Source: Desulfococcaceae bacterium HSG9
GTDB lineage: Bacteria > Desulfobacterota > Desulfobacteria > Desulfobacterales > JAUCGF01
Reading direction: 5' to 3'
Length of the DNA: 64,000 nucleotides
NCBI GenBank assembly: GCA_030378005.1
Contig: JAUCGF010000091.1
Span: 1 to 64,000, forward strand
A program made the position numbers and the translations under genes. Shown here one piece after another: positions 1 through 64,000 of this stretch. Below the pieces are notes generated by a model. It did not search any database. It was not told where the DNA came from and worked only from the letters and a program-made list of their open reading frames with translations. Position 1 is the stretch's first letter; each line of letters starts with the position of its first letter.

Positions 1-15
1 ACTTTTACATATTTC

Positions 16-1461
16 TTAATAAATTAATCGTACAATTTCCGACTCACTGACAATGGTTAAGGGTTTCAGACGCAATATCTGACGATCCAAATCATGATAG
101 AAGCGACCGAGGAGAACCTGTTTTTTCAGGTATTTAGAATTCAACAAATTTAACAGGCCGCAACTTTCCGGTTCATTGAACACCGCAGTTTCCCCCAAGA
201 CCAATCGTTTTCCGCTGGCATCGGTGATGACTATCTGATCGCCGACCTGACCTATATTTTCGTACCATAAAAGGGCCAACGGGTATTTATCGGCAAGAGG
301 AGCTTTGAGTTGGTTTTTAACCGATTTTATCACCGGCAAAAATTCTTTTTGGGCAAAGCTGCGGATGGCTTTCATATCTTTTTTTTCCACTTTTCGTAAA
401 AGTTGACCATCCCAGCGAATGCGCGGGTTCATGTCCCCCGGGTAAATATAAAGTTCATTCACCTTTACAACTTTAAACACGGAATCTTCTTTTTTAATAA
501 ATTGCGCTGAACGATACGGACGGATGTTGTGCGTCTGTTGAATGTGTCCATCAGCGAGGTTAATCCAAGCGCCGGTCTCGATAAACTGCTTTCGTGCGGT
601 GTTGTCATAGGCATTGAATGACAATTGAACCAGTTCGATATCGGCCTGCATCAGACCCAGTTCTTTTAATTCACGAAGCTGCCAGGCATGACCTAGCAAG
701 GCTGCAATGCCGCTGCCGGTTTCAGGGGTCAATTCGGGATCGTCAATACGACGATTCAAGTACTGCCGGCCGTGTTTGCAAAGGGATTGTATCCGGATCA
801 GCCGGTCAATCGCTTCGCTGTAAACAGCTTCCCTTGCATTGACATCCAGTTCTTCGTGATTGTCATCATAAAACAAACTGGTAAAATCATGGAGGGCATA
901 CTGGGCTCCGGGAAGATATGCATTGCCTAATTGTTTGGCCTGCTCTTCAATCAACCGGGCGGTTTTCATGGATATGCTGCCAAGCCCGCCGCGTATCAAG
1001 TCAAGAGTCATGGTTTCCAATAAATCAAGCCCGTCAAGTTGCGCTTTCATCTTTTTCTTTAATGCGGATTTATTTACTTTTCTGGGTTTGTCAGATGTTT
1101 CTTTTTTCTTCCAGACTCTTTTTGCGGCTTTTTCACGTTTTCGCGTTATATCCTCGGGGACTTCATCGGTTTTAAAAGCATTACCCCCCACATAAGCATA
1201 CATGAGTCCGATACAGTGCTTGCATGGAAACTGCCGGGATGGGCAGCTACAGCGAAACACGGGTTTTTCAGGAACTATAAAATCTGCTGATGAATAATAA
1301 TGGGTCGCTCCGCTCCCTTTGCATTCGCTGAAAATCAGGGTCTCATCCGCAGATTTGCTGTACTTGAGAAATTTTTTCTTTACAATGAGGGCCTTTCCAT
1401 TTTTAATGGCATTGGCGTTGGCCGCCACAGAATCGATAAAAGCCGTGTCTATGTCAATCAT
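16..1461 (-). CDS. SWIM zinc-finger domain protein
   Basis: A 481-residue protein with one clear motif: C71-S-C73, then C80-K-H82, the C-x-C-x(n)-C-x-H signature of the SWIM zinc finger (known to bind DNA or protein). The rest is unrecognised. A lysine/arginine-rich stretch at about residues 105-137 follows the finger. The remaining 340 residues look soluble and mostly helical, with no membrane segment or signal peptide. A GGAAG ribosome binding site lies a few bases before the ATG. Many bacterial SWIM proteins sit beside MoxR/VWA ATPases or Snf2 helicases; neither is visible here, although the left edge of the window cuts off the downstream neighbour. It is separated from ygfK by about 280 bp holding a hairpin, so it is probably its own transcript. 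The domain call is firm; the function is unknown. Confidence 0.8.
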   Translation of the reverse strand: MIDIDTAFIDSVAANANAIKNGKALIVKKKFLKYSKSADETLIFSECKGSGATHYYSSADFIVPEKPVFRCSCPSRQFPCKHCIGLMYAYVGGNAFKTDEVPEDITRKREKAAKRVWKKKETSDKPRKVNKSALKKKMKAQLDGLDLLETMTLDLIRGGLGSISMKTARLIEEQAKQLGNAYLPGAQYALHDFTSLFYDDNHEELDVNAREAVYSEAIDRLIRIQSLCKHGRQYLNRRIDDPELTPETGSGIAALLGHAWQLRELKELGLMQADIELVQLSFNAYDNTARKQFIETGAWINLADGHIQQTHNIRPYRSAQFIKKEDSVFKVVKVNELYIYPGDMNPRIRWDGQLLRKVEKKDMKAIRSFAQKEFLPVIKSVKNQLKAPLADKYPLALLWYENIGQVGDQIVITDASGKRLVLGETAVFNEPESCGLLNLLNSKYLKKQVLLGRFYHDLDRQILRLKPLTIVSESEIVRLIY

Positions 1462-1681
1462 GGTGTTCTTCCTTTTTAATCAATCCGTATAACGGATACA
1501 ATGTGCCGCAAGATTGTCAGGCTATCAATTTATCATGGGATAAAAATCGGGTTTATAGAGGTTTTCAAACCATTGGCTTCACAAAAACAGAGCAAGGCGG
1601 AACCGAGCAGTAAGGAAATGTCAAAATAATTTTGTACAGGTACTTATTGGGGAGCTTTCATTTTCCGATTTACAGTTTAAC

Positions 1682-1710
1682 GGAGTGCTAAACCTTCGGT
1701 TCAGCACTCC
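1682..1710. repeat. Hairpin in the 1462-1743 intergenic space
   Basis: GGAGTGCT (1682-1689) is complementary to AGCACTCC (1703-1710), with an inner AACC/GGTT pairing around a TTC loop. It lies just downstream of the ygfK stop and could end or protect that transcript. No T-run follows on the minus strand, so a simple intrinsic terminator is unlikely. The same CAGCACTCC core recurs near 17410 and 44236, which suggests a dispersed palindromic repeat. Confidence 0.55.
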
Positions 1711-1743
1711 CACTGAAAGTATAAACTGCTTGTTTTTTGCAAT

Positions 1744-4700
1744 TTATTTAGCAAAAGGCTGTCGTGAACTGACCAGCCTGTAAAGCACGGCGGTTTCTGC
1801 CGCCTGACTGAGATTCTTGATTTCGGTTCCGTTTTTGAGTTCTGCTTTGCGGGCCTCAAGCGTGTCTGGCGAAAGTTCGACCTTTGCTTCAGAATCCTCG
1901 TAAACGAATGCGTTATTGGATTCTATCAAGGTGGCGGATTTGCCATCAAACATGGCTTCCATACGCCCAGGCTCGACGATGCGGAACCCCTCGCCGTAAG
2001 CTTCAAGGCTTGCGCGCGTCAAGTGCATCTTGAACTTATCTTTGTAAGGCGCGCCGCTGGTGGGACAAAAAGTATCACAGTTGCCGCATTCGTTACAAAA
2101 ATCGGCAATATTGATAATCTGGTAGGACTGGCTGAGTTCAATCTTGTCCAGGGTTTCCACTGCTGTGGCGTCACCCTTTTTTTCGGCACGCTGAAGCGGA
2201 TAGGAAATCGGTTCGGTGCGCAAAGCCACATTGGCTCGGTTGGGACAGACCGAAACACAAATATTGCAAACCAGGTCACACTGAAGACAACGGGAGGCTT
2301 CATCCATTGCGTCGGTCTTGGTCAGTGTTTTGACGTACAGATCGAAATTAAGCCGTTCTTGGGGCCTGAGTTCGGGCATTTCAGGGCCAAAGCCGCGACG
2401 GGCTTGCTTGATGCCAAGATCGGCCAAGTCGGGCCGGCGTAAGTCTTCGGGTACCATCCGAATCAAGGGTTTATGACCGGCCTTTTTCATAATGGACTTA
2501 GCGGCGCGGCGACCGTCACCTATGGCGTTGATCAAGGAGGAAGCGCCGCGAATGGCGTCACCGCCGGCGAATATGCCATCCAGTTGAGTTTCCATGGTAT
2601 CCTTGTCCACGGTCAGTTCGCCATCAGGCAGAAAATCCAATACCACGCGCTGGCCGATGGCCGTAATGACCGTGTCTGCATTCAATTCAAATTCAGAACC
2701 CTCAATTTTGATCGGTCTGGGGCGACCGCTGGCGTCCTTTTCACCCAACTCCATTTTGAAACACACGTTGCCTGTCATGCGGCCATCTTCCACTAACATA
2801 CATTCCGGTTGAGTGAGTTCATTCAACTGAATGCCTTCCTCTATCGCCGCCAGCACTTCTTCCGGATCGGAAGGCATTTCCTCGCGTGTGCGGCGATAGA
2901 TGACACTGACTTCCCCATCTTCACCCAGCAATCGCCAGGCCGTGCGGGCGACATCCATAGCTGAATTGCCGCCACCGACCACTGCCACCCTTTTTCCCAA
3001 ATCCGGCTTTTGGCCTTGACGTACCGCGCTCAAAAAACTCAATTGATCGATAACACCTGCGGCATCTTCACCGGGAACGCCCAGTTCAATACTTTTCTGG
3101 GCACCTATGGCGATATAAACATAATCGTGAGATTCGCGCAGGTCTTTGAAAGCCTGTTTGTCGATGCGTGCGCCGGTATGCAGTTTGGCACCTAGAGCGA
3201 TGATCTTGTCGATATCTTGGGACAGGCTGCCGTCATCAAGACGGAAGGCCGGGATAGCATCAGCGGCCATGCCGCCGGCGAATTTCTTAGTTTCGTAAAT
3301 ATCGACCGCGAAACCTTCCATAGCCAGAAAGTAGGCGCAGGACAAACCAGCAGGGCCGGCACCGATAACGGCAACTTTCCTGCCGTTGGCCGGTACCGGG
3401 GTTTGAGAAAGATATTTGGCCTGGTTTTGGGCAATAAACCGCTTGATCTCCCGAATCATAAGCGGAGAATCGTAGTTCAAGCGGGTGCATTTGTATTGAC
3501 ACAGATGATCGCAGACCTTGCCCTGGACGTTGGGAAATGGGTTGGTAGCCATGATGACCTTATAGGCATTTTCAAAATCGCCCTTTGCGGTATAATCAAG
3601 ATAGCGCGGAATGTCCTGCCCCGTGCTGCAAGCGGTCACACAGGGAGCGCCGGCACAATCAAAGCGCGGCAGATGCCGCCCGGTTTTGATGTTTTCAAAG
3701 GGAAACTTCTCTTTTGCGTAGCGGCCGTTTTTTACAACATCCGCAGAATATGTTTTCAGGTTGGTAAGTTTTGCGGCGGCTTCGCTCTCGACACTTGCGC
3801 GGGACAACATCAGGTTTTTCAGAGAGTTGGCATCAGCGTTTTTCATAGCATCGGCAAGGTGTTCCAGATACTGTGACAAACGTCCGTATCCGCCTGGTTT
3901 CAGTATATCGGAACATACAGTCACCGGTTTGAGGCCGCAACTCAGGGTATCGATAATGTTAAAGCAGTCTGTTCCCGCGGAAAAGGAGATGTCCAGCACT
4001 CCGTTGAACTCTTCCTGGAGTCTGGCCGCCAGATTGATACTGATGGGATGCAACGCGCGGCCGCTCATGTAGATCATGCCTTCGTTTTTGGGCAGATTCT
4101 GTTCGATGTTGGAAGTCTCAAGCGTATTGGTCAGCTTCAGGCTGAACCGGACACCTTTGTCACGGGCGGCATCCAGCATAGCGCTGATCAGAGCAACGCC
4201 GTCATCGTACTTGAGATCATGTCCGAAAGCCTCGTCCGGGACCTCGGTTTTAAAACCAAGTTGTTGGTTGAGGATATTGCGCAGACGTTCGGAGCCAAGC
4301 AAGGTCGGATTAAGTTTAATAGTAGTATGAAAACCGCGCTCCTCGACAAAATAACGACCGATTTTCTCAACTTCCTCTGGCGGACAGCCGTGCATGGTGG
4401 ACACGGTGATATTATCGGAGATAGTGCCGGGGATGCTCAGTTTTTTTATGCGCGGATAGAACGCGGCAATATGCTCGATTTTTTCAGCCAGTTCGACCGA
4501 GCAGTCGCTCATGCGGTCGAAAAAACGTTGCACCGTAGGGCTTTTGACACCCTCAAGGTTGTAGCCGGCACTCATGTTGAAGATAAAGCCCGGTTCATCG
4601 GAAGCCCATCCCAGTTTGTCCCGCAGGATATAGATAAGAATGAAGGCGTTAAGATATTCGTTGAAGGACTGGTCGAGCTTTAGCTCCTGGGACCATTCAC

Positions 4701-5028
4701 AGTTGTAGCCCTCGTCGGTCATGTCGATGCAAGGCTTGGTAACTTCGAGTTCATCCAGCACTTGGATAGTCTTTAGCTCAATGTAGCGCGCACCACACAG
4801 CCAGGACGCGATAATATTCTGGGCAAGTTGGGTATGCGGACCGGCAGCCACGCCAAGCGGGGTTTCTAATATATGCCCGTAGCGGCGCATACGAAAAGGA
4901 TTGGATTCACCAGGTTCGAAAAAAAGTTTACGGGGAATGCCGAAAATCTCATTTCTCTGTTCAAGGTCGGACAGTATCCACTTGAGCAACGCATCTATGT
5001 CAGTACAAAAAAATTTATCTTTTTCCAT
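1744..5028 (-). CDS. ygfK: YgfK-like Fe-S flavoprotein (GltD-type oxidoreductase)
   Basis: A 1094-residue protein of the YgfK family, annotated historically as a putative selenate reductase subunit and more recently tied to anaerobic urate breakdown. Residues 1 to about 440 resemble a dihydroorotate-dehydrogenase-like barrel. Next comes a cysteine-rich GltD-type Fe-S segment starting near 456 (CAGAPCVTAC). An FAD-binding fold follows (GAGPAGLS, about residue 548), then an NAD(P)-binding fold (GGGNSAMD, about 684). The C terminus carries ferredoxin-like cysteine clusters (CLQCDLVCNICVSVCP near 913 and CNECGNCDTFCP near 978). The ATG at 5026-5028 was chosen because GAGGTG lies just before it; the frame stays open for 19 more codons upstream. 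It is last in the purine operon, 173 bp after ssnA. Likely role: pass electrons between NAD(P)H and the molybdoenzyme or urate reduction step. Confidence 0.88.
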   Translation of the reverse strand: MEKDKFFCTDIDALLKWILSDLEQRNEIFGIPRKLFFEPGESNPFRMRRYGHILETPLGVAAGPHTQLAQNIIASWLCGARYIELKTIQVLDELEVTKPCIDMTDEGYNCEWSQELKLDQSFNEYLNAFILIYILRDKLGWASDEPGFIFNMSAGYNLEGVKSPTVQRFFDRMSDCSVELAEKIEHIAAFYPRIKKLSIPGTISDNITVSTMHGCPPEEVEKIGRYFVEERGFHTTIKLNPTLLGSERLRNILNQQLGFKTEVPDEAFGHDLKYDDGVALISAMLDAARDKGVRFSLKLTNTLETSNIEQNLPKNEGMIYMSGRALHPISINLAARLQEEFNGVLDISFSAGTDCFNIIDTLSCGLKPVTVCSDILKPGGYGRLSQYLEHLADAMKNADANSLKNLMLSRASVESEAAAKLTNLKTYSADVVKNGRYAKEKFPFENIKTGRHLPRFDCAGAPCVTACSTGQDIPRYLDYTAKGDFENAYKVIMATNPFPNVQGKVCDHLCQYKCTRLNYDSPLMIREIKRFIAQNQAKYLSQTPVPANGRKVAVIGAGPAGLSCAYFLAMEGFAVDIYETKKFAGGMAADAIPAFRLDDGSLSQDIDKIIALGAKLHTGARIDKQAFKDLRESHDYVYIAIGAQKSIELGVPGEDAAGVIDQLSFLSAVRQGQKPDLGKRVAVVGGGNSAMDVARTAWRLLGEDGEVSVIYRRTREEMPSDPEEVLAAIEEGIQLNELTQPECMLVEDGRMTGNVCFKMELGEKDASGRPRPIKIEGSEFELNADTVITAIGQRVVLDFLPDGELTVDKDTMETQLDGIFAGGDAIRGASSLINAIGDGRRAAKSIMKKAGHKPLIRMVPEDLRRPDLADLGIKQARRGFGPEMPELRPQERLNFDLYVKTLTKTDAMDEASRCLQCDLVCNICVSVCPNRANVALRTEPISYPLQRAEKKGDATAVETLDKIELSQSYQIINIADFCNECGNCDTFCPTSGAPYKDKFKMHLTRASLEAYGEGFRIVEPGRMEAMFDGKSATLIESNNAFVYEDSEAKVELSPDTLEARKAELKNGTEIKNLSQAAETAVLYRLVSSRQPFAK

Positions 5029-5040
5029 TATCACCTCAAA

Positions 5041-5055
5041 CCCGGTTGAACCGGG
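5041..5055. repeat. 15-bp palindrome in the ygfK leader
   Basis: CCCGGTTGAACCGGG is a 7-bp perfect inverted repeat around one central base. It sits 12 bp upstream of the ygfK start codon, just before its ribosome binding site, so it would form a hairpin in the ssnA-ygfK intercistronic RNA. It could be a repeat end or affect ygfK expression. Confidence 0.4.
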
Positions 5056-5062
5056 AAAAATT

Positions 5063-5170
5063 GCCACAAAGACACTAATCCACAAAGGTTATAATTTAAA
5101 TTTGCACCTGAATAGCTTATGATTAAATCAAAATCCATATTCCATTTTTGTGCCTTCGTGTCTTAGTGGC
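5063..5170. repeat. Inverted-repeat element between ssnA and ygfK
   Basis: Imperfect inverted arms of about 25 bases at 5063-5088 and 5146-5170, built around GCCACTAAGACACGAAGGCAC and its complement, enclose about 57 bp of AT-rich sequence. A related half (CTTTGTGTTCTTTGCGGTGA) occurs near 42831. This resembles the dispersed palindromic repeats common in large Desulfobacteria genomes. It has no coding content. Confidence 0.5.
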
Positions 5171-5201
5171 TGAATTTTATATTTATGAAAACCGAAAACC
5201 A

Positions 5202-6494
5202 TTAGACGATATCAGCCTCAAGCTTCTTCCATAGTCGAAGGCCCTGTTCGCGAGCGTAAGCCAGGATTTCAGCCTCGTCAACACTGATGACCCTGCCCTC
5301 CTCGACGATCATTTTCCCTTGGGCGATAACGCTCCGGACATGGCTGGATTCAAGGCCGTAGATGAAATGACCGGTAAAATTTTCCGAGGTTATTTGCGTG
5401 GGGCTGTCATAATCTAAAATGACCAAGTTATTAGCGCCGTCACCTTGTGCGCCGATGGTCTTGATGAAACGATGCGCGTTGCGGAAACGCTTATACATTT
5501 GATCCGGGGAAACGCCTTCGGTGTTTTGCCCTGCAAGATAGGCGGCTTTGGCACTGCGCAGCATGTCACTGTGCATGCCGTCCGTGCCGAGCATGACGTT
5601 GTCGGTCAATTCAGTGTAGCCGGTAACTCCCACATTGTTGTTCTGGTTGCTTTCCACGTTCTGAACGACCCACACCGGTGATTCGCGCAAGCGCTTTCTT
5701 TCATTGTCGTCAAGAAACACACAGTGCCCCAAAATAGTGTGAGGGCTTTCCAGAGCGCCGAATTCGTAAAGACGCTGAATCACGCGTTTGCCGTAGGTTT
5801 TCAGGCAGTGTTCCTGGTCGGCCAGGTCCTCGGCGACGTGTATATGCAGCCCGGTACCGTGCTTGCGGGCAAGTGCAACAGATTTTTTAAGCAGGTTATC
5901 ATCCACGGTGAACGAGGCGTGCAACCCTATGTGGCCTTTGCGGCCTGAAGAGAGATATGCGTCCGTTTCGGCCAGTCCCGCTTCCATGCAGTCTTGACCG
6001 TCACGGCAGGAATTTTCATAGCACAGCAAGTGACCAAGCCCTATCTTTTCAAAAGCCTGGGCGATTGTTTCCAGGGAACCCTCAATGGCATACGGGGAGG
6101 AGTGATGATCAATGCAGAAAGTCACACCGTGTTTGGCCATGTAGAGAGCTGAGGCCTGGGCGCTGGCTTTGATCATGTCGCGGTCAAGGCATTTGTCCAC
6201 CCGCCACCACACATATTTCAAAACCTCAAGAAAATTTGCAGGGATTTGCGGCGGAGCCGGCATCCCGCGGGCAAGGGTGGAATAGATGTGGTGATGGCCG
6301 CAGGCGAAAGATTTGGTCACAAGGCGGCCCCGGCATTCTACGACCTTGTCCCGGACCGACAGCTCGCCATCCGAGGGGATGTCATCACACAAAGTTAAAC
6401 CGCCAGCGGGGCCTGGTTCTACCGCGAGATGGGTTTTGCGAAGTTCCAGGGTATCCGCGTTGAGATAGTTCGTGTTTCTCAAAAATAGCGTCAT
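5202..6494 (-). CDS. ssnA: SsnA-type amidohydrolase
   Basis: A 430-residue metal-dependent amidohydrolase of the cytosine-deaminase/AtzA-like superfamily, matching the SsnA family. Metal-site motifs are in the expected order: CGHHH near residue 65, LHIHVAED near 216, LGHCVFLDD near 251 and LGTDGMHSD near 300. The chemistry should be hydrolytic deamination or ring opening of a purine-derived ring; the exact substrate is not proven. A GGAGGG site lies 6 bases before the ATG. The gene lies between the xanthine-dehydrogenase-like gene and ygfK, as in the E. coli ygfK-ssnA neighbourhood. The gap upstream (6495-6668) holds a large inverted repeat that may act as an mRNA stem-loop between operon genes. 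No truncation is seen. Confidence 0.88.
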   Translation of the reverse strand: MTLFLRNTNYLNADTLELRKTHLAVEPGPAGGLTLCDDIPSDGELSVRDKVVECRGRLVTKSFACGHHHIYSTLARGMPAPPQIPANFLEVLKYVWWRVDKCLDRDMIKASAQASALYMAKHGVTFCIDHHSSPYAIEGSLETIAQAFEKIGLGHLLCYENSCRDGQDCMEAGLAETDAYLSSGRKGHIGLHASFTVDDNLLKKSVALARKHGTGLHIHVAEDLADQEHCLKTYGKRVIQRLYEFGALESPHTILGHCVFLDDNERKRLRESPVWVVQNVESNQNNNVGVTGYTELTDNVMLGTDGMHSDMLRSAKAAYLAGQNTEGVSPDQMYKRFRNAHRFIKTIGAQGDGANNLVILDYDSPTQITSENFTGHFIYGLESSHVRSVIAQGKMIVEEGRVISVDEAEILAYAREQGLRLWKKLEADIV

Positions 6495-6549
6495 TTAAGC
6501 CCTCCTTTAAATTGACCGTTGAATATTACTCTTGGTTAAAGGTCTTGAT

Positions 6550-6633
6550 GTAGGCTGGGTTGAGGAACGAAACCCAGCTTGTCCGATAGCATATTATGTT
6601 CAATGCTGGGTTTCGTTCCTCAACCCAGCCTAC
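6550..6633. repeat. Perfect 29-bp inverted repeat (REP/MITE-like)
   Basis: Arms at 6550-6578 and 6605-6633 are exact reverse complements and enclose 26 bp. Each arm starts GTAGGCTGGGTTGAGG and ends in CCCAGC, and is itself partly palindromic (GCTGGGTT/AACCCAGC). It has the same architecture as the element at 51029-51112 (GTAGGGTGGGTGAAGCG...CCCACC), so both belong to one dispersed palindrome class. It sits between xdh and ssnA inside the operon. Confidence 0.85.
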
Positions 6634-6668
6634 AAGTTACGGACTAACCAACGGTTGTGAATTACACA

Positions 6669-9236
6669 CTACCCGGCGGTCTTACCCGGAGGCTTCAAGG
6701 GAAGCTTGTACCGCCTGACACCGTCATACCTGTAAAAAGCGTTGGCAATGGCCGCTGCTGTGGGAATGGTTACGATCTCACCGACGCCTTTGGCTCCAAA
6801 AGGCCCCATTGGATCAGCACATTCTATGCTTATTGACTTGATTTCAGGGACATCTTTGGCTTTTGGCAGCCCCAGTTTGGACATGCGCTCCGAAGTCAGG
6901 CGACCATCTTTGAGAGGCAATTTTTCGCTCAAGGCGTACCCCATGCCCATGACCACCCCTCCTTCGATTTGACTTTCGTACAGTGCCGGATTTATGATTT
7001 TGCCTCCATCATGGGCGGCATGGATGGTCTGTAGTTTGCCGTCTTTGTCCAACACGGCCAGTTGTACTCCAAAGCCATAAGAGAAGTGGCTGACAATCTC
7101 ACCTTCCACATCGGGACTGGTTGTCCAATCTACCATGAAACGGGCCGAGTATTCCTTGCCAACCACATCGGCCAGGGAGCGCCCTTCAAGATCGGCTTTA
7201 AGTTTTTGGGCGGCCTTAATCACTGAATTTCCCAACAGCACTGTTCCCCGACTGGCGGTTGTGACTCCGCCCATGGCACCTTCCCCAGTGGAGCATTTGA
7301 TAACGATATCCACAGAATCGTCAAGGCCCAACACCTCGCAGAGTATCTGCCCGGCTACTGTGTGAATGCCCTGGCCCATTTCGGTCCAGCCATGACAGAG
7401 TTCGATGCGATCTGTGGCCAAAACCTTGAGACGTGTATCGCTGATTTCCTCCAAGCCGTTGCCGATACCGCAATTTTTAATAGCGCAAGCGATTCCGACA
7501 TATTCGGTCTGGTAGAAAGCATCCTTGACAGCCTCAAGACATTGACGCAGTCCCACTCCTTTACCCAATATGTGGCCGGTTGTGGTCATCCTCCCTGCGG
7601 CAAGGGCGTTGTCATAGCGAAACTGCCATCGGTCAAAGCCGCCCCGGATGCAGAGTTCGTCAACCATGCTTTCCATGGCAAAGTTGGATTGGTTGACACC
7701 GAATCCACGGAATGCCCCGGCCGGTGGATTGTTGGTGTAATAAGCGCCGGCCATAATATCCACGTTAGGTATATGAAAGGCCGCTGCCGCATGTGTGCCG
7801 GTACGGGCGACCACTTCACCGCCAACAGAGGCGTAAGCCCCGGTGTCCCCCACTATCCGGGCTTTTAGAGCGGTCAGCTTGCCCTTTGCATCGCAGGCCA
7901 GTTTGTAGTTCATCCGCATACGATGCCGCTTGGGGTGCATACGAATGGATTCGGCGCGATTGAGGCGCAACTTGACCGGACGTTGCAAAGCCATACTGTA
8001 AAGGGCTGCGTGGTGTTGGACAGATAAATCCTCTTTGCCACCAAAACCGCCACCCGCTGATACTTGCACGATGTCAACCTTTTCTTCGGGCATGTCTAAC
8101 AGCGAAGCGATTTGCTGGCGGTCCTTGAAAATACCTTGACTCTGAGAATAGACCGTTACGCCATCCACATCGTCGGGCAGCGCAATACTAGCTTCGGTTT
8201 CCAGAAAAGCGTGCTCTACAAAGGGAGTTTCAAAAACACCTTCCACTACATGAGCAGACGAGGCAAAGACCTGATCTACGGATTGTCCGCGGCAAATGAC
8301 CGTCTCTTTGAGCAGGTTGCCGCTCGCGTGGACATGTATCGGGCTGTCAGCCGCAGCGGTCATCTCAGTCAGAGGTTCCAGAACTTCATAATCAACTTGA
8401 ATCTGTTTTAACGCCTGCCGGGAGGTCTCTTCGCTTTCCGCCACCACGCCGGCCACAACGTCGCCGATACAGCGGGTTTCCTCACCTTCGGCTACCAGCA
8501 CGGGCCAGTCTTTGACATGGATACCTTGATAGCGTTTCCCCGGTATGTCCCGAGCTGTGAATATACGGACTACACCGGTCTGCTGTTCTGCTGCCGATAC
8601 GTCGATCTTGCGCACTTCGGCCCTGGGGTGTTCGCTGAATTTCAAAGCCCCGTAAAGCATACCTTCAAACTTCATGTCATCAATATAGGGACTGATGCCT
8701 AGCGCTTTTTCGTAACCTTCGTATTTGGGAGTGGAATAACCGATGCCGGTTTTTTTCTCCCAGGCGATTTCCCGATTTTGCCGTAAAGCCTGGGCGGCCA
8801 TGAGGATAGCATCAATAATCTTGACATAACCGGTGCAGCGACAGACGTTGGCCCTCAAGGCTTTGACCACTTCATCGCGGCTGGGATCGGGATTGTTTTC
8901 TAAGAGTATCTTGGCACGAGATAGAATACCCGGTGTGCAGTAACCGCATTGCACCGCGCCTTTGGCCACAAAAGCCCGGCCTAACGTACGTCGAACGTTC
9001 TCCGGGAATCCCTCAATAGTAACGATTTTCTTATTGGCCGCTCGTTTTAGCGGTGTGGAGCAGGCCAGGGCGGGCTTACCATCCAGCTCAACCAGACAGG
9101 CTCCGCAAGCCGCCTGCCCCGAACAACCGTCTTTTACGGAAGTGATTTCCTTCTCGTTACGCAAGAAATTCAACAGAGAAGTCTTTTCGTCGCCTTCATA
9201 TTGTGTCTTCTGACCGTTCAGATAAAATGAAATCAT
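6669..9236 (-). CDS. xdhD: Molybdopterin xanthine dehydrogenase-like hydroxylase with fused 2Fe-2S domain
   Basis: An 855-residue fusion. Residues 1 to about 155 form the small Fe-S subunit: a plant-type 2Fe-2S motif (CSGQAACGAC, about residues 38-47, plus a later Cys) and the second cluster (CGYCTPG and CRCTGY). Residues from about 165 form the molybdopterin catalytic subunit, with GGFGGKED, GAFRGFG and the GAKGVGE segment that holds the catalytic glutamate. No FAD-binding middle subunit is fused or adjacent, so electrons probably go to another partner such as YgfK. The length and fusion fit the selenium-dependent xanthine dehydrogenase family, in which selenium is a labile cofactor atom and not selenocysteine; no in-frame TGA is present. 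It starts 27 bp after ygeW and is likely co-transcribed. Expected role: hydroxylation of xanthine or a related purine. Confidence 0.87.
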   Translation of the reverse strand: MISFYLNGQKTQYEGDEKTSLLNFLRNEKEITSVKDGCSGQAACGACLVELDGKPALACSTPLKRAANKKIVTIEGFPENVRRTLGRAFVAKGAVQCGYCTPGILSRAKILLENNPDPSRDEVVKALRANVCRCTGYVKIIDAILMAAQALRQNREIAWEKKTGIGYSTPKYEGYEKALGISPYIDDMKFEGMLYGALKFSEHPRAEVRKIDVSAAEQQTGVVRIFTARDIPGKRYQGIHVKDWPVLVAEGEETRCIGDVVAGVVAESEETSRQALKQIQVDYEVLEPLTEMTAAADSPIHVHASGNLLKETVICRGQSVDQVFASSAHVVEGVFETPFVEHAFLETEASIALPDDVDGVTVYSQSQGIFKDRQQIASLLDMPEEKVDIVQVSAGGGFGGKEDLSVQHHAALYSMALQRPVKLRLNRAESIRMHPKRHRMRMNYKLACDAKGKLTALKARIVGDTGAYASVGGEVVARTGTHAAAAFHIPNVDIMAGAYYTNNPPAGAFRGFGVNQSNFAMESMVDELCIRGGFDRWQFRYDNALAAGRMTTTGHILGKGVGLRQCLEAVKDAFYQTEYVGIACAIKNCGIGNGLEEISDTRLKVLATDRIELCHGWTEMGQGIHTVAGQILCEVLGLDDSVDIVIKCSTGEGAMGGVTTASRGTVLLGNSVIKAAQKLKADLEGRSLADVVGKEYSARFMVDWTTSPDVEGEIVSHFSYGFGVQLAVLDKDGKLQTIHAAHDGGKIINPALYESQIEGGVVMGMGYALSEKLPLKDGRLTSERMSKLGLPKAKDVPEIKSISIECADPMGPFGAKGVGEIVTIPTAAAIANAFYRYDGVRRYKLPLKPPGKTAG

Positions 9237-9263
9237 TTTTCCCCCGCTATGATTATTTGGATA

Positions 9264-10520
9264 TTATTTTGGAAAATCCCTTAGAGCCTGTTTGGAAAGT
9301 CGTGATCGAAGCGAAAAAGTGTGAGGGCGAATTCGGGAAACGCCGGCCTCCAGTATCTCATTCAGTGTGTCGGCAGGGTGCTTCACCTTACCTAACAGGA
9401 TCATCGCCGCAATGATATATGGCTTGTAACCGGCCTCCATGTACATAGGGACCCTGTAACGGTCAAACACGCCAGCTTCAACCTCACCTTGCTCGCAGCT
9501 TACGCCGGTAATGTCAGCAGGCAGACAGTGCATGTAAAGCGCGTTGGCCTCGTGGGTCGTTGCCATCAATTTCTCAGTACACTCCCAATCTTTATGGTCG
9601 GCGTTTTGGGCAAGCAATTCCTTTTCCAAAGCGCTGATACCGTCGTGATCATCCTGTCCATATAAGTCAGTACGCTTCTCCATAGCAGCGAAAGGGGCCC
9701 AACTCTTGGGATAAACAATATGAGCGCCCTCAAAGGCTTCAGCCATAGAGTCAGTCTTGCTGAAACTGCCGCCGCTTCGGGCCGCGTTGCGCCGTGCCAC
9801 CTCCTCCACAGCCGGCATGACCTCGTATCCCGCAGGGTGAGCCAGCACAACATCCATGCCGAAGCGGGTCATTAATCCTATAATCCCCTGTGGCACGGAG
9901 AGAGGCTTGCCGTAAGAAGGGCTGTAGGCCCAAGACATGGCGATCTTCTTACCGTTAAGATTATCCGATCCTCCAAAGGCGTTGATCAGGTGCAGCATGT
10001 CAGACATCGACTGCGTGGGGTGATCAATATCGCACTGCAAATTGACCAATGTGGGGCGTTGCTCAAGCACGCCCTCCAAAAAGCCTTGTTTTACAGCTTC
10101 CGACACTTCGCGCATATAGGCATTGCCCTTGCCGATATACATATCGTCGCGGATGCCGATCACATCAGCCATGAAAGAGATCATATTAGCGGTTTCGCGC
10201 ACGGTTTCACCATGTGCGACTTGAGATTTGCCTTCATCCAGGTCCTGAACTTCCAAGCCCAACAGATTGCAGGCACTGGCAAAGCTGAAGCGCGTGCGTG
10301 TGGATTGGTCGCGGAACAGGGAAATACCCAGACCGCTGTCGAAAATTCGGCTGGAGATATTTTTCTGGCGCAGACCTCGCAATATCTCGGCTGCCAGAAA
10401 AGTGGCTCTCAGTTCGCCGTCACTCTTTTCCCACGTCAGCAGAAAGTCATCAAGGTGCATTTTATGATAGTCTAGCTGTGCGAGTTGATTGATGAGCGCT
10501 TTGATTTTAATGGTGTCCAT
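9264..10520 (-). CDS. ygeW: Knotted carbamoyltransferase YgeW
   Basis: A 418-residue member of the aspartate/ornithine carbamoyltransferase fold, YgeW type. Visible signatures are STRTR (carbamoyl phosphate binding, about residue 73), HPTQS (about 167) and HCLPAD (about 347). Its native substrate is unsettled; in purine-using anaerobes it is thought to release carbamoyl phosphate from a ureido or oxamate-like breakdown product. The ATG at 10518-10520 is preferred because AAAGGAGAG lies just upstream; the frame also runs open further upstream into carbamate kinase. The next gene upstream is carbamate kinase, which would use carbamoyl phosphate to make ATP, so the pair reads as a substrate-level phosphorylation step. 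Confidence 0.9.
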   Translation of the reverse strand: MDTIKIKALINQLAQLDYHKMHLDDFLLTWEKSDGELRATFLAAEILRGLRQKNISSRIFDSGLGISLFRDQSTRTRFSFASACNLLGLEVQDLDEGKSQVAHGETVRETANMISFMADVIGIRDDMYIGKGNAYMREVSEAVKQGFLEGVLEQRPTLVNLQCDIDHPTQSMSDMLHLINAFGGSDNLNGKKIAMSWAYSPSYGKPLSVPQGIIGLMTRFGMDVVLAHPAGYEVMPAVEEVARRNAARSGGSFSKTDSMAEAFEGAHIVYPKSWAPFAAMEKRTDLYGQDDHDGISALEKELLAQNADHKDWECTEKLMATTHEANALYMHCLPADITGVSCEQGEVEAGVFDRYRVPMYMEAGYKPYIIAAMILLGKVKHPADTLNEILEAGVSRIRPHTFSLRSRLSKQALRDFPK

Positions 10521-10560
10521 GTTAATGCACTCTCCTTTCAGTTTTAAATTCAGTTGATTT

Positions 10561-11511
10561 TTATGGCACAATATGAGTGCCGCGGCCATCAGTAACAGCC
10601 TCTTTGATAAATTCAGGGGCTGTGATAATCACTTCCAGGCCCCCGTTTTTTAAGAAACTCAGGGCGGCTTGAATCTTGGGAAGCATACTGCCGGGAGCGA
10701 AATGTCCTTCAGCGATGTATCGCTCCGCCTCTGCAACAGTAATTTTGCTGATTGGTTTTTCAGCAGGTTTACCGAAGTTCAAGGCGACCTGCTCCACCGC
10801 CGTAGAAATGATAAGCAGGCCTGCATTCAATTGGCAGGCCAGCAGGCTTGAAGCCAAATCCTTATCAATCACGGCATCCACTCCCTCCAGCCCTTCGTCG
10901 GTTCGTACCACCGGAATGCCGCCGCCGCCCACGGTAACTACGTGATAACCGCTGTTGAGCAGCGATTCGATCACCGGCCTTTCTATTACTTCAAGAGGTT
11001 TCGGAGAAGGAACAACCCGGCGAAAACCGCGGCCTGCATCTTCAATTATGCTCCAGTCCGGATAATCCCGACGGATTTCGGCCAACTGATCTTCATCGAA
11101 AAATTCTCCCACCGGTTTGGCGGGTTTTTCAAAACCGGGATCGTCTCGATCCACAACGACCTGAGTGACCACCGTTACACACTGCCCTGCGACATTCCGG
11201 CCGGCCAACGCGTTGTTCAAAGACTGCTGAATCTGATAGCCGATGGAACCCTGAGTGTCAGCCACGACATTAACCAGAGGAACCAGATGCAGCCCTGTCT
11301 CACGGCGGGCAACTTCGGAACGGCGCATGATGAAACCCACCTGTGGCCCGTTGCCATGGGAAAGCACCACCTGAAAATTTTGCTCAATCAAATCGGCCAC
11401 GCCTTGTACCGTTTCCCGAATGGCCGTATGCTGGTCTTCAACGGTTCGCAATGTTTTATTTTTGATCAACGAATTGCCGCCGATAGCGATAAAAACAAGC
11501 TTGGCGTTCAT
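10561..11511 (-). CDS. arcC: Carbamate kinase
   Basis: A 316-residue amino-acid-kinase-fold enzyme. It has the carbamate kinase signatures AIGGNSL near the N terminus, SHGNGPQVG (about residues 51-59), DTQGS (about 86) and GGGGIPV (about 196). It catalyses carbamoyl phosphate plus ADP to ATP plus carbamate, in the cytosol. The start codon is 3 bp after the ygeY stop and 40 bp separate its end from the ygeW start, so it is tightly operonic. In E. coli the equivalent gene in this cluster is yqeA. Placed next to YgeW, it most likely recovers ATP from purine breakdown; arginine fermentation is an alternative, but no arginine deiminase is nearby. Confidence 0.93.
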   Translation of the reverse strand: MNAKLVFIAIGGNSLIKNKTLRTVEDQHTAIRETVQGVADLIEQNFQVVLSHGNGPQVGFIMRRSEVARRETGLHLVPLVNVVADTQGSIGYQIQQSLNNALAGRNVAGQCVTVVTQVVVDRDDPGFEKPAKPVGEFFDEDQLAEIRRDYPDWSIIEDAGRGFRRVVPSPKPLEVIERPVIESLLNSGYHVVTVGGGGIPVVRTDEGLEGVDAVIDKDLASSLLACQLNAGLLIISTAVEQVALNFGKPAEKPISKITVAEAERYIAEGHFAPGSMLPKIQAALSFLKNGGLEVIITAPEFIKEAVTDGRGTHIVP

Positions 11512-11514
11512 GGT

Positions 11515-12729
11515 TTACATCCCTCTTTTTTCCAGATATATGAGCGGTAAGGCGGCATAAAAAGCGGCACAACTCACCAGATCGGCTTTCCAGGTTTTTT
11601 CGTTGGGTGCATGAGCCTCGGCCTCTTTACCCGGCCCGAAACCGATGCAGGGGATACCAAACATACCCATAATGGAAACGCCATTGGTGGAAAATGTCCA
11701 TTTATCCACCCGCGGCTTTTTGTCGAACAAGGATTTGTAGGCCGCCACCGCCGATTGGGCCACCGTATGTTCCTGCGGAAGCACCCAAGAGGGAAAATAG
11801 CAGTCAGTGGGATAAACCAAACCTGTGTAAGAGGGTTTAGCGTAGGTGTACATGGATACTTGGGCATCGGCCGCTTTGGCTGCCGGAAGCTCCCTTATTT
11901 GTCGCAGCGCGAGTTCCTTGTCTTCACCCGCAGTCAGACGGCGGTCAACAGAAATGGTGCAGCCATCAGCCACTGCACAGCGTGATGGTGAAGTGTAAAA
12001 TATCTCCGAGACGGTCAGCGAGCCTTTGCCCAGAAAGTCATCGGTTTTCAGACGCCCGTGCAGTTCTTCCAACTCGCGCAGGATATGGCCCATCTTGAAA
12101 ATGGCATTGTCACCGCGTTCGGGAGCGGAACCGTGGGAGCTGACGCCCTTGACTTCCACCCTGATTTCCATGCGGCCGCGCTGTCCTCTGTATATACCGC
12201 CGTCGGTAGGCTCGGTGGAAACCACAAATTCAGGTTTGAGTCCCGATTCCTTGATAATATATTGCCAGCACAAACCGTCACAATCCTCTTCCTGTACGGT
12301 TCCCACCACAACCAGTGTGTAATCGCCTTCAAGCCCCAGGTCCTTGATAATCTTACCGGCATATACCATGGAAGCCATGCCGCCTTCCTGGTCACTGGCA
12401 CCACGACCGCCGATCACCGTATCGTCCTCAAAACCCTTGTATGGGTCGAATTCCCAATTGTCCGCGTTGCCCACCCCCACGGTGTCTATGTGAGCGTCCA
12501 TAGCAATTATATGCTTGCCGTTTCCGATAAAACCAAGAACGTTACCCATAGGATCGATTTCCACTTTATCGAATCCCACCTTCTCCATTTCTTCTTTGAT
12601 TCGCTCGACAACCGCCTTTTCCTGACAGCTTTCGCTGGGCAGACGGATCATGTCGCGAAGAAATTTTGTCATAGCCGGTTTGTAACTCTCGGCCAGCGCA
12701 TTAATTTTTGCAAAATTCGGTTGTGTCAT
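11515..12729 (-). CDS. ygeY: YgeY-type M20 family peptidase/deacylase
   Basis: A 404-residue dinuclear-zinc M20 hydrolase (ArgE/DapE/ACY1 family). Metal and catalytic motifs are in order: AHIDTV (about residues 80-85), [10 protein letters not shown] (about 109-118), QEEDCDG (about 147-153), STEPTDG and a late AHAPNE. The specific call YgeY rests on neighbours as well as sequence: in purine-degrading anaerobes ygeY lies with ygeW, carbamate kinase, ssnA, ygfK and xdh. It probably cleaves an amide in a late intermediate. It is the first gene of the operon, with an AGGAG site before the ATG. The upstream region contains a promoter and a palindrome at the predicted start site. Confidence 0.87.
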
Positions 12730-12792
12730 GGGTTTATCTCCTCATCAGGACTTTATTGATTATAACTGTCAATTATCGCCATTAAAAAAATA

Positions 12793-12808
12793 TTTATCAA
12801 TTGATAAA
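12793..12808. promoter_or_regulatory. 16-bp perfect palindrome, candidate operator for the purine operon
   Basis: TTTATCAATTGATAAA is a perfect 16-bp palindrome. It lies about 65 bp upstream of the ygeY start and immediately downstream of the candidate -10 box, that is, at about +4 to +19 of the inferred transcript. A dimeric repressor bound here would block initiation. The regulator is not identifiable from this window. Confidence 0.5.
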
Positions 12809-12818
12809 GTCGCCTAAC

Positions 12819-12847
12819 CTAGTAAAGAAATATTTGATACATGTCAA
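12819..12847 (-). promoter_or_regulatory. Sigma-70-type promoter for the ygeY operon
   Basis: On the minus strand TTGACA (12842-12847) is followed after exactly 17 bp by TACTAG (12819-12824). The -35 box matches consensus perfectly and the -10 box matches 4 of 6. Transcription would start near 12812 and run into ygeY. Confidence 0.55.
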
Positions 12848-13128
12848 CAATTTTTCAGTTATACTGAGCGAGGTCATAATTTGGGATTTTTCAATTTTTG
12901 CATATTTGCATCAAAAGCCGGCGATGATTACACGATTTATATAATCTGCCGCACGGACGACGGCGACCGCCTCACCGTCACCGTTATAGTCTATCCAATC
13001 GCAGACGGTATTTTACCCACTCTATCGACTACGATATCACTTCCATCCCCATCCAAACTCGTTTCCATATTCCACTTATAAACAGCTTAAAGCCATAAGC
13101 ATTCGGATCAATATGAACCTGTTGTATC
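12848..13128. other. Intergenic stretch without a recognisable gene
   Basis: This is the middle of the 588-bp divergent space between the purine operon and the glycan locus. A short open frame at 12881-13081 has no recognisable homology, no ribosome binding site and a low-complexity middle (GACGACGGCGACC). I see no RNA gene or repeat in it. Confidence 0.5.
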
Positions 13129-13147
13129 ATTTCAGGCCACCTGAAAT
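13129..13147. promoter_or_regulatory. Inverted repeat, candidate enhancer-binding-protein site
   Basis: ATTTCAGG-CCA-CCTGAAAT is a perfect 8-bp inverted repeat with a 3-bp spacer. Its right edge is 77 bp upstream of the sigma-54 -24 element, the usual distance for an upstream activator sequence bound by an AAA+ enhancer-binding protein. The binding protein is unknown. Confidence 0.5.
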
Positions 13148-13223
13148 AATGCGACTGTATGTCCTGGAAAACTTAATTGGCTATAATCCAGGCTATTGCG
13201 TGATTATGACACAAAATTTAAAT

Positions 13224-13239
13224 TGGCATGATAATTGCA
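13224..13239 (+). promoter_or_regulatory. Sigma-54 (-24/-12) promoter of the glycan locus
   Basis: TGGCATG-ATAA-TTGCA matches the RpoN consensus TGGCAYR-N4-TTGCW. The invariant GG (13225-13226) and GC (13237-13238) are exactly 10 bp apart. It reads toward the PglF-like gene, with a predicted start near 13250. An ATG at 13228 lies inside the promoter and cannot be the translation start, which supports 13318 instead. Confidence 0.8.
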
Positions 13240-13317
13240 CTATCAGTAAGTGGCAATAATGACGACTCGATGTTTGCTTCAATCTGCAACTTATCTCTGA
13301 AAGGGCTTCTATCAACC

Positions 13318-15216
13318 ATGAATTTGGATATAAATATTAAAAATCGCAATTTCTGGTTTATGACAGCCGGTGATACATTACTTATTATCATGGCCTATTA
13401 TGTTTCTTACTACCTGCGTTTTGACGGTAAGATCACTTTAAAAGAACTGGAAACTTTCAAAACAACCATTATTGGGATTGCGCCGCTCAAACTGGCGGTC
13501 CTGTATTTTTTTGGCTTATATAAAGGGATGTGGCGGTATGCCGGCATTCACGATTTGATTGAATTGATGAATGCCAACGTTGTATCCACGGGTTTCATTA
13601 TGGCAATAATTTTTATAACGCACCGTTTTATAGGTTTTTCGAGAGGTGTGTTCATCATTGATTTGATGCTGTGTTTCTTGCTCTTAGGCGGCTTCAGGCT
13701 GATCGTGCGCTTATTTCTCGGTTATCGAAAAGCTGTCAGCCCAAACTTGTTCACAACGTCTAAGAACACCGGCGGTTATAAAAATATCCTCATCATCGGA
13801 GTCAGCAATATGGGAGAAAATCTGGTTCGTGAAATCAGAGAAAATCCTCTGATGAAATACCAGGTACAAGGATTCGTAGATGATGACCCTGCTTTTTTAA
13901 AGCAGGAAATTCACGGTAGTCCGGTACTTGGATGTATTCAGGATATCAGACAAATTGTAAAACGGTTTCATATTGATGAAATAATTATTGCCGTTTCATC
14001 CGCTTCCGCATCCGAAATACGACGAATTGTTGATATTTGCGAGAAAACTTCACTTCCTTACCGAACAATCCCCAATATTGATGAGCTGATAGAAGGACGT
14101 ATAACGCTAAAAGATATTCGGGAAGTGCGCTATGATGACCTGTTGGGAAGAAAGCCCGTCCGTCTTGATTCCAAACGCATCGGCAATTATTTGAACGGCA
14201 AAAATATTTGGGTGACAGGTGGTGCCGGTTCCATCGGTTCGGAACTTTGCCGGCAAATTGCCCGTTTTGAACCGGCGAATTTGATTATTATGGATCAAAA
14301 CGAATCCGCCTTAAATTCGGCGGAACTAAATCTCAATGCAGCCTTTCCGCATTTAAAAATCACACCGTTTCTCGGTTCTATTGTCAGGCAGCGTCAGATG
14401 AAACAAGGGTTTGATGCGTTCGCTCCGCAGGTTGTGTTTCATGCTGCGGCTTATAAACATGTGCCTGTCATGGAGCGTCATCCCTGGGAGGCGGTGTATA
14501 ACAATGTGATCGGCACACGCAATCTCCTTGAAGTTTGCTGTCAATGCGGTGTGGAACGCTTTGTCCTCGTTTCCACAGACAAAGCGGTGCGGCCCACCAA
14601 TGTGATGGGTGCCTCCAAACGTGTGGCTGAACAGTTTACAATGGCTTACAATATGCAAAATGGCGCCAGATATATGGCTGTCAGATTTGGTAATGTTGTC
14701 GGCAGTAGCGGCAGCGTCGCGCCGTTGTTTCAAAAACAGATTGCCGAAGGCGGCCCGGTGACAGTCACCCATCCTGAAATCAACCGTTATTTTATGACCA
14801 TACCGGAAGCTTGCGGACTGATTCTTCAGGCTGGCTCTATCGGCCTGGGCGGTGAGATATTTGTTTTAAAAATGGGCATTCCGGTCAAGATTGCCGATAT
14901 GGCGCGGGATATTATTAAGCTGCACGGTTATACGCCTGGCAAAGAGATTGAGATTAAATACACGGGGCTCCGGCCTGGCGAAAAGCTGTACGAAGAATTG
15001 ATTACCGATGAAGAGAATATTCAAAATACAATTCATAATGATATCATGGTTTTAAATTCTGATCAACATAAATCTTTAAGTCAAATGAACAGTTATTTGG
15101 GCAAATTGATGGAATTCTCGTTAGCCGGAGATACGACAGGAATAAAAATGTATTTTAAAAAAATCGTGCCTGAGTATTCGCCTTGGTTTGAAAATGCGGA
15201 AACAAAAGGTTGTTAA
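13318..15216 (+). CDS. Membrane-bound nucleotide-sugar 4,6-dehydratase (PglF/WbpM/CapD type)
   Basis: A 632-residue polysaccharide biosynthesis protein. The N terminus has four hydrophobic segments within about residues 12-135, followed by a CoA-binding-like Rossmann domain (LIIGVSNMGEN, about 157-168). The C-terminal half is an extended SDR: GGAGSIGSE (about residues 302-310) binds NAD(P), and STDKA followed by MGASK marks the UDP-GlcNAc C4,6-dehydratase group. The product would be a UDP-4-keto-6-deoxy-HexNAc, the first step towards bacillosamine or QuiNAc-type sugars; the PglE-like aminotransferase at 42874 could use it. The ATG at 13318 is used because the upstream alternative overlaps the sigma-54 promoter. 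First gene of the locus. Confidence 0.88.
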   Translation: MNLDINIKNRNFWFMTAGDTLLIIMAYYVSYYLRFDGKITLKELETFKTTIIGIAPLKLAVLYFFGLYKGMWRYAGIHDLIELMNANVVSTGFIMAIIFITHRFIGFSRGVFIIDLMLCFLLLGGFRLIVRLFLGYRKAVSPNLFTTSKNTGGYKNILIIGVSNMGENLVREIRENPLMKYQVQGFVDDDPAFLKQEIHGSPVLGCIQDIRQIVKRFHIDEIIIAVSSASASEIRRIVDICEKTSLPYRTIPNIDELIEGRITLKDIREVRYDDLLGRKPVRLDSKRIGNYLNGKNIWVTGGAGSIGSELCRQIARFEPANLIIMDQNESALNSAELNLNAAFPHLKITPFLGSIVRQRQMKQGFDAFAPQVVFHAAAYKHVPVMERHPWEAVYNNVIGTRNLLEVCCQCGVERFVLVSTDKAVRPTNVMGASKRVAEQFTMAYNMQNGARYMAVRFGNVVGSSGSVAPLFQKQIAEGGPVTVTHPEINRYFMTIPEACGLILQAGSIGLGGEIFVLKMGIPVKIADMARDIIKLHGYTPGKEIEIKYTGLRPGEKLYEELITDEENIQNTIHNDIMVLNSDQHKSLSQMNSYLGKLMEFSLAGDTTGIKMYFKKIVPEYSPWFENAETKGC

Positions 15217-15242
15217 TCGCTCATTCAGGAGCAAACGCCACT

Positions 15243-16769
15243 ATGTTTGATATCATAGAAACAAGCATAAAAAATTCTGATAAAATCGCCCTGGGATTAA
15301 GCTGTTTTATTTTGGTTACAATACCGGCAATCTTTGGCGCGGTTCAACCCGGTGTCCTGTTTTTTTACACAGGCTGCATTTTTATATTGTTTTTGCTACG
15401 CTTATGGTCTGAGCATCATCAATTCCAACTATTGACAGCGCCAGGGGTAATTATTCCGGGCATTACTTTTCTGATTATCACATTAATACAATGTTTACCG
15501 TTGCCACTCGCTATGCTCAAATATTGCAGCCCTGTGCGCTATCATCACCTGGTTTCATCCGGCGCGTTGCTTGGTATGAAGGATAACAGTTGGCATTCGA
15601 TTAGCTATAATCCTTATGAATCGCTGGCATGGCAGGCATTTATATTAAGTCTCTTTTTATTTTTTCTGATGATGCGGGAATACTGCTCATCGTCCCGAAA
15701 GTTGATTTTAATCGTCAGACTCATGCTGGCTGTGGGTGTTATTGAATCATTATACGGACTGATTCAGGCATTGGAGCCGTCGGTCGGTGTACTCTGGTCA
15801 GACCGATATAATCATGGCCTGGCCCGCGGAACATTTATCAATCGCAATCATTTTGCCGGCTTTATTGGGATGGTCTGGCCCCTTGGATTGGGTTATATGT
15901 TGAGTCGTCAAAATTTTTATCAAAGCCATACATCAAAACAGCATGCGCAACCAATGCTAAAAAATATTCTCGTTTCAGCGCAATTTAATCTGCTCATTAT
16001 TTATGTTTTTCCATTGACTATGATGTTGTTGACTTTGATTTTTTCCAAATCGCGTACAGGTATTGTCAGTATGGCGGTGGCCGTTTTCACTTTTATGGGG
16101 CTTGCATATTATCAGAAAAGAAAAACGTCTCCGGTTTTCCGGATTTTTGGCGGTGCGACGATTGTGCTATTAATTTTTTACAGTTTAAGAATGGGCCTGG
16201 GGTCAATAGCAGAACGCTTTTTGAAACTGGCTGATGACACGAGCCGCATCTCTATGTGGAATGATGGCCTGACCCTGTTAAAAGACCATCCGCTTGGTAT
16301 CGGACTTAACAATTTTAAACAGGTGTTTCCGATTTATCGCGTCTTGTCCGATCCTTTTGCCGGCCGCGCCATTCACCTGCACAACGATTACTTGCAATTG
16401 CTGATTGAATCCGGCTGGCCCGGCTTTGTCATTTTAACAGGTGGGTTTTTGAATTTTTTAGGCCGCAGTTGTTATAAACTGCATATTTTTAAAGGCAGAA
16501 AGCATAATTCTCAGATGTTGCTTGCCATTGGAGCTATAAGCGGTTTGATTTCAATGGCTTTTCACAGTTTTACAGATTTTAACCTTCAAATTCCGGCTAA
16601 CGCTCTATATTTTGTAACGCTTTTAGCAATTGTTCATGGCTGTTTATCACAAAATGAATCCAATTATAAGAGGAGGAAAAATTATGTTAATCATCAGAAA
16701 CACGCAAAACCTGAAAATGTTTATTGTCATCTTAATACTCGTATTGCCAGCTACCGCTTATGGCGATAA
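15243..16769 (+). CDS. O-antigen ligase/polymerase family membrane protein
   Basis: A 508-residue, strongly hydrophobic protein with about ten or more membrane segments. It has the large periplasmic loop and the RGTFINRNHFAGF and AIHLHNDYLQLLIESG segments typical of the Wzy/WaaL O-antigen ligase family (PF04932). It would polymerise glycan repeat units or ligate them to a carrier on the periplasmic side. AGGAG lies upstream of the ATG at 15243. The C-terminal 29 or so codons overlap the start of the next gene in another frame and end in a basic tail that does not look conserved, so the natural stop may have been lost. Polymerase and ligase cannot be told apart by sequence alone. Confidence 0.82.
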   Translation: MFDIIETSIKNSDKIALGLSCFILVTIPAIFGAVQPGVLFFYTGCIFILFLLRLWSEHHQFQLLTAPGVIIPGITFLIITLIQCLPLPLAMLKYCSPVRYHHLVSSGALLGMKDNSWHSISYNPYESLAWQAFILSLFLFFLMMREYCSSSRKLILIVRLMLAVGVIESLYGLIQALEPSVGVLWSDRYNHGLARGTFINRNHFAGFIGMVWPLGLGYMLSRQNFYQSHTSKQHAQPMLKNILVSAQFNLLIIYVFPLTMMLLTLIFSKSRTGIVSMAVAVFTFMGLAYYQKRKTSPVFRIFGGATIVLLIFYSLRMGLGSIAERFLKLADDTSRISMWNDGLTLLKDHPLGIGLNNFKQVFPIYRVLSDPFAGRAIHLHNDYLQLLIESGWPGFVILTGGFLNFLGRSCYKLHIFKGRKHNSQMLLAIGAISGLISMAFHSFTDFNLQIPANALYFVTLLAIVHGCLSQNESNYKRRKNYVNHQKHAKPENVYCHLNTRIASYRLWR

Positions 16770-17385
16770 TATTAGCATCGGACGTATATATCCCACGGAT
16801 AAAGTCTCAATTTATAAACACGGCGAAAAAGTCGGTGAATTTAGTTCCGAAGCGCCTTTACCGAATGGCTTGCTTGTATCTTGCCGGGGAAAATGCACCG
16901 TAAAAACGGATTGGATTACACTGGAAGCAGATGATGGCGGACAATTCTCAATCACTACGGATGAATTCAGGCGTGAATTATATATTAAAGAAGGATCGTT
17001 CAAATATGTATTACCCGCTCTCCAATCATCAAACGTCTTACGAACGCCTTGCGTGCAGGGACCTTTCCTTCCTGTTCCGGGAAAAGAAAATTTGAAAGGC
17101 AGAATTTCAGTTTCACTTCTATCGACTGAAATCAGCTTGCTGACAGGCACCCCCTTGATAATTTCAGGACCGGAAGGTGAAGTACAAATTGAGCCGAGGA
17201 AAAAAGCACTTTTTTCATGCTCTGGGCCGCTTGTAACTTTAACCATCACCGATGCCATACCCGCGGGTGTTGCCGGAAGTTCAATTAATCCTGCTGTTGC
17301 CGCCGGTGCGGCAGGTGCGATGATTGCTATTCCGGTGATAGCTGATATTTTGGACAACGATGATATGAGTCCCATTCAACCTTGA
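16684..17385 (+). CDS. Exported protein of unknown function in the glycan locus
   Basis: A 233-residue protein with a cleavable signal peptide (hydrophobic core FIVILILVLPATAYG, cleavage after about residue 27). The mature part looks beta-rich and resembles FecR-like domains loosely at best. The C terminus has an Ala/Gly-rich hydrophobic stretch (about residues 202-222) before an acidic tail, which could anchor it or help it oligomerise. A perfect AGGAGG at 16671-16676 fixes the ATG at 16684, inside the previous gene, so the two are translationally linked. It sits between the O-antigen polymerase/ligase and the Wzc kinase, so a role in glycan export or assembly at the envelope is a fair inference. 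The family is not recognised. Confidence 0.65.
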   Translation: MLIIRNTQNLKMFIVILILVLPATAYGDNISIGRIYPTDKVSIYKHGEKVGEFSSEAPLPNGLLVSCRGKCTVKTDWITLEADDGGQFSITTDEFRRELYIKEGSFKYVLPALQSSNVLRTPCVQGPFLPVPGKENLKGRISVSLLSTEISLLTGTPLIISGPEGEVQIEPRKKALFSCSGPLVTLTITDAIPAGVAGSSINPAVAAGAAGAMIAIPVIADILDNDDMSPIQP

Positions 17386-17512
17386 CCAGACAATCAGACC
17401 AATCATTTATTGTCAGCACTCCTTTGGCGGCATTTCATAAAACTTTTCGATCTACTGATTATGGAAGGATGACTTCTCTTTTACAGAACTATCAACAAAA
17501 AAAGGTGTAATT

Positions 17513-19798
17513 ATGTCTTTAAAAAACAATGGAAATCATCCTTTTCATAACACTGATTTGGAACCGGTTTCATCTTCAAAACATCTTCCCTCGACAGACT
17601 ACTACGAAGAACGGGCCGAATGGGATGAAGAAACCCTTAATCTACGCGACTATCTTGACGTTATTATCCGGCGTCGATGGCTGATTATCGGCATCGTTTT
17701 TTTCAGCTTCATCACCACATTGATCTATTCGATGACTTTGACCAAGCTTTTTAAATCATCGGCTACCATCGAAATAGCACCTCAAACACCAAAAGTGACC
17801 AAATTTGATGAAGTCGTCGCATCTGAAATACATCAACGTGATTTTCTGGAAACTCAAGTGGCGCTATTGCAAAGCAAAACACTGATTTTAAGGGCTATAA
17901 AGAAAATGGGGTTTCCCGACAATCCGTTTGTTGCCAAGTCCGCTTCTGATGGAAAGAATCAAGAGGCGACGGGGCGGTTAAAACAAGTAATCGAATTTTT
18001 CAAACCTGATACCGATGAAAAAGAAACAACTCCCTCACTTTTAAGCGAAGCCCTGATACAACAAAAACAACTGGCGTATTTTCAAAACAATTTGAGTATC
18101 ACACCGCAAAAAAATTCCAGGCTGATAACATTGACATTTGTCTCATCTGACCGCTTATTATCCCAACAAGTTGTGAACACATTGGCTGATGAATATGTTT
18201 TGTGGGAAATGGATAAAAAACTGCAAGCCTCGGACTTTGCCCAACAGTTTCTGAAAAAACAGATTGAACGCGCCAAAATTGTTCTGGAGAAATCGGAAGA
18301 AGAACTCAATCGCTTTGCCCGATTGGCCGGTATTGTTTCTTTGGATGCCAAATTAAGCAGTGTTTATTCTCAATTAGAAGTGCTTAACGCTGATTTGGCA
18401 CACACCGAATCAGAATTAATATTAAAAAAAGCAACCTATTTTCAGGCCGCCCAGACAGAGCCGTCTAATTTGCCCCAGGTGTTGGCAAGCGAAATGATTG
18501 CTAAACTAAATATCAAATATTCAGATTTGCTGGCTGAATATGAAAAATTGGCCGTTTCTTTCCGTGATAGTTATCCTCAGGTGAAAGCTGTCAAGTCACG
18601 CATGGCCAGTATCGCAGACCGGATCAATTTGGAAGAACATAAAATATTCAAAGCGTTGCAAAGCGATTACAGCATTGCTTTGGAAAAAAAACAGGCTATG
18701 CAGGAGCGTGTCAACGAACAAAAAAAACGCGCGCTGGAGTTAAATGAGAGAGCAACCCAGTATAAAATTTTAGCGCGTGAGGTGGAAACGAACAAGGGCA
18801 TCTATCAAAGTCTGTTGGAAAGAGCCAAAGAAATTGAATCCATGGTGGGGGTGTCCGCCAGCAATATTTATATTGTTGATCGCCCTTCAATTCCGATTTA
18901 TCCGTTCAAACCGCGCGTGCGTTCCAATCTTCTTTTGGCATTGGTTATCGGGCTTCTATGTGGCATTGGAGCAGCATTCGCCCAAGAATATTTTGCCGAT
19001 ACAATCACCAATCCAGAACAAATCAGCGGCCGTTTTCAAATTCCGATATTGGGGGTGGTTCCATTGATTAAAACGGATGGTGGCATGATTGAAAAGATTT
19101 TTCTTGCTGATTCACGGGCGCCGCTTACCGAATCAATACGCACTGCCAAAGTATCCATTCAACTTTCGGGGACCGATTTGAAGACCTTTTTAATAACCAG
19201 TACTGCTCCATCCGAGGGTAAAACCACGCTGGCGTCGAATTTGGCGTTGGCGTTCAGCAGCGCGGGCGAGAAGGTCATTTTAATTGACGCCGATCTGCGT
19301 AAGCCTCGCCTTCACAAAATATTTACAAAGGACTTTTCAAATGGTCATTCCGGTCTGTCGAGCTTTCTGGCCGGCGTGAAGGAACAATGCCCAATACGTT
19401 CCGATGAGGCTGAAAATCTGGAAATTGTCTTTGCAGGCCCTATTCCCCCTAATCCGGTGGAATTACTGGCTTCAGGACGTTTTCAACAATTAATGGCGGA
19501 TTTGGAAGAACGTTATGATCGCATTATTCTGGACGCTCCGCCGCATCACGGCTTTGCCGATATTCTGGTATTATCACAACGTGTCGATGGTGTCATTTTG
19601 GTTGGCAATATGGGGAGTACGACCCGCACGGCCGTACGTCATTTCAAAACAGGCATGATGAACGTTAATGCTTCTATCCTCGGGTGCATTATAAATAAAG
19701 TCAATCTTACTAAAAGATACGGCTATAACGCCTATTACAAATATTATCAAACGTATAGCTATAGCGACAAGAGCGCTAAAGAACTGGAAATAACATGA
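17513..19798 (+). CDS. wzc: Wzc-type polysaccharide copolymerase with BY-kinase domain
   Basis: A 761-residue fusion of a Wzz/GumC chain-length determinant and a CpsD-type tyrosine autokinase. TM1 is at about residues 56-76. A long coiled-coil periplasmic part follows (about 215-435). TM2 is at about 467-490 after the proline-containing YPFKPRVRS segment. The cytosolic kinase has Walker A SEGKTT (about 567), Walker A' LIDADLRKP (about 593) and Walker B ILDAPP. The C terminus is a tyrosine cluster (YGYNAYYKYYQTYSY), the autophosphorylation tail. It regulates polymer length and export in the inner membrane. An AAAGGTG site precedes the ATG. No Wza-type outer-membrane exporter is in the window. 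Confidence 0.92.
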   Translation: MSLKNNGNHPFHNTDLEPVSSSKHLPSTDYYEERAEWDEETLNLRDYLDVIIRRRWLIIGIVFFSFITTLIYSMTLTKLFKSSATIEIAPQTPKVTKFDEVVASEIHQRDFLETQVALLQSKTLILRAIKKMGFPDNPFVAKSASDGKNQEATGRLKQVIEFFKPDTDEKETTPSLLSEALIQQKQLAYFQNNLSITPQKNSRLITLTFVSSDRLLSQQVVNTLADEYVLWEMDKKLQASDFAQQFLKKQIERAKIVLEKSEEELNRFARLAGIVSLDAKLSSVYSQLEVLNADLAHTESELILKKATYFQAAQTEPSNLPQVLASEMIAKLNIKYSDLLAEYEKLAVSFRDSYPQVKAVKSRMASIADRINLEEHKIFKALQSDYSIALEKKQAMQERVNEQKKRALELNERATQYKILAREVETNKGIYQSLLERAKEIESMVGVSASNIYIVDRPSIPIYPFKPRVRSNLLLALVIGLLCGIGAAFAQEYFADTITNPEQISGRFQIPILGVVPLIKTDGGMIEKIFLADSRAPLTESIRTAKVSIQLSGTDLKTFLITSTAPSEGKTTLASNLALAFSSAGEKVILIDADLRKPRLHKIFTKDFSNGHSGLSSFLAGVKEQCPIRSDEAENLEIVFAGPIPPNPVELLASGRFQQLMADLEERYDRIILDAPPHHGFADILVLSQRVDGVILVGNMGSTTRTAVRHFKTGMMNVNASILGCIINKVNLTKRYGYNAYYKYYQTYSYSDKSAKELEIT

Positions 19799-19834
19799 CT
19801 TTCCGAGATACTTCAAGCGCTCGCAAAAATAAGC

Positions 19835-20160
19835 CGCCTTAATTTTTTGCGCTGCAAGCCATGTTACGCTGGTGCTGACCGATTCCGGAAAAGTGCAGGA
19901 AGAAAACAACCTATCTCGGCATTTCATGTCTGACTATAGGAACAAACACCGCATATTCGGTTACATTAACGATGGGCACGAATAAACTCGTGGCAAACAA
20001 GCATGAGGCCATGCAAATACCCGGACAGCACTATGATTGGGTTGCAATCTCTTCACAAGCAGTGCCGAAAATACCCGAAAATTTTTATTCGAGTACTTAT
20101 TCCCCTGTGCTTATCTATGCGATTAAAGATAATGTCAAGTTTTTAGTGACTTCTAAATAG
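19835..20160 (+). pseudogene. Remnant of UDP-GlcNAc 2-epimerase (wecB), 3' part
   Basis: Pieced across frames, this stretch reads FFALQA, then HVTLVLTDSGKVQEE (from about 19859), then YLGISCLTI...VTLTMGTNKLVANKHEAM (19910-20010). These match the WecB C-terminal region, whose hallmark is LTDSGGxQEE, a Pro-Cys-Leu-Thr segment and GTNxLVG. At least two frameshifts, missing residues and loss of the 5' two-thirds make it a dead fragment. The short open frame at 19972-20160 is only its tail. It lies between wzc and pseB and suggests that an earlier ManNAc- or FucNAc-type sugar branch was lost. Confidence 0.75.
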
Positions 20161-20173
20161 CGGAACAAATGAT

Positions 20174-21154
20174 ATGTTAAATGATAAAAATATATTGATA
20201 ACTGGTGGGACCGGATCCTTCGGTAAGAAGTGTACGGAGATTATATTAAAAAGATATAAGCCAAGACGGCTGATTATTTTCAGCCGGGACGAACTCAAGC
20301 AGTTTGAGATGGCTCAAGTCTTTTCCGACAGAGATTATCCCTCTATCCGATATTTTATCGGAGATGTCCGTGACAGGGATCGGCTTTTCAGAGCATTTAA
20401 CGGAATTGATTATGTGATTCACGCTGCTGCAATGAAACAGGTTCCGGCTTCTGAATATAATCCTTTTGAAGCTGTGAAAACCAATATTCTGGGAGCTCAG
20501 AACATCATTGAAACAGCGATTGAGCAGGGCGTGAAAAAGGTCATTGCTCTTAGCACCGATAAGGCTGCAAACCCTGTAAATCTCTATGGTTCAACAAAGC
20601 TTTGTTCGGATAAGTTGTTTGTCGCGGGGAATTCCTATGTGGGCCATGATAAGACCATGTTCAGCGTGGTCCGCTATGGCAATGTGGTGGGAAGCCGCGG
20701 CAGTGTGATTCCGTTTTTCCTGAAAAAAAAGGAAGAAGGTGTTCTGCCGATCACAGACCCCCGCATGACCCGGTTTTGGATCACCCTGGAACAGGGATCG
20801 AATTTTGTTCTCAAATGTTTTAAACGCATGGTTGGCGGTGAAATTTTTGTCCCCAAGATTCCAAGTATGAGCATTATGGATCTGGCGAAAGCGATCTGTC
20901 CGGAATGCAAGACCGAGACCATCGGAATCCGACCGGGCGAAAAACTTCATGAAGTCATGGTCCCTGTGGATGATGCCAGAAATACAGTTGAGTTTGATGA
21001 TTGCTATGTTATCAAGCCGATGTTTAATTATTTTGGGCGGCGATTCTGCGGAGATGGCTGCAAACCTGTACCTGATGGCTTTGAATACAACTCAGAGAGC
21101 AATCCCTGGAAAGCATCTGCCGAAGATATAAGGGTAATGGCTGAGGGTTTATGA
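20174..21154 (+). CDS. pseB: UDP-GlcNAc 4,6-dehydratase (inverting), PseB
   Basis: A 326-residue soluble extended SDR and the first enzyme of pseudaminic acid synthesis. It converts UDP-GlcNAc to the 4-keto-6-deoxy sugar with inversion at C5. GGTGSFG (about residues 11-17) binds NADP. STDKAANP and LYGSTK carry the catalytic Lys and Tyr-x-x-x-Lys equivalents. Length and motifs match PseB/FlaA1 rather than the longer membrane-bound PglF type. The stop overlaps the pseC start (ATGA), so the two are translationally coupled. It starts 14 bp after the wecB remnant ends and has only a weak ribosome binding site. Confidence 0.93.
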   Translation: MLNDKNILITGGTGSFGKKCTEIILKRYKPRRLIIFSRDELKQFEMAQVFSDRDYPSIRYFIGDVRDRDRLFRAFNGIDYVIHAAAMKQVPASEYNPFEAVKTNILGAQNIIETAIEQGVKKVIALSTDKAANPVNLYGSTKLCSDKLFVAGNSYVGHDKTMFSVVRYGNVVGSRGSVIPFFLKKKEEGVLPITDPRMTRFWITLEQGSNFVLKCFKRMVGGEIFVPKIPSMSIMDLAKAICPECKTETIGIRPGEKLHEVMVPVDDARNTVEFDDCYVIKPMFNYFGRRFCGDGCKPVPDGFEYNSESNPWKASAEDIRVMAEGL

Positions 21155-22296
21155 TACCTTACGGAAAACAGTACATAGATGAATCAGATATTGAGGCTGT
21201 CGTGGAAGTACTTCGATCTGACTGGCTGACCACAGGTCCCAAGGTGGCCGAGTTTGAAAACGCCGTAGCCGATTTTGTCGGAGCCGGACATGCTGTGGCG
21301 GTGAGCAATGGTACGGCAGCGCTTCATACAGCCATGTATGCGCTCGGAATCGGCCCTGGAGATGAGGTCATTGTTCCGCCGATTACGTTTGCCGCAACAG
21401 CCAACTGTGTGGTTTATCAGGGCGGAACGCCGGTTTTCGCGGATGTCGATCCTGAAACATTACTCATTGATCCGGCACAAGTTGAAGCGAAGATCACACC
21501 ACGCACCAAGGCTGTCATTACCGTTGACTATGCCGGGCATCCTTGTGATTATGATACGCTTCGGGAGATTGCCGACCGACACGGACTGGCCTTGGTGGCG
21601 GACGCCTGCCATGCCCTGGGTGCAAAGTACAAAGACCGCCCGGTCGGTTCACTGGCTGATCTTAATATCTTCAGCTTTCATCCGGTAAAACACATTACGA
21701 CCGGTGAAGGCGGGATGATCACCACAGATAATGAGGAATTGGCCGGACGGATGCGTGTGTTTCGCAACCACGGAATTACGAGTGATTATCGTCAACGTGA
21801 ACAGCAGGGATCATGGTTCTATGAAATGACGGATTTGGGATATAACTATCGTATTACGGATTTTCAATGCGCTCTCGGGCTTTCCCAATTGCGAAAACTT
21901 CCCGGATTTTTGGAAAAAAGACGAGCGATAGCTGCAAGATATGATGAGGCTTATGCAGATATTCCCGGAATAATACCGCTTTCTGTGAGACTGGAGGTTT
22001 TTCATGCCTATCATCTGTATGTGATTCGCCTCAATTCGGATAGGCTTGATCGGTCTTTGTTTTTCAAGTCATTGAGGGATAAAGGAATTTTTGTGAATGT
22101 CCACTACATTCCGGTGCATCTGCATCCGTTTTACAGAGACAGATTTGGTACGGGTCATGGTTGTTGTCCTGTGGCGGAAGAAGCATATCAACAGATTATT
22201 TCAATACCCATGTTTCCTGGGATGAGTGATGAAGATGTGGAAAACTGTATTGCTTCAACATGTAGTATTATTGAATTACACTTTCCCGGCAACTGA
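21151..22296 (+). CDS. pseC: UDP-4-keto-6-deoxy-HexNAc aminotransferase, PseC
   Basis: A 381-residue PLP-dependent DegT/DnrJ/EryC1 aminotransferase. It has VSNGTAALHTA near residue 50, DACHALGA (about 150) and FSFHPVKHITTGEGG (about 175-189), in which the lysine forms the PLP Schiff base. It makes UDP-4-amino-4,6-dideoxy-beta-L-AltNAc from the PseB product. The length (381) is typical. It overlaps pseB by 4 bp. Downstream there is a 190-bp gap that holds a methylase fragment, so the original order was probably pseB, pseC, methylase, pseF. Confidence 0.93.
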   Translation: MIPYGKQYIDESDIEAVVEVLRSDWLTTGPKVAEFENAVADFVGAGHAVAVSNGTAALHTAMYALGIGPGDEVIVPPITFAATANCVVYQGGTPVFADVDPETLLIDPAQVEAKITPRTKAVITVDYAGHPCDYDTLREIADRHGLALVADACHALGAKYKDRPVGSLADLNIFSFHPVKHITTGEGGMITTDNEELAGRMRVFRNHGITSDYRQREQQGSWFYEMTDLGYNYRITDFQCALGLSQLRKLPGFLEKRRAIAARYDEAYADIPGIIPLSVRLEVFHAYHLYVIRLNSDRLDRSLFFKSLRDKGIFVNVHYIPVHLHPFYRDRFGTGHGCCPVAEEAYQQIISIPMFPGMSDEDVENCIASTCSIIELHFPGN

Positions 22297-22301
22297 AAAG
22301 A

Positions 22302-22454
22302 GACCATAAGGAAAAACTGTTCAAACGTGATTTTGCTGGAGAGATCATGGATTTGTTTCCAGATATACGGCTAAGAGATTACGGGTTTTGTTACCATAGG
22401 GATCCGAATTTCCCTCATGATGATATCACATGGTTTTTGTTGGAGAAGAAATAA
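22302..22454 (+). pseudogene. C-terminal fragment of a Pse-associated methylase
   Basis: The frame from 22302 reads DHKEKLFKRDFAGE followed by DYGFCYHRDPNFP and ends HDDITWFLLEKK at a TAA (22452-22454). This resembles the C terminus of the methylases that accompany pseudaminic acid clusters (a YHRDP.FPxDDxTWFL ending). Only about 50 codons remain, with no SAM-binding domain. An internal ATG at 22347 would give a 35-residue peptide, but there is no reason to think it is a gene. The remnant directly follows pseC. Confidence 0.6.
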
Positions 22455-22487
22455 AAAATCACTTAATGTACCGGATGGAAGGCATAT

Positions 22488-23189
22488 ATGATTGTCGCTA
22501 TTATACCCGCACGCGGGGGAAGCAAACGGATACCCAAGAAAAATGTCAGGCTTTTCGCTGGAAAGCCGATTATCGCTTATTCGATTGAAGCAGCGAGAAA
22601 AACGGGTTTGTTTGACAAAATTATCGTATCTACGGATTCGGATGAAATTGCCGCCGTTGCCGAATCTTATGGCGCTGAGGTTCCTTTCAGACGCCCGAAA
22701 GAACTTGCCGATGATTTCACGGCTACCGCACCGGTATTGGTTAATGCGCTGGAATGGCTTGATCAGCGTGATTGTCATGTAAAATATTTTTGCTGTATCT
22801 ATGCCACCGCGCCTTTTGTCCAGCCCGGTTATATCCGAAAAGGATTTGAGCTGCTTGCAGAGAATAATGCTGTAACCGCTTTTACGGTGACATCATTCCC
22901 ATCTCCTGTTTTCAGAGCGTTGAAGATAAATAAAGAGGGTTGTGTGTCCATGTTCTGGCCTGAACATGAAAACTCACGTTCCAATGATTTGCCGGAGGCC
23001 TACCATGACGCGGGACAGTTCTATTGGGGATATACGAGGAAATTCATGCAGGAAAAAAGATTATATGCCAAATTCTCGGTTCCTGTCATTCTTCCCAGGC
23101 ATCTTGTTCAGGATATTGATACTCCCGAAGATTGGGAAACAGCGGAACGTATGTATCAGGCTTTTCAGACAGGAGGTAAAGATGAATAA
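22488..23189 (+). CDS. pseF: CMP-pseudaminic acid cytidylyltransferase, PseF
   Basis: A 233-residue nucleotidyltransferase. The N terminus IPARGGSKRIPKKN is the CTP-binding signature shared with NeuA; STDSDEIA (about 48-55) and the late QDIDTPEDW are also conserved. Size and the IYATAPFVQP segment favour PseF over NeuA. It activates pseudaminic acid with CTP, the last cytosolic step before transfer. The stop overlaps the start of pseG by 8 bp and the AGGAGG for pseG lies inside pseF. With PseB, PseC, PseG and PseI all in this window, the assignment by pathway is strong. Confidence 0.92.
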   Translation: MIVAIIPARGGSKRIPKKNVRLFAGKPIIAYSIEAARKTGLFDKIIVSTDSDEIAAVAESYGAEVPFRRPKELADDFTATAPVLVNALEWLDQRDCHVKYFCCIYATAPFVQPGYIRKGFELLAENNAVTAFTVTSFPSPVFRALKINKEGCVSMFWPEHENSRSNDLPEAYHDAGQFYWGYTRKFMQEKRLYAKFSVPVILPRHLVQDIDTPEDWETAERMYQAFQTGGKDE

Positions 23190-25305
23190 GCATCTTATTA
23201 TTCGTGCTGACGCAACAACTCAGATCGGCACAGGGCATATCATGCGCTGTATAGCACTGGCTCAGGCATGGCAGGAGAGAGGCGGAGATATAACTTTTCT
23301 TTCTCATTGTGAAAATGATGGTTTACGTCAGCGAATTTCAGATGAGGGATTCAGATTTATTCCCATTGAAAATGCTCACCCGCATCCTTCTGATTTGGAG
23401 AAAATATTATCAGTTTTGTCAGATGAAAAAGAGAATACAGGCTGGCTTGTTTTGGATGGATACCACTTTGACACTGCTTTTCAAAAAGCGATTCGGGATA
23501 AAGGGATTCGGTTGCTTGTAATTGATGATATGAATCATCTGTCCCATTATCATGCAGATGTTCTCCTGAATCAGAACATCCACGCACCGACATTGAAATA
23601 TTCCTGCGATGAAGATACGATTCCACTGATGGGGTGTAAATATGTCATGCTCCGCCGGGAATTTCTTGAATATCGGGAATGGAAACGGGTTATCTCGGAA
23701 AAAGCGGCAAAGATACTGGTAACGATGGGCGGATCAGATCCGGATAATGTAACGCTTAAAATTATTCAGGCATTGAATCTTATGAATGATACCGAACTTG
23801 AAGTTAAGTTTGTGGTGGGCCCGGTAAATCCGAATATTGAAAGTATCAGAAAAGAATTATCTCGCTCGAATTTTACTTATAATCTTTTATCCAATGTGAA
23901 AAATATGCCTGAGTTGATGGCATGGACAGATGTGGCAATATCAGCAGCAGGGAGTACATGTTGGGAATTGTGTCTTTCAGGTGTTCCTTTTCTGGGAATC
24001 ATTTCAGCCGAAAATCAACGGGGAATAGCAAAGGGTCTGGATCACGCAGGCGCGGCCAAATGTTTAGGATGGCATGAAGATTTATCGCCAACAGATATAG
24101 CTCAGTCTTTGCTGAAAGTTATGGTTAACAAAAGAAAAATGGAACAAATGTCCGAGCAGGGGAAATATCTGGTGGATAACAGAGGATCAAAAAGAATCAT
24201 CAGAACAATGCATACGGGAGAATTACAATTGCGCCCGGTTCAATCATCAGGTTGCGAATTGCTTTGGCAATGGGCAAATGATACTGATACCAGACGGCCT
24301 GCATTTTATACTGAACCCATTTCATGTGAGACACATGAAAAATGGCTTGAAAAAAAGATAAGAGATACTAATCGCTTGCAATTTATCGCTGTGGATAACA
24401 AGGGTGTTCCCATTGGTCAAACTTGTTTTGATATTATTAGCAATGTTGCTGAAGTTGATTATTATATTGATAAAAATTACCGAGGTCTTAACTTGGGTGT
24501 CTTAATTATAAAAAAAGGCATTCAGTATGTATGTACTGAGATTGAAACACCGCTGACATTCCTGGCAAGAGTGAAAAAAGAAAATTATTCCTCAAATCAG
24601 ATTTTCATAAATTTGAATTTTGGAGATATTAATGATAAGAGTAATGTAACTAGTACACACACACATTTATCAATTACAATTATTTCCGACAAAGAAAGCT
24701 GGATTAACCAATATATTCCAGAAGTAATATCAAAATTTATTGTCTCAGGCCATACTGTTTCTTGGAGCCACAATGTTTCTGAGATCAACAATGGAGATAT
24801 TGTATTTTACCTTGGATGCGGACAGATGGTTTCTCCAGAAATTTTATCCAAAAACAAACATAACCTTGTCGTGCATGAAAGTGATTTGCCCAAAGGCAAG
24901 GGCTGGGCACCGTTGACGTGGCAGATACTTGAAGGCCAAAATGAAATTCCGATCACCTTATTTGAGGCTGTTAAGTCAGTAGATGCCGGAAAAATTTATA
25001 TGCAGGATATCATGCATTTTAATGGTACGGAACTTGTTGATGAATTGCGTAAAAAGCAGGCCGAATACGCCATAAGATTATGTCTATTTTTTATCAAGAA
25101 CTATTCTTTAGTCACTGCTAAAGCAAGAGAACAGATTGGGAAGCCCAGTTTTTATCGGAAGAGAGGGCCGAAAGATTCAAAACTTGATCCAGATAAAACT
25201 ATCCGGGAGCAGTTCAATCTTCTGCGGGTTATAGACAATGAAAGATATCCGGCCTTTTTTGATATTAATGGTGAACGATATCTGTTAAAAATAGAGAGAG
25301 GGTAA
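23182..25305 (+). CDS. pseG: Tri-domain fusion: PseG hydrolase, GNAT acetyltransferase, formyltransferase
   Basis: A 707-residue protein, about twice the size of a normal PseG (about 350). Residues 1 to about 345 are PseG: RADATTQIGTGHIMRC at the N terminus and the GGSDPDN and SAAGSTCWE segments of a GT-B-like UDP-sugar hydrolase. Residues about 349-490 are a GNAT domain (LRPVQ...LLWQWAND, a YYIDKNYRGLNLG acetyl-CoA segment), likely the PseH N-acetylation step. Residues about 495-707 resemble a methionyl-tRNA formyltransferase-like catalytic domain, with HESDLPKGKGWAPLTWQI near 565. A perfect AGGAGG (23171-23176) fixes the start at 23182. If active, one chain could add acetyl and formyl groups and remove UDP. 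The first two domains are firm; the third is likely. Confidence 0.85.
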   Translation: MNKHLIIRADATTQIGTGHIMRCIALAQAWQERGGDITFLSHCENDGLRQRISDEGFRFIPIENAHPHPSDLEKILSVLSDEKENTGWLVLDGYHFDTAFQKAIRDKGIRLLVIDDMNHLSHYHADVLLNQNIHAPTLKYSCDEDTIPLMGCKYVMLRREFLEYREWKRVISEKAAKILVTMGGSDPDNVTLKIIQALNLMNDTELEVKFVVGPVNPNIESIRKELSRSNFTYNLLSNVKNMPELMAWTDVAISAAGSTCWELCLSGVPFLGIISAENQRGIAKGLDHAGAAKCLGWHEDLSPTDIAQSLLKVMVNKRKMEQMSEQGKYLVDNRGSKRIIRTMHTGELQLRPVQSSGCELLWQWANDTDTRRPAFYTEPISCETHEKWLEKKIRDTNRLQFIAVDNKGVPIGQTCFDIISNVAEVDYYIDKNYRGLNLGVLIIKKGIQYVCTEIETPLTFLARVKKENYSSNQIFINLNFGDINDKSNVTSTHTHLSITIISDKESWINQYIPEVISKFIVSGHTVSWSHNVSEINNGDIVFYLGCGQMVSPEILSKNKHNLVVHESDLPKGKGWAPLTWQILEGQNEIPITLFEAVKSVDAGKIYMQDIMHFNGTELVDELRKKQAEYAIRLCLFFIKNYSLVTAKAREQIGKPSFYRKRGPKDSKLDPDKTIREQFNLLRVIDNERYPAFFDINGERYLLKIERG

Positions 25306-25313
25306 TAAATATT

Positions 25314-25394
25314 ATGAAGCAAGAAGATAACTATATAGTAATCGGATGTAAACCATGGAATAGGCGCGTATTCAACAATGTTATAGTTTCCTAA
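25314..25394 (+). pseudogene. N-terminal fragment of a formyltransferase-like gene
   Basis: A 26-codon frame (ATG at 25314, TAA at 25392) encodes YIVIGCKPWNRRVFNNVI, which resembles the start of a family of sugar formyltransferases that begin V(I/V)GCKPWNRRVF. The rest of the gene is missing; sequence to 25474 shows no continuation. It starts 8 bp after the PseG fusion, itself ending in a formyltransferase domain, so it may be a second, decayed copy from the same pathway. Confidence 0.45.
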
Positions 25395-25474
25395 TTCTGG
25401 CATCTGAGATTTCGGATAATCAAAGTTTTGAACAAGCACCCCTTTTAAATGGGACATGGTTGGAGGAAATATTC

Positions 25475-26287
25475 ATGAATAAAAAAAAAGAGAACATTTC
25501 TACAAGATCTCGGAGAACTGAGTTACTTGAAACCCGGATAGCACAAAATGTTGGCGCTCAAAAAATTGATCTTGCTGAATGGATATTTGACAGGATTGAG
25601 ATTGAAAGCGGCTCTAAGGTTCTTGAACTTTGTAGCGGTACTGGTGCTCAAACTTTACATCTGATCAACCGGGTTGGTGAAACTGGTCATGTGTTTCCTT
25701 CCGATGTTTCTCGTAAAACACTGGATAAATTGGACGCAAATATTAAAACTAAATGGAAGCCGAGAGTAACCAGCATTGAAGCTGATATGGATAGCCTTTC
25801 AGATGTGTTGGATGGAAACGGTTTTGTTGCGCCTCATTTTGATATGGTATTTTGTGCTTACGGCCTGTATTACAGTAAGAATGTAGCCGAAATTTTGCAG
25901 GAAATAAAACGGTGGCTTCGGCCAAAAGGGAGGCTTGTGGTGGTGGGACCATTTGGCCCTAATAACGATCCTCTTTTCAATCTATTAGAACAAGCTGGAG
26001 TAGTAATTCAGCCCTGTATAAAATATACAAGTACAGACTTTATGTTTAAAGAAGTTCTCTCTTGGGCGGCAAAGCATTTTGAGAAAGTTTTCATAAACAC
26101 AGTCGTTAATCAAATCGCTTGGCAGGAACCAACTGATGTCCTTACATATTGGAAGAATTCGACATTTTACGATTCAGAAAGATTAACCGTAGTTAAGAAA
26201 CTGGTAGATGCTCACTTTTCTATGAATTCAGAATTTGTGAATGAAAAATGGATAATGATGATCGAAGCAAAGGATGTTCGTAAATGA
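25475..26287 (+). CDS. Class I SAM-dependent methyltransferase
   Basis: A 270-residue methyltransferase with the Rossmann-type SAM site VLELCSGTGAQTLHL (motif I, about residues 50-64), an acidic motif II region near SDVSRKTLD and the post-motif segment FDMVFCAYGLYYSKN. It is similar in style to UbiE/Methyltransf_25 proteins. GGAGGA at 25462-25467 sits 7 bases before the ATG at 25475. Its substrate is unknown; placed among the pse genes it may methylate the sugar or another glycan residue. It is followed by a 229-bp gap containing a repeated palindrome. Confidence 0.8.
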   Translation: MNKKKENISTRSRRTELLETRIAQNVGAQKIDLAEWIFDRIEIESGSKVLELCSGTGAQTLHLINRVGETGHVFPSDVSRKTLDKLDANIKTKWKPRVTSIEADMDSLSDVLDGNGFVAPHFDMVFCAYGLYYSKNVAEILQEIKRWLRPKGRLVVVGPFGPNNDPLFNLLEQAGVVIQPCIKYTSTDFMFKEVLSWAAKHFEKVFINTVVNQIAWQEPTDVLTYWKNSTFYDSERLTVVKKLVDAHFSMNSEFVNEKWIMMIEAKDVRK

Positions 26288-26388
26288 CAATATGTGAGTT
26301 TCGGCTCTTTAACGGATTAGATTAAAGAGTTTTATACATCATGTCCGCAGTTCTTGTCTGAAAACCACTATTTTTCAGAATTATGTCG

Positions 26389-26452
26389 CAATATATTGTA
26401 CCTGCTCATATTACTCGATGATTTGTTACAATAATAACCACAATATATTGTA
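26389..26452. repeat. Twin CAATATATTG palindromes upstream of the PIG-L gene
   Basis: The 10-bp palindrome CAATATATTG occurs at 26389-26398 and again at 26441-26450 (extended there to ACAATATATTGT). The second copy abuts a TATAAT (26454-26459), so the pair could be an operator next to a promoter for the PIG-L gene. No good -35 box is seen, so this is tentative. Confidence 0.35.
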
Positions 26453-26516
26453 GTATAATTCACAAAATGCGGTAGGTGCGGAGATATCTCTAAATAAAAG
26501 TGAGGAAGGAATATTA

Positions 26517-27197
26517 ATGAAGATACTTGTTGTTGCAGCACACCCTGATGACGAAGTCTTGGGATGCGGGGGAACAGTTGCCCGCATGACTAGGGAAGGC
26601 CATGAAGTGTTCATTGCAGTTCTTGGCGAGGGTATTACCTCCCGTTTTGCCGAGAGGAATACACAAGAACGCGATCTTTTAAAGGAGCTTCATGAAAAAA
26701 ACCGTGAAATCGCAACAATGCTGGGTGCAAAAGAGCTTTTTGCATACTCTTTGCCAGATAACAGTTTTGACTCTGTTCCGCTTCTTAAAATTGTCAGAAT
26801 CACAGAGGAACTGATCGGCAAAATTCATCCGGAAGTTGTATATACCCATCACGGAGGAGACCTGAATATCGACCATGCAATAACATTTCGGGCAGTGATG
26901 ACGGCAACTCGCCCGATGAAAGGTTGCCCGGTCAGGCAGATTTACACATTTGAAATCCCCTCATCAACAGAGTGGGCGTTTGGCAAGTTTTCAGATATTT
27001 TTGACCCAAATACATTTGTGGACATCAGTTCCACACTTGATTTGAAGATTCAGGCTATGAAACAATATGAAAGTGAAGTACGGCAGTTTCCGCATCCCCG
27101 TTCTTCAAAAGCGCTTCAGGCTACCGCAGAAAAATGGGGAAGCGTTGCCGGACTGGAAGCGGCTGAAGCTTTTCAGTTGATTCGCAAAATTTGCTAA
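26517..27197 (+). CDS. PIG-L family N-acetyl-sugar deacetylase
   Basis: A 226-residue protein with the PIG-L/LmbE signature AHPDDEVLGCGGT at residues 9-21, where His, Asp and Asp bind zinc. The second metal-site histidines lie in YTHHGGDLNIDH (about 111-122). These enzymes remove acetyl groups from N-acetylated sugars, typically GlcNAc conjugates. Similar genes are common in pseudaminic and legionaminic acid clusters. A free amine made here could be the target of the formyltransferase domain at 23182; that is inference. GGAAGG precedes the ATG. Confidence 0.87.
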   Translation: MKILVVAAHPDDEVLGCGGTVARMTREGHEVFIAVLGEGITSRFAERNTQERDLLKELHEKNREIATMLGAKELFAYSLPDNSFDSVPLLKIVRITEELIGKIHPEVVYTHHGGDLNIDHAITFRAVMTATRPMKGCPVRQIYTFEIPSSTEWAFGKFSDIFDPNTFVDISSTLDLKIQAMKQYESEVRQFPHPRSSKALQATAEKWGSVAGLEAAEAFQLIRKIC

Positions 27198-27357
27198 TCT
27201 CAGCAGATCGCATCCAATTTACAGTTTTATGCGAATTTGATATGCAGGCTGGGTCAGAAAAGTGTCAGTTAGTTTTTTGGCTTCAATGAAGAATGCCAAA
27301 AGTTCTCTGGATTCCGGTCTGAACTTGAAACTCGAAACTTCTGACGCGAGAATGAAT

Positions 27358-28407
27358 ATGAAGAATTATATCACCATTAATAACAGAAAAATCAGTACTG
27401 GACACCCGGTTTACATTATTGCTGAAATGTCGGCCAACCATAACCAGGATTTCGGCCAAGCAGTGAAAATAATTGAAGCCGCCAAAGAAGCAGGCGCTGA
27501 CGCTGTCAAACTTCAGACCTACACACCGGATACTATCACCATCAATTGTGATAATGAATATTTCCGTATTAAAGGTACGATATGGGAAGGAAAAAACCTT
27601 TACGATTTGTATGGTGAAGCTTATACTCCCTGGAAATGGCAGTCCAAACTGAAAGAAATTGCGGACAATCTCGGACTCGACCTTTTTTCTACTCCTTTTG
27701 ATCCGACAGCAGTTGATTTTCTGGAAAAAATGAATGTACCTGCTTATAAGATCGCTTCATTTGAAGTAACTGATATTCCCTTATTACGCAAAATAGCACA
27801 AACCGGCAAACCCATTATTATGTCCACCGGCATGGCAACCCTCGGAGAAATTGATGAAGCGGTTCAGACCATCAGAAATACGGGTGGAAATCAAATCGCT
27901 CTTCTCAAATGTACCAGTGCATATCCTGCTCCTGTGGAAGAGGCAAACCTGAAAACCATTCCGCATCTAGCCCAGGCTTTCGGATCTCCCACGGGGTTAT
28001 CGGATCATACCATGGGAAGTACTGTTGCCATAGCTTCCGTAGCCCAGGGTGCATCCATTATTGAAAAACACTTCACCCTTTCCCGTTCAGGTCCGGGGCC
28101 GGACAGTTCTTTTTCTATGGAACCGAAAGAATTCAAAGAGATGGTGAATGCTATTCGCATAGTTGAAAAAGCACTTGGCACGGTCAGATATGAAGTAACT
28201 GAAAAAGAGAAAGCCAGCAGGGTATTCAGAAAATCACTCTTTGTTGTAAAAGATATTAACGCTGGAGAAAGATTTACACCGGATCATGTCCGAGCAATCC
28301 GACCCGGAAACGGATTGCATCCTCGTCATATTGAAAATATTATCGGTCGTACCGCTAAACGAGAGATCAGACGAGGAAGCCCTTTATCATGGGATATTTT
28401 AGGTTGA
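27358..28407 (+). CDS. pseI: Pseudaminic acid synthase, PseI
   Basis: A 349-residue NeuB-family enzyme. It condenses 6-deoxy-AltdiNAc with phosphoenolpyruvate to give pseudaminic acid. Motifs: IIAEMSANHNQDF (about 17-29), DAVKLQTYTPDT (about 47-58), FSTPFDPTAVDF and STGMATLGEI in the barrel, and a C-terminal antifreeze-like SAF domain (about 285-349). The ATG at 27358 is preferred over 27352 because GAG sits 7 bases before it and the length fits the family; an open frame extends to 27262. It closes the PseB-C-G-I-F set, so the pathway is complete within the window. Confidence 0.93.
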   Translation: MKNYITINNRKISTGHPVYIIAEMSANHNQDFGQAVKIIEAAKEAGADAVKLQTYTPDTITINCDNEYFRIKGTIWEGKNLYDLYGEAYTPWKWQSKLKEIADNLGLDLFSTPFDPTAVDFLEKMNVPAYKIASFEVTDIPLLRKIAQTGKPIIMSTGMATLGEIDEAVQTIRNTGGNQIALLKCTSAYPAPVEEANLKTIPHLAQAFGSPTGLSDHTMGSTVAIASVAQGASIIEKHFTLSRSGPGPDSSFSMEPKEFKEMVNAIRIVEKALGTVRYEVTEKEKASRVFRKSLFVVKDINAGERFTPDHVRAIRPGNGLHPRHIENIIGRTAKREIRRGSPLSWDILG

Positions 28408-28707
28408 AACCAAATTTTTTCAGAACCGCTGAAAATTGGATTTGCTGAGGTATCTCTATAATGAGTGACACTCGCTCTTTGTTACAAAATGCAACTGTTT
28501 ATTCAATATCCAATATTCTGAATGCAGTTATTCCTTTCCTGTTACTGCCCATTCTTACGCGTGTTCTTGAGCCTTCGGAATATGGTATGCTTGCCATGTT
28601 TAATGCAACATTGGGGGTTTTGGGGGGCTTTTACAGTTTTAAATGTTCACGGAGCAGTGAATGTGCGCTTTGTGATCAAACAAATATTGACCTTTCAAGA
28701 TATGTAG

Positions 28708-28876
28708 CCCTAAATTGAGCGATTCTTAACACGCAAAGTGATTTATCTTGCTGAAATTATAAAAAATTATTACAAATTGATTTTTCACCCATTGGGTGAA
28801 AATCCTAAATACACAAAAAGTTTTATATATCAAAGTGTTATGGTGACTTTAAACTAAAGAATCGCTCAATTTAGGG
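28708..28876. mobile_element. 169-bp MITE-like element inserted in wzx
   Basis: Perfect 20-bp terminal inverted repeats: CCCTAAATTGAGCGATTCTT (28708-28727) and its complement (28857-28876). The interior is AT-rich, has no coding potential and contains a central palindrome (TTTTCACCCATTGGGTGAAAA, about 28783-28803). It is non-autonomous; the mobilising transposase is not in the window. The flanking bases are TAG on both sides. Confidence 0.85.
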
Positions 28877-28951
28877 TAGTACCACAACTCGTAAATTCGT
28901 CACCCCCTCTCTTATAATGACTAAGGGGCGAATTTCCAAGTTGCTGTAGTA
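28877..28951. repeat. Second, 75-bp inverted-repeat element next to the MITE
   Basis: Imperfect terminal arms (TAGTACCACAACTCGTAAATTCG against the complement of CGAATTTCCAAGTTGCTGTAGTA; about 18 of 23 bases match) surround a short core with CACCCCC/GGGG pairing. It lies directly between the 169-bp element and the point where wzx sequence resumes, so two insertions appear to be nested or in tandem. Confidence 0.55.
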
Positions 28952-29032
28952 GGTTCATGTATTTGTATATTGGCGATAAGTATCTTTGCAACCTTAATGA
29001 TAGCACTCAAACGAGAAAGGAAGCCCAATATT

Positions 29033-30001
29033 ATGGTCAAAATGGTAAGTCAGAGTGAAAAAAATACACCCTGCACAGTCTGCGGAAGCCGAGATTCATC
29101 AATTGTGCTGAAAAAATACGATGACTCGGGAGAAGAGAATATAGAGCTTTGTGAATGCCATTATTGTGGAACCATATTCCAAGACGCTTTTAGAAATGAC
29201 TATTCGCCTCATTTATATGAATATTATGCAACAAGAAAAGACAAAGAAAAATCTGATTTGTATAATCCTATCAATGAAATCCGATGTAAGCAGTTGCTAT
29301 CTTCATTTAGCAAGTTTGCGCCTGGAAAAACCATGTTGGATATTGGATGTGGGCAGGGGCAATTTGTTGACATTGCGCTGAATCTTGGTTGGGATATTTC
29401 TGGCATTGATCTCTCAGAATCAGCAGTGGATTTATGCCAAAAGTTTGGTTTGCCAGTTAGTAAACTGGATATTTTTTCATCAACCCTAAAACCATCTAGC
29501 TTCGATATGTGTATAATATCCGAAGTAATTGAACATGTGTCTAACCCTGTAAAATTTATCAATAGAGTTGAGGAACTATTAAAACCAAGGGGAGGGGTGT
29601 ATTTTACAACGCCAAATTTTTCTTCGTTGGACAGGAAAATGTTGGGAAGCCATTGGCGCGCTATTAATCGTGAACACCTTATTTATTTCACACCTCAGAG
29701 CATAAGGCATTTAATTCAAAAATATACCTCTCTCAATATAGAATATGTCCGAACTCAAAATATATCTATGCCAGCGCTAAAATATTTTGTCCAAAAGAAT
29801 TTTTTTAGACGAATTCTTGATCAGAAAGAGGTAACAGTGAATGCACCTGACGGACAAATTGTTCGAAAAAATGAACAGGATTTACGTAGAAAAATCGAAT
29901 CTTCTTATATTTTAAGGACTATTAAATTGGGAGCCAACAAAATTCTTAATTTGACTGGCTTGGGTTCTTCTCTGGTTGTCCTTTGTAAGAAGCGTATGTG
30001 A
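29033..30001 (+). CDS. Class I methyltransferase with N-terminal zinc ribbon
   Basis: A 322-residue protein. The N terminus has two CxxC-type pairs (CTVCG near residue 14 and CHYCG near 43), a zinc-ribbon arrangement seen in sugar methyltransferases. The SAM site is MLDIGCGQGQFVDIA (about residues 101-115), followed by GIDLSESAV and SEVIEHVSNP. A C-terminal extension from about residue 225 is basic and unassigned. The ATG at 29033 is the first after the wzx remnant, with AAAGGA upstream; the open frame runs back into the flippase fragment, so the gene's 5' end abuts or replaced the lost wzx 3' end. Likely a glycan O- or C-methyltransferase. Confidence 0.75.
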   Translation: MVKMVSQSEKNTPCTVCGSRDSSIVLKKYDDSGEENIELCECHYCGTIFQDAFRNDYSPHLYEYYATRKDKEKSDLYNPINEIRCKQLLSSFSKFAPGKTMLDIGCGQGQFVDIALNLGWDISGIDLSESAVDLCQKFGLPVSKLDIFSSTLKPSSFDMCIISEVIEHVSNPVKFINRVEELLKPRGGVYFTTPNFSSLDRKMLGSHWRAINREHLIYFTPQSIRHLIQKYTSLNIEYVRTQNISMPALKYFVQKNFFRRILDQKEVTVNAPDGQIVRKNEQDLRRKIESSYILRTIKLGANKILNLTGLGSSLVVLCKKRM

Positions 30002-30095
30002 ACCAATATTTTGGGAATTCACATGGAGCAGAAATGGCATTCGGATAATATATTGATTATTATAACAGTTTGTCTGCAAATATAGGAATTATAAC

Positions 30096-31931
30096 ATGGT
30101 AGAGTTGCTTAACAAACTTGCTTTTCTTATTGATAAAAAGTCAAAAAGGAAAGCTGTTTATATGTTAGGTATCATGCTTTTTGGTGCTGGATTTGAAGCC
30201 ATAGGAGTCGGCTTAATATTCCCTTTTATTTCTTTGATGAGCAACCCTGATTTGCTTGATACCAATGAAAAACTGAACTGGCTTTTTGCACTTTCAAGAC
30301 TGGAGTCTCATCAACAATTTGTTATGGTTATGGCTGTTGTCCTTTTTGCATTGTTCTTGCTCAAGGGTGTTTACATCGCATTTATGAATTATGCTCAGTT
30401 CTCTTTTGCCTTCAAAAACCAAGTCATGCTTTCACGGCGATTATTTTCCTATTACCTTCAAAGTCCTTATGCATTGCATATCCAGCGCAACTCATCGGAA
30501 CTCCTGAAAAATGTGAATTCTGAGTCCTTGTGGGTTTTTCATCATGTTATGGTTCCATGTCTAACGGTTGTCAGTGAATCAATAGTTTTGCTGTTCATTA
30601 GTTCTCTACTGATTTGGACAGCACCTGTTGCTACTCTCACATCACTTTTACTCCTTGGATGTTCTAGCAGCCTGTTTTATTGGAAAATCAGAAAAAAAGC
30701 GCGAATGTTTGGCAAAAAGCAACAATTCCACATGGGCAAGATGATTCAATGGGTCAATCAGGGCATAGGAGGTATCAAGGATGTGAAAATAAAAAGAAAA
30801 GAGAAATATTTTGTCTGTGAATATACTATAAGCAGTGAGGCATATGCACATGCCAATATATATTTAAAAACCGTTTCTGTAATTCCCAGACTTTTTCTTG
30901 AGGTTATAGGCATTGGGTCGATACTCCTTTTAAGCATATTTATTATAGCTAAAGGGCAGGATATAGGCACCTTCATTCCTTATCTTGGGCTTTTTGCAAT
31001 GGCAGCTATGCGAATGATACCATCAGTAAATAGAATCATTTCCTCTCTCACAGGAATGCGTTTTTTTGCAGCAAGTGTAGATGCTGTTTACGGTGATCTT
31101 GCCAATATTGAACAACTAAAAAAAGGTTCATCTGAAAGAACTGAACCAGGGAACTGTAACCCAATTGCTATGTCAGTGTTTAAAGATCGGATAGAAATTA
31201 GGCAGGTAACATTTTATTATCCGAAACGAGAGAATGCTGTATTGAAAAATATTTCGCTAAAGATCGCTAAAGGTTCTCTTGTTGGCTTCGCGGGAACTTC
31301 TGGTTCAGGAAAGTCAACCCTTATTGATGTGATTCTAGGATTGATGGATCCTCAAAAAGGCTGTGTCTTGATTGATAATAAATCAATAAAAAAGAATCTC
31401 ATTTCATGGCAGCAAAGAATTGGATATATACCACAATTTGTATACCTTCTAGACGATACAATACGGCGGAACGTAGCCTTTGGTGAGTTGGACTCTGAAA
31501 TAGACGATAACAAGGTATGGCAATCTTTACAGACAGCCAAATTAGCGACATTTGTTCAGGATCTAACAAAAGGGCTTAATACTATAGTAGGAGAAAACGG
31601 TGTAAATTTGTCTGGTGGGCAAAAGCAAAGACTGGGTATCGCCCGCGCATTATATAAAAATATAGACACTATTGTCATGGACGAGGCTACATCTGCATTG
31701 GATGCAGAGACTGAGAGCAAAATCAGCAATGAAGTTTTCCAGTTAAAAGGCAAAAAAACAATCCTTATGGTGGCTCATCGGTTGACTGCCCTTGCCAACT
31801 GTGACTGCATTTTTTTGCTTAAACATGGCGAAATAGCCAACTATGGCACATTTGAACAGCTTAAGAACTCAGATACATATTTTCAATCTTTACTTCATTC
31901 ATCAAATTCTGCTGGTAAATCAAATTGTTAG
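30096..31931 (+). CDS. ABC transporter (membrane plus ATPase), PglK-like glycan flippase
   Basis: A 611-residue half-transporter. Six membrane helices lie in about residues 20-335. The ATPase domain has Walker A GTSGSGKST (about residues 405-413), signature LSGGQKQR (about 506-513), Walker B TIVMDEATSALD and an H-loop AHRL. It most resembles PglK/MsbA-type exporters that flip undecaprenyl-diphosphate-linked oligosaccharides. That fits its place: the wzx gene just upstream is dead and PglA/PglC-like transferases lie downstream. Lipid A flipping by a paralog of MsbA is the main alternative. No substrate-binding protein is adjacent, as expected for an exporter. Confidence 0.83.
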   Translation: MVELLNKLAFLIDKKSKRKAVYMLGIMLFGAGFEAIGVGLIFPFISLMSNPDLLDTNEKLNWLFALSRLESHQQFVMVMAVVLFALFLLKGVYIAFMNYAQFSFAFKNQVMLSRRLFSYYLQSPYALHIQRNSSELLKNVNSESLWVFHHVMVPCLTVVSESIVLLFISSLLIWTAPVATLTSLLLLGCSSSLFYWKIRKKARMFGKKQQFHMGKMIQWVNQGIGGIKDVKIKRKEKYFVCEYTISSEAYAHANIYLKTVSVIPRLFLEVIGIGSILLLSIFIIAKGQDIGTFIPYLGLFAMAAMRMIPSVNRIISSLTGMRFFAASVDAVYGDLANIEQLKKGSSERTEPGNCNPIAMSVFKDRIEIRQVTFYYPKRENAVLKNISLKIAKGSLVGFAGTSGSGKSTLIDVILGLMDPQKGCVLIDNKSIKKNLISWQQRIGYIPQFVYLLDDTIRRNVAFGELDSEIDDNKVWQSLQTAKLATFVQDLTKGLNTIVGENGVNLSGGQKQRLGIARALYKNIDTIVMDEATSALDAETESKISNEVFQLKGKKTILMVAHRLTALANCDCIFLLKHGEIANYGTFEQLKNSDTYFQSLLHSSNSAGKSNC

Positions 31932-31977
31932 GTTTTACAAGCACCTGACTTTAAAAATGAAAGGATAAGGCAAATAT

Positions 31978-33375
31978 ATGGATAAATTTAAAACCAATAC
32001 CCTTTTCCCGATTGAAACAATTAATCGAGAGTTGGATTTCAGATTGTTCCTTGCGGTGATGGCAGCCAATTCATCTCATCGAATATTTGTTGGACAGCAT
32101 AATGTACTTGACAAACTTATTCCGTACATGAAAGGTGGGATATATGTTGGAAAAACTTTGTTCAAAACGTCTTTCCCGACAGATTTAAGTTATTATCGTC
32201 TTTTAAAGAAACAAGGTTTCTCCATAGTGCATTTGGATGAAGAAGGCGCTTTCTATGCTGGTGACGAAGATAACTGGCGTAGGGTTTTGGATATCCGGCT
32301 TGATCCATCGGTTTTAAAAAGAGACGATTTTATTTGCACTTGGGGAGACTTTCAAAAAAAGCACTATATCTCAAAAAATCCTGAACTTGCACAAAATATT
32401 CGAGTAACAGGTCACCCACGATTTGATCTATATAAAAAAATATATAGGCATTACTTTGAACAGGAGGCAAAACTAATAAAGGAAAAATATGGACACTACA
32501 TTCTTATAAATACTAATTTAACTACTGCAAATAATGGCTTTGGTTTGAGGATTACATTTTCATCTCAATATGGATACCTCCCAAAAGATCAAAATAAAAG
32601 AATGTCTGTTGTAAGACGGTGGGCACAAGCAAATCATGTTCTTAGTAATATGGTGGCTTTAATTCACAGGTTGAGTTTTGAATTTCCAGATTTTTCGATA
32701 GTGGTTCGTCCCCATCCTTCAGAGGAACAGAATTTTTATCGAACCGTATTTTCCGGGGTGGAAAATATCCATGTTGTTCATTCCGGGCCTGTCGGTCATT
32801 GGATAGTTGCTGCTGAAGTTCTAATCCATGATGGTTGTACTACTGCTGTTGAAGCGTATTTGGCAGATACACAGATAATTAGTTTTAAACCATACGAAAA
32901 TGATCAAGAGAGCTTTAATCTTCCTAACCTTTTAGGGAATATATGTTCGACTGAAGAAAAAGTGGTAGCTTTAATCAAAAAGATTCAGGCAGGTGAAAGC
33001 ATTAAGTGGGAGAATAATATAGGGCAAAAAGAGTTTGGCCTGTTTGAAAATTTTTCAAGTGAAGCTTTTAAGCCAGTCTTGAATGTAATTGAGGAAGCAC
33101 AAACGAAACTTTCTTCAAATTTCAAAACCCCTAGTTTGACCACACTACGGTTGATGGAGAATTCACGACAGATAAAAGATGTTCCCAAAAAGGTATTTCG
33201 GCCTTTTTTTTCAGAAAAGATGGCCAATTACCGAACCTGCTACAATAAGTTTTATGGATTTGACAAAAAAGTAATCCAGCAGAAAATGGATTTGATACAG
33301 AAAATGCTTGACAAGTCTGTCAATTTTTCTCTGATAAGCGACTCTTTAATGATTATTGATTCAAAAGAGCAATAA
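31978..33375 (+). CDS. Surface carbohydrate biosynthesis protein, GT-B-like
   Basis: A 465-residue protein of a family found in sialic-acid-like sugar clusters and annotated only as surface carbohydrate biosynthesis. It starts LFPIETINRELDFRLFLAV, contains GHPRFDLY (about residue 143) and VVRPHPSEEQN (about 242) and a DGCTTAVEAYL segment (about 285), which together resemble the C-terminal donor-binding half of GT-B folds such as CDP-glycerol transferases. No membrane segments. It may be the nonulosonate (pseudaminic acid) transferase of this locus, but that is inference. GGATAAGG precedes the ATG. Confidence 0.6.
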   Translation: MDKFKTNTLFPIETINRELDFRLFLAVMAANSSHRIFVGQHNVLDKLIPYMKGGIYVGKTLFKTSFPTDLSYYRLLKKQGFSIVHLDEEGAFYAGDEDNWRRVLDIRLDPSVLKRDDFICTWGDFQKKHYISKNPELAQNIRVTGHPRFDLYKKIYRHYFEQEAKLIKEKYGHYILINTNLTTANNGFGLRITFSSQYGYLPKDQNKRMSVVRRWAQANHVLSNMVALIHRLSFEFPDFSIVVRPHPSEEQNFYRTVFSGVENIHVVHSGPVGHWIVAAEVLIHDGCTTAVEAYLADTQIISFKPYENDQESFNLPNLLGNICSTEEKVVALIKKIQAGESIKWENNIGQKEFGLFENFSSEAFKPVLNVIEEAQTKLSSNFKTPSLTTLRLMENSRQIKDVPKKVFRPFFSEKMANYRTCYNKFYGFDKKVIQQKMDLIQKMLDKSVNFSLISDSLMIIDSKEQ

Positions 33376-33414
33376 ATATTCCAAAATCTACATTTTTTAG
33401 TCGGAGGTCTGAAC

Positions 33415-34539
33415 ATGAATGAAAAAATTAAAATCCTATTCGTTATACCAAACCTCCAAGGAGGAGGTGCCGAACGAGTTTTCGTACATCTAATAAGGCA
33501 TATTGATCGTGAACAATTTGTTCCTTTTCTTGCAATTGGCAGTTTAGAGGGGGCCTACCTGAGATATCTGCCAAAGGATATTCCGATCTATGAGTTGAAT
33601 GCATCTCGTGCGCGCAAGGCACTCATTCCACTTATTCGTCTTGTTCGGCGATTGCGTCCTGACATTGTTTTTTCCACACTTGGATTGAGCGTTGCTGTCG
33701 CAATGCTTAGACCATTTATACCGCGAGACACTCTCTTGATAGCCCGTTCAGGTAATAGTATAAGTGCTTATCTTAAGGATGTTGGGCGTGAAAATATTAT
33801 TAAAAAGATAATTTATTGGCTTGCAAATGTCTTAATATTTAAAAGTAGCCATTGTGTTATTGCTCAAAGCAATTTTATGCTACAGGATGCACTTAATACT
33901 CTTCCTGTTGATAAAAAGAAAATTAAAACAATTTATAATCCTGTTGACATCTCGTATATTTTAAAGATTGTTGGAGATTTGAAACCAAGTTTTCATGGTT
34001 CAGGCCCTCATTTGGTTGCAGTTGGTCGACTTCATTGGCAAAAGGGCTACGATATTTTGCTTAAAGCACTTCCGAATGTTTGCAAGTTATATCCCGAGGG
34101 AACTCTGACAATTCTTGGAGAAGGAGAGGAGCGGTTGCATTTGGAATCTCTGGCTATAGAATTGAAAATTGAGAATAATATTCGATTTCTTGGCTTTGTT
34201 GATAATCCTTATCCCTATATCCAAAAAGCAGATATGCTTGTTTTATCTTCACGCTATGAGGGGTTTGCAAATGTCCTTTTAGAATCTTTGGCTCTCGGCA
34301 CCCCTGTTATTGCAACAGATTGTCCAGGAGGCAATAGGGAAGTGATTACTGATGGTGTCAATGGGTGGCTTTCACCAAATGAATATCCCGCAGGTCTGTC
34401 AGATGTAATATTAAAAGCACTGAACAATTTAGAAGCAATCGATTCTAAAGCAATGATGTATGATATAAGCAAACGATTTAACGTCGGAACGATTTGCAAA
34501 GAGTATGAAAAAATCTTTTTAGAGACAATTAATCAGTGA
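33415..34539 (+). CDS. Glycosyltransferase family 4
   Basis: A 374-residue GT-B glycosyltransferase. It has the acceptor-side GGGAERVFVHL near residue 17 and the donor-side signature SRYEGFANVLLESLALGTPVI (about 280), the E-x7-E motif of GT4. Expected to add one sugar to the lipid-linked repeat unit at the cytosolic face; donor and linkage are unknown. GGAGG lies 8 bases before the ATG. It is intact and of normal length. Confidence 0.88.
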   Translation: MNEKIKILFVIPNLQGGGAERVFVHLIRHIDREQFVPFLAIGSLEGAYLRYLPKDIPIYELNASRARKALIPLIRLVRRLRPDIVFSTLGLSVAVAMLRPFIPRDTLLIARSGNSISAYLKDVGRENIIKKIIYWLANVLIFKSSHCVIAQSNFMLQDALNTLPVDKKKIKTIYNPVDISYILKIVGDLKPSFHGSGPHLVAVGRLHWQKGYDILLKALPNVCKLYPEGTLTILGEGEERLHLESLAIELKIENNIRFLGFVDNPYPYIQKADMLVLSSRYEGFANVLLESLALGTPVIATDCPGGNREVITDGVNGWLSPNEYPAGLSDVILKALNNLEAIDSKAMMYDISKRFNVGTICKEYEKIFLETINQ

Positions 34540-34696
34540 ACATTTTAAAGGCTAACATACAAAGTCGGGAAGGCAGAGCAGATGAAATAAGGGCAGAATG
34601 TGTTTTAAATGAAAATTTTGGCTAAAAATGGCTGAAGGATAACTGATAAGAAAGAGCATTGAGCATACTTTTTAACACCCTTTTGAAGGAGAACTA

Positions 34697-35243
34697 ATGG
34701 AAAATAATAATGTAAAAAAGTTGGGATTTATCGCGACCGTTAAAAAAGATTTTCATCACTTTTTAGACGGGCCGCTTTATAAGTCCCATTTGCGCTTGAC
34801 GGCGATACGTCTTTTACGCACTTTTATTACTCCAGAGTTTAAGTTATCGTATTAATAATATATTATATCATAAAGGCTATAAAACAACTGCATATTTTCT
34901 TTATTTGCATACTAAGAAAAAATATGGCTGCGATATTCACCCGGAGGCAACTATTGGACCCGGTTTGCGAATAGCCCACTGCTCAGATATCGTTATAGGA
35001 CCTTTGGCAATCATTGGTTCAGATGTGGAGATATTTAATGGTGTTACGATTGGCAAGACAAAGCGAAGAAGGAGTGAAAGATGCATGCCAACTATTGGTA
35101 ATCGCGTCATGATAGGAACTGGGGCAAAATTGTTAGGAGCGATTAATATTGGTAATGAAAGTCTTATCGGTGCTAATTCTGTTGTCCTACAGTCCGTGCC
35201 TGATGGTGCATCTGCTGTAGGAGTGCCTGCACATATTATTTGA
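34697..35243 (+). pseudogene. Serine acetyltransferase-like (CysE/WcaB) gene with a frameshift
   Basis: The ATG at 34697 (AAGGAG 6 bases upstream) opens a frame that ends at TAA 34853-34855 after 52 codons. In the +1 frame from about 34845 the family sequence continues: LSYRINNILYHKGYKT, then GCDIHPEATIGPGLRIAH, then hexapeptide repeats (IVIGPLAIIGSDVEIFNGV) to the stop at 35243. Together they make one hexapeptide-repeat acetyltransferase of about 180 residues. Either it is a pseudogene or a one-base sequence error. The C-terminal frame alone from 34905 is unlikely to be functional because the N-terminal helical part is missing. Confidence 0.75.
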
Positions 35244-35660
35244 GGGGTGGTAGCGAGTGATAAATATGATTCATTAATTTATCAAGAATCAATTTTTTCA
35301 ATTATTTCAATATGCTAATGAAAAAGCCAAAACTTATAGACCTATCCGAATTTTTGTATCTGTTTAATTGGTTCAAGCCATAGAACATCAGCATTGAACG
35401 GCATGAGGAAAAGAAAAAAAGAGAAAAAGAACCAAAACAAAGCGCACATAATGTTTCGTTTTAGAATGGCCTGCTCACATATAAAAATTCTGCTACCTGT
35501 TTACCGGTGAATATTTTTTTATCGTATCAGGGCACTCAGGAATATGATATGAAGTCAAAGAAAACTGAATTTTAACCTTGATGAGTATATGTTTCATTAA
35601 AGAACCATTCAGCTATCTGTGTTGCTCGTTACCTCTTAGAAAAAGGGATAAATACTTAAA
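35244..35660. other. 417 bp without a recognisable gene
   Basis: AT-rich sequence with stops in all frames and no clear inverted repeats. Purine-rich runs occur near 35408-35440. It might hold decayed coding DNA or a promoter for the following gene, but I can support neither. Confidence 0.5.
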
Positions 35661-36860
35661 ATGACACCTTCTGGTATTCTTTTTTTTGTTTTTGGCTTAA
35701 TGTGTGCGGGATATGCCAGCAAGCGACGCGTACTTGGAGATAAATTTTTGCCTTTAAAGTTATTTGCATATCATTTAGGTTTTTCATTGCTTTACTGGTG
35801 GTATTCATTAAACAACCCCGCTGATAGCACACGATATTATTCTATGGCAAAGAGCAGCATCAACCTGCCTTTAGGTTTCGGAACCGCTTTCATTGGCTGG
35901 TTTGTACAGAAAATCTATTTAGTTTTTGAACCGAGTTATCTGGATTTTTTTCTACTTTTCCATATTGCCGGCTTTATAGGGATGTGTCTGTTCGTTCGAA
36001 CAGTGATGGATGTATCTTATAACAGAGTTCTGCCGCGTGTTAAACAGGCTATGCTTATATTATTTTTTTTGCCAGGCTTACATTACTGGACAAGTGCAAT
36101 CGGTAAAGACAGCCTTATTTTTCTGGGAATAAACCTTTCTATATGGGGATTGCTAAAACCTCGTCGTCGCGGGTTTGCTTCTCTAGCAGGTTTTTTAATC
36201 ATGTATCTTGTGCGCCCTCATGTTGCAGGTTTTTTTTTGATGGCCGTAATTTTATCTTTGATGTGGGGCCGGGGAGTGCCTCTCCGGTGGCGTATTATCG
36301 GTACACTGGGCGTGTTGGCTGTTTTACTAAAATTTCTGCTACCTGTTATTATGGATTTCGTAGGTTTATCCGTCCTTAGTCCAGAATCATTGGATGGTTA
36401 TTTTGAAAAGCGGCGGGGTCACAATATGTCCGGCGGTGGTGGTGTTGATATACGCGGTTATCCTTTTATTTTAAAATTTTTGACTTACCTTTATCGTCCA
36501 TTTTTTATTGATGCTCCCGGACTACTTGGTCTAATAGTTTCCTGTGAAAACGCTGTCTTACTTTGGTTTAGTATCTTATTGCTTTCAAAACCGTTCTGGT
36601 TTTTGCTTTGGAAACACAGGTTCAGTTTTTTCATGAGGTTTAATTTCTTCTTTTTCTTTATCGGGACTACGGTTTTTTGTATGACAACCGCGAACATGGG
36701 AATCGCTATCAGACAGAAAACAATGCTACTGCCAAGTCTTATAATCCTTGTCTTAACAGCTTATGAAATAAAAAAATATGGATTAACCCCATACTACAGG
36801 AGAAAAAGTTATACAATCAGAAGATGGAACGTTCAGGGACGTAAAAAATTAAAAATTTAA
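35661..36860 (+). CDS. Wzy-like polytopic membrane protein
   Basis: A 399-residue protein with about nine to ten hydrophobic segments and a basic C-terminal tail. NPADSTRYYSMAK (about residues 53-65) and SAIGKDSLIFLGINL (about 150-164) are characteristic of Wzy-type polymerases in exopolysaccharide clusters: a D-x-x-x-Y-type periplasmic loop and a GKD motif. It would polymerise repeat units on the periplasmic side. The locus thus has two candidate polymerase/ligase proteins (this and 15243-16769), so one may polymerise and the other ligate. The start is the first ATG; only a weak ribosome binding site is seen. Confidence 0.65.
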   Translation: MTPSGILFFVFGLMCAGYASKRRVLGDKFLPLKLFAYHLGFSLLYWWYSLNNPADSTRYYSMAKSSINLPLGFGTAFIGWFVQKIYLVFEPSYLDFFLLFHIAGFIGMCLFVRTVMDVSYNRVLPRVKQAMLILFFLPGLHYWTSAIGKDSLIFLGINLSIWGLLKPRRRGFASLAGFLIMYLVRPHVAGFFLMAVILSLMWGRGVPLRWRIIGTLGVLAVLLKFLLPVIMDFVGLSVLSPESLDGYFEKRRGHNMSGGGGVDIRGYPFILKFLTYLYRPFFIDAPGLLGLIVSCENAVLLWFSILLLSKPFWFLLWKHRFSFFMRFNFFFFFIGTTVFCMTTANMGIAIRQKTMLLPSLIILVLTAYEIKKYGLTPYYRRKSYTIRRWNVQGRKKLKI

Positions 36861-37115
36861 TAATTTCAATAGGTTATAAAAACAAAGTTCTAAAGTCTTT
36901 TGTAATAATTTCATATAGTTATGATTTTTAACACGTTGAATCAGAAAAAATTACCGAACCATTGTTATAAAGAGCCTATTTTTATTCAAACAGACAATAT
37001 AACCGCTTCCTCTGAGGCCCCGCCCGCAGAGCAAGCATCAATGGTTAATTGACAACGTGATATTGTAAATCTGACTTGCAGAAGAACATACTGTCACTGG
37101 AAAGAGAGCATTAAA

Positions 37116-38192
37116 ATGAAAATCCTTCTTCTCAGCCGATTTGGAAGACTTGGTGCCAGTAGCCGAATACGGTCATATCAATACATATCCTATCTGAAAC
37201 AACACGGTATTGATATAACTGTTTCACCTCTGCTCGGAGATACATATTTATCTGATTTTTACTTTGGTAAAGCAAATCATATAAAAGCAAGGATATATCC
37301 ATATCTATTTAGAATTTTAAGTCTTTTAAAAAGTTACCGCTTTGATCTGCTCTGGATTGAAAAAGAACTTTTTCCCTGGTTGCCTTGCTTGGGAGAACTA
37401 TTACTTACTTATGCTAAAATTCCATACGTTGTTGATTATGATGATGCCATATTTCATCGCTATGACAGCCATTCCAATAAGTATATTCAAACTTTTTTGG
37501 GAAATAAAATAGATGTTATCATGCGTCATGCAAATTTGGTGATTGTCGGCAATGATTATCTATTACAACATGCAAAATATGCCGGAGCAAAGTATGTGAA
37601 ATATCTGCCAACAGTGGTTGACCTTAAAAAATACAGGGTAAAACAAATCAAAAACGGTTTGTTTACTATCGGATGGATCGGTACGCCTATTACAGTCAAA
37701 TATCTTGAATTTATTCGTCCTGCTTTGTCTGAATTGTTCCAAGATAATCGTTCTCATTTGGTTACAATAGGTGCGGAATTTTCAGGAATGGAAAGCAATT
37801 ATGTTACAAATGTTTCTTGGTCTGAAGACTCAGAAATTTCGGACGTCCAGAAATTTGATGTGGGAATCATGCCTTTGCCTGACAACCTGTGGGCTAAGGG
37901 GAAATGCGGGTACAAATTAATTCAATATATGGCATGTGGAAAGCCGGTTATAGCTTCTCCTGTTGGAGTAAATTCAAAAATTGTTGAACACGGCGTAAAT
38001 GGCTTTCTGGCTAATTCCAAAGAAGAATGGATCAGTGCGTTGACTCTTTTACGCGATAATCCTGAACTGAGAAAGAAGATGGGGGAAGCCGGAAGAAAAA
38101 AAGTCGAAAAAGAATATTGTCTTCAGGTTACGCAACCCCAATTATCAGCATTATTAACGACTCTTGATCAGAATAGCCATTTGAAAAATTAA
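37116..38192 (+). CDS. Glycosyltransferase (GT4-like)
   Basis: A 358-residue GT-B protein. The N terminus KILLLSRFGRLGASSRIRS and the central YDDAIFHRY are typical of a family of exopolysaccharide transferases. The donor-binding half has GWIGTP (about 188) and CGYKLIQYMACGKPVIASPVG (about 267-287), where glutamine replaces the usual first glutamate of the E-x7-E motif. Preceded by 255 bp with no gene that I can see. GAGAG lies upstream of the ATG. It is followed 8 bp later by another glycosyltransferase, so the two are co-transcribed. Confidence 0.8.
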   Translation: MKILLLSRFGRLGASSRIRSYQYISYLKQHGIDITVSPLLGDTYLSDFYFGKANHIKARIYPYLFRILSLLKSYRFDLLWIEKELFPWLPCLGELLLTYAKIPYVVDYDDAIFHRYDSHSNKYIQTFLGNKIDVIMRHANLVIVGNDYLLQHAKYAGAKYVKYLPTVVDLKKYRVKQIKNGLFTIGWIGTPITVKYLEFIRPALSELFQDNRSHLVTIGAEFSGMESNYVTNVSWSEDSEISDVQKFDVGIMPLPDNLWAKGKCGYKLIQYMACGKPVIASPVGVNSKIVEHGVNGFLANSKEEWISALTLLRDNPELRKKMGEAGRKKVEKEYCLQVTQPQLSALLTTLDQNSHLKN

Positions 38193-38200
38193 TAAATCTT

Positions 38201-39313
38201 ATGAAAAAAATTCTTATCTCAGCCAGCTTTTCAGAATCACTCATCATTTTCAGAGGACCTCTTCTTGGAGAAATGGTTAAAAAAGGATACCATGTTACAG
38301 CGTGTGCACCGGCTGGAACATCAAAAATCAAAAATACACTGAATACAATGGAGATAGCATATAAAAATATCCCGCTTGAACGTACCGGCTTAAATCCCAC
38401 AAAAGATTTTCAGACAATTTTCAGCCTGTTTATTCTTTTCCAAAACTTAAAACCCGATGTCATTCTATCTTATACTATCAAGCCGGTTGTCTATGGTTCC
38501 ATAGCTGCAAAACTTGCCGGTGTTCCAAAAATTTATTCAATTGTAACCGGCTTAGGATATGCCTTTATGGGAAGTGGTATAAAAAGCAGAATTATCAATC
38601 TCCTCGCCAAGTTGCTTTATCACGTTAGCCTTAAATTCAATCAAAAAGTCTTTTTTCAAAATCCTGATGATCTTCATTTATTTCAATCATCAAATCTGAT
38701 AACTGAAAATCAGGGTGTTTTGATTAACGGATCAGGCGTGGACACAGAATATTATAAACCAGAACCTTTTCCTGAGAATCTGTCTTTCTTACTCATTGCC
38801 CGTTTATTAAAAGATAAAGGCATTCGGGAATATGTTGAAGCTGCCAGAATTATAAAGCAAAAATATCTTAAAATTTCTTTTCGCTTTGTTGGTTGGGTAG
38901 AAAATAATCCGGCATCTGTTTCCAAAAATGAGCTGGATACATGGGTAAAACAGGGAATCATAGAATATCTTGGAAAAGTTTCAGATGTCCGCCCGGCAAT
39001 CGCAACATCATCGGTGTATGTACTCCCTTCATACCGTGAAGGAACCCCCCGAACCGTTCTGGAAGCAATGGCAATGGGCCGGCCGATTATCACCACAGAT
39101 GCTCCGGGATGCCGTGAAACTGTCCAACATGGGAAAAACGGCTTTCTCGTTCCTATAAAAAATGTGTCCGTACTTGTATCTGCAATGGAAAAATTTATTC
39201 GACAACCAGAATTGATTGAAACCATGGGACTGGCAAGTCGTCAAATTGCTGTTGAAAAGTATGATGTTCGCAAAGTGAATGCCGTTATCCTGAAAACAAT
39301 GGGTTTAGATTGA
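38201..39313 (+). CDS. Glycosyltransferase family 4, PglA-like
   Basis: A 370-residue GT4 enzyme. SYTIKPVVYGSIAAKLAGV and VTGLGYAF in the N-terminal half match the PglA/WbnH-type transferases that add HexNAc to an undecaprenyl-diphosphate-linked first sugar. The donor half has SYREGTPRTVLEAMAMGRPII (about 276-296) with the E-x7-E motif. The last codons overlap the next gene (ATGA), a PglC-like initiating transferase. This PglA-PglC order mirrors Campylobacter-type glycosylation loci, so it probably adds the second sugar. Confidence 0.85.
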   Translation: MKKILISASFSESLIIFRGPLLGEMVKKGYHVTACAPAGTSKIKNTLNTMEIAYKNIPLERTGLNPTKDFQTIFSLFILFQNLKPDVILSYTIKPVVYGSIAAKLAGVPKIYSIVTGLGYAFMGSGIKSRIINLLAKLLYHVSLKFNQKVFFQNPDDLHLFQSSNLITENQGVLINGSGVDTEYYKPEPFPENLSFLLIARLLKDKGIREYVEAARIIKQKYLKISFRFVGWVENNPASVSKNELDTWVKQGIIEYLGKVSDVRPAIATSSVYVLPSYREGTPRTVLEAMAMGRPIITTDAPGCRETVQHGKNGFLVPIKNVSVLVSAMEKFIRQPELIETMGLASRQIAVEKYDVRKVNAVILKTMGLD

Positions 39314-39906
39314 TGAAAAGATTATTTGATTTGTTTTTTACATTGATAGCTTTGATTGTTCTTTCACCGATTATGCTGTCTCTGGTAATTCTGATTCGGC
39401 TTTGTTTCGGCAACCCCGTGTTCTTTCGCCAAATCCGCCCCGGACTTAACGGAAAACCATTCACAATTTACAAATTCCGCACCATGCTCAATGCGTATGA
39501 CAAAAACGGTCATCTTTTGCCGGACAGTGAACGATTAACAGAATTCGGAAAACTTTTGCGTCAAGTATCATTAGATGAATTACCGGAATTGTTTAATGTG
39601 TTAAAAGGAGAAATGAGTCTTGTAGGTCCAAGGCCGCTTTTGATGCAATATTTAACGCGATATACCCCGTATCAAATGCGCCGACATGAAATTAGACCCG
39701 GTATTACCGGATGGGCACAAATACATGGTAGAAATAATACACCGTTTAGTAAACGTTTTGAAATGGATATTTGGTATGTGGATAATCACTCTTTATCACT
39801 TGATTTTAGAATTATAATTTATACTGCAAGTAAAGTAATAAAAAGAGAAGGCGTTAGAACCGACCTTGATCAATGTTTTGCGGAAGTAAATGATTGTGGA
39901 TTATAA
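39310..39906 (+). CDS. PglC-like phosphoglycosyl transferase (initiating)
   Basis: A 198-residue small monotopic phosphoglycosyl transferase (bacterial sugar transferase family). It has the N-terminal re-entrant membrane helix (about residues 6-30), KFRTM (about 56) and the catalytic Asp-Glu dyad in SLDELPELFNVLKGEMSLVG (about 92-111). It transfers a phosphosugar from a UDP-sugar to undecaprenyl phosphate, starting the repeat unit. The short length fits PglC, which prefers UDP-diNAc-bacillosamine, rather than the long WbaP/WcaJ type. Consistent with PglF- and PglE-like genes in the locus. A 4-bp overlap with the previous gene shows coupling. Confidence 0.88.
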   Translation: MMKRLFDLFFTLIALIVLSPIMLSLVILIRLCFGNPVFFRQIRPGLNGKPFTIYKFRTMLNAYDKNGHLLPDSERLTEFGKLLRQVSLDELPELFNVLKGEMSLVGPRPLLMQYLTRYTPYQMRRHEIRPGITGWAQIHGRNNTPFSKRFEMDIWYVDNHSLSLDFRIIIYTASKVIKREGVRTDLDQCFAEVNDCGL

Positions 39907-39932
39907 CATGCTAATTTATAAGGAAATACATT

Positions 39933-40517
39933 ATGATTAAAGGAAAAAAAACTTTTTTCCGACCCGTTGAAAATGAAGATATGAATTTTTGTCAGATACT
40001 TTATAATGATCCTAATATTCGACAAATGGTTGTTGGATGGGATTTTCCCGTATCAAAAGAAAACCAAAGGAGATGGTTTGAATCGTTAGTTAACGATAAA
40101 AATAATATCAGGTTTATTGTGGAAACAAAAGAAAAAAAAAGAATCGGTCTTACTGGACTTTGGGATATTAATTGGCATAATCGCCATGCTTTAACTGCGA
40201 TTAAGCTTTTAATTTCAAAAGATATAAAAGGGAAGGGACTGGGCAGAGATGCTATAATGACTATGAATTCATTTGCATTTTATGATGTTGGGTTGCATAG
40301 GCTATGGAGTACAATTCTTGATTATAATATTCCTTCATTTAAATCTTACGTTAAAAAAAGTGGCTGGAAAGTCGAGGGTAAATTACGAGAACATATTTTT
40401 AGAAATGGTGCTTTTCATGATCTTTATTATGTCGCATGTTTAAAAGAGGATTTTTTAGCTGTCCCTGATGTTAAAGATTATATTCCTTCGGATATCCCTA
40501 AAGAAATGAGCGTTTAG
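39933..40517 (+). CDS. GNAT-family N-acetyltransferase (RimJ/RimL-like)
   Basis: A 194-residue acetyltransferase with a GNAT fold: FFRPVENEDMNF at the N terminus and the acetyl-CoA segment ISKDIKGKGLGRDAI (about 92-106). Proteins of this type act on amino-sugars or protein N termini. Here, next to PglC and a decayed pglD, it might acetylate an amino-sugar intermediate or serve as a second PseH. AAGGAAA lies before the ATG. Intact and of usual length. Confidence 0.78.
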   Translation: MIKGKKTFFRPVENEDMNFCQILYNDPNIRQMVVGWDFPVSKENQRRWFESLVNDKNNIRFIVETKEKKRIGLTGLWDINWHNRHALTAIKLLISKDIKGKGLGRDAIMTMNSFAFYDVGLHRLWSTILDYNIPSFKSYVKKSGWKVEGKLREHIFRNGAFHDLYYVACLKEDFLAVPDVKDYIPSDIPKEMSV

Positions 40518-40538
40518 ATATTGATTTTAAAGTATATT

Positions 40539-41341
40539 ATGAGAAATAATATAGTTGACTGTTTGGAAATAGGTGGTGAATTCCATTGGACTGGTGTTCC
40601 TCCCTCCCCTTTTTTGTCTTGGCCCAGTCTGCATGTGTTTTTTGCTTTGGGACGTGATGCCCTGTTAGCTATTTGGAGGATGAAAAAGTATAAAAATACA
40701 ATAAAAAATCATCTTTTTGTTCCAGACTATTTCTGTTCCGAGGTAACCCAATTCTGGAAAAAGAAAGGAATAAAGGTTCAGCAATATGAAGATGACCCAA
40801 GATGGATTCACCCAAAATGGAAAACTTTAAATCCTGTAGAAGGTGATTTTGTTTTAGCGGTCAATTATTTCGGTGTTTATGATGGAAATATTTGGAGAGA
40901 ATGGCGTAAAAAAACCCATCTATCCCTACAACGACACTTGGAAATTAACTGTCTGAAATTATAGGATTTTAGTAAAAATATCTGAAATCATAAGTGAATG
41001 AATTCATTATGTTTTATATGTAAGTGTCGTTGTAGGGTTAATGTAGTTCTAATATTTGAATCAGAGCGACTTCGTGAACGATTCCGTTCTCAACTAGTTT
41101 CAAAAGGGATATATAGCCCTGTCCACTGGTTGCTAAATACAGAAGAATATAGTCATGCTGTAGAATTATCTAAAGCGGGAAACCCGCAACCCAATACCTT
41201 CTCCTCATTTTCTTGTTTTTTATTACAGAAACTAAGGAGTAAGGCACTAAATGTATTCTGACGATTCCGGCAGATCAAAGGTATAAGTCAGAAGATATGT
41301 ATCGTATAGCATCTATTTTGAAAGAATTGGATTCAAATTAA
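40539..41341 (+). pseudogene. DegT-like aminotransferase fragment, broken by a MITE and a frameshift
   Basis: The 5' part (ATG 40539) encodes a DegT/AHBA-like N terminus with HLFVPDYFCSEVTQFW and DFVLAVNYFGVYDG. It is cut at 40924 by a 114-bp inverted-repeat element. After the element, VNVVLIFESERLRERFRSQLV and KGIYSPVHWLL resume the family, then a frameshift near 41262 leads to LTIPADQRYKSEDMYRIASILKEL and TAA at 41339-41341. The two halves total about 230 codons, short of the roughly 350 of related proteins, and the PLP-lysine region is missing, so a deletion also occurred. Confidence 0.7.
40924..41037. mobile_element. 114-bp MITE-like element
   Basis: Perfect 16-bp terminal inverted repeats CCCTACAACGACACTT (40924-40939) and its complement (41022-41037), with a TA just outside each end after one extra base. 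The interior is AT-rich and non-coding. Terminal CCC...GGG and small size recall the element at 28708, but the inverted repeats differ, so it is a separate family. Confidence 0.8.
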
Positions 41342-41350
41342 GGAGGAGAT

Positions 41351-42406
41351 ATGGAAATATTATCTTTAAAACAAAATGAAGAACAGAATGACCGTTGGCA
41401 TAAATATCTTGAAAAGAGTTGTTGTGAGGACGTTTATTTTTTTCCTGAGTATGCTCGAACATTCACTTCTATTGAGAAAGGTACATCACACCTTTTTATT
41501 TATGAGAAAGATGGCAACCGTTTTATTTATCCTTTCCGACTTCGTAAAATTCCCCAAATAGAACAATTTTCAGAATGGTTCGATATTACTTCAGATTATG
41601 GTTACGGTGGTCCGGTTATTTCTGTGGCTAATAAAACTGAAGTTCCGAATTTTATAAAAGATGCGGTGTCTTCCTTTGATGAATACTGTATTAAGCAACA
41701 GATAGTATCAGAATTCTGCCGGTTCCATCCTCTTTTAAAAAATGCTCAATACATGAGTATATATAAACCGATTTTTTGTAATCAAACTGTTTGGGTTGAT
41801 TTGACAATGCCAGAAGAAGAGTGTTGGAAGCAAATACGAAAAGCATATCGGCGTCATATCCGTCAGTCCGAAAAAAAACATGGTATTGAAATTGAAATTT
41901 CTGATAATATTGATAATATTGATGTATTTTACAAACTATATACTAAGACTATGCAAGAAGTTGGTGCTAGCGGATATTATTTTTTCAGTAATGATTTTTT
42001 CAGATATTTATTTAAATATCTTACCGGTCATGTTGTGATGTTCCTTGCTCATTATCAAAGGAAAATCATTGCTGCTTCGATTTTTATATATGGGAAAGAG
42101 TTTCTCCACTACCACTTTGGAGCTATGGATCGTGAATTTTCAAATATTAATGCTAATAAAGCAATATTCTATAAAGCAATAAAATGGGGAATAGAACGAC
42201 GTTTGAAAAAGTTTCATTTAGGAGGTGGTGTTGGGGGGGCAAATTCGTTAATGCATTTTAAAGAGGGATTCTCAAAATTTCGGGCAGATTTTCATATTGC
42301 CAAACGAATTCATAATCATGATATTTATCAAAAACTTTGCATAAAAACAGGAGTTGAGGCTGGTAAAGAGCCATTCTTTCCTGCTTATCGGGCTATCTAT
42401 AGGTGA
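41351..42406 (+). CDS. FemAB-like GNAT protein
   Basis: A 351-residue protein with two tandem GNAT-like halves. The second half has the FemAB/PF13480 signature: AYRRHIRQSEKKHG (about 162-175), IAASIFIYGKEFLHYHFGAM (about 238-257) and LGGGVGGANSL (about 297-307). FemAB-type proteins transfer aminoacyl groups; their relatives in exopolysaccharide and protein-sorting loci have unknown substrates. A strong AGGAGG precedes the ATG. Amino-acid decoration of the glycan is possible but unproven. Confidence 0.7.
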   Translation: MEILSLKQNEEQNDRWHKYLEKSCCEDVYFFPEYARTFTSIEKGTSHLFIYEKDGNRFIYPFRLRKIPQIEQFSEWFDITSDYGYGGPVISVANKTEVPNFIKDAVSSFDEYCIKQQIVSEFCRFHPLLKNAQYMSIYKPIFCNQTVWVDLTMPEEECWKQIRKAYRRHIRQSEKKHGIEIEISDNIDNIDVFYKLYTKTMQEVGASGYYFFSNDFFRYLFKYLTGHVVMFLAHYQRKIIAASIFIYGKEFLHYHFGAMDREFSNINANKAIFYKAIKWGIERRLKKFHLGGGVGGANSLMHFKEGFSKFRADFHIAKRIHNHDIYQKLCIKTGVEAGKEPFFPAYRAIYR

Positions 42407-42478
42407 TATATCATTGACAAGATTAAGAAAATTAAAAAAAATTGCAGGCAAAAGTGGCGACCATAGTGTCATTATGCC

Positions 42479-42610
42479 CGCTTGACTATCTGTGATAATG
42501 CGGTTGTAGGTGCTTGCAGCTTTGTAAGTGCTGATATTCCTGATAATGTTATTGCGGTCGGTGTTCCGGCAAAAATAATCAAACATACTGATGACGCAGA
42601 GAAAAGCTGA
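42479..42610 (+). pseudogene. C-terminal fragment of a PglD-like acetyltransferase
   Basis: The frame 42479-42610 reads RLTICDNAVVGACSFVSADI and then PDNVIAVGVPAKIIKHTDDAEKS before a TGA. It matches the end of a left-handed beta-helix acetyltransferase of the PglD/NeuD type (VVGAGSVVxxDIPDNxxAVGVPAKIIK). The N-terminal Rossmann-like domain and most hexapeptide repeats are missing. It lies just upstream of the PglE-like aminotransferase, the place where pglD is expected. The rest of the 42407-42873 gap shows no other gene. Confidence 0.7.
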
Positions 42611-42873
42611 ATTCAGGTTGCTAAAAAGAACGGTGAAACGGCAATGGGTCATTGTTGTATAAATCTGAGCCTGTATGAATTAACGTAAAGGCATAATATG
42701 TCTCAATTCAGATCGCTGGCTTTGCGACAGTATACCTGAGTATGTCAGCCATTAAAATGAATTGAAAAGGCAGCATCATTTTATTTATCGGTTTGCGCTT
42801 TTGAGGCAAATCTCTGAAATGTTTTTACTCTTTGTGTTCTTTGCGGTGAATTCAGTCTTTCCTGAGAAAACAA

Positions 42874-44088
42874 ATGGCAATTAATCATAACAGCAAGAAA
42901 CGTATTTTTCTTTCCCCCCCACATATAGGCAAAGAAGAAATCCGTTTTGTACACGAAGCCTTTGATAGCAACTATATTGCCCCGCTTGGCCCTCAAGTGG
43001 ATGCTTTTGAAAGAGAATTCGCTGAAAAAACAGGAATTCCATGCACCCTTGCCCTGTCAAGCGGGACCGCCGCGATCCATTTGGCACTCAAGATATTAGG
43101 TGTGCAATCGGGGGATGAGGTGTTTGCTTCGACACTCACCTTTATCGGGAGTGTCTCGCCAATCACTTTCCTGGGAGCAAAACCCGTTTTTATTGATTCG
43201 GATCAAAGCTCATGGAACATGAACCCTGATCTGTTATCCGAAGAATTGGAAGCATGTAATAAGCGAGGCAAATTGCCAAAGGCCGTTATACCCACAGACC
43301 TCTACGGGCAATGTGCGGATTATGATCGGATTAAAGCAGTCTGCGCGCCATACCATATTCCGGTGATTGCAGATTCTGCCGAAGCCTGCGGCGCTTTATA
43401 TAAAGGGAAAAGCGCGGGAACAGGCGTAAAAGCCGCCGTTTTTTCATTCAACGGCAACAAAATTATCACCACATCCGGTGGCGGTATGCTGGCATCTGAT
43501 GACAAGGCGCTCATTGAACAGGCAAGGTTCCTGTCCCAGCAGGCACGCGATCCCGCGCCTCATTATGAACACACTCAAATCGGATATAACTACCGCATGA
43601 GCAATATTCTGGCAGCCATCGGCAGGGGACAGCTCCGGGTGCTGGATGAAAGAGTGAGAGCGAAACGCAGGTTATTTAACTATTATAAAAATGCGTTGCA
43701 AGATATTCCCGGCATTGAGTTTATGCCTGAAGCCCCTTATGGAAAATCAAACCGGTGGCTCACCGTGATTCTTATCACACCCGAATATTTCGGCGTAGAT
43801 CGTGAAACTGTCAGACTGGCTTTGGAAGCTGAAAATATCGAATCCCGACCGGTATGGAAACCCATGCACTTGCAGCCAGTATTTAGAATTGAGAATTTGG
43901 AATTCGGAATTCGGAAAAACCTGAAAGAAACCTATCCTGCACGGGTTATCGGCGGAGAAGTCGCTGAAGATTTGTTTGAACGTGGGCTTTGCCTGCCGTC
44001 AGACACCGCTATGACAGATGAAGATACAAATCGGGTAATTTCAGCAATATCACGCTGCCGTAAGCGAATCGTACGGAAATTATTTTAA
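42874..44088 (+). CDS. PglE-like UDP-4-amino-sugar aminotransferase
   Basis: A 404-residue DegT-family PLP enzyme. IFLSPPHIGKEE at the N terminus and LALSSGTAAIHLAL (about 60) are typical of PglE. Further motifs are DSAEACGA (about 169) and FSFNGNKIITTSGGGM (about 189-204), in which the lysine binds PLP. It would aminate the UDP-4-keto sugar made by the PglF-like enzyme at 13318. At about residues 337-349 an insertion IENLEFGIRKNL interrupts the usual LQPVF...VIGGEVAEDLFERG sequence; the underlying DNA (43882-43917) is a tandem GAATT-rich repeat seen in intergenic DNA of many bacteria. The frame stays open, so the enzyme may still work. Confidence 0.87.
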   Translation: MAINHNSKKRIFLSPPHIGKEEIRFVHEAFDSNYIAPLGPQVDAFEREFAEKTGIPCTLALSSGTAAIHLALKILGVQSGDEVFASTLTFIGSVSPITFLGAKPVFIDSDQSSWNMNPDLLSEELEACNKRGKLPKAVIPTDLYGQCADYDRIKAVCAPYHIPVIADSAEACGALYKGKSAGTGVKAAVFSFNGNKIITTSGGGMLASDDKALIEQARFLSQQARDPAPHYEHTQIGYNYRMSNILAAIGRGQLRVLDERVRAKRRLFNYYKNALQDIPGIEFMPEAPYGKSNRWLTVILITPEYFGVDRETVRLALEAENIESRPVWKPMHLQPVFRIENLEFGIRKNLKETYPARVIGGEVAEDLFERGLCLPSDTAMTDEDTNRVISAISRCRKRIVRKLF

Positions 44089-44116
44089 AACATGGGCTGG
44101 AAATTTAATGTGGGAT

Positions 44117-44258
44117 AAAAATCGGATTTCTAAAGCGATGAAAAGCTACGGGCCAGGCGATCAGATTAGTCCAATGACTGAGAAATCCGATTTTTTAAAC
44201 TCAGTAGATTGAAAAACAATGCTAAACTGTAAGTTCAGCACTCCTTTTCGATCTACTG
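44117..44258. repeat. Two adjacent palindromic elements after pglE
   Basis: First, a perfect 15-bp inverted repeat AAAAATCGGATTTCT (44117-44131) and its complement (44181-44195), about 30 bp after the pglE stop. Second, a 57-bp element at 44202-44258 whose ends CAGTAGATTGAAAA and TTTTCGATCTACTG match the ends of the longer repeats at 45429 and 57004. They close the glycan locus and may stop its transcript, although no T-run follows immediately. Confidence 0.55.
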
Positions 44259-44319
44259 AAACTGTCTCGCCATATAATTTGGTAGCCGTTATTTTATCCC
44301 CGTTGCTTAGATTGGTTTG

Positions 44320-45168
44320 ATGCGTATCAATAAATCAATAAAACTTTTCCTGTTGATTTTTGTTCTGGCGGTAGTATTCACAGTTTTTCGGAAAGGCGAG
44401 GTGAATTCGACAACGACCGACCTTCTGACAGTGATAACCTACAATATCGGTACAATTGATGGGAGACTGCTCAAACCTGAAAAGATTGTCGCAACGATCG
44501 GAAAAAATGTTACGCCGGATCTGCTTTTGCTACAGGAAGTTCCCAATGTGAAATTCGCCATCGAACTGGCTGAAAGCTTGAAGATGCCTTTTTATCTTTT
44601 CAGCACTTATAGCGATGCGGGTATGAATGGTTTGGCCATCTTATCCCGTTATCCGCTCGCCTGGCCCGAGATTATCAGACTGAATCGACGCGCGGCTTTT
44701 GTCGTGGAGATGACTGTTGGGGACAATCACTTCCTGGTCAGCTCTGTCCATCTTGAGAGAGTTAAAAAAATACCGAAGCAAAAAGATAAATTTGCATTAT
44801 CACGGAATAAAGCCTTTGCGCTCAGTATGACCGAGTGGTTCCAAAACACCCCGCGAAGTCTTGCAGTGGATACACTTTTGGAAAGGTTGGATAAGCGTGC
44901 CTGTAAATATGTCATTATCGGTGGAGATTTCAATACATTTCCCTTTTCAACCGCGATCCGCAAGATGGACAGGGTATATGATGACGCTTTATTGAACTCA
45001 AAGGATTACCTTAGCGGCACATATAAAAAACTTGCGCTACCCGTTCAACCTCGCATAGATTTTATTTTTCATTCCCGGAATATCTGGTGCCTGGAAGGAG
45101 CCGTGGTTAAAGAAGGCGATGGGGATCATTTCCCTGTCATGGCCACTTTGCTCCTGCTGCCCGATTGA
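44320..45168 (+). CDS. Endonuclease/exonuclease/phosphatase family protein
   Basis: A 282-residue protein with an N-terminal hydrophobic anchor or signal (about residues 7-24) and an EEP fold. Catalytic motifs: ITYNIG (about 40), LLLQEV (about 69), NGLAILSRYPL, SSVHLE (about 142), IGGDFNTFP (about 204-212) and GDGDHFPV near the C terminus. Members act as nucleases, sphingomyelinases or lipid/inositol phosphatases; the membrane anchor suggests an envelope role. It follows the glycan locus after a repeat-rich gap. ATG at 44320 chosen over a TTG one codon earlier. No clear ribosome binding site. Confidence 0.82.
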   Translation: MRINKSIKLFLLIFVLAVVFTVFRKGEVNSTTTDLLTVITYNIGTIDGRLLKPEKIVATIGKNVTPDLLLLQEVPNVKFAIELAESLKMPFYLFSTYSDAGMNGLAILSRYPLAWPEIIRLNRRAAFVVEMTVGDNHFLVSSVHLERVKKIPKQKDKFALSRNKAFALSMTEWFQNTPRSLAVDTLLERLDKRACKYVIIGGDFNTFPFSTAIRKMDRVYDDALLNSKDYLSGTYKKLALPVQPRIDFIFHSRNIWCLEGAVVKEGDGDHFPVMATLLLLPD

Positions 45169-45245
45169 AAGCTCCTATCTTCATTTTTTGACGACAGTGC
45201 AATATCAAAATCATACCCAAGTCTCAGTATTTGTAATAGTGACAT

Positions 45246-45380
45246 CAGTCTAGTATTGTGTCAAATTTAAGGTGACGAGTGAAAATCAGGAGTGCAAACT
45301 TCAGTTTGCCGATTTTGGAGCGCTTTGGCAAACTGAAATTTGCATTGCCCGTCAGCTAAATGTTGACACAACACTAGCTG
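45246..45380. repeat. 135-bp inverted-repeat element
   Basis: Imperfect terminal repeats of about 32 bp: the left begins CAGTCTAGTATTGTGTCAA and the right ends TTGACACAACACTAGCTG. The interior holds a second palindrome (CAGTTTGCC...GGCAAACTG). A spurious open frame runs through this element and the next. MITE-like and non-coding. Confidence 0.65.
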
Positions 45381-45428
45381 ATATGCGGAACATCTTCTCC
45401 GTCTTTAATGGGCAAATTATTGCAGTAT

Positions 45429-45582
45429 CAGTAGATGGAAAATGCCTGAAAATACAGCATGGAGCGCAAAAATTAAGTGAAGCGGTTTTTTGCCGGCCCC
45501 TGAATCAGCAAGCCTCCGGGTGGTGCGGGATGCAAAAAATCGCTGCGCTTAATTTTTGCACTCCTGAACTTTCCATCCACTG
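45429..45582. repeat. 154-bp palindromic repeat, copy 1
   Basis: The ends CAGTAGATGGAAA and TTTCCATCCACTG are inverted repeats. The inner arms GCGCAAAAATTAAGTGAAGCG and the complement near 45533-45560 also pair, so the whole unit folds on itself. A second copy, about 80-90 percent identical by eye, lies at 57004-57154 and a shortened relative at 44202-44258. The remaining 45583-45797 is AT-rich with no gene seen. Confidence 0.75.
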
Positions 45583-45797
45583 AGTATTGATAAGTTATCA
45601 GTTCATGAAACCTTCCGTTCCATAGAAGCCAAATTTAGAATTCTGCAAATAGTTGACACACAAAGACTCGGATGTTATATAGAACTATAATACGATAGAA
45701 AAAAGAAAGTTGTAGGAAAATTATTAACAAATTATCTAATCTCCATTCCTAAATACAAAATAATCAATCAAATAACATATAATCGGAAAATTTTATT

Positions 45798-46685
45798 ATG
45801 AGAATTGTAACACGTCCTGATTTTGACGGAGTGATTTGCGCCGTATTGCTATACGAAACGGAATCCATCACTCACCCTGTAAAATGGGTGGAACCTGCTG
45901 ATATTCAAAAAAAACAGACGACGATTAAGAAAGGCGATATTCTTGCGAATTTGCCTTTTGATAATTGTTGCAGTTTATGGTTCGATCATCATTATACCAA
46001 TCAGACTGATCAACCTTACAAAGGCGCTTTGAAAATCGCCCCGTCAGCGGCCGGTGTTGTTTTTGAATACTACCAGAACAAATTTAAACATGACCACGAT
46101 GAATTGGTTCACGCGGCGGATAAAATAGATTCGGCTGATTTTTCACAAGATGAGGTGCGCCATCCTGAAAAATATCCCTATATTTTGCTGTCCATGACAA
46201 TTACGGGGAGGGAAAATGACGCTCCCTATTGGGATTCCCTCGTTACAATGTTACGAAAGTCACCCATAGAAGCGATCATGGATAAACCGGAAATCAAAAA
46301 ACGGTGCGCATCTGTAATTGAACGCAATGAAAAATATAAAACCTATCTGAAAAAATACACTAAGGTAATCGGGCAGGTAGCGGTTAGTGATTTCCGCAGT
46401 TTTGAAAAAGCGCCGCATGGCAATCGTTTTTTAGTGTATTCCTTGTTTCCTGAAACAGTTGTCAGTGTGAGGATTTTTTATATCGATGAATCGCAAGAAC
46501 AAGTTGTTGTCAGTGTGGGACACAGTATTTTCAACCGCAATTGCAGTGTAAATGTCGGGAAAATGCTGTCCGCTTTTGAAGGCGGCGGTCATCGTGCAGC
46601 GGCTGCCTGCAACTTTCATGTCAGTAAAGCAGATCAGTATATCCCTAAAATTATAGATATATTAGTGGAAAACAAACAAAATTAG
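45798..46685 (+). CDS. DHH-family phosphoesterase-like protein
   Basis: A 295-residue protein with an N-terminal TRPDFDGVICAVLL (motif I Asp-x-Asp type) and WFDHHYTNQ (about residues 62-70), the DHH motif that binds manganese. The C-terminal half ends in a glycine-rich FEGGGHRAAAAC (about 257-268), the DHHA1-type substrate-binding GGGH. Relatives are RecJ-like nucleases, NrnA oligoribonucleases and c-di-AMP phosphodiesterases. No further domain decides between these. It faces recD2 tail to tail with a hairpin between them. Confidence 0.8.
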   Translation: MRIVTRPDFDGVICAVLLYETESITHPVKWVEPADIQKKQTTIKKGDILANLPFDNCCSLWFDHHYTNQTDQPYKGALKIAPSAAGVVFEYYQNKFKHDHDELVHAADKIDSADFSQDEVRHPEKYPYILLSMTITGRENDAPYWDSLVTMLRKSPIEAIMDKPEIKKRCASVIERNEKYKTYLKKYTKVIGQVAVSDFRSFEKAPHGNRFLVYSLFPETVVSVRIFYIDESQEQVVVSVGHSIFNRNCSVNVGKMLSAFEGGGHRAAAACNFHVSKADQYIPKIIDILVENKQN

Positions 46686-46790
46686 GAGGCATGTTGAATG
46701 GTGCTTATGGAGTGCAAAAGTTAAGAGGAGCGGAACGGCTTTTGGCAATTGATTTTTACAAAATACCGGATTTGCATTATTTGCGCTTTT

Positions 46791-46826
46791 TGAAACGTGA
46801 TGCGTAAATTCACGAATCACGTTTCA
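46791..46826. terminator. Hairpin between convergent genes
   Basis: TGAAACGTGAT (46791-46801) and ATCACGTTTCA (46816-46826) are perfect inverted repeats with a 14-base loop. The position between the stops of the DHH gene (46685) and recD2 (46871) fits a shared terminator, although there is no long T-run. It could also be another dispersed palindrome. Confidence 0.45.
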
Positions 46827-46870
46827 CGAAGATCAAGTAATTTATTTCGTCCTCATTCTTGTTTATCCGG

Positions 46871-49090
46871 TTAAGCCAACCGCAAAGCCAAACTGGAAAA
46901 CCGTTTCTGAGGTTTATCGTTATTCAATGCAATACCAAGCGCGCGTTTTGCGCCGATCAATATAACCAGTTGGCGTCCGCGGGTCATTGCCGTGTAGAGT
47001 AAGTTGCGTTGCAACAAAGCATAATGCTGCGTCATCAGCGGCATAATCACTGCGGGATATTCAGAACCCTGCGATTTATGCACGGTGATTGCATACGCCA
47101 ACGTCAAATCTTCCAGCTCTTCCGGCTCGTAACTGATAATGCGTCCGTCAAAATTAACGGTAAGTTCTTTATCATTCGGATTCTTGGCTAGCACCACGCC
47201 AATATCTCCGTTGAAAATATCCTTCTTGTAATTATTTTTCAAATGCATCACCTTATCCCTGTGTTTAAACGGCATCCTCGCATTCGGCTTGCCACTATGA
47301 TGTGGATTCAGCGCTTTTTGCAACACACGGTTCAGGTTGATAGCTCCGACTTCCCCCTTGTGCATCGGAGTGATCACCTGAATATCTTTGGTTCGATTCA
47401 GGTTAAAAGCATCAGGAATTTTTTGACTGCATAGCAGAACGATGGCTTCAACAACCTGAGCTGGTGTGTGTTTTTCTATAAAATAAAAATCGGAGAGACG
47501 CTTTTCCGAAGAGTCATTTGAAGATGGGAGGGCAATATCAGGCCATTGTCCTTGGCGAACTTTATGGGCATTCATTACCGTCATACTTTCCTGCGCCTGT
47601 CTGAAAATGCGTGTCAATTCAAACGTCCGCACAGATTGTGAGCGGATGATATCAGCAAGGACGTTACCCGGCCCTACGGATGGCAATTGAAAAATATCGC
47701 CCACCAGAATCAGGGTTGATGTCATACGCACGGCTTGCAACAGATGATCCATTAAAACAACGTCCACCATTGAAGCTTCATCAACAATAATCGCATCACC
47801 ATCCAACGGATTATCGCGGGTGCGCTCAAACACCCCTTCTTCCAAGTTGAATCCTAACAATTTGTGAAGAGTTGCCGCTGGACAATGTGCTATCTCAGTC
47901 AGACGCCGGGCTGCCCTTCCGGTGGGGGCAGCCAGAATCACGGTCTTGCCCATGAGTTCAAAAATAGCGTTCACAGACCGAATCAGAGTTGTTTTGCCTG
48001 TTCCCGGACCGCCGGTGATAATCGCCACACGATGCGTAAGAATTTCTTGCAGCACATTCAATTGTTCTGTTGAAAGCTGAATCGCCAGTTTTTTTAATAC
48101 TTCCGATGTGATTCGTTCGGAATCTGGATACGCATCCTTAATCGGAACAGACTGCATGGCTTTCAGTTTGTTTGCAATCGCCGTTTCCGCCTGATGAAGG
48201 CGAATAGGATAAATTGCCGGTTCATCTTGATCTTCAAACGCGGGTTCGATAACCAATTGACGGTCTTCGGCCAGTACGGCCAGCTTTTCGAGCGTTTTTT
48301 CAGGTTCAATCCGAAAAATATCAAAACAGCGTTCTAATATCCGTTCTTGATAAATAAAGGTATGTCCCTGGGAGGTGTTTTGTTCTGTGATGTTGATGAT
48401 ACATGCCCGAATGCGTTGAGGGTCATCTTCTGACAAGCCCATATTCAGGGCAATGGCATCCGCAATTTGAAAGCCGATTCCGGGAAGATCATTAGCGATA
48501 CGAAACGGATCGGTGCGTAAAATATCAACGGCATTTTCCCCATACAGTTTCAGAATTTTTCCTGAAAAAGATGATTTGACGCCATTATCATGTAAAAACT
48601 GCATCAAACGGCGAACAGCATGTTGCTCTTGCCACCCCTGGGCAATGCGTTTCGCTTTGGCCGGGCCGATTCCTTCAACTTCGGTCAGTTTTTCCGTATG
48701 CGTTTCAATGATGTTCAGGGTCTGATCGCCAAAATGCTTGACAAGACGATTGGCCATTTTCTTGCCGATGCCCTTAATGACGCCGGATCGTAAATAGCCG
48801 CGGATGCCGTCAACAGTTGCAGGTAAAACGACCGAATAAGATGTGACTTTAAATTGCTGGCCGTATTTCGGATGGGTATCCCAAACACCGGTGATTTCAA
48901 GCTGCTGTCCTACCGCTACGCCGGCCAAATAACCAACTATCGTTATATATGTCTGTACTCCTTTGGTTTTCAGTCTGGCGATGGTATAATGGTTATCTTC
49001 ATTATAATAAGTGATATGGTCAAGTTTTCCTTCAAGCGTCGTATGGGAACGGATTGGGTTCATATCAGGTGAATGCTTAGGAATTGTCAC
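46871..49090 (-). CDS. recD2: RecD2-type ATP-dependent DNA helicase
   Basis: A 739-residue SF1B helicase. The N terminus (about 1-110) is OB-like, followed by helix-hairpin-helix repeats (GVIKGIGKKMANRL and VEGIGPAKAKRI, about 78-150). The motor has Walker A ITGGPGTGKTT (about 355-365), motif II VDEASMVD, motif III LVGDIFQLPSVGPG and the late YAITVHKSQGSEYP (about 653-666). Length and the extra N-terminal region fit RecD2 of bacteria lacking RecBC. A 5'-3' helicase for DNA repair. The GTG start at 49090 is favoured by GGGGAAG seven bases upstream; ATG 49063 is an alternative. Confidence 0.93.
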   Translation of the reverse strand: MTIPKHSPDMNPIRSHTTLEGKLDHITYYNEDNHYTIARLKTKGVQTYITIVGYLAGVAVGQQLEITGVWDTHPKYGQQFKVTSYSVVLPATVDGIRGYLRSGVIKGIGKKMANRLVKHFGDQTLNIIETHTEKLTEVEGIGPAKAKRIAQGWQEQHAVRRLMQFLHDNGVKSSFSGKILKLYGENAVDILRTDPFRIANDLPGIGFQIADAIALNMGLSEDDPQRIRACIINITEQNTSQGHTFIYQERILERCFDIFRIEPEKTLEKLAVLAEDRQLVIEPAFEDQDEPAIYPIRLHQAETAIANKLKAMQSVPIKDAYPDSERITSEVLKKLAIQLSTEQLNVLQEILTHRVAIITGGPGTGKTTLIRSVNAIFELMGKTVILAAPTGRAARRLTEIAHCPAATLHKLLGFNLEEGVFERTRDNPLDGDAIIVDEASMVDVVLMDHLLQAVRMTSTLILVGDIFQLPSVGPGNVLADIIRSQSVRTFELTRIFRQAQESMTVMNAHKVRQGQWPDIALPSSNDSSEKRLSDFYFIEKHTPAQVVEAIVLLCSQKIPDAFNLNRTKDIQVITPMHKGEVGAINLNRVLQKALNPHHSGKPNARMPFKHRDKVMHLKNNYKKDIFNGDIGVVLAKNPNDKELTVNFDGRIISYEPEELEDLTLAYAITVHKSQGSEYPAVIMPLMTQHYALLQRNLLYTAMTRGRQLVILIGAKRALGIALNNDKPQKRFSSLALRLA

Positions 49091-49186
49091 TTAACAACTT
49101 CCCCTTTTCGATTAATTGCAGTCATTGTGCAATTTGTTTCTGAGGAGATGGTACAATTGAACTATCGGCCGAGTGCTTAATGTGTC

Positions 49187-49226
49187 AAAAAAAAGACCCC
49201 GATTAAAAGCATCGGGGTCTTTTTTA
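49187..49226 (-). terminator. Intrinsic terminator downstream of metF
   Basis: GACCCCGAT (49195-49203), a 7-base loop, then ATCGGGGTC (49211-49219) form a 9-bp GC-rich stem. It is flanked by A8 on the left and a T-run on the right, so it works in both directions. On the minus strand it lies 68 bp after the metF stop and ends the Hdr-MetFV operon. Confidence 0.88.
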
Positions 49227-49286
49227 TTTACTGACAGTTACCAGCGGAATCACATCTCCACATTGATAGGGCGCAACCCAAACTAC

Positions 49287-50213
49287 TTATTCAATCACCG
49301 GTCGGGGCAACACTTTGGCTTGCTCGGCGATTTCAGGGACTTTATGCTCCCATTCAATGGCCATCAAATGCACGCCGGCCAAGCCTTGCATCTCTTTAAA
49401 CTCTTCGATTTGTTCACAGGCGATGTTGATGCCTTCGGCCGCAACTTTGCCTTTGCCGGCACCTTGCAGACGTTTGATAATTTCATCCGGGACGTCCATG
49501 CCGGGTACCTTGGCTTTCATATAGCGCGCCATACCGATACTTTTCATGGGAGTTACGCCTGCCAGAATATAGACTTTTTCGGTCAATCCCATATCATTGG
49601 CTTGTTTAACCCATTTTCTGAATTTGTCCATATTATAAATGCACTGAGTTTGAATAAAATCCACGCCGGCATTGATTTTTTTGGCCAGACGATGCACACG
49701 CCATTCAAACGGTTCGGCAAACGGGTTGGCGGCCGCACCGATAAACATCTTGGGAGGTTCGTGAATATCGGCTCCGCCGAGAAATTTGCTTTCATCGCGC
49801 ATTTTTTTAACCATATAGATTAACTGCATCGAATCAATGTCAAAAACGCCTTTAGCGGACGGATGATCGCCAAATTGTTGATGGTCGCCGGAGAGGCAGA
49901 GCATATTGCGGATACCGAGGGCGGATGCGCCGAGGATATCGGCCTGCATGGCCAAACGGTTGCGGTCGCGGCATACCATCTGATAGTTCGGTTCCAGGCC
50001 TTCCTGCATGATAAGCAGAGAAGCGGCCCAACTGGACATGCGCACCATGGCGGTTTGATTATCGGTGATATTGACCGCATCCACATTGCCTTTCAAAAAG
50101 GCGGCTTTTTTGCGCACCTCTTCGGCATCCGTGCCGCGCGGAGGCCCTAATTCTCCGGTGAAGGCAAAGTGTCCGGCTTTTAATACTTTTTCCAAATTGC
50201 TTCCTGATTTCAT
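49287..50213 (-). CDS. metF: Methylenetetrahydrofolate reductase, MetF
   Basis: A 308-residue TIM-barrel flavoprotein. It has FTGELGPPRGTDAEEV near the N terminus, VNITDNQTA (about 47-55), LCLSGDHQ (about 106-113) and FIQTQCIYNM (about 198-207). It interconverts methylene- and methyl-tetrahydrofolate in the Wood-Ljungdahl pathway (or methionine synthesis). The adjacent metV and Hdr/MvhD genes point to the MetF-MetV type that takes electrons from an Fe-S/flavin partner and not directly from NAD(P)H. GAAGAA lies near the start. Last gene of the operon, 87 bp after metV. Confidence 0.93.
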   Translation of the reverse strand: MKSGSNLEKVLKAGHFAFTGELGPPRGTDAEEVRKKAAFLKGNVDAVNITDNQTAMVRMSSWAASLLIMQEGLEPNYQMVCRDRNRLAMQADILGASALGIRNMLCLSGDHQQFGDHPSAKGVFDIDSMQLIYMVKKMRDESKFLGGADIHEPPKMFIGAAANPFAEPFEWRVHRLAKKINAGVDFIQTQCIYNMDKFRKWVKQANDMGLTEKVYILAGVTPMKSIGMARYMKAKVPGMDVPDEIIKRLQGAGKGKVAAEGINIACEQIEEFKEMQGLAGVHLMAIEWEHKVPEIAEQAKVLPRPVIE

Positions 50214-50300
50214 ATCTTCTTCCTTATTTCAGGTTGTTATTTATTCACGGAATGCAAACATCAGCTTTCGACCTTCACACTCCTGATTTTTGATGACAGA

Positions 50301-50981
50301 CTACACCAAATCTTCCGGATCGACTTTTTTATAACCGGGTTGAACCAAAGTTCTAGGTGTTTGGTCAAGCCATTCCACCGGTGCGTGCAGTTCGAGAATA
50401 TTGTCAAGGCGCCCTTGTCGCTCCAAGCGCTCGTAAATCATAAACCAAGCGCACGGCTGTTCTGTATCAATTTCACAACTACCATTATTGGTGCCGCCGC
50501 AAGGGCCATTATAAATTCCCTTGGCGCACATGGTTACAGGGCAAATTCCGCCGGTCATTCCCAAAACACATTGGTTGCAGGAGCGGCAGCGTTCTTCATA
50601 CCATCCCACTGCCTGATTGGCGGCCAAACCGGATGTATCCACCATTGGATAAACCGGTATTTGGGGAAAACGTTCGGCCAGAAACTGGACACCCACGCCG
50701 CAAGCCATTGAAACAACGGCTTCGTAATCATCGACTTTTGAATCCAATTCCGCCAGGTATTCGCGGTCACATTGGCGCTCAATGGTGATGCCGTCAATTT
50801 TAATGGGGTTATCTTTCAATTTACGCGCCATATCCAGTTCGGTGTTTAGAACGGTGACTTCCTTTTCACCGCCGGCTAGACAAACGGCCACACATGTGCC
50901 GCATCCGACATTAAGGACTTTTTTGTAGCCCTTGAGCATATTCATAATTTCTTCAAAGGGTTTTCTTTGGGCAACTATCAT
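50301..50981 (-). CDS. metV: MetV, zinc/Fe-S partner of MetF
   Basis: A 226-residue member of the MTHFR C-terminal (PF12225) family. Cysteines are concentrated in GCGTCVAVC (about 27-35), CRSCNQCVLGMTGGICPVTMC (about 132-152) and NGPCGGTNNGSCE (about 158-170). In Moorella and related anaerobes MetV forms a tight complex with MetF and links it to HdrA-type proteins. It begins 157 bp after the HdrCB-like gene; that gap contains a large inverted repeat, yet orientation and function argue for one operon. The AGGGTG before the ATG at 50981 is a good ribosome binding site. Confidence 0.92.
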   Translation of the reverse strand: MIVAQRKPFEEIMNMLKGYKKVLNVGCGTCVAVCLAGGEKEVTVLNTELDMARKLKDNPIKIDGITIERQCDREYLAELDSKVDDYEAVVSMACGVGVQFLAERFPQIPVYPMVDTSGLAANQAVGWYEERCRSCNQCVLGMTGGICPVTMCAKGIYNGPCGGTNNGSCEIDTEQPCAWFMIYERLERQGRLDNILELHAPVEWLDQTPRTLVQPGYKKVDPEDLV

Positions 50982-51028
50982 GCACCCTCCTTGTTGATTT
51001 ATTTTAACCTTTGCGATTACATTTTTTG

Positions 51029-51112
51029 TAGGGTGGGTGAAGCGAAGCGTAACCCACCATGATCAATCACCTTTTTTCTGATGGTGGGTTACGCTTCGCT
51101 TCACCCACCCTA
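51029..51112. repeat. Perfect 32-bp inverted repeat (REP/MITE-like)
   Basis: Arms at 51029-51060 and 51081-51112 are exact reverse complements around 20 bp. The arm begins TAGGGTGGGTGAAGCG and ends AACCCACCAT. This is the same class as 6550-6633, and GTAGGGTGGGTxAAGCG repeats are widespread in proteobacterial genomes. In RNA it would make a very stable stem between the HdrCB-like gene and metV. Confidence 0.85.
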
Positions 51113-51138
51113 TATATGAAGGAATTTATAAAATTAGG

Positions 51139-52458
51139 TTAGAATGCCGTTTCAGGGTGAAAAACATCAACCTCTTTCAGATCATCGCCGAGGTACTCCC
51201 GCTCATTGGGGCCGAGAATGCCCATTGCCAGGCAAAGAATTGTCCAGATATGCACCACCTGATAGCCAGCGCCGTAATGTTCGCTCAGTTCATGAATCTG
51301 GGCATGGCAGTTATGGCATCCGGCAATACAATAGGTTGCTTTGGTATCCTGAATCTGTTGGTCTTTGAGACGCCCATATTGCAGACGCTGCTCTTTATAC
51401 CCGGATTGGAGAAAACCGCCGCCGCCGCCGCAACAATAGTTATTGGAGCGGTTGGGAACCATATCGACAAAATTTTCTTCACCCACGATAGTTTTCACTA
51501 CAAACCGCAAATCTTCGGCAATGGGATCGCCAAAGGTTTTACGCACGATCTGACAAGGGTCTTGGGCGGTGAATTTAATTTTTAAGTCCTTGTTCCAATC
51601 GGAATTGACTTCAAGCTTGCCTTCGCGAATCCATTTGGCATAATATTCATAAATATTTTTAACCTGAAAATTATGTTCAATGTTAAATTTTTTCAGTCCT
51701 GCCAGGACTGAGAAAGTAATGTGCCCTCATTCGGTGTTGAGATAGGTTTTACAGCCTAATTCATTACATTTTTTCGCTGTTCGACGGGTGATTGTTTCCC
51801 AGCCTTCGTTGTCTGCTAAGAATAGGCAGTAATTTTCCCCTCCCCATCCGGTGGAGCCGTAAGTCCAATCCACACCGGCTTTATGAAGAACTTTCCATTG
51901 GGGCACCAACTCATCCGGTTCGGTGACCGGTTCGCGCGAATTTTGATTCAGAAAAAATTCTGCGCCTTTTTTATCAATGGGCGCTTGCATATCTGCAAAT
52001 TCGGGCTGCGATTCCTGATACTCTTCAAGAACATCCCCCACCACAAATTCAAAGTCTTCCGGCGTTGTTCCCATGGCGCTGCTGCTTTCATTACGCAATG
52101 CCATATCACAGGAACCCAGGATGCCTTTAGGACGTTCATCGCGCGGTACAGCGGCGCGCATATTGAAAATCATTTGAGGAATATCAATTTTCATGGGGCA
52201 AACGTAAACGCAACGCTGACACATCGTACACATCCAGATCCATGGCGAGTTAAGAATCGCTTCATCCATTCCTAAGGCCGCCATGCGTAGAAATTTACGC
52301 GGGTCCATGTTTTCCAGACCGGTCGCCGGGCATCCTGAAGAGCATGCGCCGCATGTGAGGCAAAGATTCAGATTGCCTCCGCCTGGAATAATCTCTTGCA
52401 CCTTATCCAAAAAAATACTTTTTTTCTTGCCTCCGAGTTTAATAGCTTCTTCAGCCAT
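51139..52458 (-). CDS. HdrC/HdrB-like Fe-S oxidoreductase, selenoprotein (in-frame TGA)
   Basis: Read through one TGA (51727-51729) this is a 439-residue protein. The N-terminal HdrC-like part has two 4Fe-4S motifs: CLTCGACSSGCP (about 33-44) and CTMCQRCVYVCP (about 80-91). The C-terminal HdrB-like part has CCG-domain cysteines: TE-U244-GH, DPC near residue 308, CCGGGGG near 345 and CIAGCHNC near 380. The TGA falls where relatives have Cys in TECGH, and the downstream frame restarts without loss at GHITFSVLAG. A perfect 7-bp stem starts 15 bases after it. Start: GGAGGT is 6 bases before the ATG at 52458. It would provide the thiol/disulfide-type site of the Hdr complex. Confidence 0.87.
51693..51711 (-). 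promoter_or_regulatory. SECIS-like hairpin in the HdrCB gene
   Basis: On the coding strand TCAGTCC-TGGCA-GGACTGA forms a 7-bp perfect stem with a 5-base loop. It begins 15 bases after the TGA, so the loop starts 23 bases downstream. Flanking TTT/AAA could extend the stem past one unpaired C, like the bulge in known SECIS elements. Confidence 0.7.
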
Positions 52459-52474
52459 ACTCATACCTCCGTTG

Positions 52475-52903
52475 TCAGGCTGCCGCCTTCTGCTTTTGAC
52501 TCAGGGGATTAGCCCCAAGTTCTTTAATATGTTCAGTCATCTCCTTAGCGTAAGCGGCAAATGTCGGCCCTTCGCCGGATGACAGATTATACATCCGTAC
52601 ACGGTCGCCTTCCAGTCCGACTTCTTCCAATAAATTTCGGACATGCTCGACACGCTCCCGGCATCTGAGGTTGCCTTCATTATAGTGGCATGTTCCCTCG
52701 AGGCAGCCAACGCAATAAGCGCCGTCGGCTCCCTGCTGCATCGCTCTGAGCAAGTGTGAAACATCCACTTTGCCGGTGCAAGGCACGCGTACGATTTTAA
52801 CATTAGACGGATATTCAAGTCGCATCGAACCTGCCAGGTCCGCGGCTGAATACCCTCAGTATTCACAACAAAATGCGATAATTGTCGGTTCAAAATCCGC
52901 CAT
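52475..52903 (-). CDS. mvhD: MvhD-type electron-transfer subunit 2, selenoprotein (in-frame TGA at codon 16)
   Basis: Read through TGA 52856-52858 this is a 142-residue MvhD/FlpD-family protein: FEPTIIAFCCEY-U16-GYSAADLAG, then VRVPCTGKVD (about 43-52) and GCLEGTCHYNEGN (about 75-87). In relatives the UGA position is Cys of the CxxC pair that binds the 2Fe-2S cluster. The ATG at 52901-52903 overlaps the hdrA stop (TAATG) and is preceded by GGAGGA, so hdrA and this gene are coupled. Without read-through the next ATG (52825) would lose two cluster ligands. It should carry electrons between HdrA and an external donor. Confidence 0.87.
52826..52842 (-). promoter_or_regulatory. SECIS-like hairpin in mvhD-2
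   Basis: CGGACC-TGGCA-GGTTCG on the coding strand: a 6-bp stem (one G-U pair), 5-base loop, starting 13 bases after the TGA. The loop TGGCA is identical to that in the HdrCB gene. Confidence 0.65.
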
Positions 52904-55900
52904 TACATTCCTCCTGCCAGTAAAGCATCAATTTTACTGGTTATCTGATCATCTTCATAAAAGCTTAATTGGATAGTTTCACGCGGACAAACCGCCGTAC
53001 ACACGCCACATCCATGACAGATTGCTTCATTAATTTCAATGACTTTTTCATGCGTGTTGAAAACCGGAACTTCAAAGGGACAAGAACGCACACACGTCAA
53101 ACATTTCACACAATAATCTGTATCGACCTTGGCCGTGATAGCTGACAGCTTGATTTCATCACGCGCCAGAAAAGTGGTCGCCCGTGATGCCGCCGCCTGC
53201 GCCTGCGCGATAGTCTCAGAAATTAATTTAGGCGCATGCGCCGAACCGCATAGAAAGATGCCATCACTCGGCATATCCACAGGCCTCAGTTTGACATGCG
53301 CTTCGATAAAAAAGCCCTCCGGATTGCGGTTGAGTTTCATAATGCCGCTCAATTCGTCCGTATCTTCGGCAACCATGCCGGCACTTAATGTAAGCAAATC
53401 CGCCCGTATATCCACATCCTGTTGTAAGATATGATCTTTTATCCGTACCAAAACGCCGTCATCAGAAGCTTGCACTTCCGGTGGAGCGGCCTGATCAAAA
53501 CGGATAAAAATAACGCCCAGCTCGCGAGCTTTGGTGTAGTAATCTTCAAGCAAGCCATAAGTGCGTATATCACGGTAAAGAATATAGACCTGCGCATCGG
53601 GGTTGAGCCGTTTGATATCCAACGCATTCTTAACCGCATTTTGACAGCATATACGGGAACAATTTTCGTTTTCATCATTACGGGAGCCGACGCATTGAAT
53701 CATCACCACGCTGTCCAAATCGGATGCGCCCTGTTCTTCCAAACGGTGTCCCAATTCAACCTGCGTAACGATGCGCTTATCCTCGCCATACGAGTATTCT
53801 TCAGGTTTATATTCGGAAGCTCCGGTGGCGACAATAATGACTCCATGTTTGATCTTTTCTTTGTCATCACTGCCATCGACAATGACTTCGGTGGCAAAAT
53901 TGCCCTTAAAGCCCTCAAAACCGACAATTCGCGTATTTTTCAACACCCGTATTTTGTTGTCAGCTTCAACATCGGCGATCAGTTTTTCAATATAAGCGCC
54001 AATATCTTCACCTTCGATGGTATGGTGCAGTTGACGTGCGAATCCGCCCAATTGAGTGTCTTTTTCCACCAGTACGACATCAAAACCTTGTTTGCCCAAC
54101 CCTAACGCAGCATTCATACCGGCAATGCCGCCGCCGATAATCAATGCCTGTTTATTGATCGGAACTATTTTTTCCTTGAGCGTATTCAGCACCGCGGCTC
54201 GCGCTACAGACATGCGCACCAGGTCTTTGGCTTTTTGCGTGGCTATTTCGGGAGTTTTGGAATGAATCCAGGAATTTTGATTGCGAATATTGGCCATTTC
54301 AAACAGGTATTTATTGATGCCGCACGCTTCCAGAGTTTCCATAAACATCTGTTCATGGGTTTTGGGGCTGCACGATGCCACCACCACCCGGTTGAGTTTA
54401 TGTTCGATGATAACCTCTTTAATTTTATCCTGCGTATCTTGGGAGCAGGTAAAAAGATTATCATCCGTAAAAGTGACGTTGGGAAGTGTGGCGGCATATT
54501 CCCTGACCGCCGGAACGTCCACAATACCACCGATGTTGATACCGCAATTACACACAAAAACACCGATACGCGGCTCCTGTCCGGAAATATCAATTTCGTC
54601 AGGCACCGTTATCTTTTGGATATCAGCACCGCGAGCTTCCGCCAAATCAGCGCCGGCGAGACACGCGGCCGCACTGGCTTCAGTGATGGAACTGGGAATA
54701 TCTTTGGGGCCTTGTAAAACGCCGCATGTGTAAATTCCCGGGCGGGATGTCTTCACCGGCGCAAACGGTGCGGCAGATGTGAAATTATATTCATTTAACT
54801 CAATCCTTAGACGTTGCGCCAGTTCCACGGTTTTCGGCTGAATCTGAAGCCCTATCGAAAGAACGACCATATTAAAGGTTTCTTCTTGTGTCGCTCCGGT
54901 TTCATCCACATACCACACGGAAAGATCGCCGGTTTCGGGAACTTCGGTGATTGTATGAATTCGCGCTTTGACGAAACGGACGCCGTCTTTATCTTTGGCG
55001 CGCAAGTAATATTTTTCGTAATCTTTGCCAAAGGTGCGGATATCCATATTGAAAATGGCACAATCCAAATCGCCATGGGCGTGTTCTTTGGAAATCATGG
55101 CTTCTTTGACCGCGTACATGCAGCACACCGATGAACAGTAGCCGTTGCCGCTACGGTTTTTATCGCGCGAGCCAACACATTGCAACCAGGCGATTTTTTT
55201 CGGTTCTTCACGATCCAAGGGACGCATCAGGTGGCCGAAATATGGCCCGGAAGCGCTCAGGATACGTTCAAACTCTTCGCTGGTCACCACATTGGGAAAC
55301 TTGCCGTAACCCAAATAATCCAGTGATGACGGATCAAAACCGCGGCTGCCTGCGGAAAGAATGACAGAACCGGCCTTTAATTTAGATGTCCGTTCTTTGT
55401 CATCATAATCAATCGCTTTGGCGATACACATATTTTCACACAAACCGCAACCGATACATGTATCCGTGTCAATGGCAAACGCCAGAGGTACAGCTTGCGC
55501 GTACTCAATATACGTGGCGCGCCGGTCATCTAAGTTCATGTTGTAATAGTTGACGGCGGTCACCGGGCAGTGCCGGGCGCATTCGCCGCAACCGGTGCAT
55601 TTCACCGGATCGATATAACGGGGACGATTCACCAGCGTTACATCAAAATCACCTGGCTCCCCTTCGATATTTTCAATTTCACTATTGGTAATTAAGTTGA
55701 TATTCGTATGCCGGCCGACCTCGACCAGTTTGGGTGAGATCACTCACATCGCGCAGTCGTTGGTCGGAAAAGTTTTGTCCAAACGCGACATCATTCCGCC
55801 AATGGTGGGCGAATTATCAACCAGATAAACATTGTAATCCGAATTGGCCAAGTCTAATGACGCTTGCATCCCGGCGATGCCCGCGCCCAAAACCAAAACG

Positions 55901-55920
55901 GATCCGCTTTTTTCAGTCAT
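52903..55920 (-). CDS. hdrA: HdrA, double FAD module, selenoprotein (in-frame TGA at codon 59)
   Basis: Read through TGA 55744-55746 this is a 1005-residue HdrA. The N-terminal FAD site is [15 protein letters not shown] (about 11-25), then FPTNDCAM-U59-VISPKLVE, where HdrA proteins carry Cys (NDCSMC) or, in some methanogens, Sec. Two ferredoxin motifs follow ([12 protein letters not shown] near 108, [11 protein letters not shown] near 155). A second, complete FAD module starts near 598 ([15 protein letters not shown]). Two C-terminal 4Fe-4S motifs lie near 937 and 973. The ATG at 55918-55920 has AGAGGT upstream. A GTG right after the TGA would remove the first dinucleotide fold, so it is rejected as a start. 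The central flavin subunit of the electron-transfer complex. Confidence 0.92.
55711..55728 (-). promoter_or_regulatory. SECIS-like hairpin in hdrA
   Basis: CTGGTC-GAGGTC-GGCCGG on the coding strand: 6-bp stem with two G-U pairs and a 6-base loop containing GGTC, starting 15 bases after the TGA. The E. coli fdhF SECIS also has GGUC in its apical loop at a similar distance. Confidence 0.65.
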
Positions 55921-55981
55921 ATTTTACCTCTCTCTTGTCAGTTCCATCGTCATTCGTGGTTCATACTGACGAGTTTATTCC

Positions 55982-56731
55982 CTATAACGCTGCAAATTCG
56001 GGGATGCAATCATGCATTCCTCTGAACTCTGCCATACCGGTTTTTTCCAGATCGGCAAGCAGATATGATATGGTTTGCAAAGGCAGTCCGATTTTAGCAT
56101 GAATCGCGCGCACATTGGAATCGCCGTCTTTAATCGCGCTAAATATCAGATTTTTATGATATTCTCTTTCGAGAACCGAATCCAGAACGGTTTCAAAACT
56201 GTCTGTATCCCACTTTCGACCATAAACATCCCCCGTTGTAGTGGTTTTCACCTCTTTACCAACCAACCAACGTAGCGTTTCGCCACTCAAAGTTTTTTCA
56301 GCGGCCTCTAATTGCATGGTAAAAGCGGACGGATCAAATTCGCCCTGCGCTTTGACAGATGCGGTGGCTTGTGAAACCACTTCGACAAAACGCTGCGCTT
56401 CGGCCGATGACACCCATGCCAAATGCAGACGCTCTTTTCCGATACCGGCCAGATCCAATAATTTTTGGGTTAAACGGATTTTCTTTTCAGCTTGAATATT
56501 ACCTTCCAGGTAATGACAATCGCCGAAATGTCACCCGGCTGTAAGGATGCCGTCAGCCCCCTGTTTAAGCGCTTTTATGATAAACAACGGGTCCACGCGG
56601 CCGGAACACATCACCCGCACGGTTCTGATGTTGGATGGATACTGCAAGCGCGAAACACCGGCCAAATCCGCACCGGCATAAGCGCACCAGTTGCATAGAA
56701 ACGCAACAATTTTCGGTTCGAAATCCTCCAT
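55982..56731 (-). CDS. mvhD: MvhD-type electron-transfer subunit 1, selenoprotein (in-frame TGA at codon 67)
   Basis: Read through TGA 56531-56533 this is a 249-residue protein. The MvhD core has FLCNWCAYAGADLAG (about 11-25), VRVMCSGRVD (about 38-47) and ILTAG-U67-HFGDCHYLEGN. Relatives have AGCHPGDCHY, so UGA again replaces a conserved cluster Cys; a methanogen homolog (VhuD) is a known selenoprotein. After the core, a C-terminal extension (about 150-249) ends in a winged-helix-like segment (IFSAIKDGDSNVRAIHAKIG...ISYLLADLEKTG). AAGGAGT lies before the ATG at 56731. First gene of the operon. Confidence 0.9.
56498..56514 (-). promoter_or_regulatory. SECIS-like hairpin in mvhD-1
   Basis: ATTACC-TGGAA-GGTAAT on the coding strand: a perfect 6-bp stem and 5-base loop starting 16 bases after the TGA, so the loop begins at base 23. 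The loop differs by one base from those in mvhD-2 and the HdrCB gene (TGGCA). Confidence 0.65.
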
Positions 56732-56793
56732 AGATACTCCTTTTTAATTTTTGTGGTTTTATTTTCAATCGAATCTTTTTTATTTTTTACCGT

Positions 56794-56822
56794 GCTATAC
56801 TATCCTGAATATTTTTTTTCAA
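56794..56822 (-). promoter_or_regulatory. Candidate promoter of the Hdr-MetFV operon
   Basis: On the minus strand TTGAAA (56817-56822), 17 bp, TATAGC (56794-56799). The -35 box matches 5 of 6, the -10 box 4 of 6. It lies about 63 bp upstream of the mvhD-1 start in an AT-rich region. The rest of 56823-57003 shows no gene. Confidence 0.45.
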
Positions 56823-57003
56823 GGAAAAGAAGTATAAGCTCTGATTAAATTTTAATCTTTATATTTTCAGCAGTTATATTACACTATAGTGAATAATGAT
56901 GACATTATAAAATGATTATTGTTCATTTGATGTAATCATTCTTGTTGCTCATAGTTCCAAGTATTTTATATTGTGATTCACCATAAAATATGTTACCTAT
57001 GCT

Positions 57004-57154
57004 TAGTAGGTGGAAAATGCCTGAAAATACGACATGGAGTGCAAAAATTAAGCGAAGCGATTTTTTGCCGGCCCCTGAGTCCGCAGCCTTTCCGGGTGGC
57101 GATGCAAAAAATCGCTGCGCTTAATTTTTGCGCTCCTGAACTTTCCATCTACTG
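57004..57154. repeat. 151-bp palindromic repeat, copy 2
   Basis: A second copy of the repeat at 45429-45582, in the same orientation. It starts TAGTAGGTGGAAAATGCC and ends TTTCCATCTACTG. The inner arms GTGCAAAAATTAAGCGAAGCG and CGCTGCGCTTAATTTTTGCGC pair. Short open frames inside it have no gene-like features. Confidence 0.75.
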
Positions 57155-57281
57155 ATGATTGTAAAGAGCTTGGAAAAATGATGAATTTTAAACAGAAAGG
57201 ATGCCAAATAATTTTAAATCTCGCACTGTCGAATTATACACAAGCCATGTTTATATTCAATCTAGTTAAAAAAAGAGTAAT

Positions 57282-58109
57282 ATGCCTGCCAAAATAAATA
57301 AGATTCGTATCGGCGCACTGCTATCTGGCAGCGGATCAAATTTCAAGGCCATTGCGGACGCCTGTGAATCCGGTCAGATTGATGGTGAAATTGTTTTTGC
57401 AGGCTCGGATCGCCCTGATGCTCAAGGGCTTGAAATAGCGAAAAAACGGTCTATTCCGACTTTTTGCGTTGATTATGGTTCGCATATTCGTCGATTCAAA
57501 AAAAAAACGGAGATCATTAAGCTTCCAAATGATGCCGATATAGCCACTTTGATGCGTAAAAGCACTCCGCTTTTGAACCGCTATGATTCGGAACAGGCAC
57601 ATTTTTTTTTGATGGCCCGTGCCGCCATTGAGGCAGAACTGCTTAATGAGATCGATCCATATCCGTTTGACCTGCTTGTTTTAGCCGGCTTCATGCGCAA
57701 TTTGACACCTTATTTTATAGATCGAATTAACATAACGCCCGGGAAACCGCGTATTATGAATATCCATCCGGCGCTGCTTCCCGCTTTCCCCGGCACAGAC
57801 GGCTATGGCGATACATTTCGGCATGGATGCAAGGTGGGCGGTTGCACGGTTCATTTTATCGATTATGGGGAAGATAGCGGACCGATTATCGCTCAGAAGG
57901 CATTTTCTATCTCAGAAAAAGATACGATTGAAACGATTCGGGTTAGAGGACTGAAACTGGAATGGCAACTTTATCCTCAATGTGTTCAATTATTTGCTCA
58001 AAAGCGATTGGCCGTGGTCAATCAATGCCATCGTTTGGGGAATGGCCAAATTAAAAACAGAGTCGTTGTTCAAATTCGCTCGGAAAGCCAAATAAAACCG
58101 AAGGTATAA
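57282..58109 (+). CDS. purN: Phosphoribosylglycinamide formyltransferase, PurN
   Basis: A 275-residue formyltransferase, longer than E. coli PurN (212). GALLSGSGSNFKAI at the N terminus binds the phosphate, NIHPALLPAFPG (about 162-173) carries the catalytic His, and GCTVHFIDYGEDSGPII (about 187-203) the catalytic Asp. It adds a formyl group from formyl-THF to GAR in purine synthesis. An insertion around residues 67-110 and a basic C-terminal tail account for the extra length. AAGAG lies before the ATG. The first of a set of housekeeping genes, followed by asnS 22 bp later. Confidence 0.9.
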   Translation: MPAKINKIRIGALLSGSGSNFKAIADACESGQIDGEIVFAGSDRPDAQGLEIAKKRSIPTFCVDYGSHIRRFKKKTEIIKLPNDADIATLMRKSTPLLNRYDSEQAHFFLMARAAIEAELLNEIDPYPFDLLVLAGFMRNLTPYFIDRINITPGKPRIMNIHPALLPAFPGTDGYGDTFRHGCKVGGCTVHFIDYGEDSGPIIAQKAFSISEKDTIETIRVRGLKLEWQLYPQCVQLFAQKRLAVVNQCHRLGNGQIKNRVVVQIRSESQIKPKV

Positions 58110-58131
58110 ATGTAGGAGAAAAAAGAAACTG

Positions 58132-59514
58132 ATGAACCGAACCAAAATAAATATACTGTTAAAAGCGGCGGCACCTGACGATAACGTGTTGTTAAAAGGC
58201 TGGGTCCGAACGCGTCGTGATTCCAAAGATTTTTCCTTTATGGAGATCAATGATGGATCATGCCTTAAAAATATCCAGGTTATCGCCGACAGTGACCTGA
58301 ACAATTATGAAGCGGTGAAAAAGATCACTACGGGATCGGCCGTGGCCGTTACAGGAAGTTTGATTGAATCCCCCGGACGAGGTCAAAAATGGGAAATCAA
58401 AGCCCAAAATGTTGAAATTATCAGTATCGCGCCGGATTCGTATCCTTTACAGAAAAAACGGCATACAGACGAATTTTTAAGAACCATAGCCCATTTAAGA
58501 CCGCGTACCAATAAATACGGTGCCGGTTTCCGCATTCGTTCCGAACTCAGTTTTGCGATTCATCGTTTTTTTAAGGAAAAAGGGTTTAAATATATCCATT
58601 CACCCATAATCACCGGATCGGACTGTGAAGGCGCAGGTGAACTTTTCAGAGTGACTACGTTTGACAGAGGCGTGCCGCAATCGCAAGAAAAGCAACCCGG
58701 CTATACTGAAGATTTTTTCGGTGCTGAAACGTATCTGACCGTTTCCGGCCAACTGGCAGCTGAAATGTTTGCGTTGGCGTTGGGAGATGTTTACACATTC
58801 GGCCCTACGTTTCGCGCTGAAAATTCCAACACGCGCCGGCATGTGGCCGAATTCTGGATGGTTGAGCCGGAGATGGCCTTTTGTGATATCAACGGCAATA
58901 TGGATTTGGGCGAAGAGATGATCAAATATCTCGTTGCTTGTCTTTTAGAAGAATGCCCTGAAGACATTGAACTTTTTGCCCGTTTTGTAGATAAAAAATT
59001 AATGGCCGTGTTGGACAATATCGTCAAGTCCGATTTTGTTCGAATTGATTACGCAGAAGCGATTGATATTCTGAAAAAAACAAAACGTAAATTTGAGTTC
59101 CCGGTGAAATTCGGAACAGACCTGCAAACCGAGCATGAACGCTTTCTTACAGAACATTATTTTAAAAAGCCGGTGATTGTGATTAATTATCCCAAAACAA
59201 TCAAACCGTTTTACATGCGTTTAAACGATGACGACCGCACGGTTGCCGCTATGGATGTTTTAGTGCCGGGGATTGGTGAAATCATTGGTGGAAGCCAGCG
59301 CGAAGAACGCTTTGATGTGCTTCAGGCGCGTATGCAGGCTACCGGAGTCGATCCGCAAAACTATTGGTGGTATCTCGACTCCCGCAAATACGGTACCGCA
59401 CCGCATAGCGGTTTTGGGCTGGGCTTTGAACGCCTGCTGATGCTGGTGACGGGAATATCTAATATCAGGGATGTCATCCCCTTTCCTCGTACACCGGGAA
59501 ATATCGAATTTTAA
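58132..59514 (+). CDS. asnS: Asparagine--tRNA ligase
   Basis: A 460-residue class IIb aminoacyl-tRNA synthetase. The N-terminal OB anticodon-binding domain contains VLLKGWVRTRRDSKDFSF (about 18-35). Motif 2 is FRAENSNTRRHVAEFWMVEPE (about 227-247) and motif 3 is GFGLGFERLLMLVTG (about 429-443). The AEFWMVEPE and C-terminal PRTPGN segments favour AsnRS over AspRS. It charges tRNA-Asn in the cytosol. GTAGGAG lies upstream of the ATG. Length is normal. Confidence 0.95.
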   Translation: MNRTKINILLKAAAPDDNVLLKGWVRTRRDSKDFSFMEINDGSCLKNIQVIADSDLNNYEAVKKITTGSAVAVTGSLIESPGRGQKWEIKAQNVEIISIAPDSYPLQKKRHTDEFLRTIAHLRPRTNKYGAGFRIRSELSFAIHRFFKEKGFKYIHSPIITGSDCEGAGELFRVTTFDRGVPQSQEKQPGYTEDFFGAETYLTVSGQLAAEMFALALGDVYTFGPTFRAENSNTRRHVAEFWMVEPEMAFCDINGNMDLGEEMIKYLVACLLEECPEDIELFARFVDKKLMAVLDNIVKSDFVRIDYAEAIDILKKTKRKFEFPVKFGTDLQTEHERFLTEHYFKKPVIVINYPKTIKPFYMRLNDDDRTVAAMDVLVPGIGEIIGGSQREERFDVLQARMQATGVDPQNYWWYLDSRKYGTAPHSGFGLGFERLLMLVTGISNIRDVIPFPRTPGNIEF

Positions 59515-59524
59515 GCGATCTAAC

Positions 59525-60097
59525 ATGATTCATCAACATCGCTATTCAAACGTGATTGGCTTTGATGATGCGCCGTTTCCACGAAATCATCGCGGCGATG
59601 TCAGCATCGTAGGAGCGGTGTACGCCGCTTTGCGGCTAGACGGTGTTCTGGTGAGCCGTATCCGCAAAGATGGTGCCAATGCGGCTAAAAAAATAGTTGC
59701 GCTGATCGCATCTTCCCGCTTTGCCAATCATATCGGACTGATTATGTTGCAAGGTGTCGCTATGGCAGGATTTAACGTTGTGGATGCGCTCTATCTGCAC
59801 CGGCGTTTAAAATTACCGGTCTTAATCGTAGCGCGCCATCGTCCTGATATGGCAGCAGTTAGGCAAGCGCTTCTTAATCATGTGCCTGGCGGCGTCAGAA
59901 AATGGAAATTGATCCGAACGCTCGGGCCAATGGAGTCTGTGGCCGGTGTTTATGTTCAGCGCGTGGGACTTTCCATAAATGAAGCCGAAGCCGTGATTAA
60001 AACGTTTGCTATTCACAGTCATATTCCCGAACCTATAAGAACGGCGCATCTGATTGCGGGTGCCATTACACTCGGACATAGCAAAGGCAGGGTGTAA
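59525..60097 (+). CDS. DUF99 family protein (endonuclease V-like fold)
   Basis: A 190-residue protein of the DUF99 family, more common in archaea. IGFDDAPFPRNHRGDVSIVGAV (about 11-32) and QGVAMAGFNVVD (about 79-90) are the conserved blocks, with an acidic DD and a central Gly-x-Asn segment. The fold is predicted to resemble endonuclease V, but activity is unproven. It begins 10 bp after the asnS stop, so the two share a transcript. An upstream in-frame ATG (59471) lies inside asnS and is not preferred. Confidence 0.83.
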   Translation: MIHQHRYSNVIGFDDAPFPRNHRGDVSIVGAVYAALRLDGVLVSRIRKDGANAAKKIVALIASSRFANHIGLIMLQGVAMAGFNVVDALYLHRRLKLPVLIVARHRPDMAAVRQALLNHVPGGVRKWKLIRTLGPMESVAGVYVQRVGLSINEAEAVIKTFAIHSHIPEPIRTAHLIAGAITLGHSKGRV

Positions 60098-60161
60098 ATA
60101 TGCTAAACTGGAAATTGATTTGCGTAATCAAAAATAATTTGGAATCATAAGATAAAACAAT

Positions 60162-60500
60162 ATGAAATTGATTACCTGGCAAGAATTTGAAAATGTGGAA
60201 TTATGTGTGGGAACAATTATATCGGTTGAAAATTTTCCTCAAGCGCGAAAACCGGCCTATATTATTAATGTTGATTTCGGACCGGACATCGGGATTAAAA
60301 AATCAAGCGCCCAGGTTACCGATCTTTATCGGAAAAACGACCTTATCGGTAAGCAGATTATCGGTGTGGTGAATTTTCCTCCGAAACAGATCTGACCGAT
60401 GCGTTCGGAATTTCTTATTACCGGCTTTCACAGGGAAAACGGTGCGGTAGTCTTGGCCGTTCCTGAAAGAGAAGTGCCCAATGGCTCCAAACTCGCCTGA
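60162..60500 (+). pseudogene. csaA: CsaA-like tRNA-binding protein with a nonsense TGA
   Basis: The frame encodes a CsaA/Trbp111-type OB-fold protein: [18 protein letters not shown] at the N terminus and [11 protein letters not shown] in the middle. It is cut by TGA at 60393-60395 after NFPPKQI. The same frame continues [20 protein letters not shown] and ends [11 protein letters not shown] at 60500. In CsaA the interrupted position is Gly (PPKQIG-P), so a GGA-to-TGA change is the simplest reading; it is not a cysteine site. Function is probably lost unless the TGA is read through. Related proteins bind tRNA or act as an export chaperone. Confidence 0.82.
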
Positions 60501-60516
60501 ATGAACAGCGGTCAAA

Positions 60517-60960
60517 ATGGACTTCAAAGCCACAATGCAAATAACAGAAACAATAACGCTGAACCCGGATGAAATTACTTATGATTTTATCCGGGCATCC
60601 GGTCCTGGGGGCCAAAAGGTAAACAAGACATCGTCAGCCGTTCAACTTCGATTCGATGTAGGCGCATCCCCTTCGTTGCCTGAAGCGGTTCGCCAGCGAC
60701 TTATCCGTCTGGCCGGAAGACGCATGACAACAAAGCAGGTATTGGTCATTGAGGCGAAACGGTTTCGCAGTCAGGATGATAACCGCCGTGATGCGACAGA
60801 GCGTCTGATTCAACTGATCAGGAAGGCTATACGGATACCTGTGCGCCGCCGAAAAACCAAACCGTCTAAAGCATCTGTCGAGCGGAGATTAAACCAAAAA
60901 CGACAGCGAAGCCAAATTAAGCGGCAAAGGCGGGTTCGTTCAGAGACCGAAGACATATAA
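60517..60960 (+). CDS. arfB: ArfB/YaeJ-like peptidyl-tRNA hydrolase
   Basis: A 147-residue class I release-factor-like protein. ASGPGGQKVNKTSSAV (about 28-43) has the GGQ motif that hydrolyses peptidyl-tRNA. No stop-codon recognition domain is present. The C terminus is highly basic (RRRKTKPSKASVERRLNQKRQR), which in ArfB enters the empty mRNA channel of stalled ribosomes. The start may instead be the ATG at 60535, which gives the more usual MQITETI N terminus; neither has a clear ribosome binding site. It follows csaA by 16 bp. Confidence 0.9.
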   Translation: MDFKATMQITETITLNPDEITYDFIRASGPGGQKVNKTSSAVQLRFDVGASPSLPEAVRQRLIRLAGRRMTTKQVLVIEAKRFRSQDDNRRDATERLIQLIRKAIRIPVRRRKTKPSKASVERRLNQKRQRSQIKRQRRVRSETEDI

Positions 60961-61147
60961 AGTGGATGTTTATAGGGAACGAAAAAATAGCGCATAGCCG
61001 GATATAAAAGCCTGTGTGATGAAATCTTTTTTCCAGCCTCTGAGCGTTGATTTACGAAAATATTCATTTTAGCAATTGGAACCTTGAAAATTTTTAATAT
61101 TCAGGATATTAGAAGTAAATTAGACGAGAGGCGGACAATCTGTTCTG

Positions 61148-62023
61148 ATGAATAAAGAACTTGAACATTCACTATCCATTCTGAGGCTTGATTCTGATGC
61201 TTCGCCTGATGAAGCGGAAAAGGCGTATAAACATTTAATGAATGTTTGGCGTCCGGATCGTTTTGCTTCCATCAGTACGATTCTTCAGCTTAAAGCAATC
61301 GAAAAATCCAGAGAGATTGAATCGGCTTACGCCTTGGCTTATTCTTTTTTATCGGCGGTTCGTAAAACAAGATTTCGCCGTTCGGATAACCCGCGTGAGA
61401 TTGAAATGGAAGACACCTGGGAGCTTTCACGCGCTGACATCCAAGCCGAGTTGCAAGCTTTTGGGCCGCCTAATGTATCAGCTAAGGCGTCGGTTAATGA
61501 CGCCTCTCAAACACAAAAAGATATTCAGGCCCGTGCCGAAACACAGGCCAAAATCCGCGAAAAAGCTCGTATAATCACCAAATTAAGATTTCAGGCGGAA
61601 GACAAGGCCAGAACAATAGCAAGCTCTAAAATGAAAGCCTATACTGAAAAACACGCTCTGGAAAAAGCTCAAAAGCGGATGAATGCCATCCAGATTTATG
61701 TTTTCGGTTTTATGACGTGCTGGTTGGTGCTTATCTGGGCATTGATGGATATAAAAACAGAGCAATTCACCCTGTTTAATATTTTGGCACTGATAATATC
61801 AATTCCCGCCTGTTTGGTTACAGGCAACATCACTATCAACACCAATAGAAGAGCGCCCCCACCTAGCGTTAATAAAGAAACCGCACTTTTCTTTTTCATT
61901 TCTTTTTTTATAGTCGGTTTCTTCCTAATCGGCTTTTATCCTTTTTTTGGCGCCAGTCTCAAACACTGGCTCATATCATTAGGCGCGAAACTGAAAATTT
62001 ACTCTGTTTTTATTGAACATTAG
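61148..62023 (+). CDS. J-domain-like membrane protein
   Basis: A 291-residue protein. Residues 1 to about 70 look like a J-domain helix bundle: LSILRLDSDASPDEAEKAYKHL, then the loop WRPDRF where DnaJ has HPD (here RPD, so the key His is replaced by Arg). A charged, probably coiled-coil middle (about 100-175) precedes three membrane segments (about 182-200, 207-225 and 242-265). The missing His suggests it does not stimulate DnaK in the usual way. Not recognised beyond this. Upstream 61000-61147 shows no gene. Confidence 0.6.
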   Translation: MNKELEHSLSILRLDSDASPDEAEKAYKHLMNVWRPDRFASISTILQLKAIEKSREIESAYALAYSFLSAVRKTRFRRSDNPREIEMEDTWELSRADIQAELQAFGPPNVSAKASVNDASQTQKDIQARAETQAKIREKARIITKLRFQAEDKARTIASSKMKAYTEKHALEKAQKRMNAIQIYVFGFMTCWLVLIWALMDIKTEQFTLFNILALIISIPACLVTGNITINTNRRAPPPSVNKETALFFFISFFIVGFFLIGFYPFFGASLKHWLISLGAKLKIYSVFIEH

Positions 62024-62152
62024 CTTCTTTTTCAATTTTTTGCACAATTGAAACTTGTAAATTCAGAATTATAGGTATAGTAAAATATTGATTAGATTAA
62101 ACTGGCAATTTCCCTTTTTTAAATTTATAATTATAACGTTTAGGAGGAAACA

Positions 62153-62767
62153 ATGAAAATCCGATTAACTGTCACAGTCGTACTCGGTTTACTTTTAGGA
62201 ACAGCTATAGGTGTTTACGCAGCCACCGCTTTGGAAACAATCAAAGCACCCATTGATGAAATTGTTACAATTTTGAAGGACCCCCAATACCAAGACGGTG
62301 CCAGGAAAGATCAGCAACAGGCACAACTATGGCCAATTATTCATCAGATTTTCGATTTTAATTTGATTTCCAGGATTGCGTTGACACGCAACAACTGGAA
62401 AAAATTTACGCCTGAACAAAGAAAAGCATTTACAAATGCTTTCACAGGCCTTCTGAAAAACACGTATGTAGATAAAATGCAGGGCGGTGATTTTAAAGAT
62501 GTCAGCGTTGTTTTTATTGAAGAAAACAAGTTAAGCGAAAAAAAATCTCAGGTTAGTTCCAAAATTATCAGTCGAGAAAAAGAACTGTCGGTTAGTTACA
62601 GTTTAAGGTTGAAAAAAAATAGATGGCGTATTTATGAAGTGGAAGTGGAAGACGTCCGGCTTATTAAAAACTATCGGGAACAATTCAACAGGACATTGAA
62701 AACAAGTTCACCTGCCGAACTGATTCAGCAGATTGAAAAGAAAGTCGCGCAGCGGGATAAGCAGTGA
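62153..62767 (+). CDS. mlaC: MlaC-type phospholipid-binding periplasmic protein
   Basis: A 204-residue protein with a signal peptide (about 1-23, hydrophobic core VTVVLGLLLGTAIGVYA) and the Ttg2D/MlaC fold: FDFNLISRIALTRNNWKKF (about 65-83), then FTGLLKNTYVDKM. MlaC carries phospholipids between the outer-membrane MlaA complex and the inner-membrane MlaFEDB transporter to maintain lipid asymmetry. A strong AGGAGG precedes the ATG. mlaA follows 107 bp later. MlaD/E/F genes are not in the window. Confidence 0.9.
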   Translation: MKIRLTVTVVLGLLLGTAIGVYAATALETIKAPIDEIVTILKDPQYQDGARKDQQQAQLWPIIHQIFDFNLISRIALTRNNWKKFTPEQRKAFTNAFTGLLKNTYVDKMQGGDFKDVSVVFIEENKLSEKKSQVSSKIISREKELSVSYSLRLKKNRWRIYEVEVEDVRLIKNYREQFNRTLKTSSPAELIQQIEKKVAQRDKQ

Positions 62768-62874
62768 GTGTTTATCTCATTTGTAATGTAAACCCTGCTG
62801 CATATCCATCGAACACAGGTATCTACCATGACGTTTATACACTATATTAATCAAAGGGGATAAAAAGGCTAACA

Positions 62875-63777
62875 ATGTTAAATTCTCTGAAACAGCTTGC
62901 TATTATTTTTATGTTGCTCGCTTTGTTTACCGCAGGGTGTGCCCATCAAAAAAAACAATCAATTTCATTAGTGGAATTGCCCTCAGAAACCAGTCATCAA
63001 AAAACAACGGAGCAGGCGAGTATCGCTATAGCTGAAACGAAACAAACACCGCAAGACGTTTCTGATGAGCGTATAGCTGACGAGTTTACTGATGACGAAT
63101 TTACTGATGACGACCTTGATTTCCTTGATGAACTGGATGCGGAAGACGAAACGTCTGAAAGAGAAACAGTTTCTGTGTCTGACCCGCTTTACAGTTTTAA
63201 TAAAGCGATGTTTCATTTTAATGACAAATTTTATTTCTGGCTTGCAAAGCCGGTGGCGCAGGGATATAAAGCCGTTATCCCTTATGAAATCAGGATCAGC
63301 TTTCGTAATTTTTTTTCTAATATCTTTTCACCGGTGCGCATGACAAATTGTCTTTTGCAGGGTAAATTTACAAGAGCCGGAGCTGAGTTCGGACGGTTTT
63401 TTGTAAACAGCACTGCCGGTGTTCTCGGTTTTGGAGACCCCGCCAAAAATTTTCCAGCGTTGAATCCGCCACCCGAGGATATGGGGCAGACACTGGGAAT
63501 TTATGGAATTGGCAACGGACCTTATCTTGTTTTACCGATTATCGGGCCATCGACTTTGCGTGATGCGCTGGGTATGTTCACAGATCGTTATCTGTTTAAT
63601 CCGTTCAGTTATGTCGATACATCCGAATTATCAATGGGGTTAACCGGCACCAACTATTTAAACGAAGCTTCCTTTAAGATTGGCGATTATGAAAATCTCA
63701 AAGATTCGGCCATTGAGCCTTATGAAGCGATGCGTGATTTTTATATTCAGTATCGCAATAATCAGTTAAATGATTAA
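62875..63777 (+). CDS. mlaA: MlaA (VacJ) outer-membrane lipoprotein
   Basis: A 300-residue lipoprotein. The lipobox is LFTAGC, with the acylated Cys at residue 22. Residues about 62-102 form an unusually acidic linker with repeated DDEFTDD units. The MlaA domain starts near DPLYSFNKAMFHFNDKFYF (about 103) and includes FFSNIFSPVRMTNCLLQG and GNGPYLVLPIIGPSTLRD (about 217-234). It removes misplaced phospholipids from the outer leaflet and passes them to MlaC. The acidic linker is not part of the E. coli protein. GGGGAT lies upstream of the ATG. Confidence 0.93.
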   Translation: MLNSLKQLAIIFMLLALFTAGCAHQKKQSISLVELPSETSHQKTTEQASIAIAETKQTPQDVSDERIADEFTDDEFTDDDLDFLDELDAEDETSERETVSVSDPLYSFNKAMFHFNDKFYFWLAKPVAQGYKAVIPYEIRISFRNFFSNIFSPVRMTNCLLQGKFTRAGAEFGRFFVNSTAGVLGFGDPAKNFPALNPPPEDMGQTLGIYGIGNGPYLVLPIIGPSTLRDALGMFTDRYLFNPFSYVDTSELSMGLTGTNYLNEASFKIGDYENLKDSAIEPYEAMRDFYIQYRNNQLND

Positions 63778-63871
63778 TCATGCCGCATCAAAGCATTGAG
63801 TATCAGACAACCGCAAGCTTGGCTAATTGTCCATAGCTATAAAGATAGTACATTATCACATCGTCGGCGGC

Positions 63872-64000
63872 CTAAGAATAAAGTGATTTATTTTTAAGCG
63901 CAACCATCAGAACCGAAAGAGCCGCTGGCGTCACCCCATCAATTCGAGAGGCTTGTCCGACCGATGTAGGTCTTACAGCGGTAAGCTTTTCTTTCATTTC
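63872..64000 (-). CDS. mnmG: MnmG (GidA), C-terminal end, runs off the window
   Basis: The last 42 codons of a gene entering from the right. It reads [20 protein letters not shown] followed by [14 protein letters not shown] and stops at TAG (63872-63874). RPxSxGQASRIxGVTPAAxSxL is the conserved C-terminal tail of MnmG, which modifies wobble uridine of several tRNAs together with MnmE. It converges on mlaA; the 94-bp gap between the stops shows no clear terminator. Confidence 0.9.

Follow-up and report, generated by a model that had tools for sequence, protein, structure and literature searches.

A conserved candidate sigma-54 promoter and upstream site array preceding a surface-glycan locus in an uncultured Desulfobacterales genome

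The glycan locus in the 64,000-nt window (the whole stretch of DNA that was analysed) is probably transcribed from a sigma-54 promoter that would be opened by an NtrC-type enhancer-binding protein (EBP) on an upstream array of sites. Because the same array marks promoters of chemosensory, cell-wall hydrolase, LRAT-domain and TPR genes, the locus would belong to a regulon shared with chemosensory and envelope functions.

A conserved -24/-12 element precedes the glycan locus

An earlier note on this DNA reported TGGCATG-N4-TTGCA with GG-N10-GC spacing, and the element is present as described. The GG (13225-26) and GC (13237-38) of TGGCATGATAATTGCA are separated by 10 nt in a TGGCAY-N5-TTGCW context, and this is the sole perfect match to TGGCAYR-N4-TTGCW in the window, where the reversed control gave none. 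The 6.6-Mb draft genome contains 83 matches to the pattern and 5 to its reversed control. Ten of the 83 sit inside MITE-like repeats, and without them the excess over the control is still more than 10-fold. The genome encodes a single RpoN together with some 30 EBP-family activators of sigma-54. The promoter and the genes that follow it are:

13224 to 13239, forward strand: sigma-54 -24/-12 promoter TGGCATGATAATTGCA (pattern match, genome excess, congener conservation)
13318 to 15216, forward strand: first gene, membrane Polysacc_synt_2 nucleotide-sugar dehydratase (CapD/WbpM-like), 632 aa (Pfam; homologue starts)
15210 to 16769, forward strand: Wzy-type O-antigen polymerase/ligase, overlapping the first gene (Pfam PF04932; also the next gene in the congener)
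17513 to 19798, forward strand: Wzz/GNVR chain-length determinant with a kinase domain (Pfam; kept in the congener)
20174 to 44088, forward strand: further glycan locus with PseB/PseC-like proteins, a PseG/acetyl/formyltransferase fusion, a NeuB family protein, glycosyltransferases, a sugar transferase, an ABC protein and others (Pfam; putatively on the same transcript)

In order to determine which parts of the region are conserved, we compared it with one congeneric genome, G001 (a Desulfobacterales MAG, contig JAOZRC010000119.1). The promoter core in G001, AAATTGGCATGATAATTGCA, is identical to the focal core at 20 of 20 bases, whereas the sequence upstream of it is 58% identical over 108 aligned columns, so that in this one congener the core is kept while its flanks drift. 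The first glycan gene is 84% identical, and the three genes after it are shared by both genomes (70-85%); the upstream neighbour of the operon differs between the two genomes. Taken together, TGGCATGATAATTGCA reads as a genuine, conserved sigma-54 promoter, far beyond chance expectation, and its position predicts a transcription start near 13250. The leader between promoter and start codon in G001 (C854, L113) contains about 140 extra bases with inverted ends visible by eye, possibly an insertion.

Judging from its gene content, the locus encodes a surface glycan that probably contains a pseudaminate-type sugar. The ATG at 13228 lies within the promoter, which rules it out as the start if the TGGCATGATAATTGCA promoter is used, and homologues of the first gene begin near 13318. 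The probable gene start is thus corrected from 13228 to 13318. Between 15000 and 34900 there are 27 terminator-like matches compared to 16.3 in shuffles, counting both strands. In other families, where the first gene has orthologues of 44-53% identity, no strong -24/-12 element was found in the upstream regions that could be compared, a set without several loci, including the closest (L069 and L070).

Upstream sites match an array that recurs at four further sigma-54 promoters

Three stretches upstream of the promoter can be read as copies of a 15-bp palindrome, roughly GTNTCANNNTGANAC:

13105 to 13119, no strand: array site 1 GGATCAATATGAACC, centre 13112 (-112), containing TCAATATGA at -116; same placement at four further promoters of the sigma-54 type; matrix score 5.5
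13123 to 13139, no strand: array site 2 TGTATCATTTCAGGCCA, centre 13131 (-93), including the left arm of an inverted repeat; conserved in the congener and in register; score 7.2
13141 to 13155, no strand: possible array site 3 CTGAAATAATGCGAC, made up of the inverted repeat's right arm and its flank; weak score of 2.8

When the conserved left arm was scanned over the sigma-54 upstream regions of the genome, matches of 13 out of 16 bases were found at five promoters, compared to 0.6 expected, and three of those five, along with a fourth, have in common a 17-mer, TGACCTRTTATGATACA, near -76. In these four promoters (C61, C70, C76 and C159) the TCAATATGA element lies at -116 or -117, and the focal promoter has it at -116. 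Genome-wide, CAATATG-N(100-114)-TGGY-N7-TTGC occurs in exactly five places, namely the focal promoter and those same four (control, 0).

We then built a scoring matrix from the C61, C70, C76b and C159 promoters as seeds, leaving the focal sequence out of the training. Two of the four seeds, C61 and C76b, are near-duplicates and so not independent, and C159 and C70 are also alike. In the seeds, GTNTCANNNTGANAC-type sites are centred at -112, -93 and -69. The focal promoter has sites centred at -112 and -93, with a weak site near -76 in place of a strong one at -69, and because the strong -69 site is missing it is a variant rather than a full array member. Its (-112, -93) pair scores 12.7, fifth after the four seeds, and site 2 is the top non-seed match of the 17-mer matrix across the 329 kb scanned. 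Another promoter, L037 (C20), is also an array member through its (-93, -69) pair.

The sigma-54 promoter could be real while its likeness to the other arrays is due to chance and the EBP site lies elsewhere. We regard this as unlikely, although it is the strongest of the competing explanations. The focal sites are weaker than those of the seeds (5.5 and 7.2, compared to mostly 11-16), the -69 site is absent, and many comparisons had been made before the likeness emerged. Set against this are two sites in exact register, at a score that random genome positions reach at a rate of 5.7e-5 (a background for one promoter), and a steep drop to the next promoters, with L037 at 4.0 for the (-112, -93) pair and every other promoter below 0. 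Site 2 is also conserved in G001. Site 1 retains only AATATG there and the possible site 3 is not kept; the array of the C159 chemosensory operon is conserved.

Among 387 other Desulfobacterota genomes, two contained a match to the site pattern, neither with a sigma-54 promoter match around it, and both are probably chance occurrences. Elsewhere in the focal genome, two copies of the array site lie 24 nt apart at L224 6756-6796 (C3); here the sigma-54-like promoter, TGGCATTATAATTGCA, has them on its downstream side instead of upstream.

The inverted repeat spans two adjacent candidate array sites

The earlier note had also described an 8-bp inverted repeat 77 bp upstream of the -24 element and had read it, together with the promoter, as driving the glycan locus, with an EBP switching the glycan on. 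The repeat is present:

13129 to 13147, no strand: inverted repeat ATTTCAGG-CCA-CCTGAAAT with 8-bp arms; its symmetry alone is not beyond chance

About 9% of upstream regions, when shuffled over 200 nt, contain an equally good or better palindrome, as do 21 of the 79 real ones. In G001, the left arm together with the six bases 5' of it (TGTATCATTTCAGG) is kept at 14 of 14 positions and the right arm is lost, thus this extended left arm, and not the palindrome, is the conserved unit. The inverted repeat is best described as spanning the junction of two adjacent sites in the longer predicted array. As a recurring regulon motif, for which the earlier note had proposed a genome search, it was rejected, as the exact palindrome is found once in the genome. 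No terminator or known RNA was found around it, and there were no Rfam matches anywhere in the window. Upstream of the promoter region, a short stretch of the window (12849-12918) recurs at several genome sites and in the congener as a dispersed repeat.

That the palindrome is instead the sole, dedicated site of an EBP acting at this promoter only is improbable, more so than a chance likeness of the arrays. Its perfect arms, lying 77 nt before the -24 element, would suit such a switch, but G001 keeps the core and left arm without the right arm, equally good palindromes are common in shuffles, and the shared array accounts for the left arm as well as for bases beyond the palindrome. The interpretation in the earlier note is partly supported. 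Control by sigma-54 and an EBP at the head of the locus is well supported by a genome that encodes RpoN and EBPs, by the conservation of the core and by upstream sites in the right register; the inverted repeat falls away as the regulatory unit.

A sigma-70 promoter overlapping the region (ATGACA-N18-GATAAT, 13206-13235) could in principle drive the locus and agrees with the consensus at 10 of 12 positions; we consider it very unlikely, given that chance accounts for matches of this kind (5 compared to 3.3) and that its -35 element is not conserved in G001, where the sigma-54 core is identical. Least probable is that the -24/-12 match merely came with a MITE-like dispersed repeat. The repeat-borne matches mean that a perfect match alone is no proof, but the focal site has no repeat termini, is kept with the same operon in G001 and carries the array.

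The MITE-like repeats themselves are about 190 bp long, with TATAGTCATCGGATTTTGGTTTGT...ACTATA ends and a perfect -24/-12 match just inside one end, and they could spread sigma-54 promoters:

L048, L129, L136, L137, L139, L150, L152, L155, L034 and L061: MITE-like repeats around -24/-12 matches

A -24/-12 match also occurs in another family of repeats, which has TATAGTATTCC ends (L143 1550 and L156 1502), and a dispersed 24-bp palindrome, approximately RTGAARCGTGAATTCACGYWTCAY, lies near several sigma-54 promoters (L035, L132, L135 and L224 (C3)).

Comparison with known activators and their sites

Under the favored interpretation, sigma-54 RNA polymerase would be held closed at 13224-13239. 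An NtrC-type EBP bound to 15-bp sites centred at -112 and -93, and perhaps also near -76, would reach it by looping and open the promoter. Transcription from about 13250 would then read the glycan operon from 13318.

PrsR was the sole one identified when ten EBPs were named by NCBIfam. The PrsK/PrsR-sigma-54 system controls PEP-CTERM genes through a TTTACA-type box (PMC1569441) and resembles the present case in that control by an EBP and sigma-54 is tied to extracellular polysaccharide (PMC1569441). Unlike PrsR targets, the focal promoter has no such box, the 17-nt sequence ending in TTTACA being absent from both strands of 13000-13223. PrsR, which is encoded in this genome, is probably not its activator, since PrsR boxes are recognizable at other promoters in the genome and missing here. 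A PrsR/PEP-CTERM-like box (GTGTCAAYAAAYTTTACAA or part of it) lies about -90 from the -24 element at L040 140, L133 139 and L146 1524, with a partial copy at L140 86.

The gene for PspF adjoins the C159 array, and PspF was rejected as the activator because no comparable sites are found near the pspA promoter. A search of the literature for a VpsR box returned nothing. At L159 (C194), a CCACCCTCAATATATTGAGGGTGG palindrome lies at -95 of two promoters beside an EBP gene and is likely the upstream activating sequence (UAS) of that EBP.

In Vibrio fischeri, SypG and sigma-54 control the syp symbiosis-polysaccharide locus through the UAS TTCTCANNNTGMDWN (PMC10162802, citing Ray 2013). The system is similar in its EBP, sigma-54 promoter and polysaccharide locus, and in a palindromic TCA-N3-TG core in the upstream site. 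The flanks of the focal site differ, with only the core TCA-N3-TGA common to GGATCAATATGAACC and the SypG UAS, and the focal array differs further in being common to chemosensory and cell-wall genes. The sigma-54 regulome of Desulfovibrio vulgaris is large, with cell-exterior genes (flagella, chemotaxis, EPS, cell wall) as its biggest group, and its chemotaxis and EPS promoters are among those without a predicted UAS (PMC4641369, PMC3333781). It is like the control predicted here in that sigma-54 governs cell-exterior genes.

The array marks chemosensory and envelope genes

The C159 array precedes genes for CheB, CheW and CheA (the last read from the sequence rather than from Pfam). At C76a, a response regulator gene (assigned by Pfam) has a site at -226, and the ORFs after it look like CheC, CheR and CheW. 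Genes for two cell-wall hydrolases, an M23 peptidase and an MltC-type transglycosylase, follow the C70 array. The C76b array is followed by a gene for an LRAT-domain protein, and the C61 array by genes for a small protein that has no match in Pfam and for a TPR protein. The signals suggested in the earlier note, surface contact or nitrogen/carbon state, gained no support from these data; the genes that share the array suggest chemosensory signalling and remodelling of the envelope.

We infer that the array is an EBP binding site and that one EBP would serve all of its members, the focal promoter included. The best reading of the glycan locus is as a member with weaker sites in a candidate EBP regulon common to chemosensory and envelope genes. 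We give roughly even chances to the fuller proposal that a single activator reading GTNTCANNNTGANAC arrays co-activates the chemosensory operon, the cell-wall hydrolases and the pseudaminate-type glycan, as a previously undescribed EBP regulon of uncultured Desulfobacterales. Sigma-54 control of cell-exterior genes is already known from other systems (PMC3162934, PMC4641369), and the present case adds to the evidence for it; the candidate regulon is new. A single promoter sighting thereby becomes a testable regulon, in which the glycan locus and a chemosensory operon appear under one activator in an uncultured lineage of sulfate reducers. If this is correct, chemosensory signalling and the surface glycan would be switched on together.
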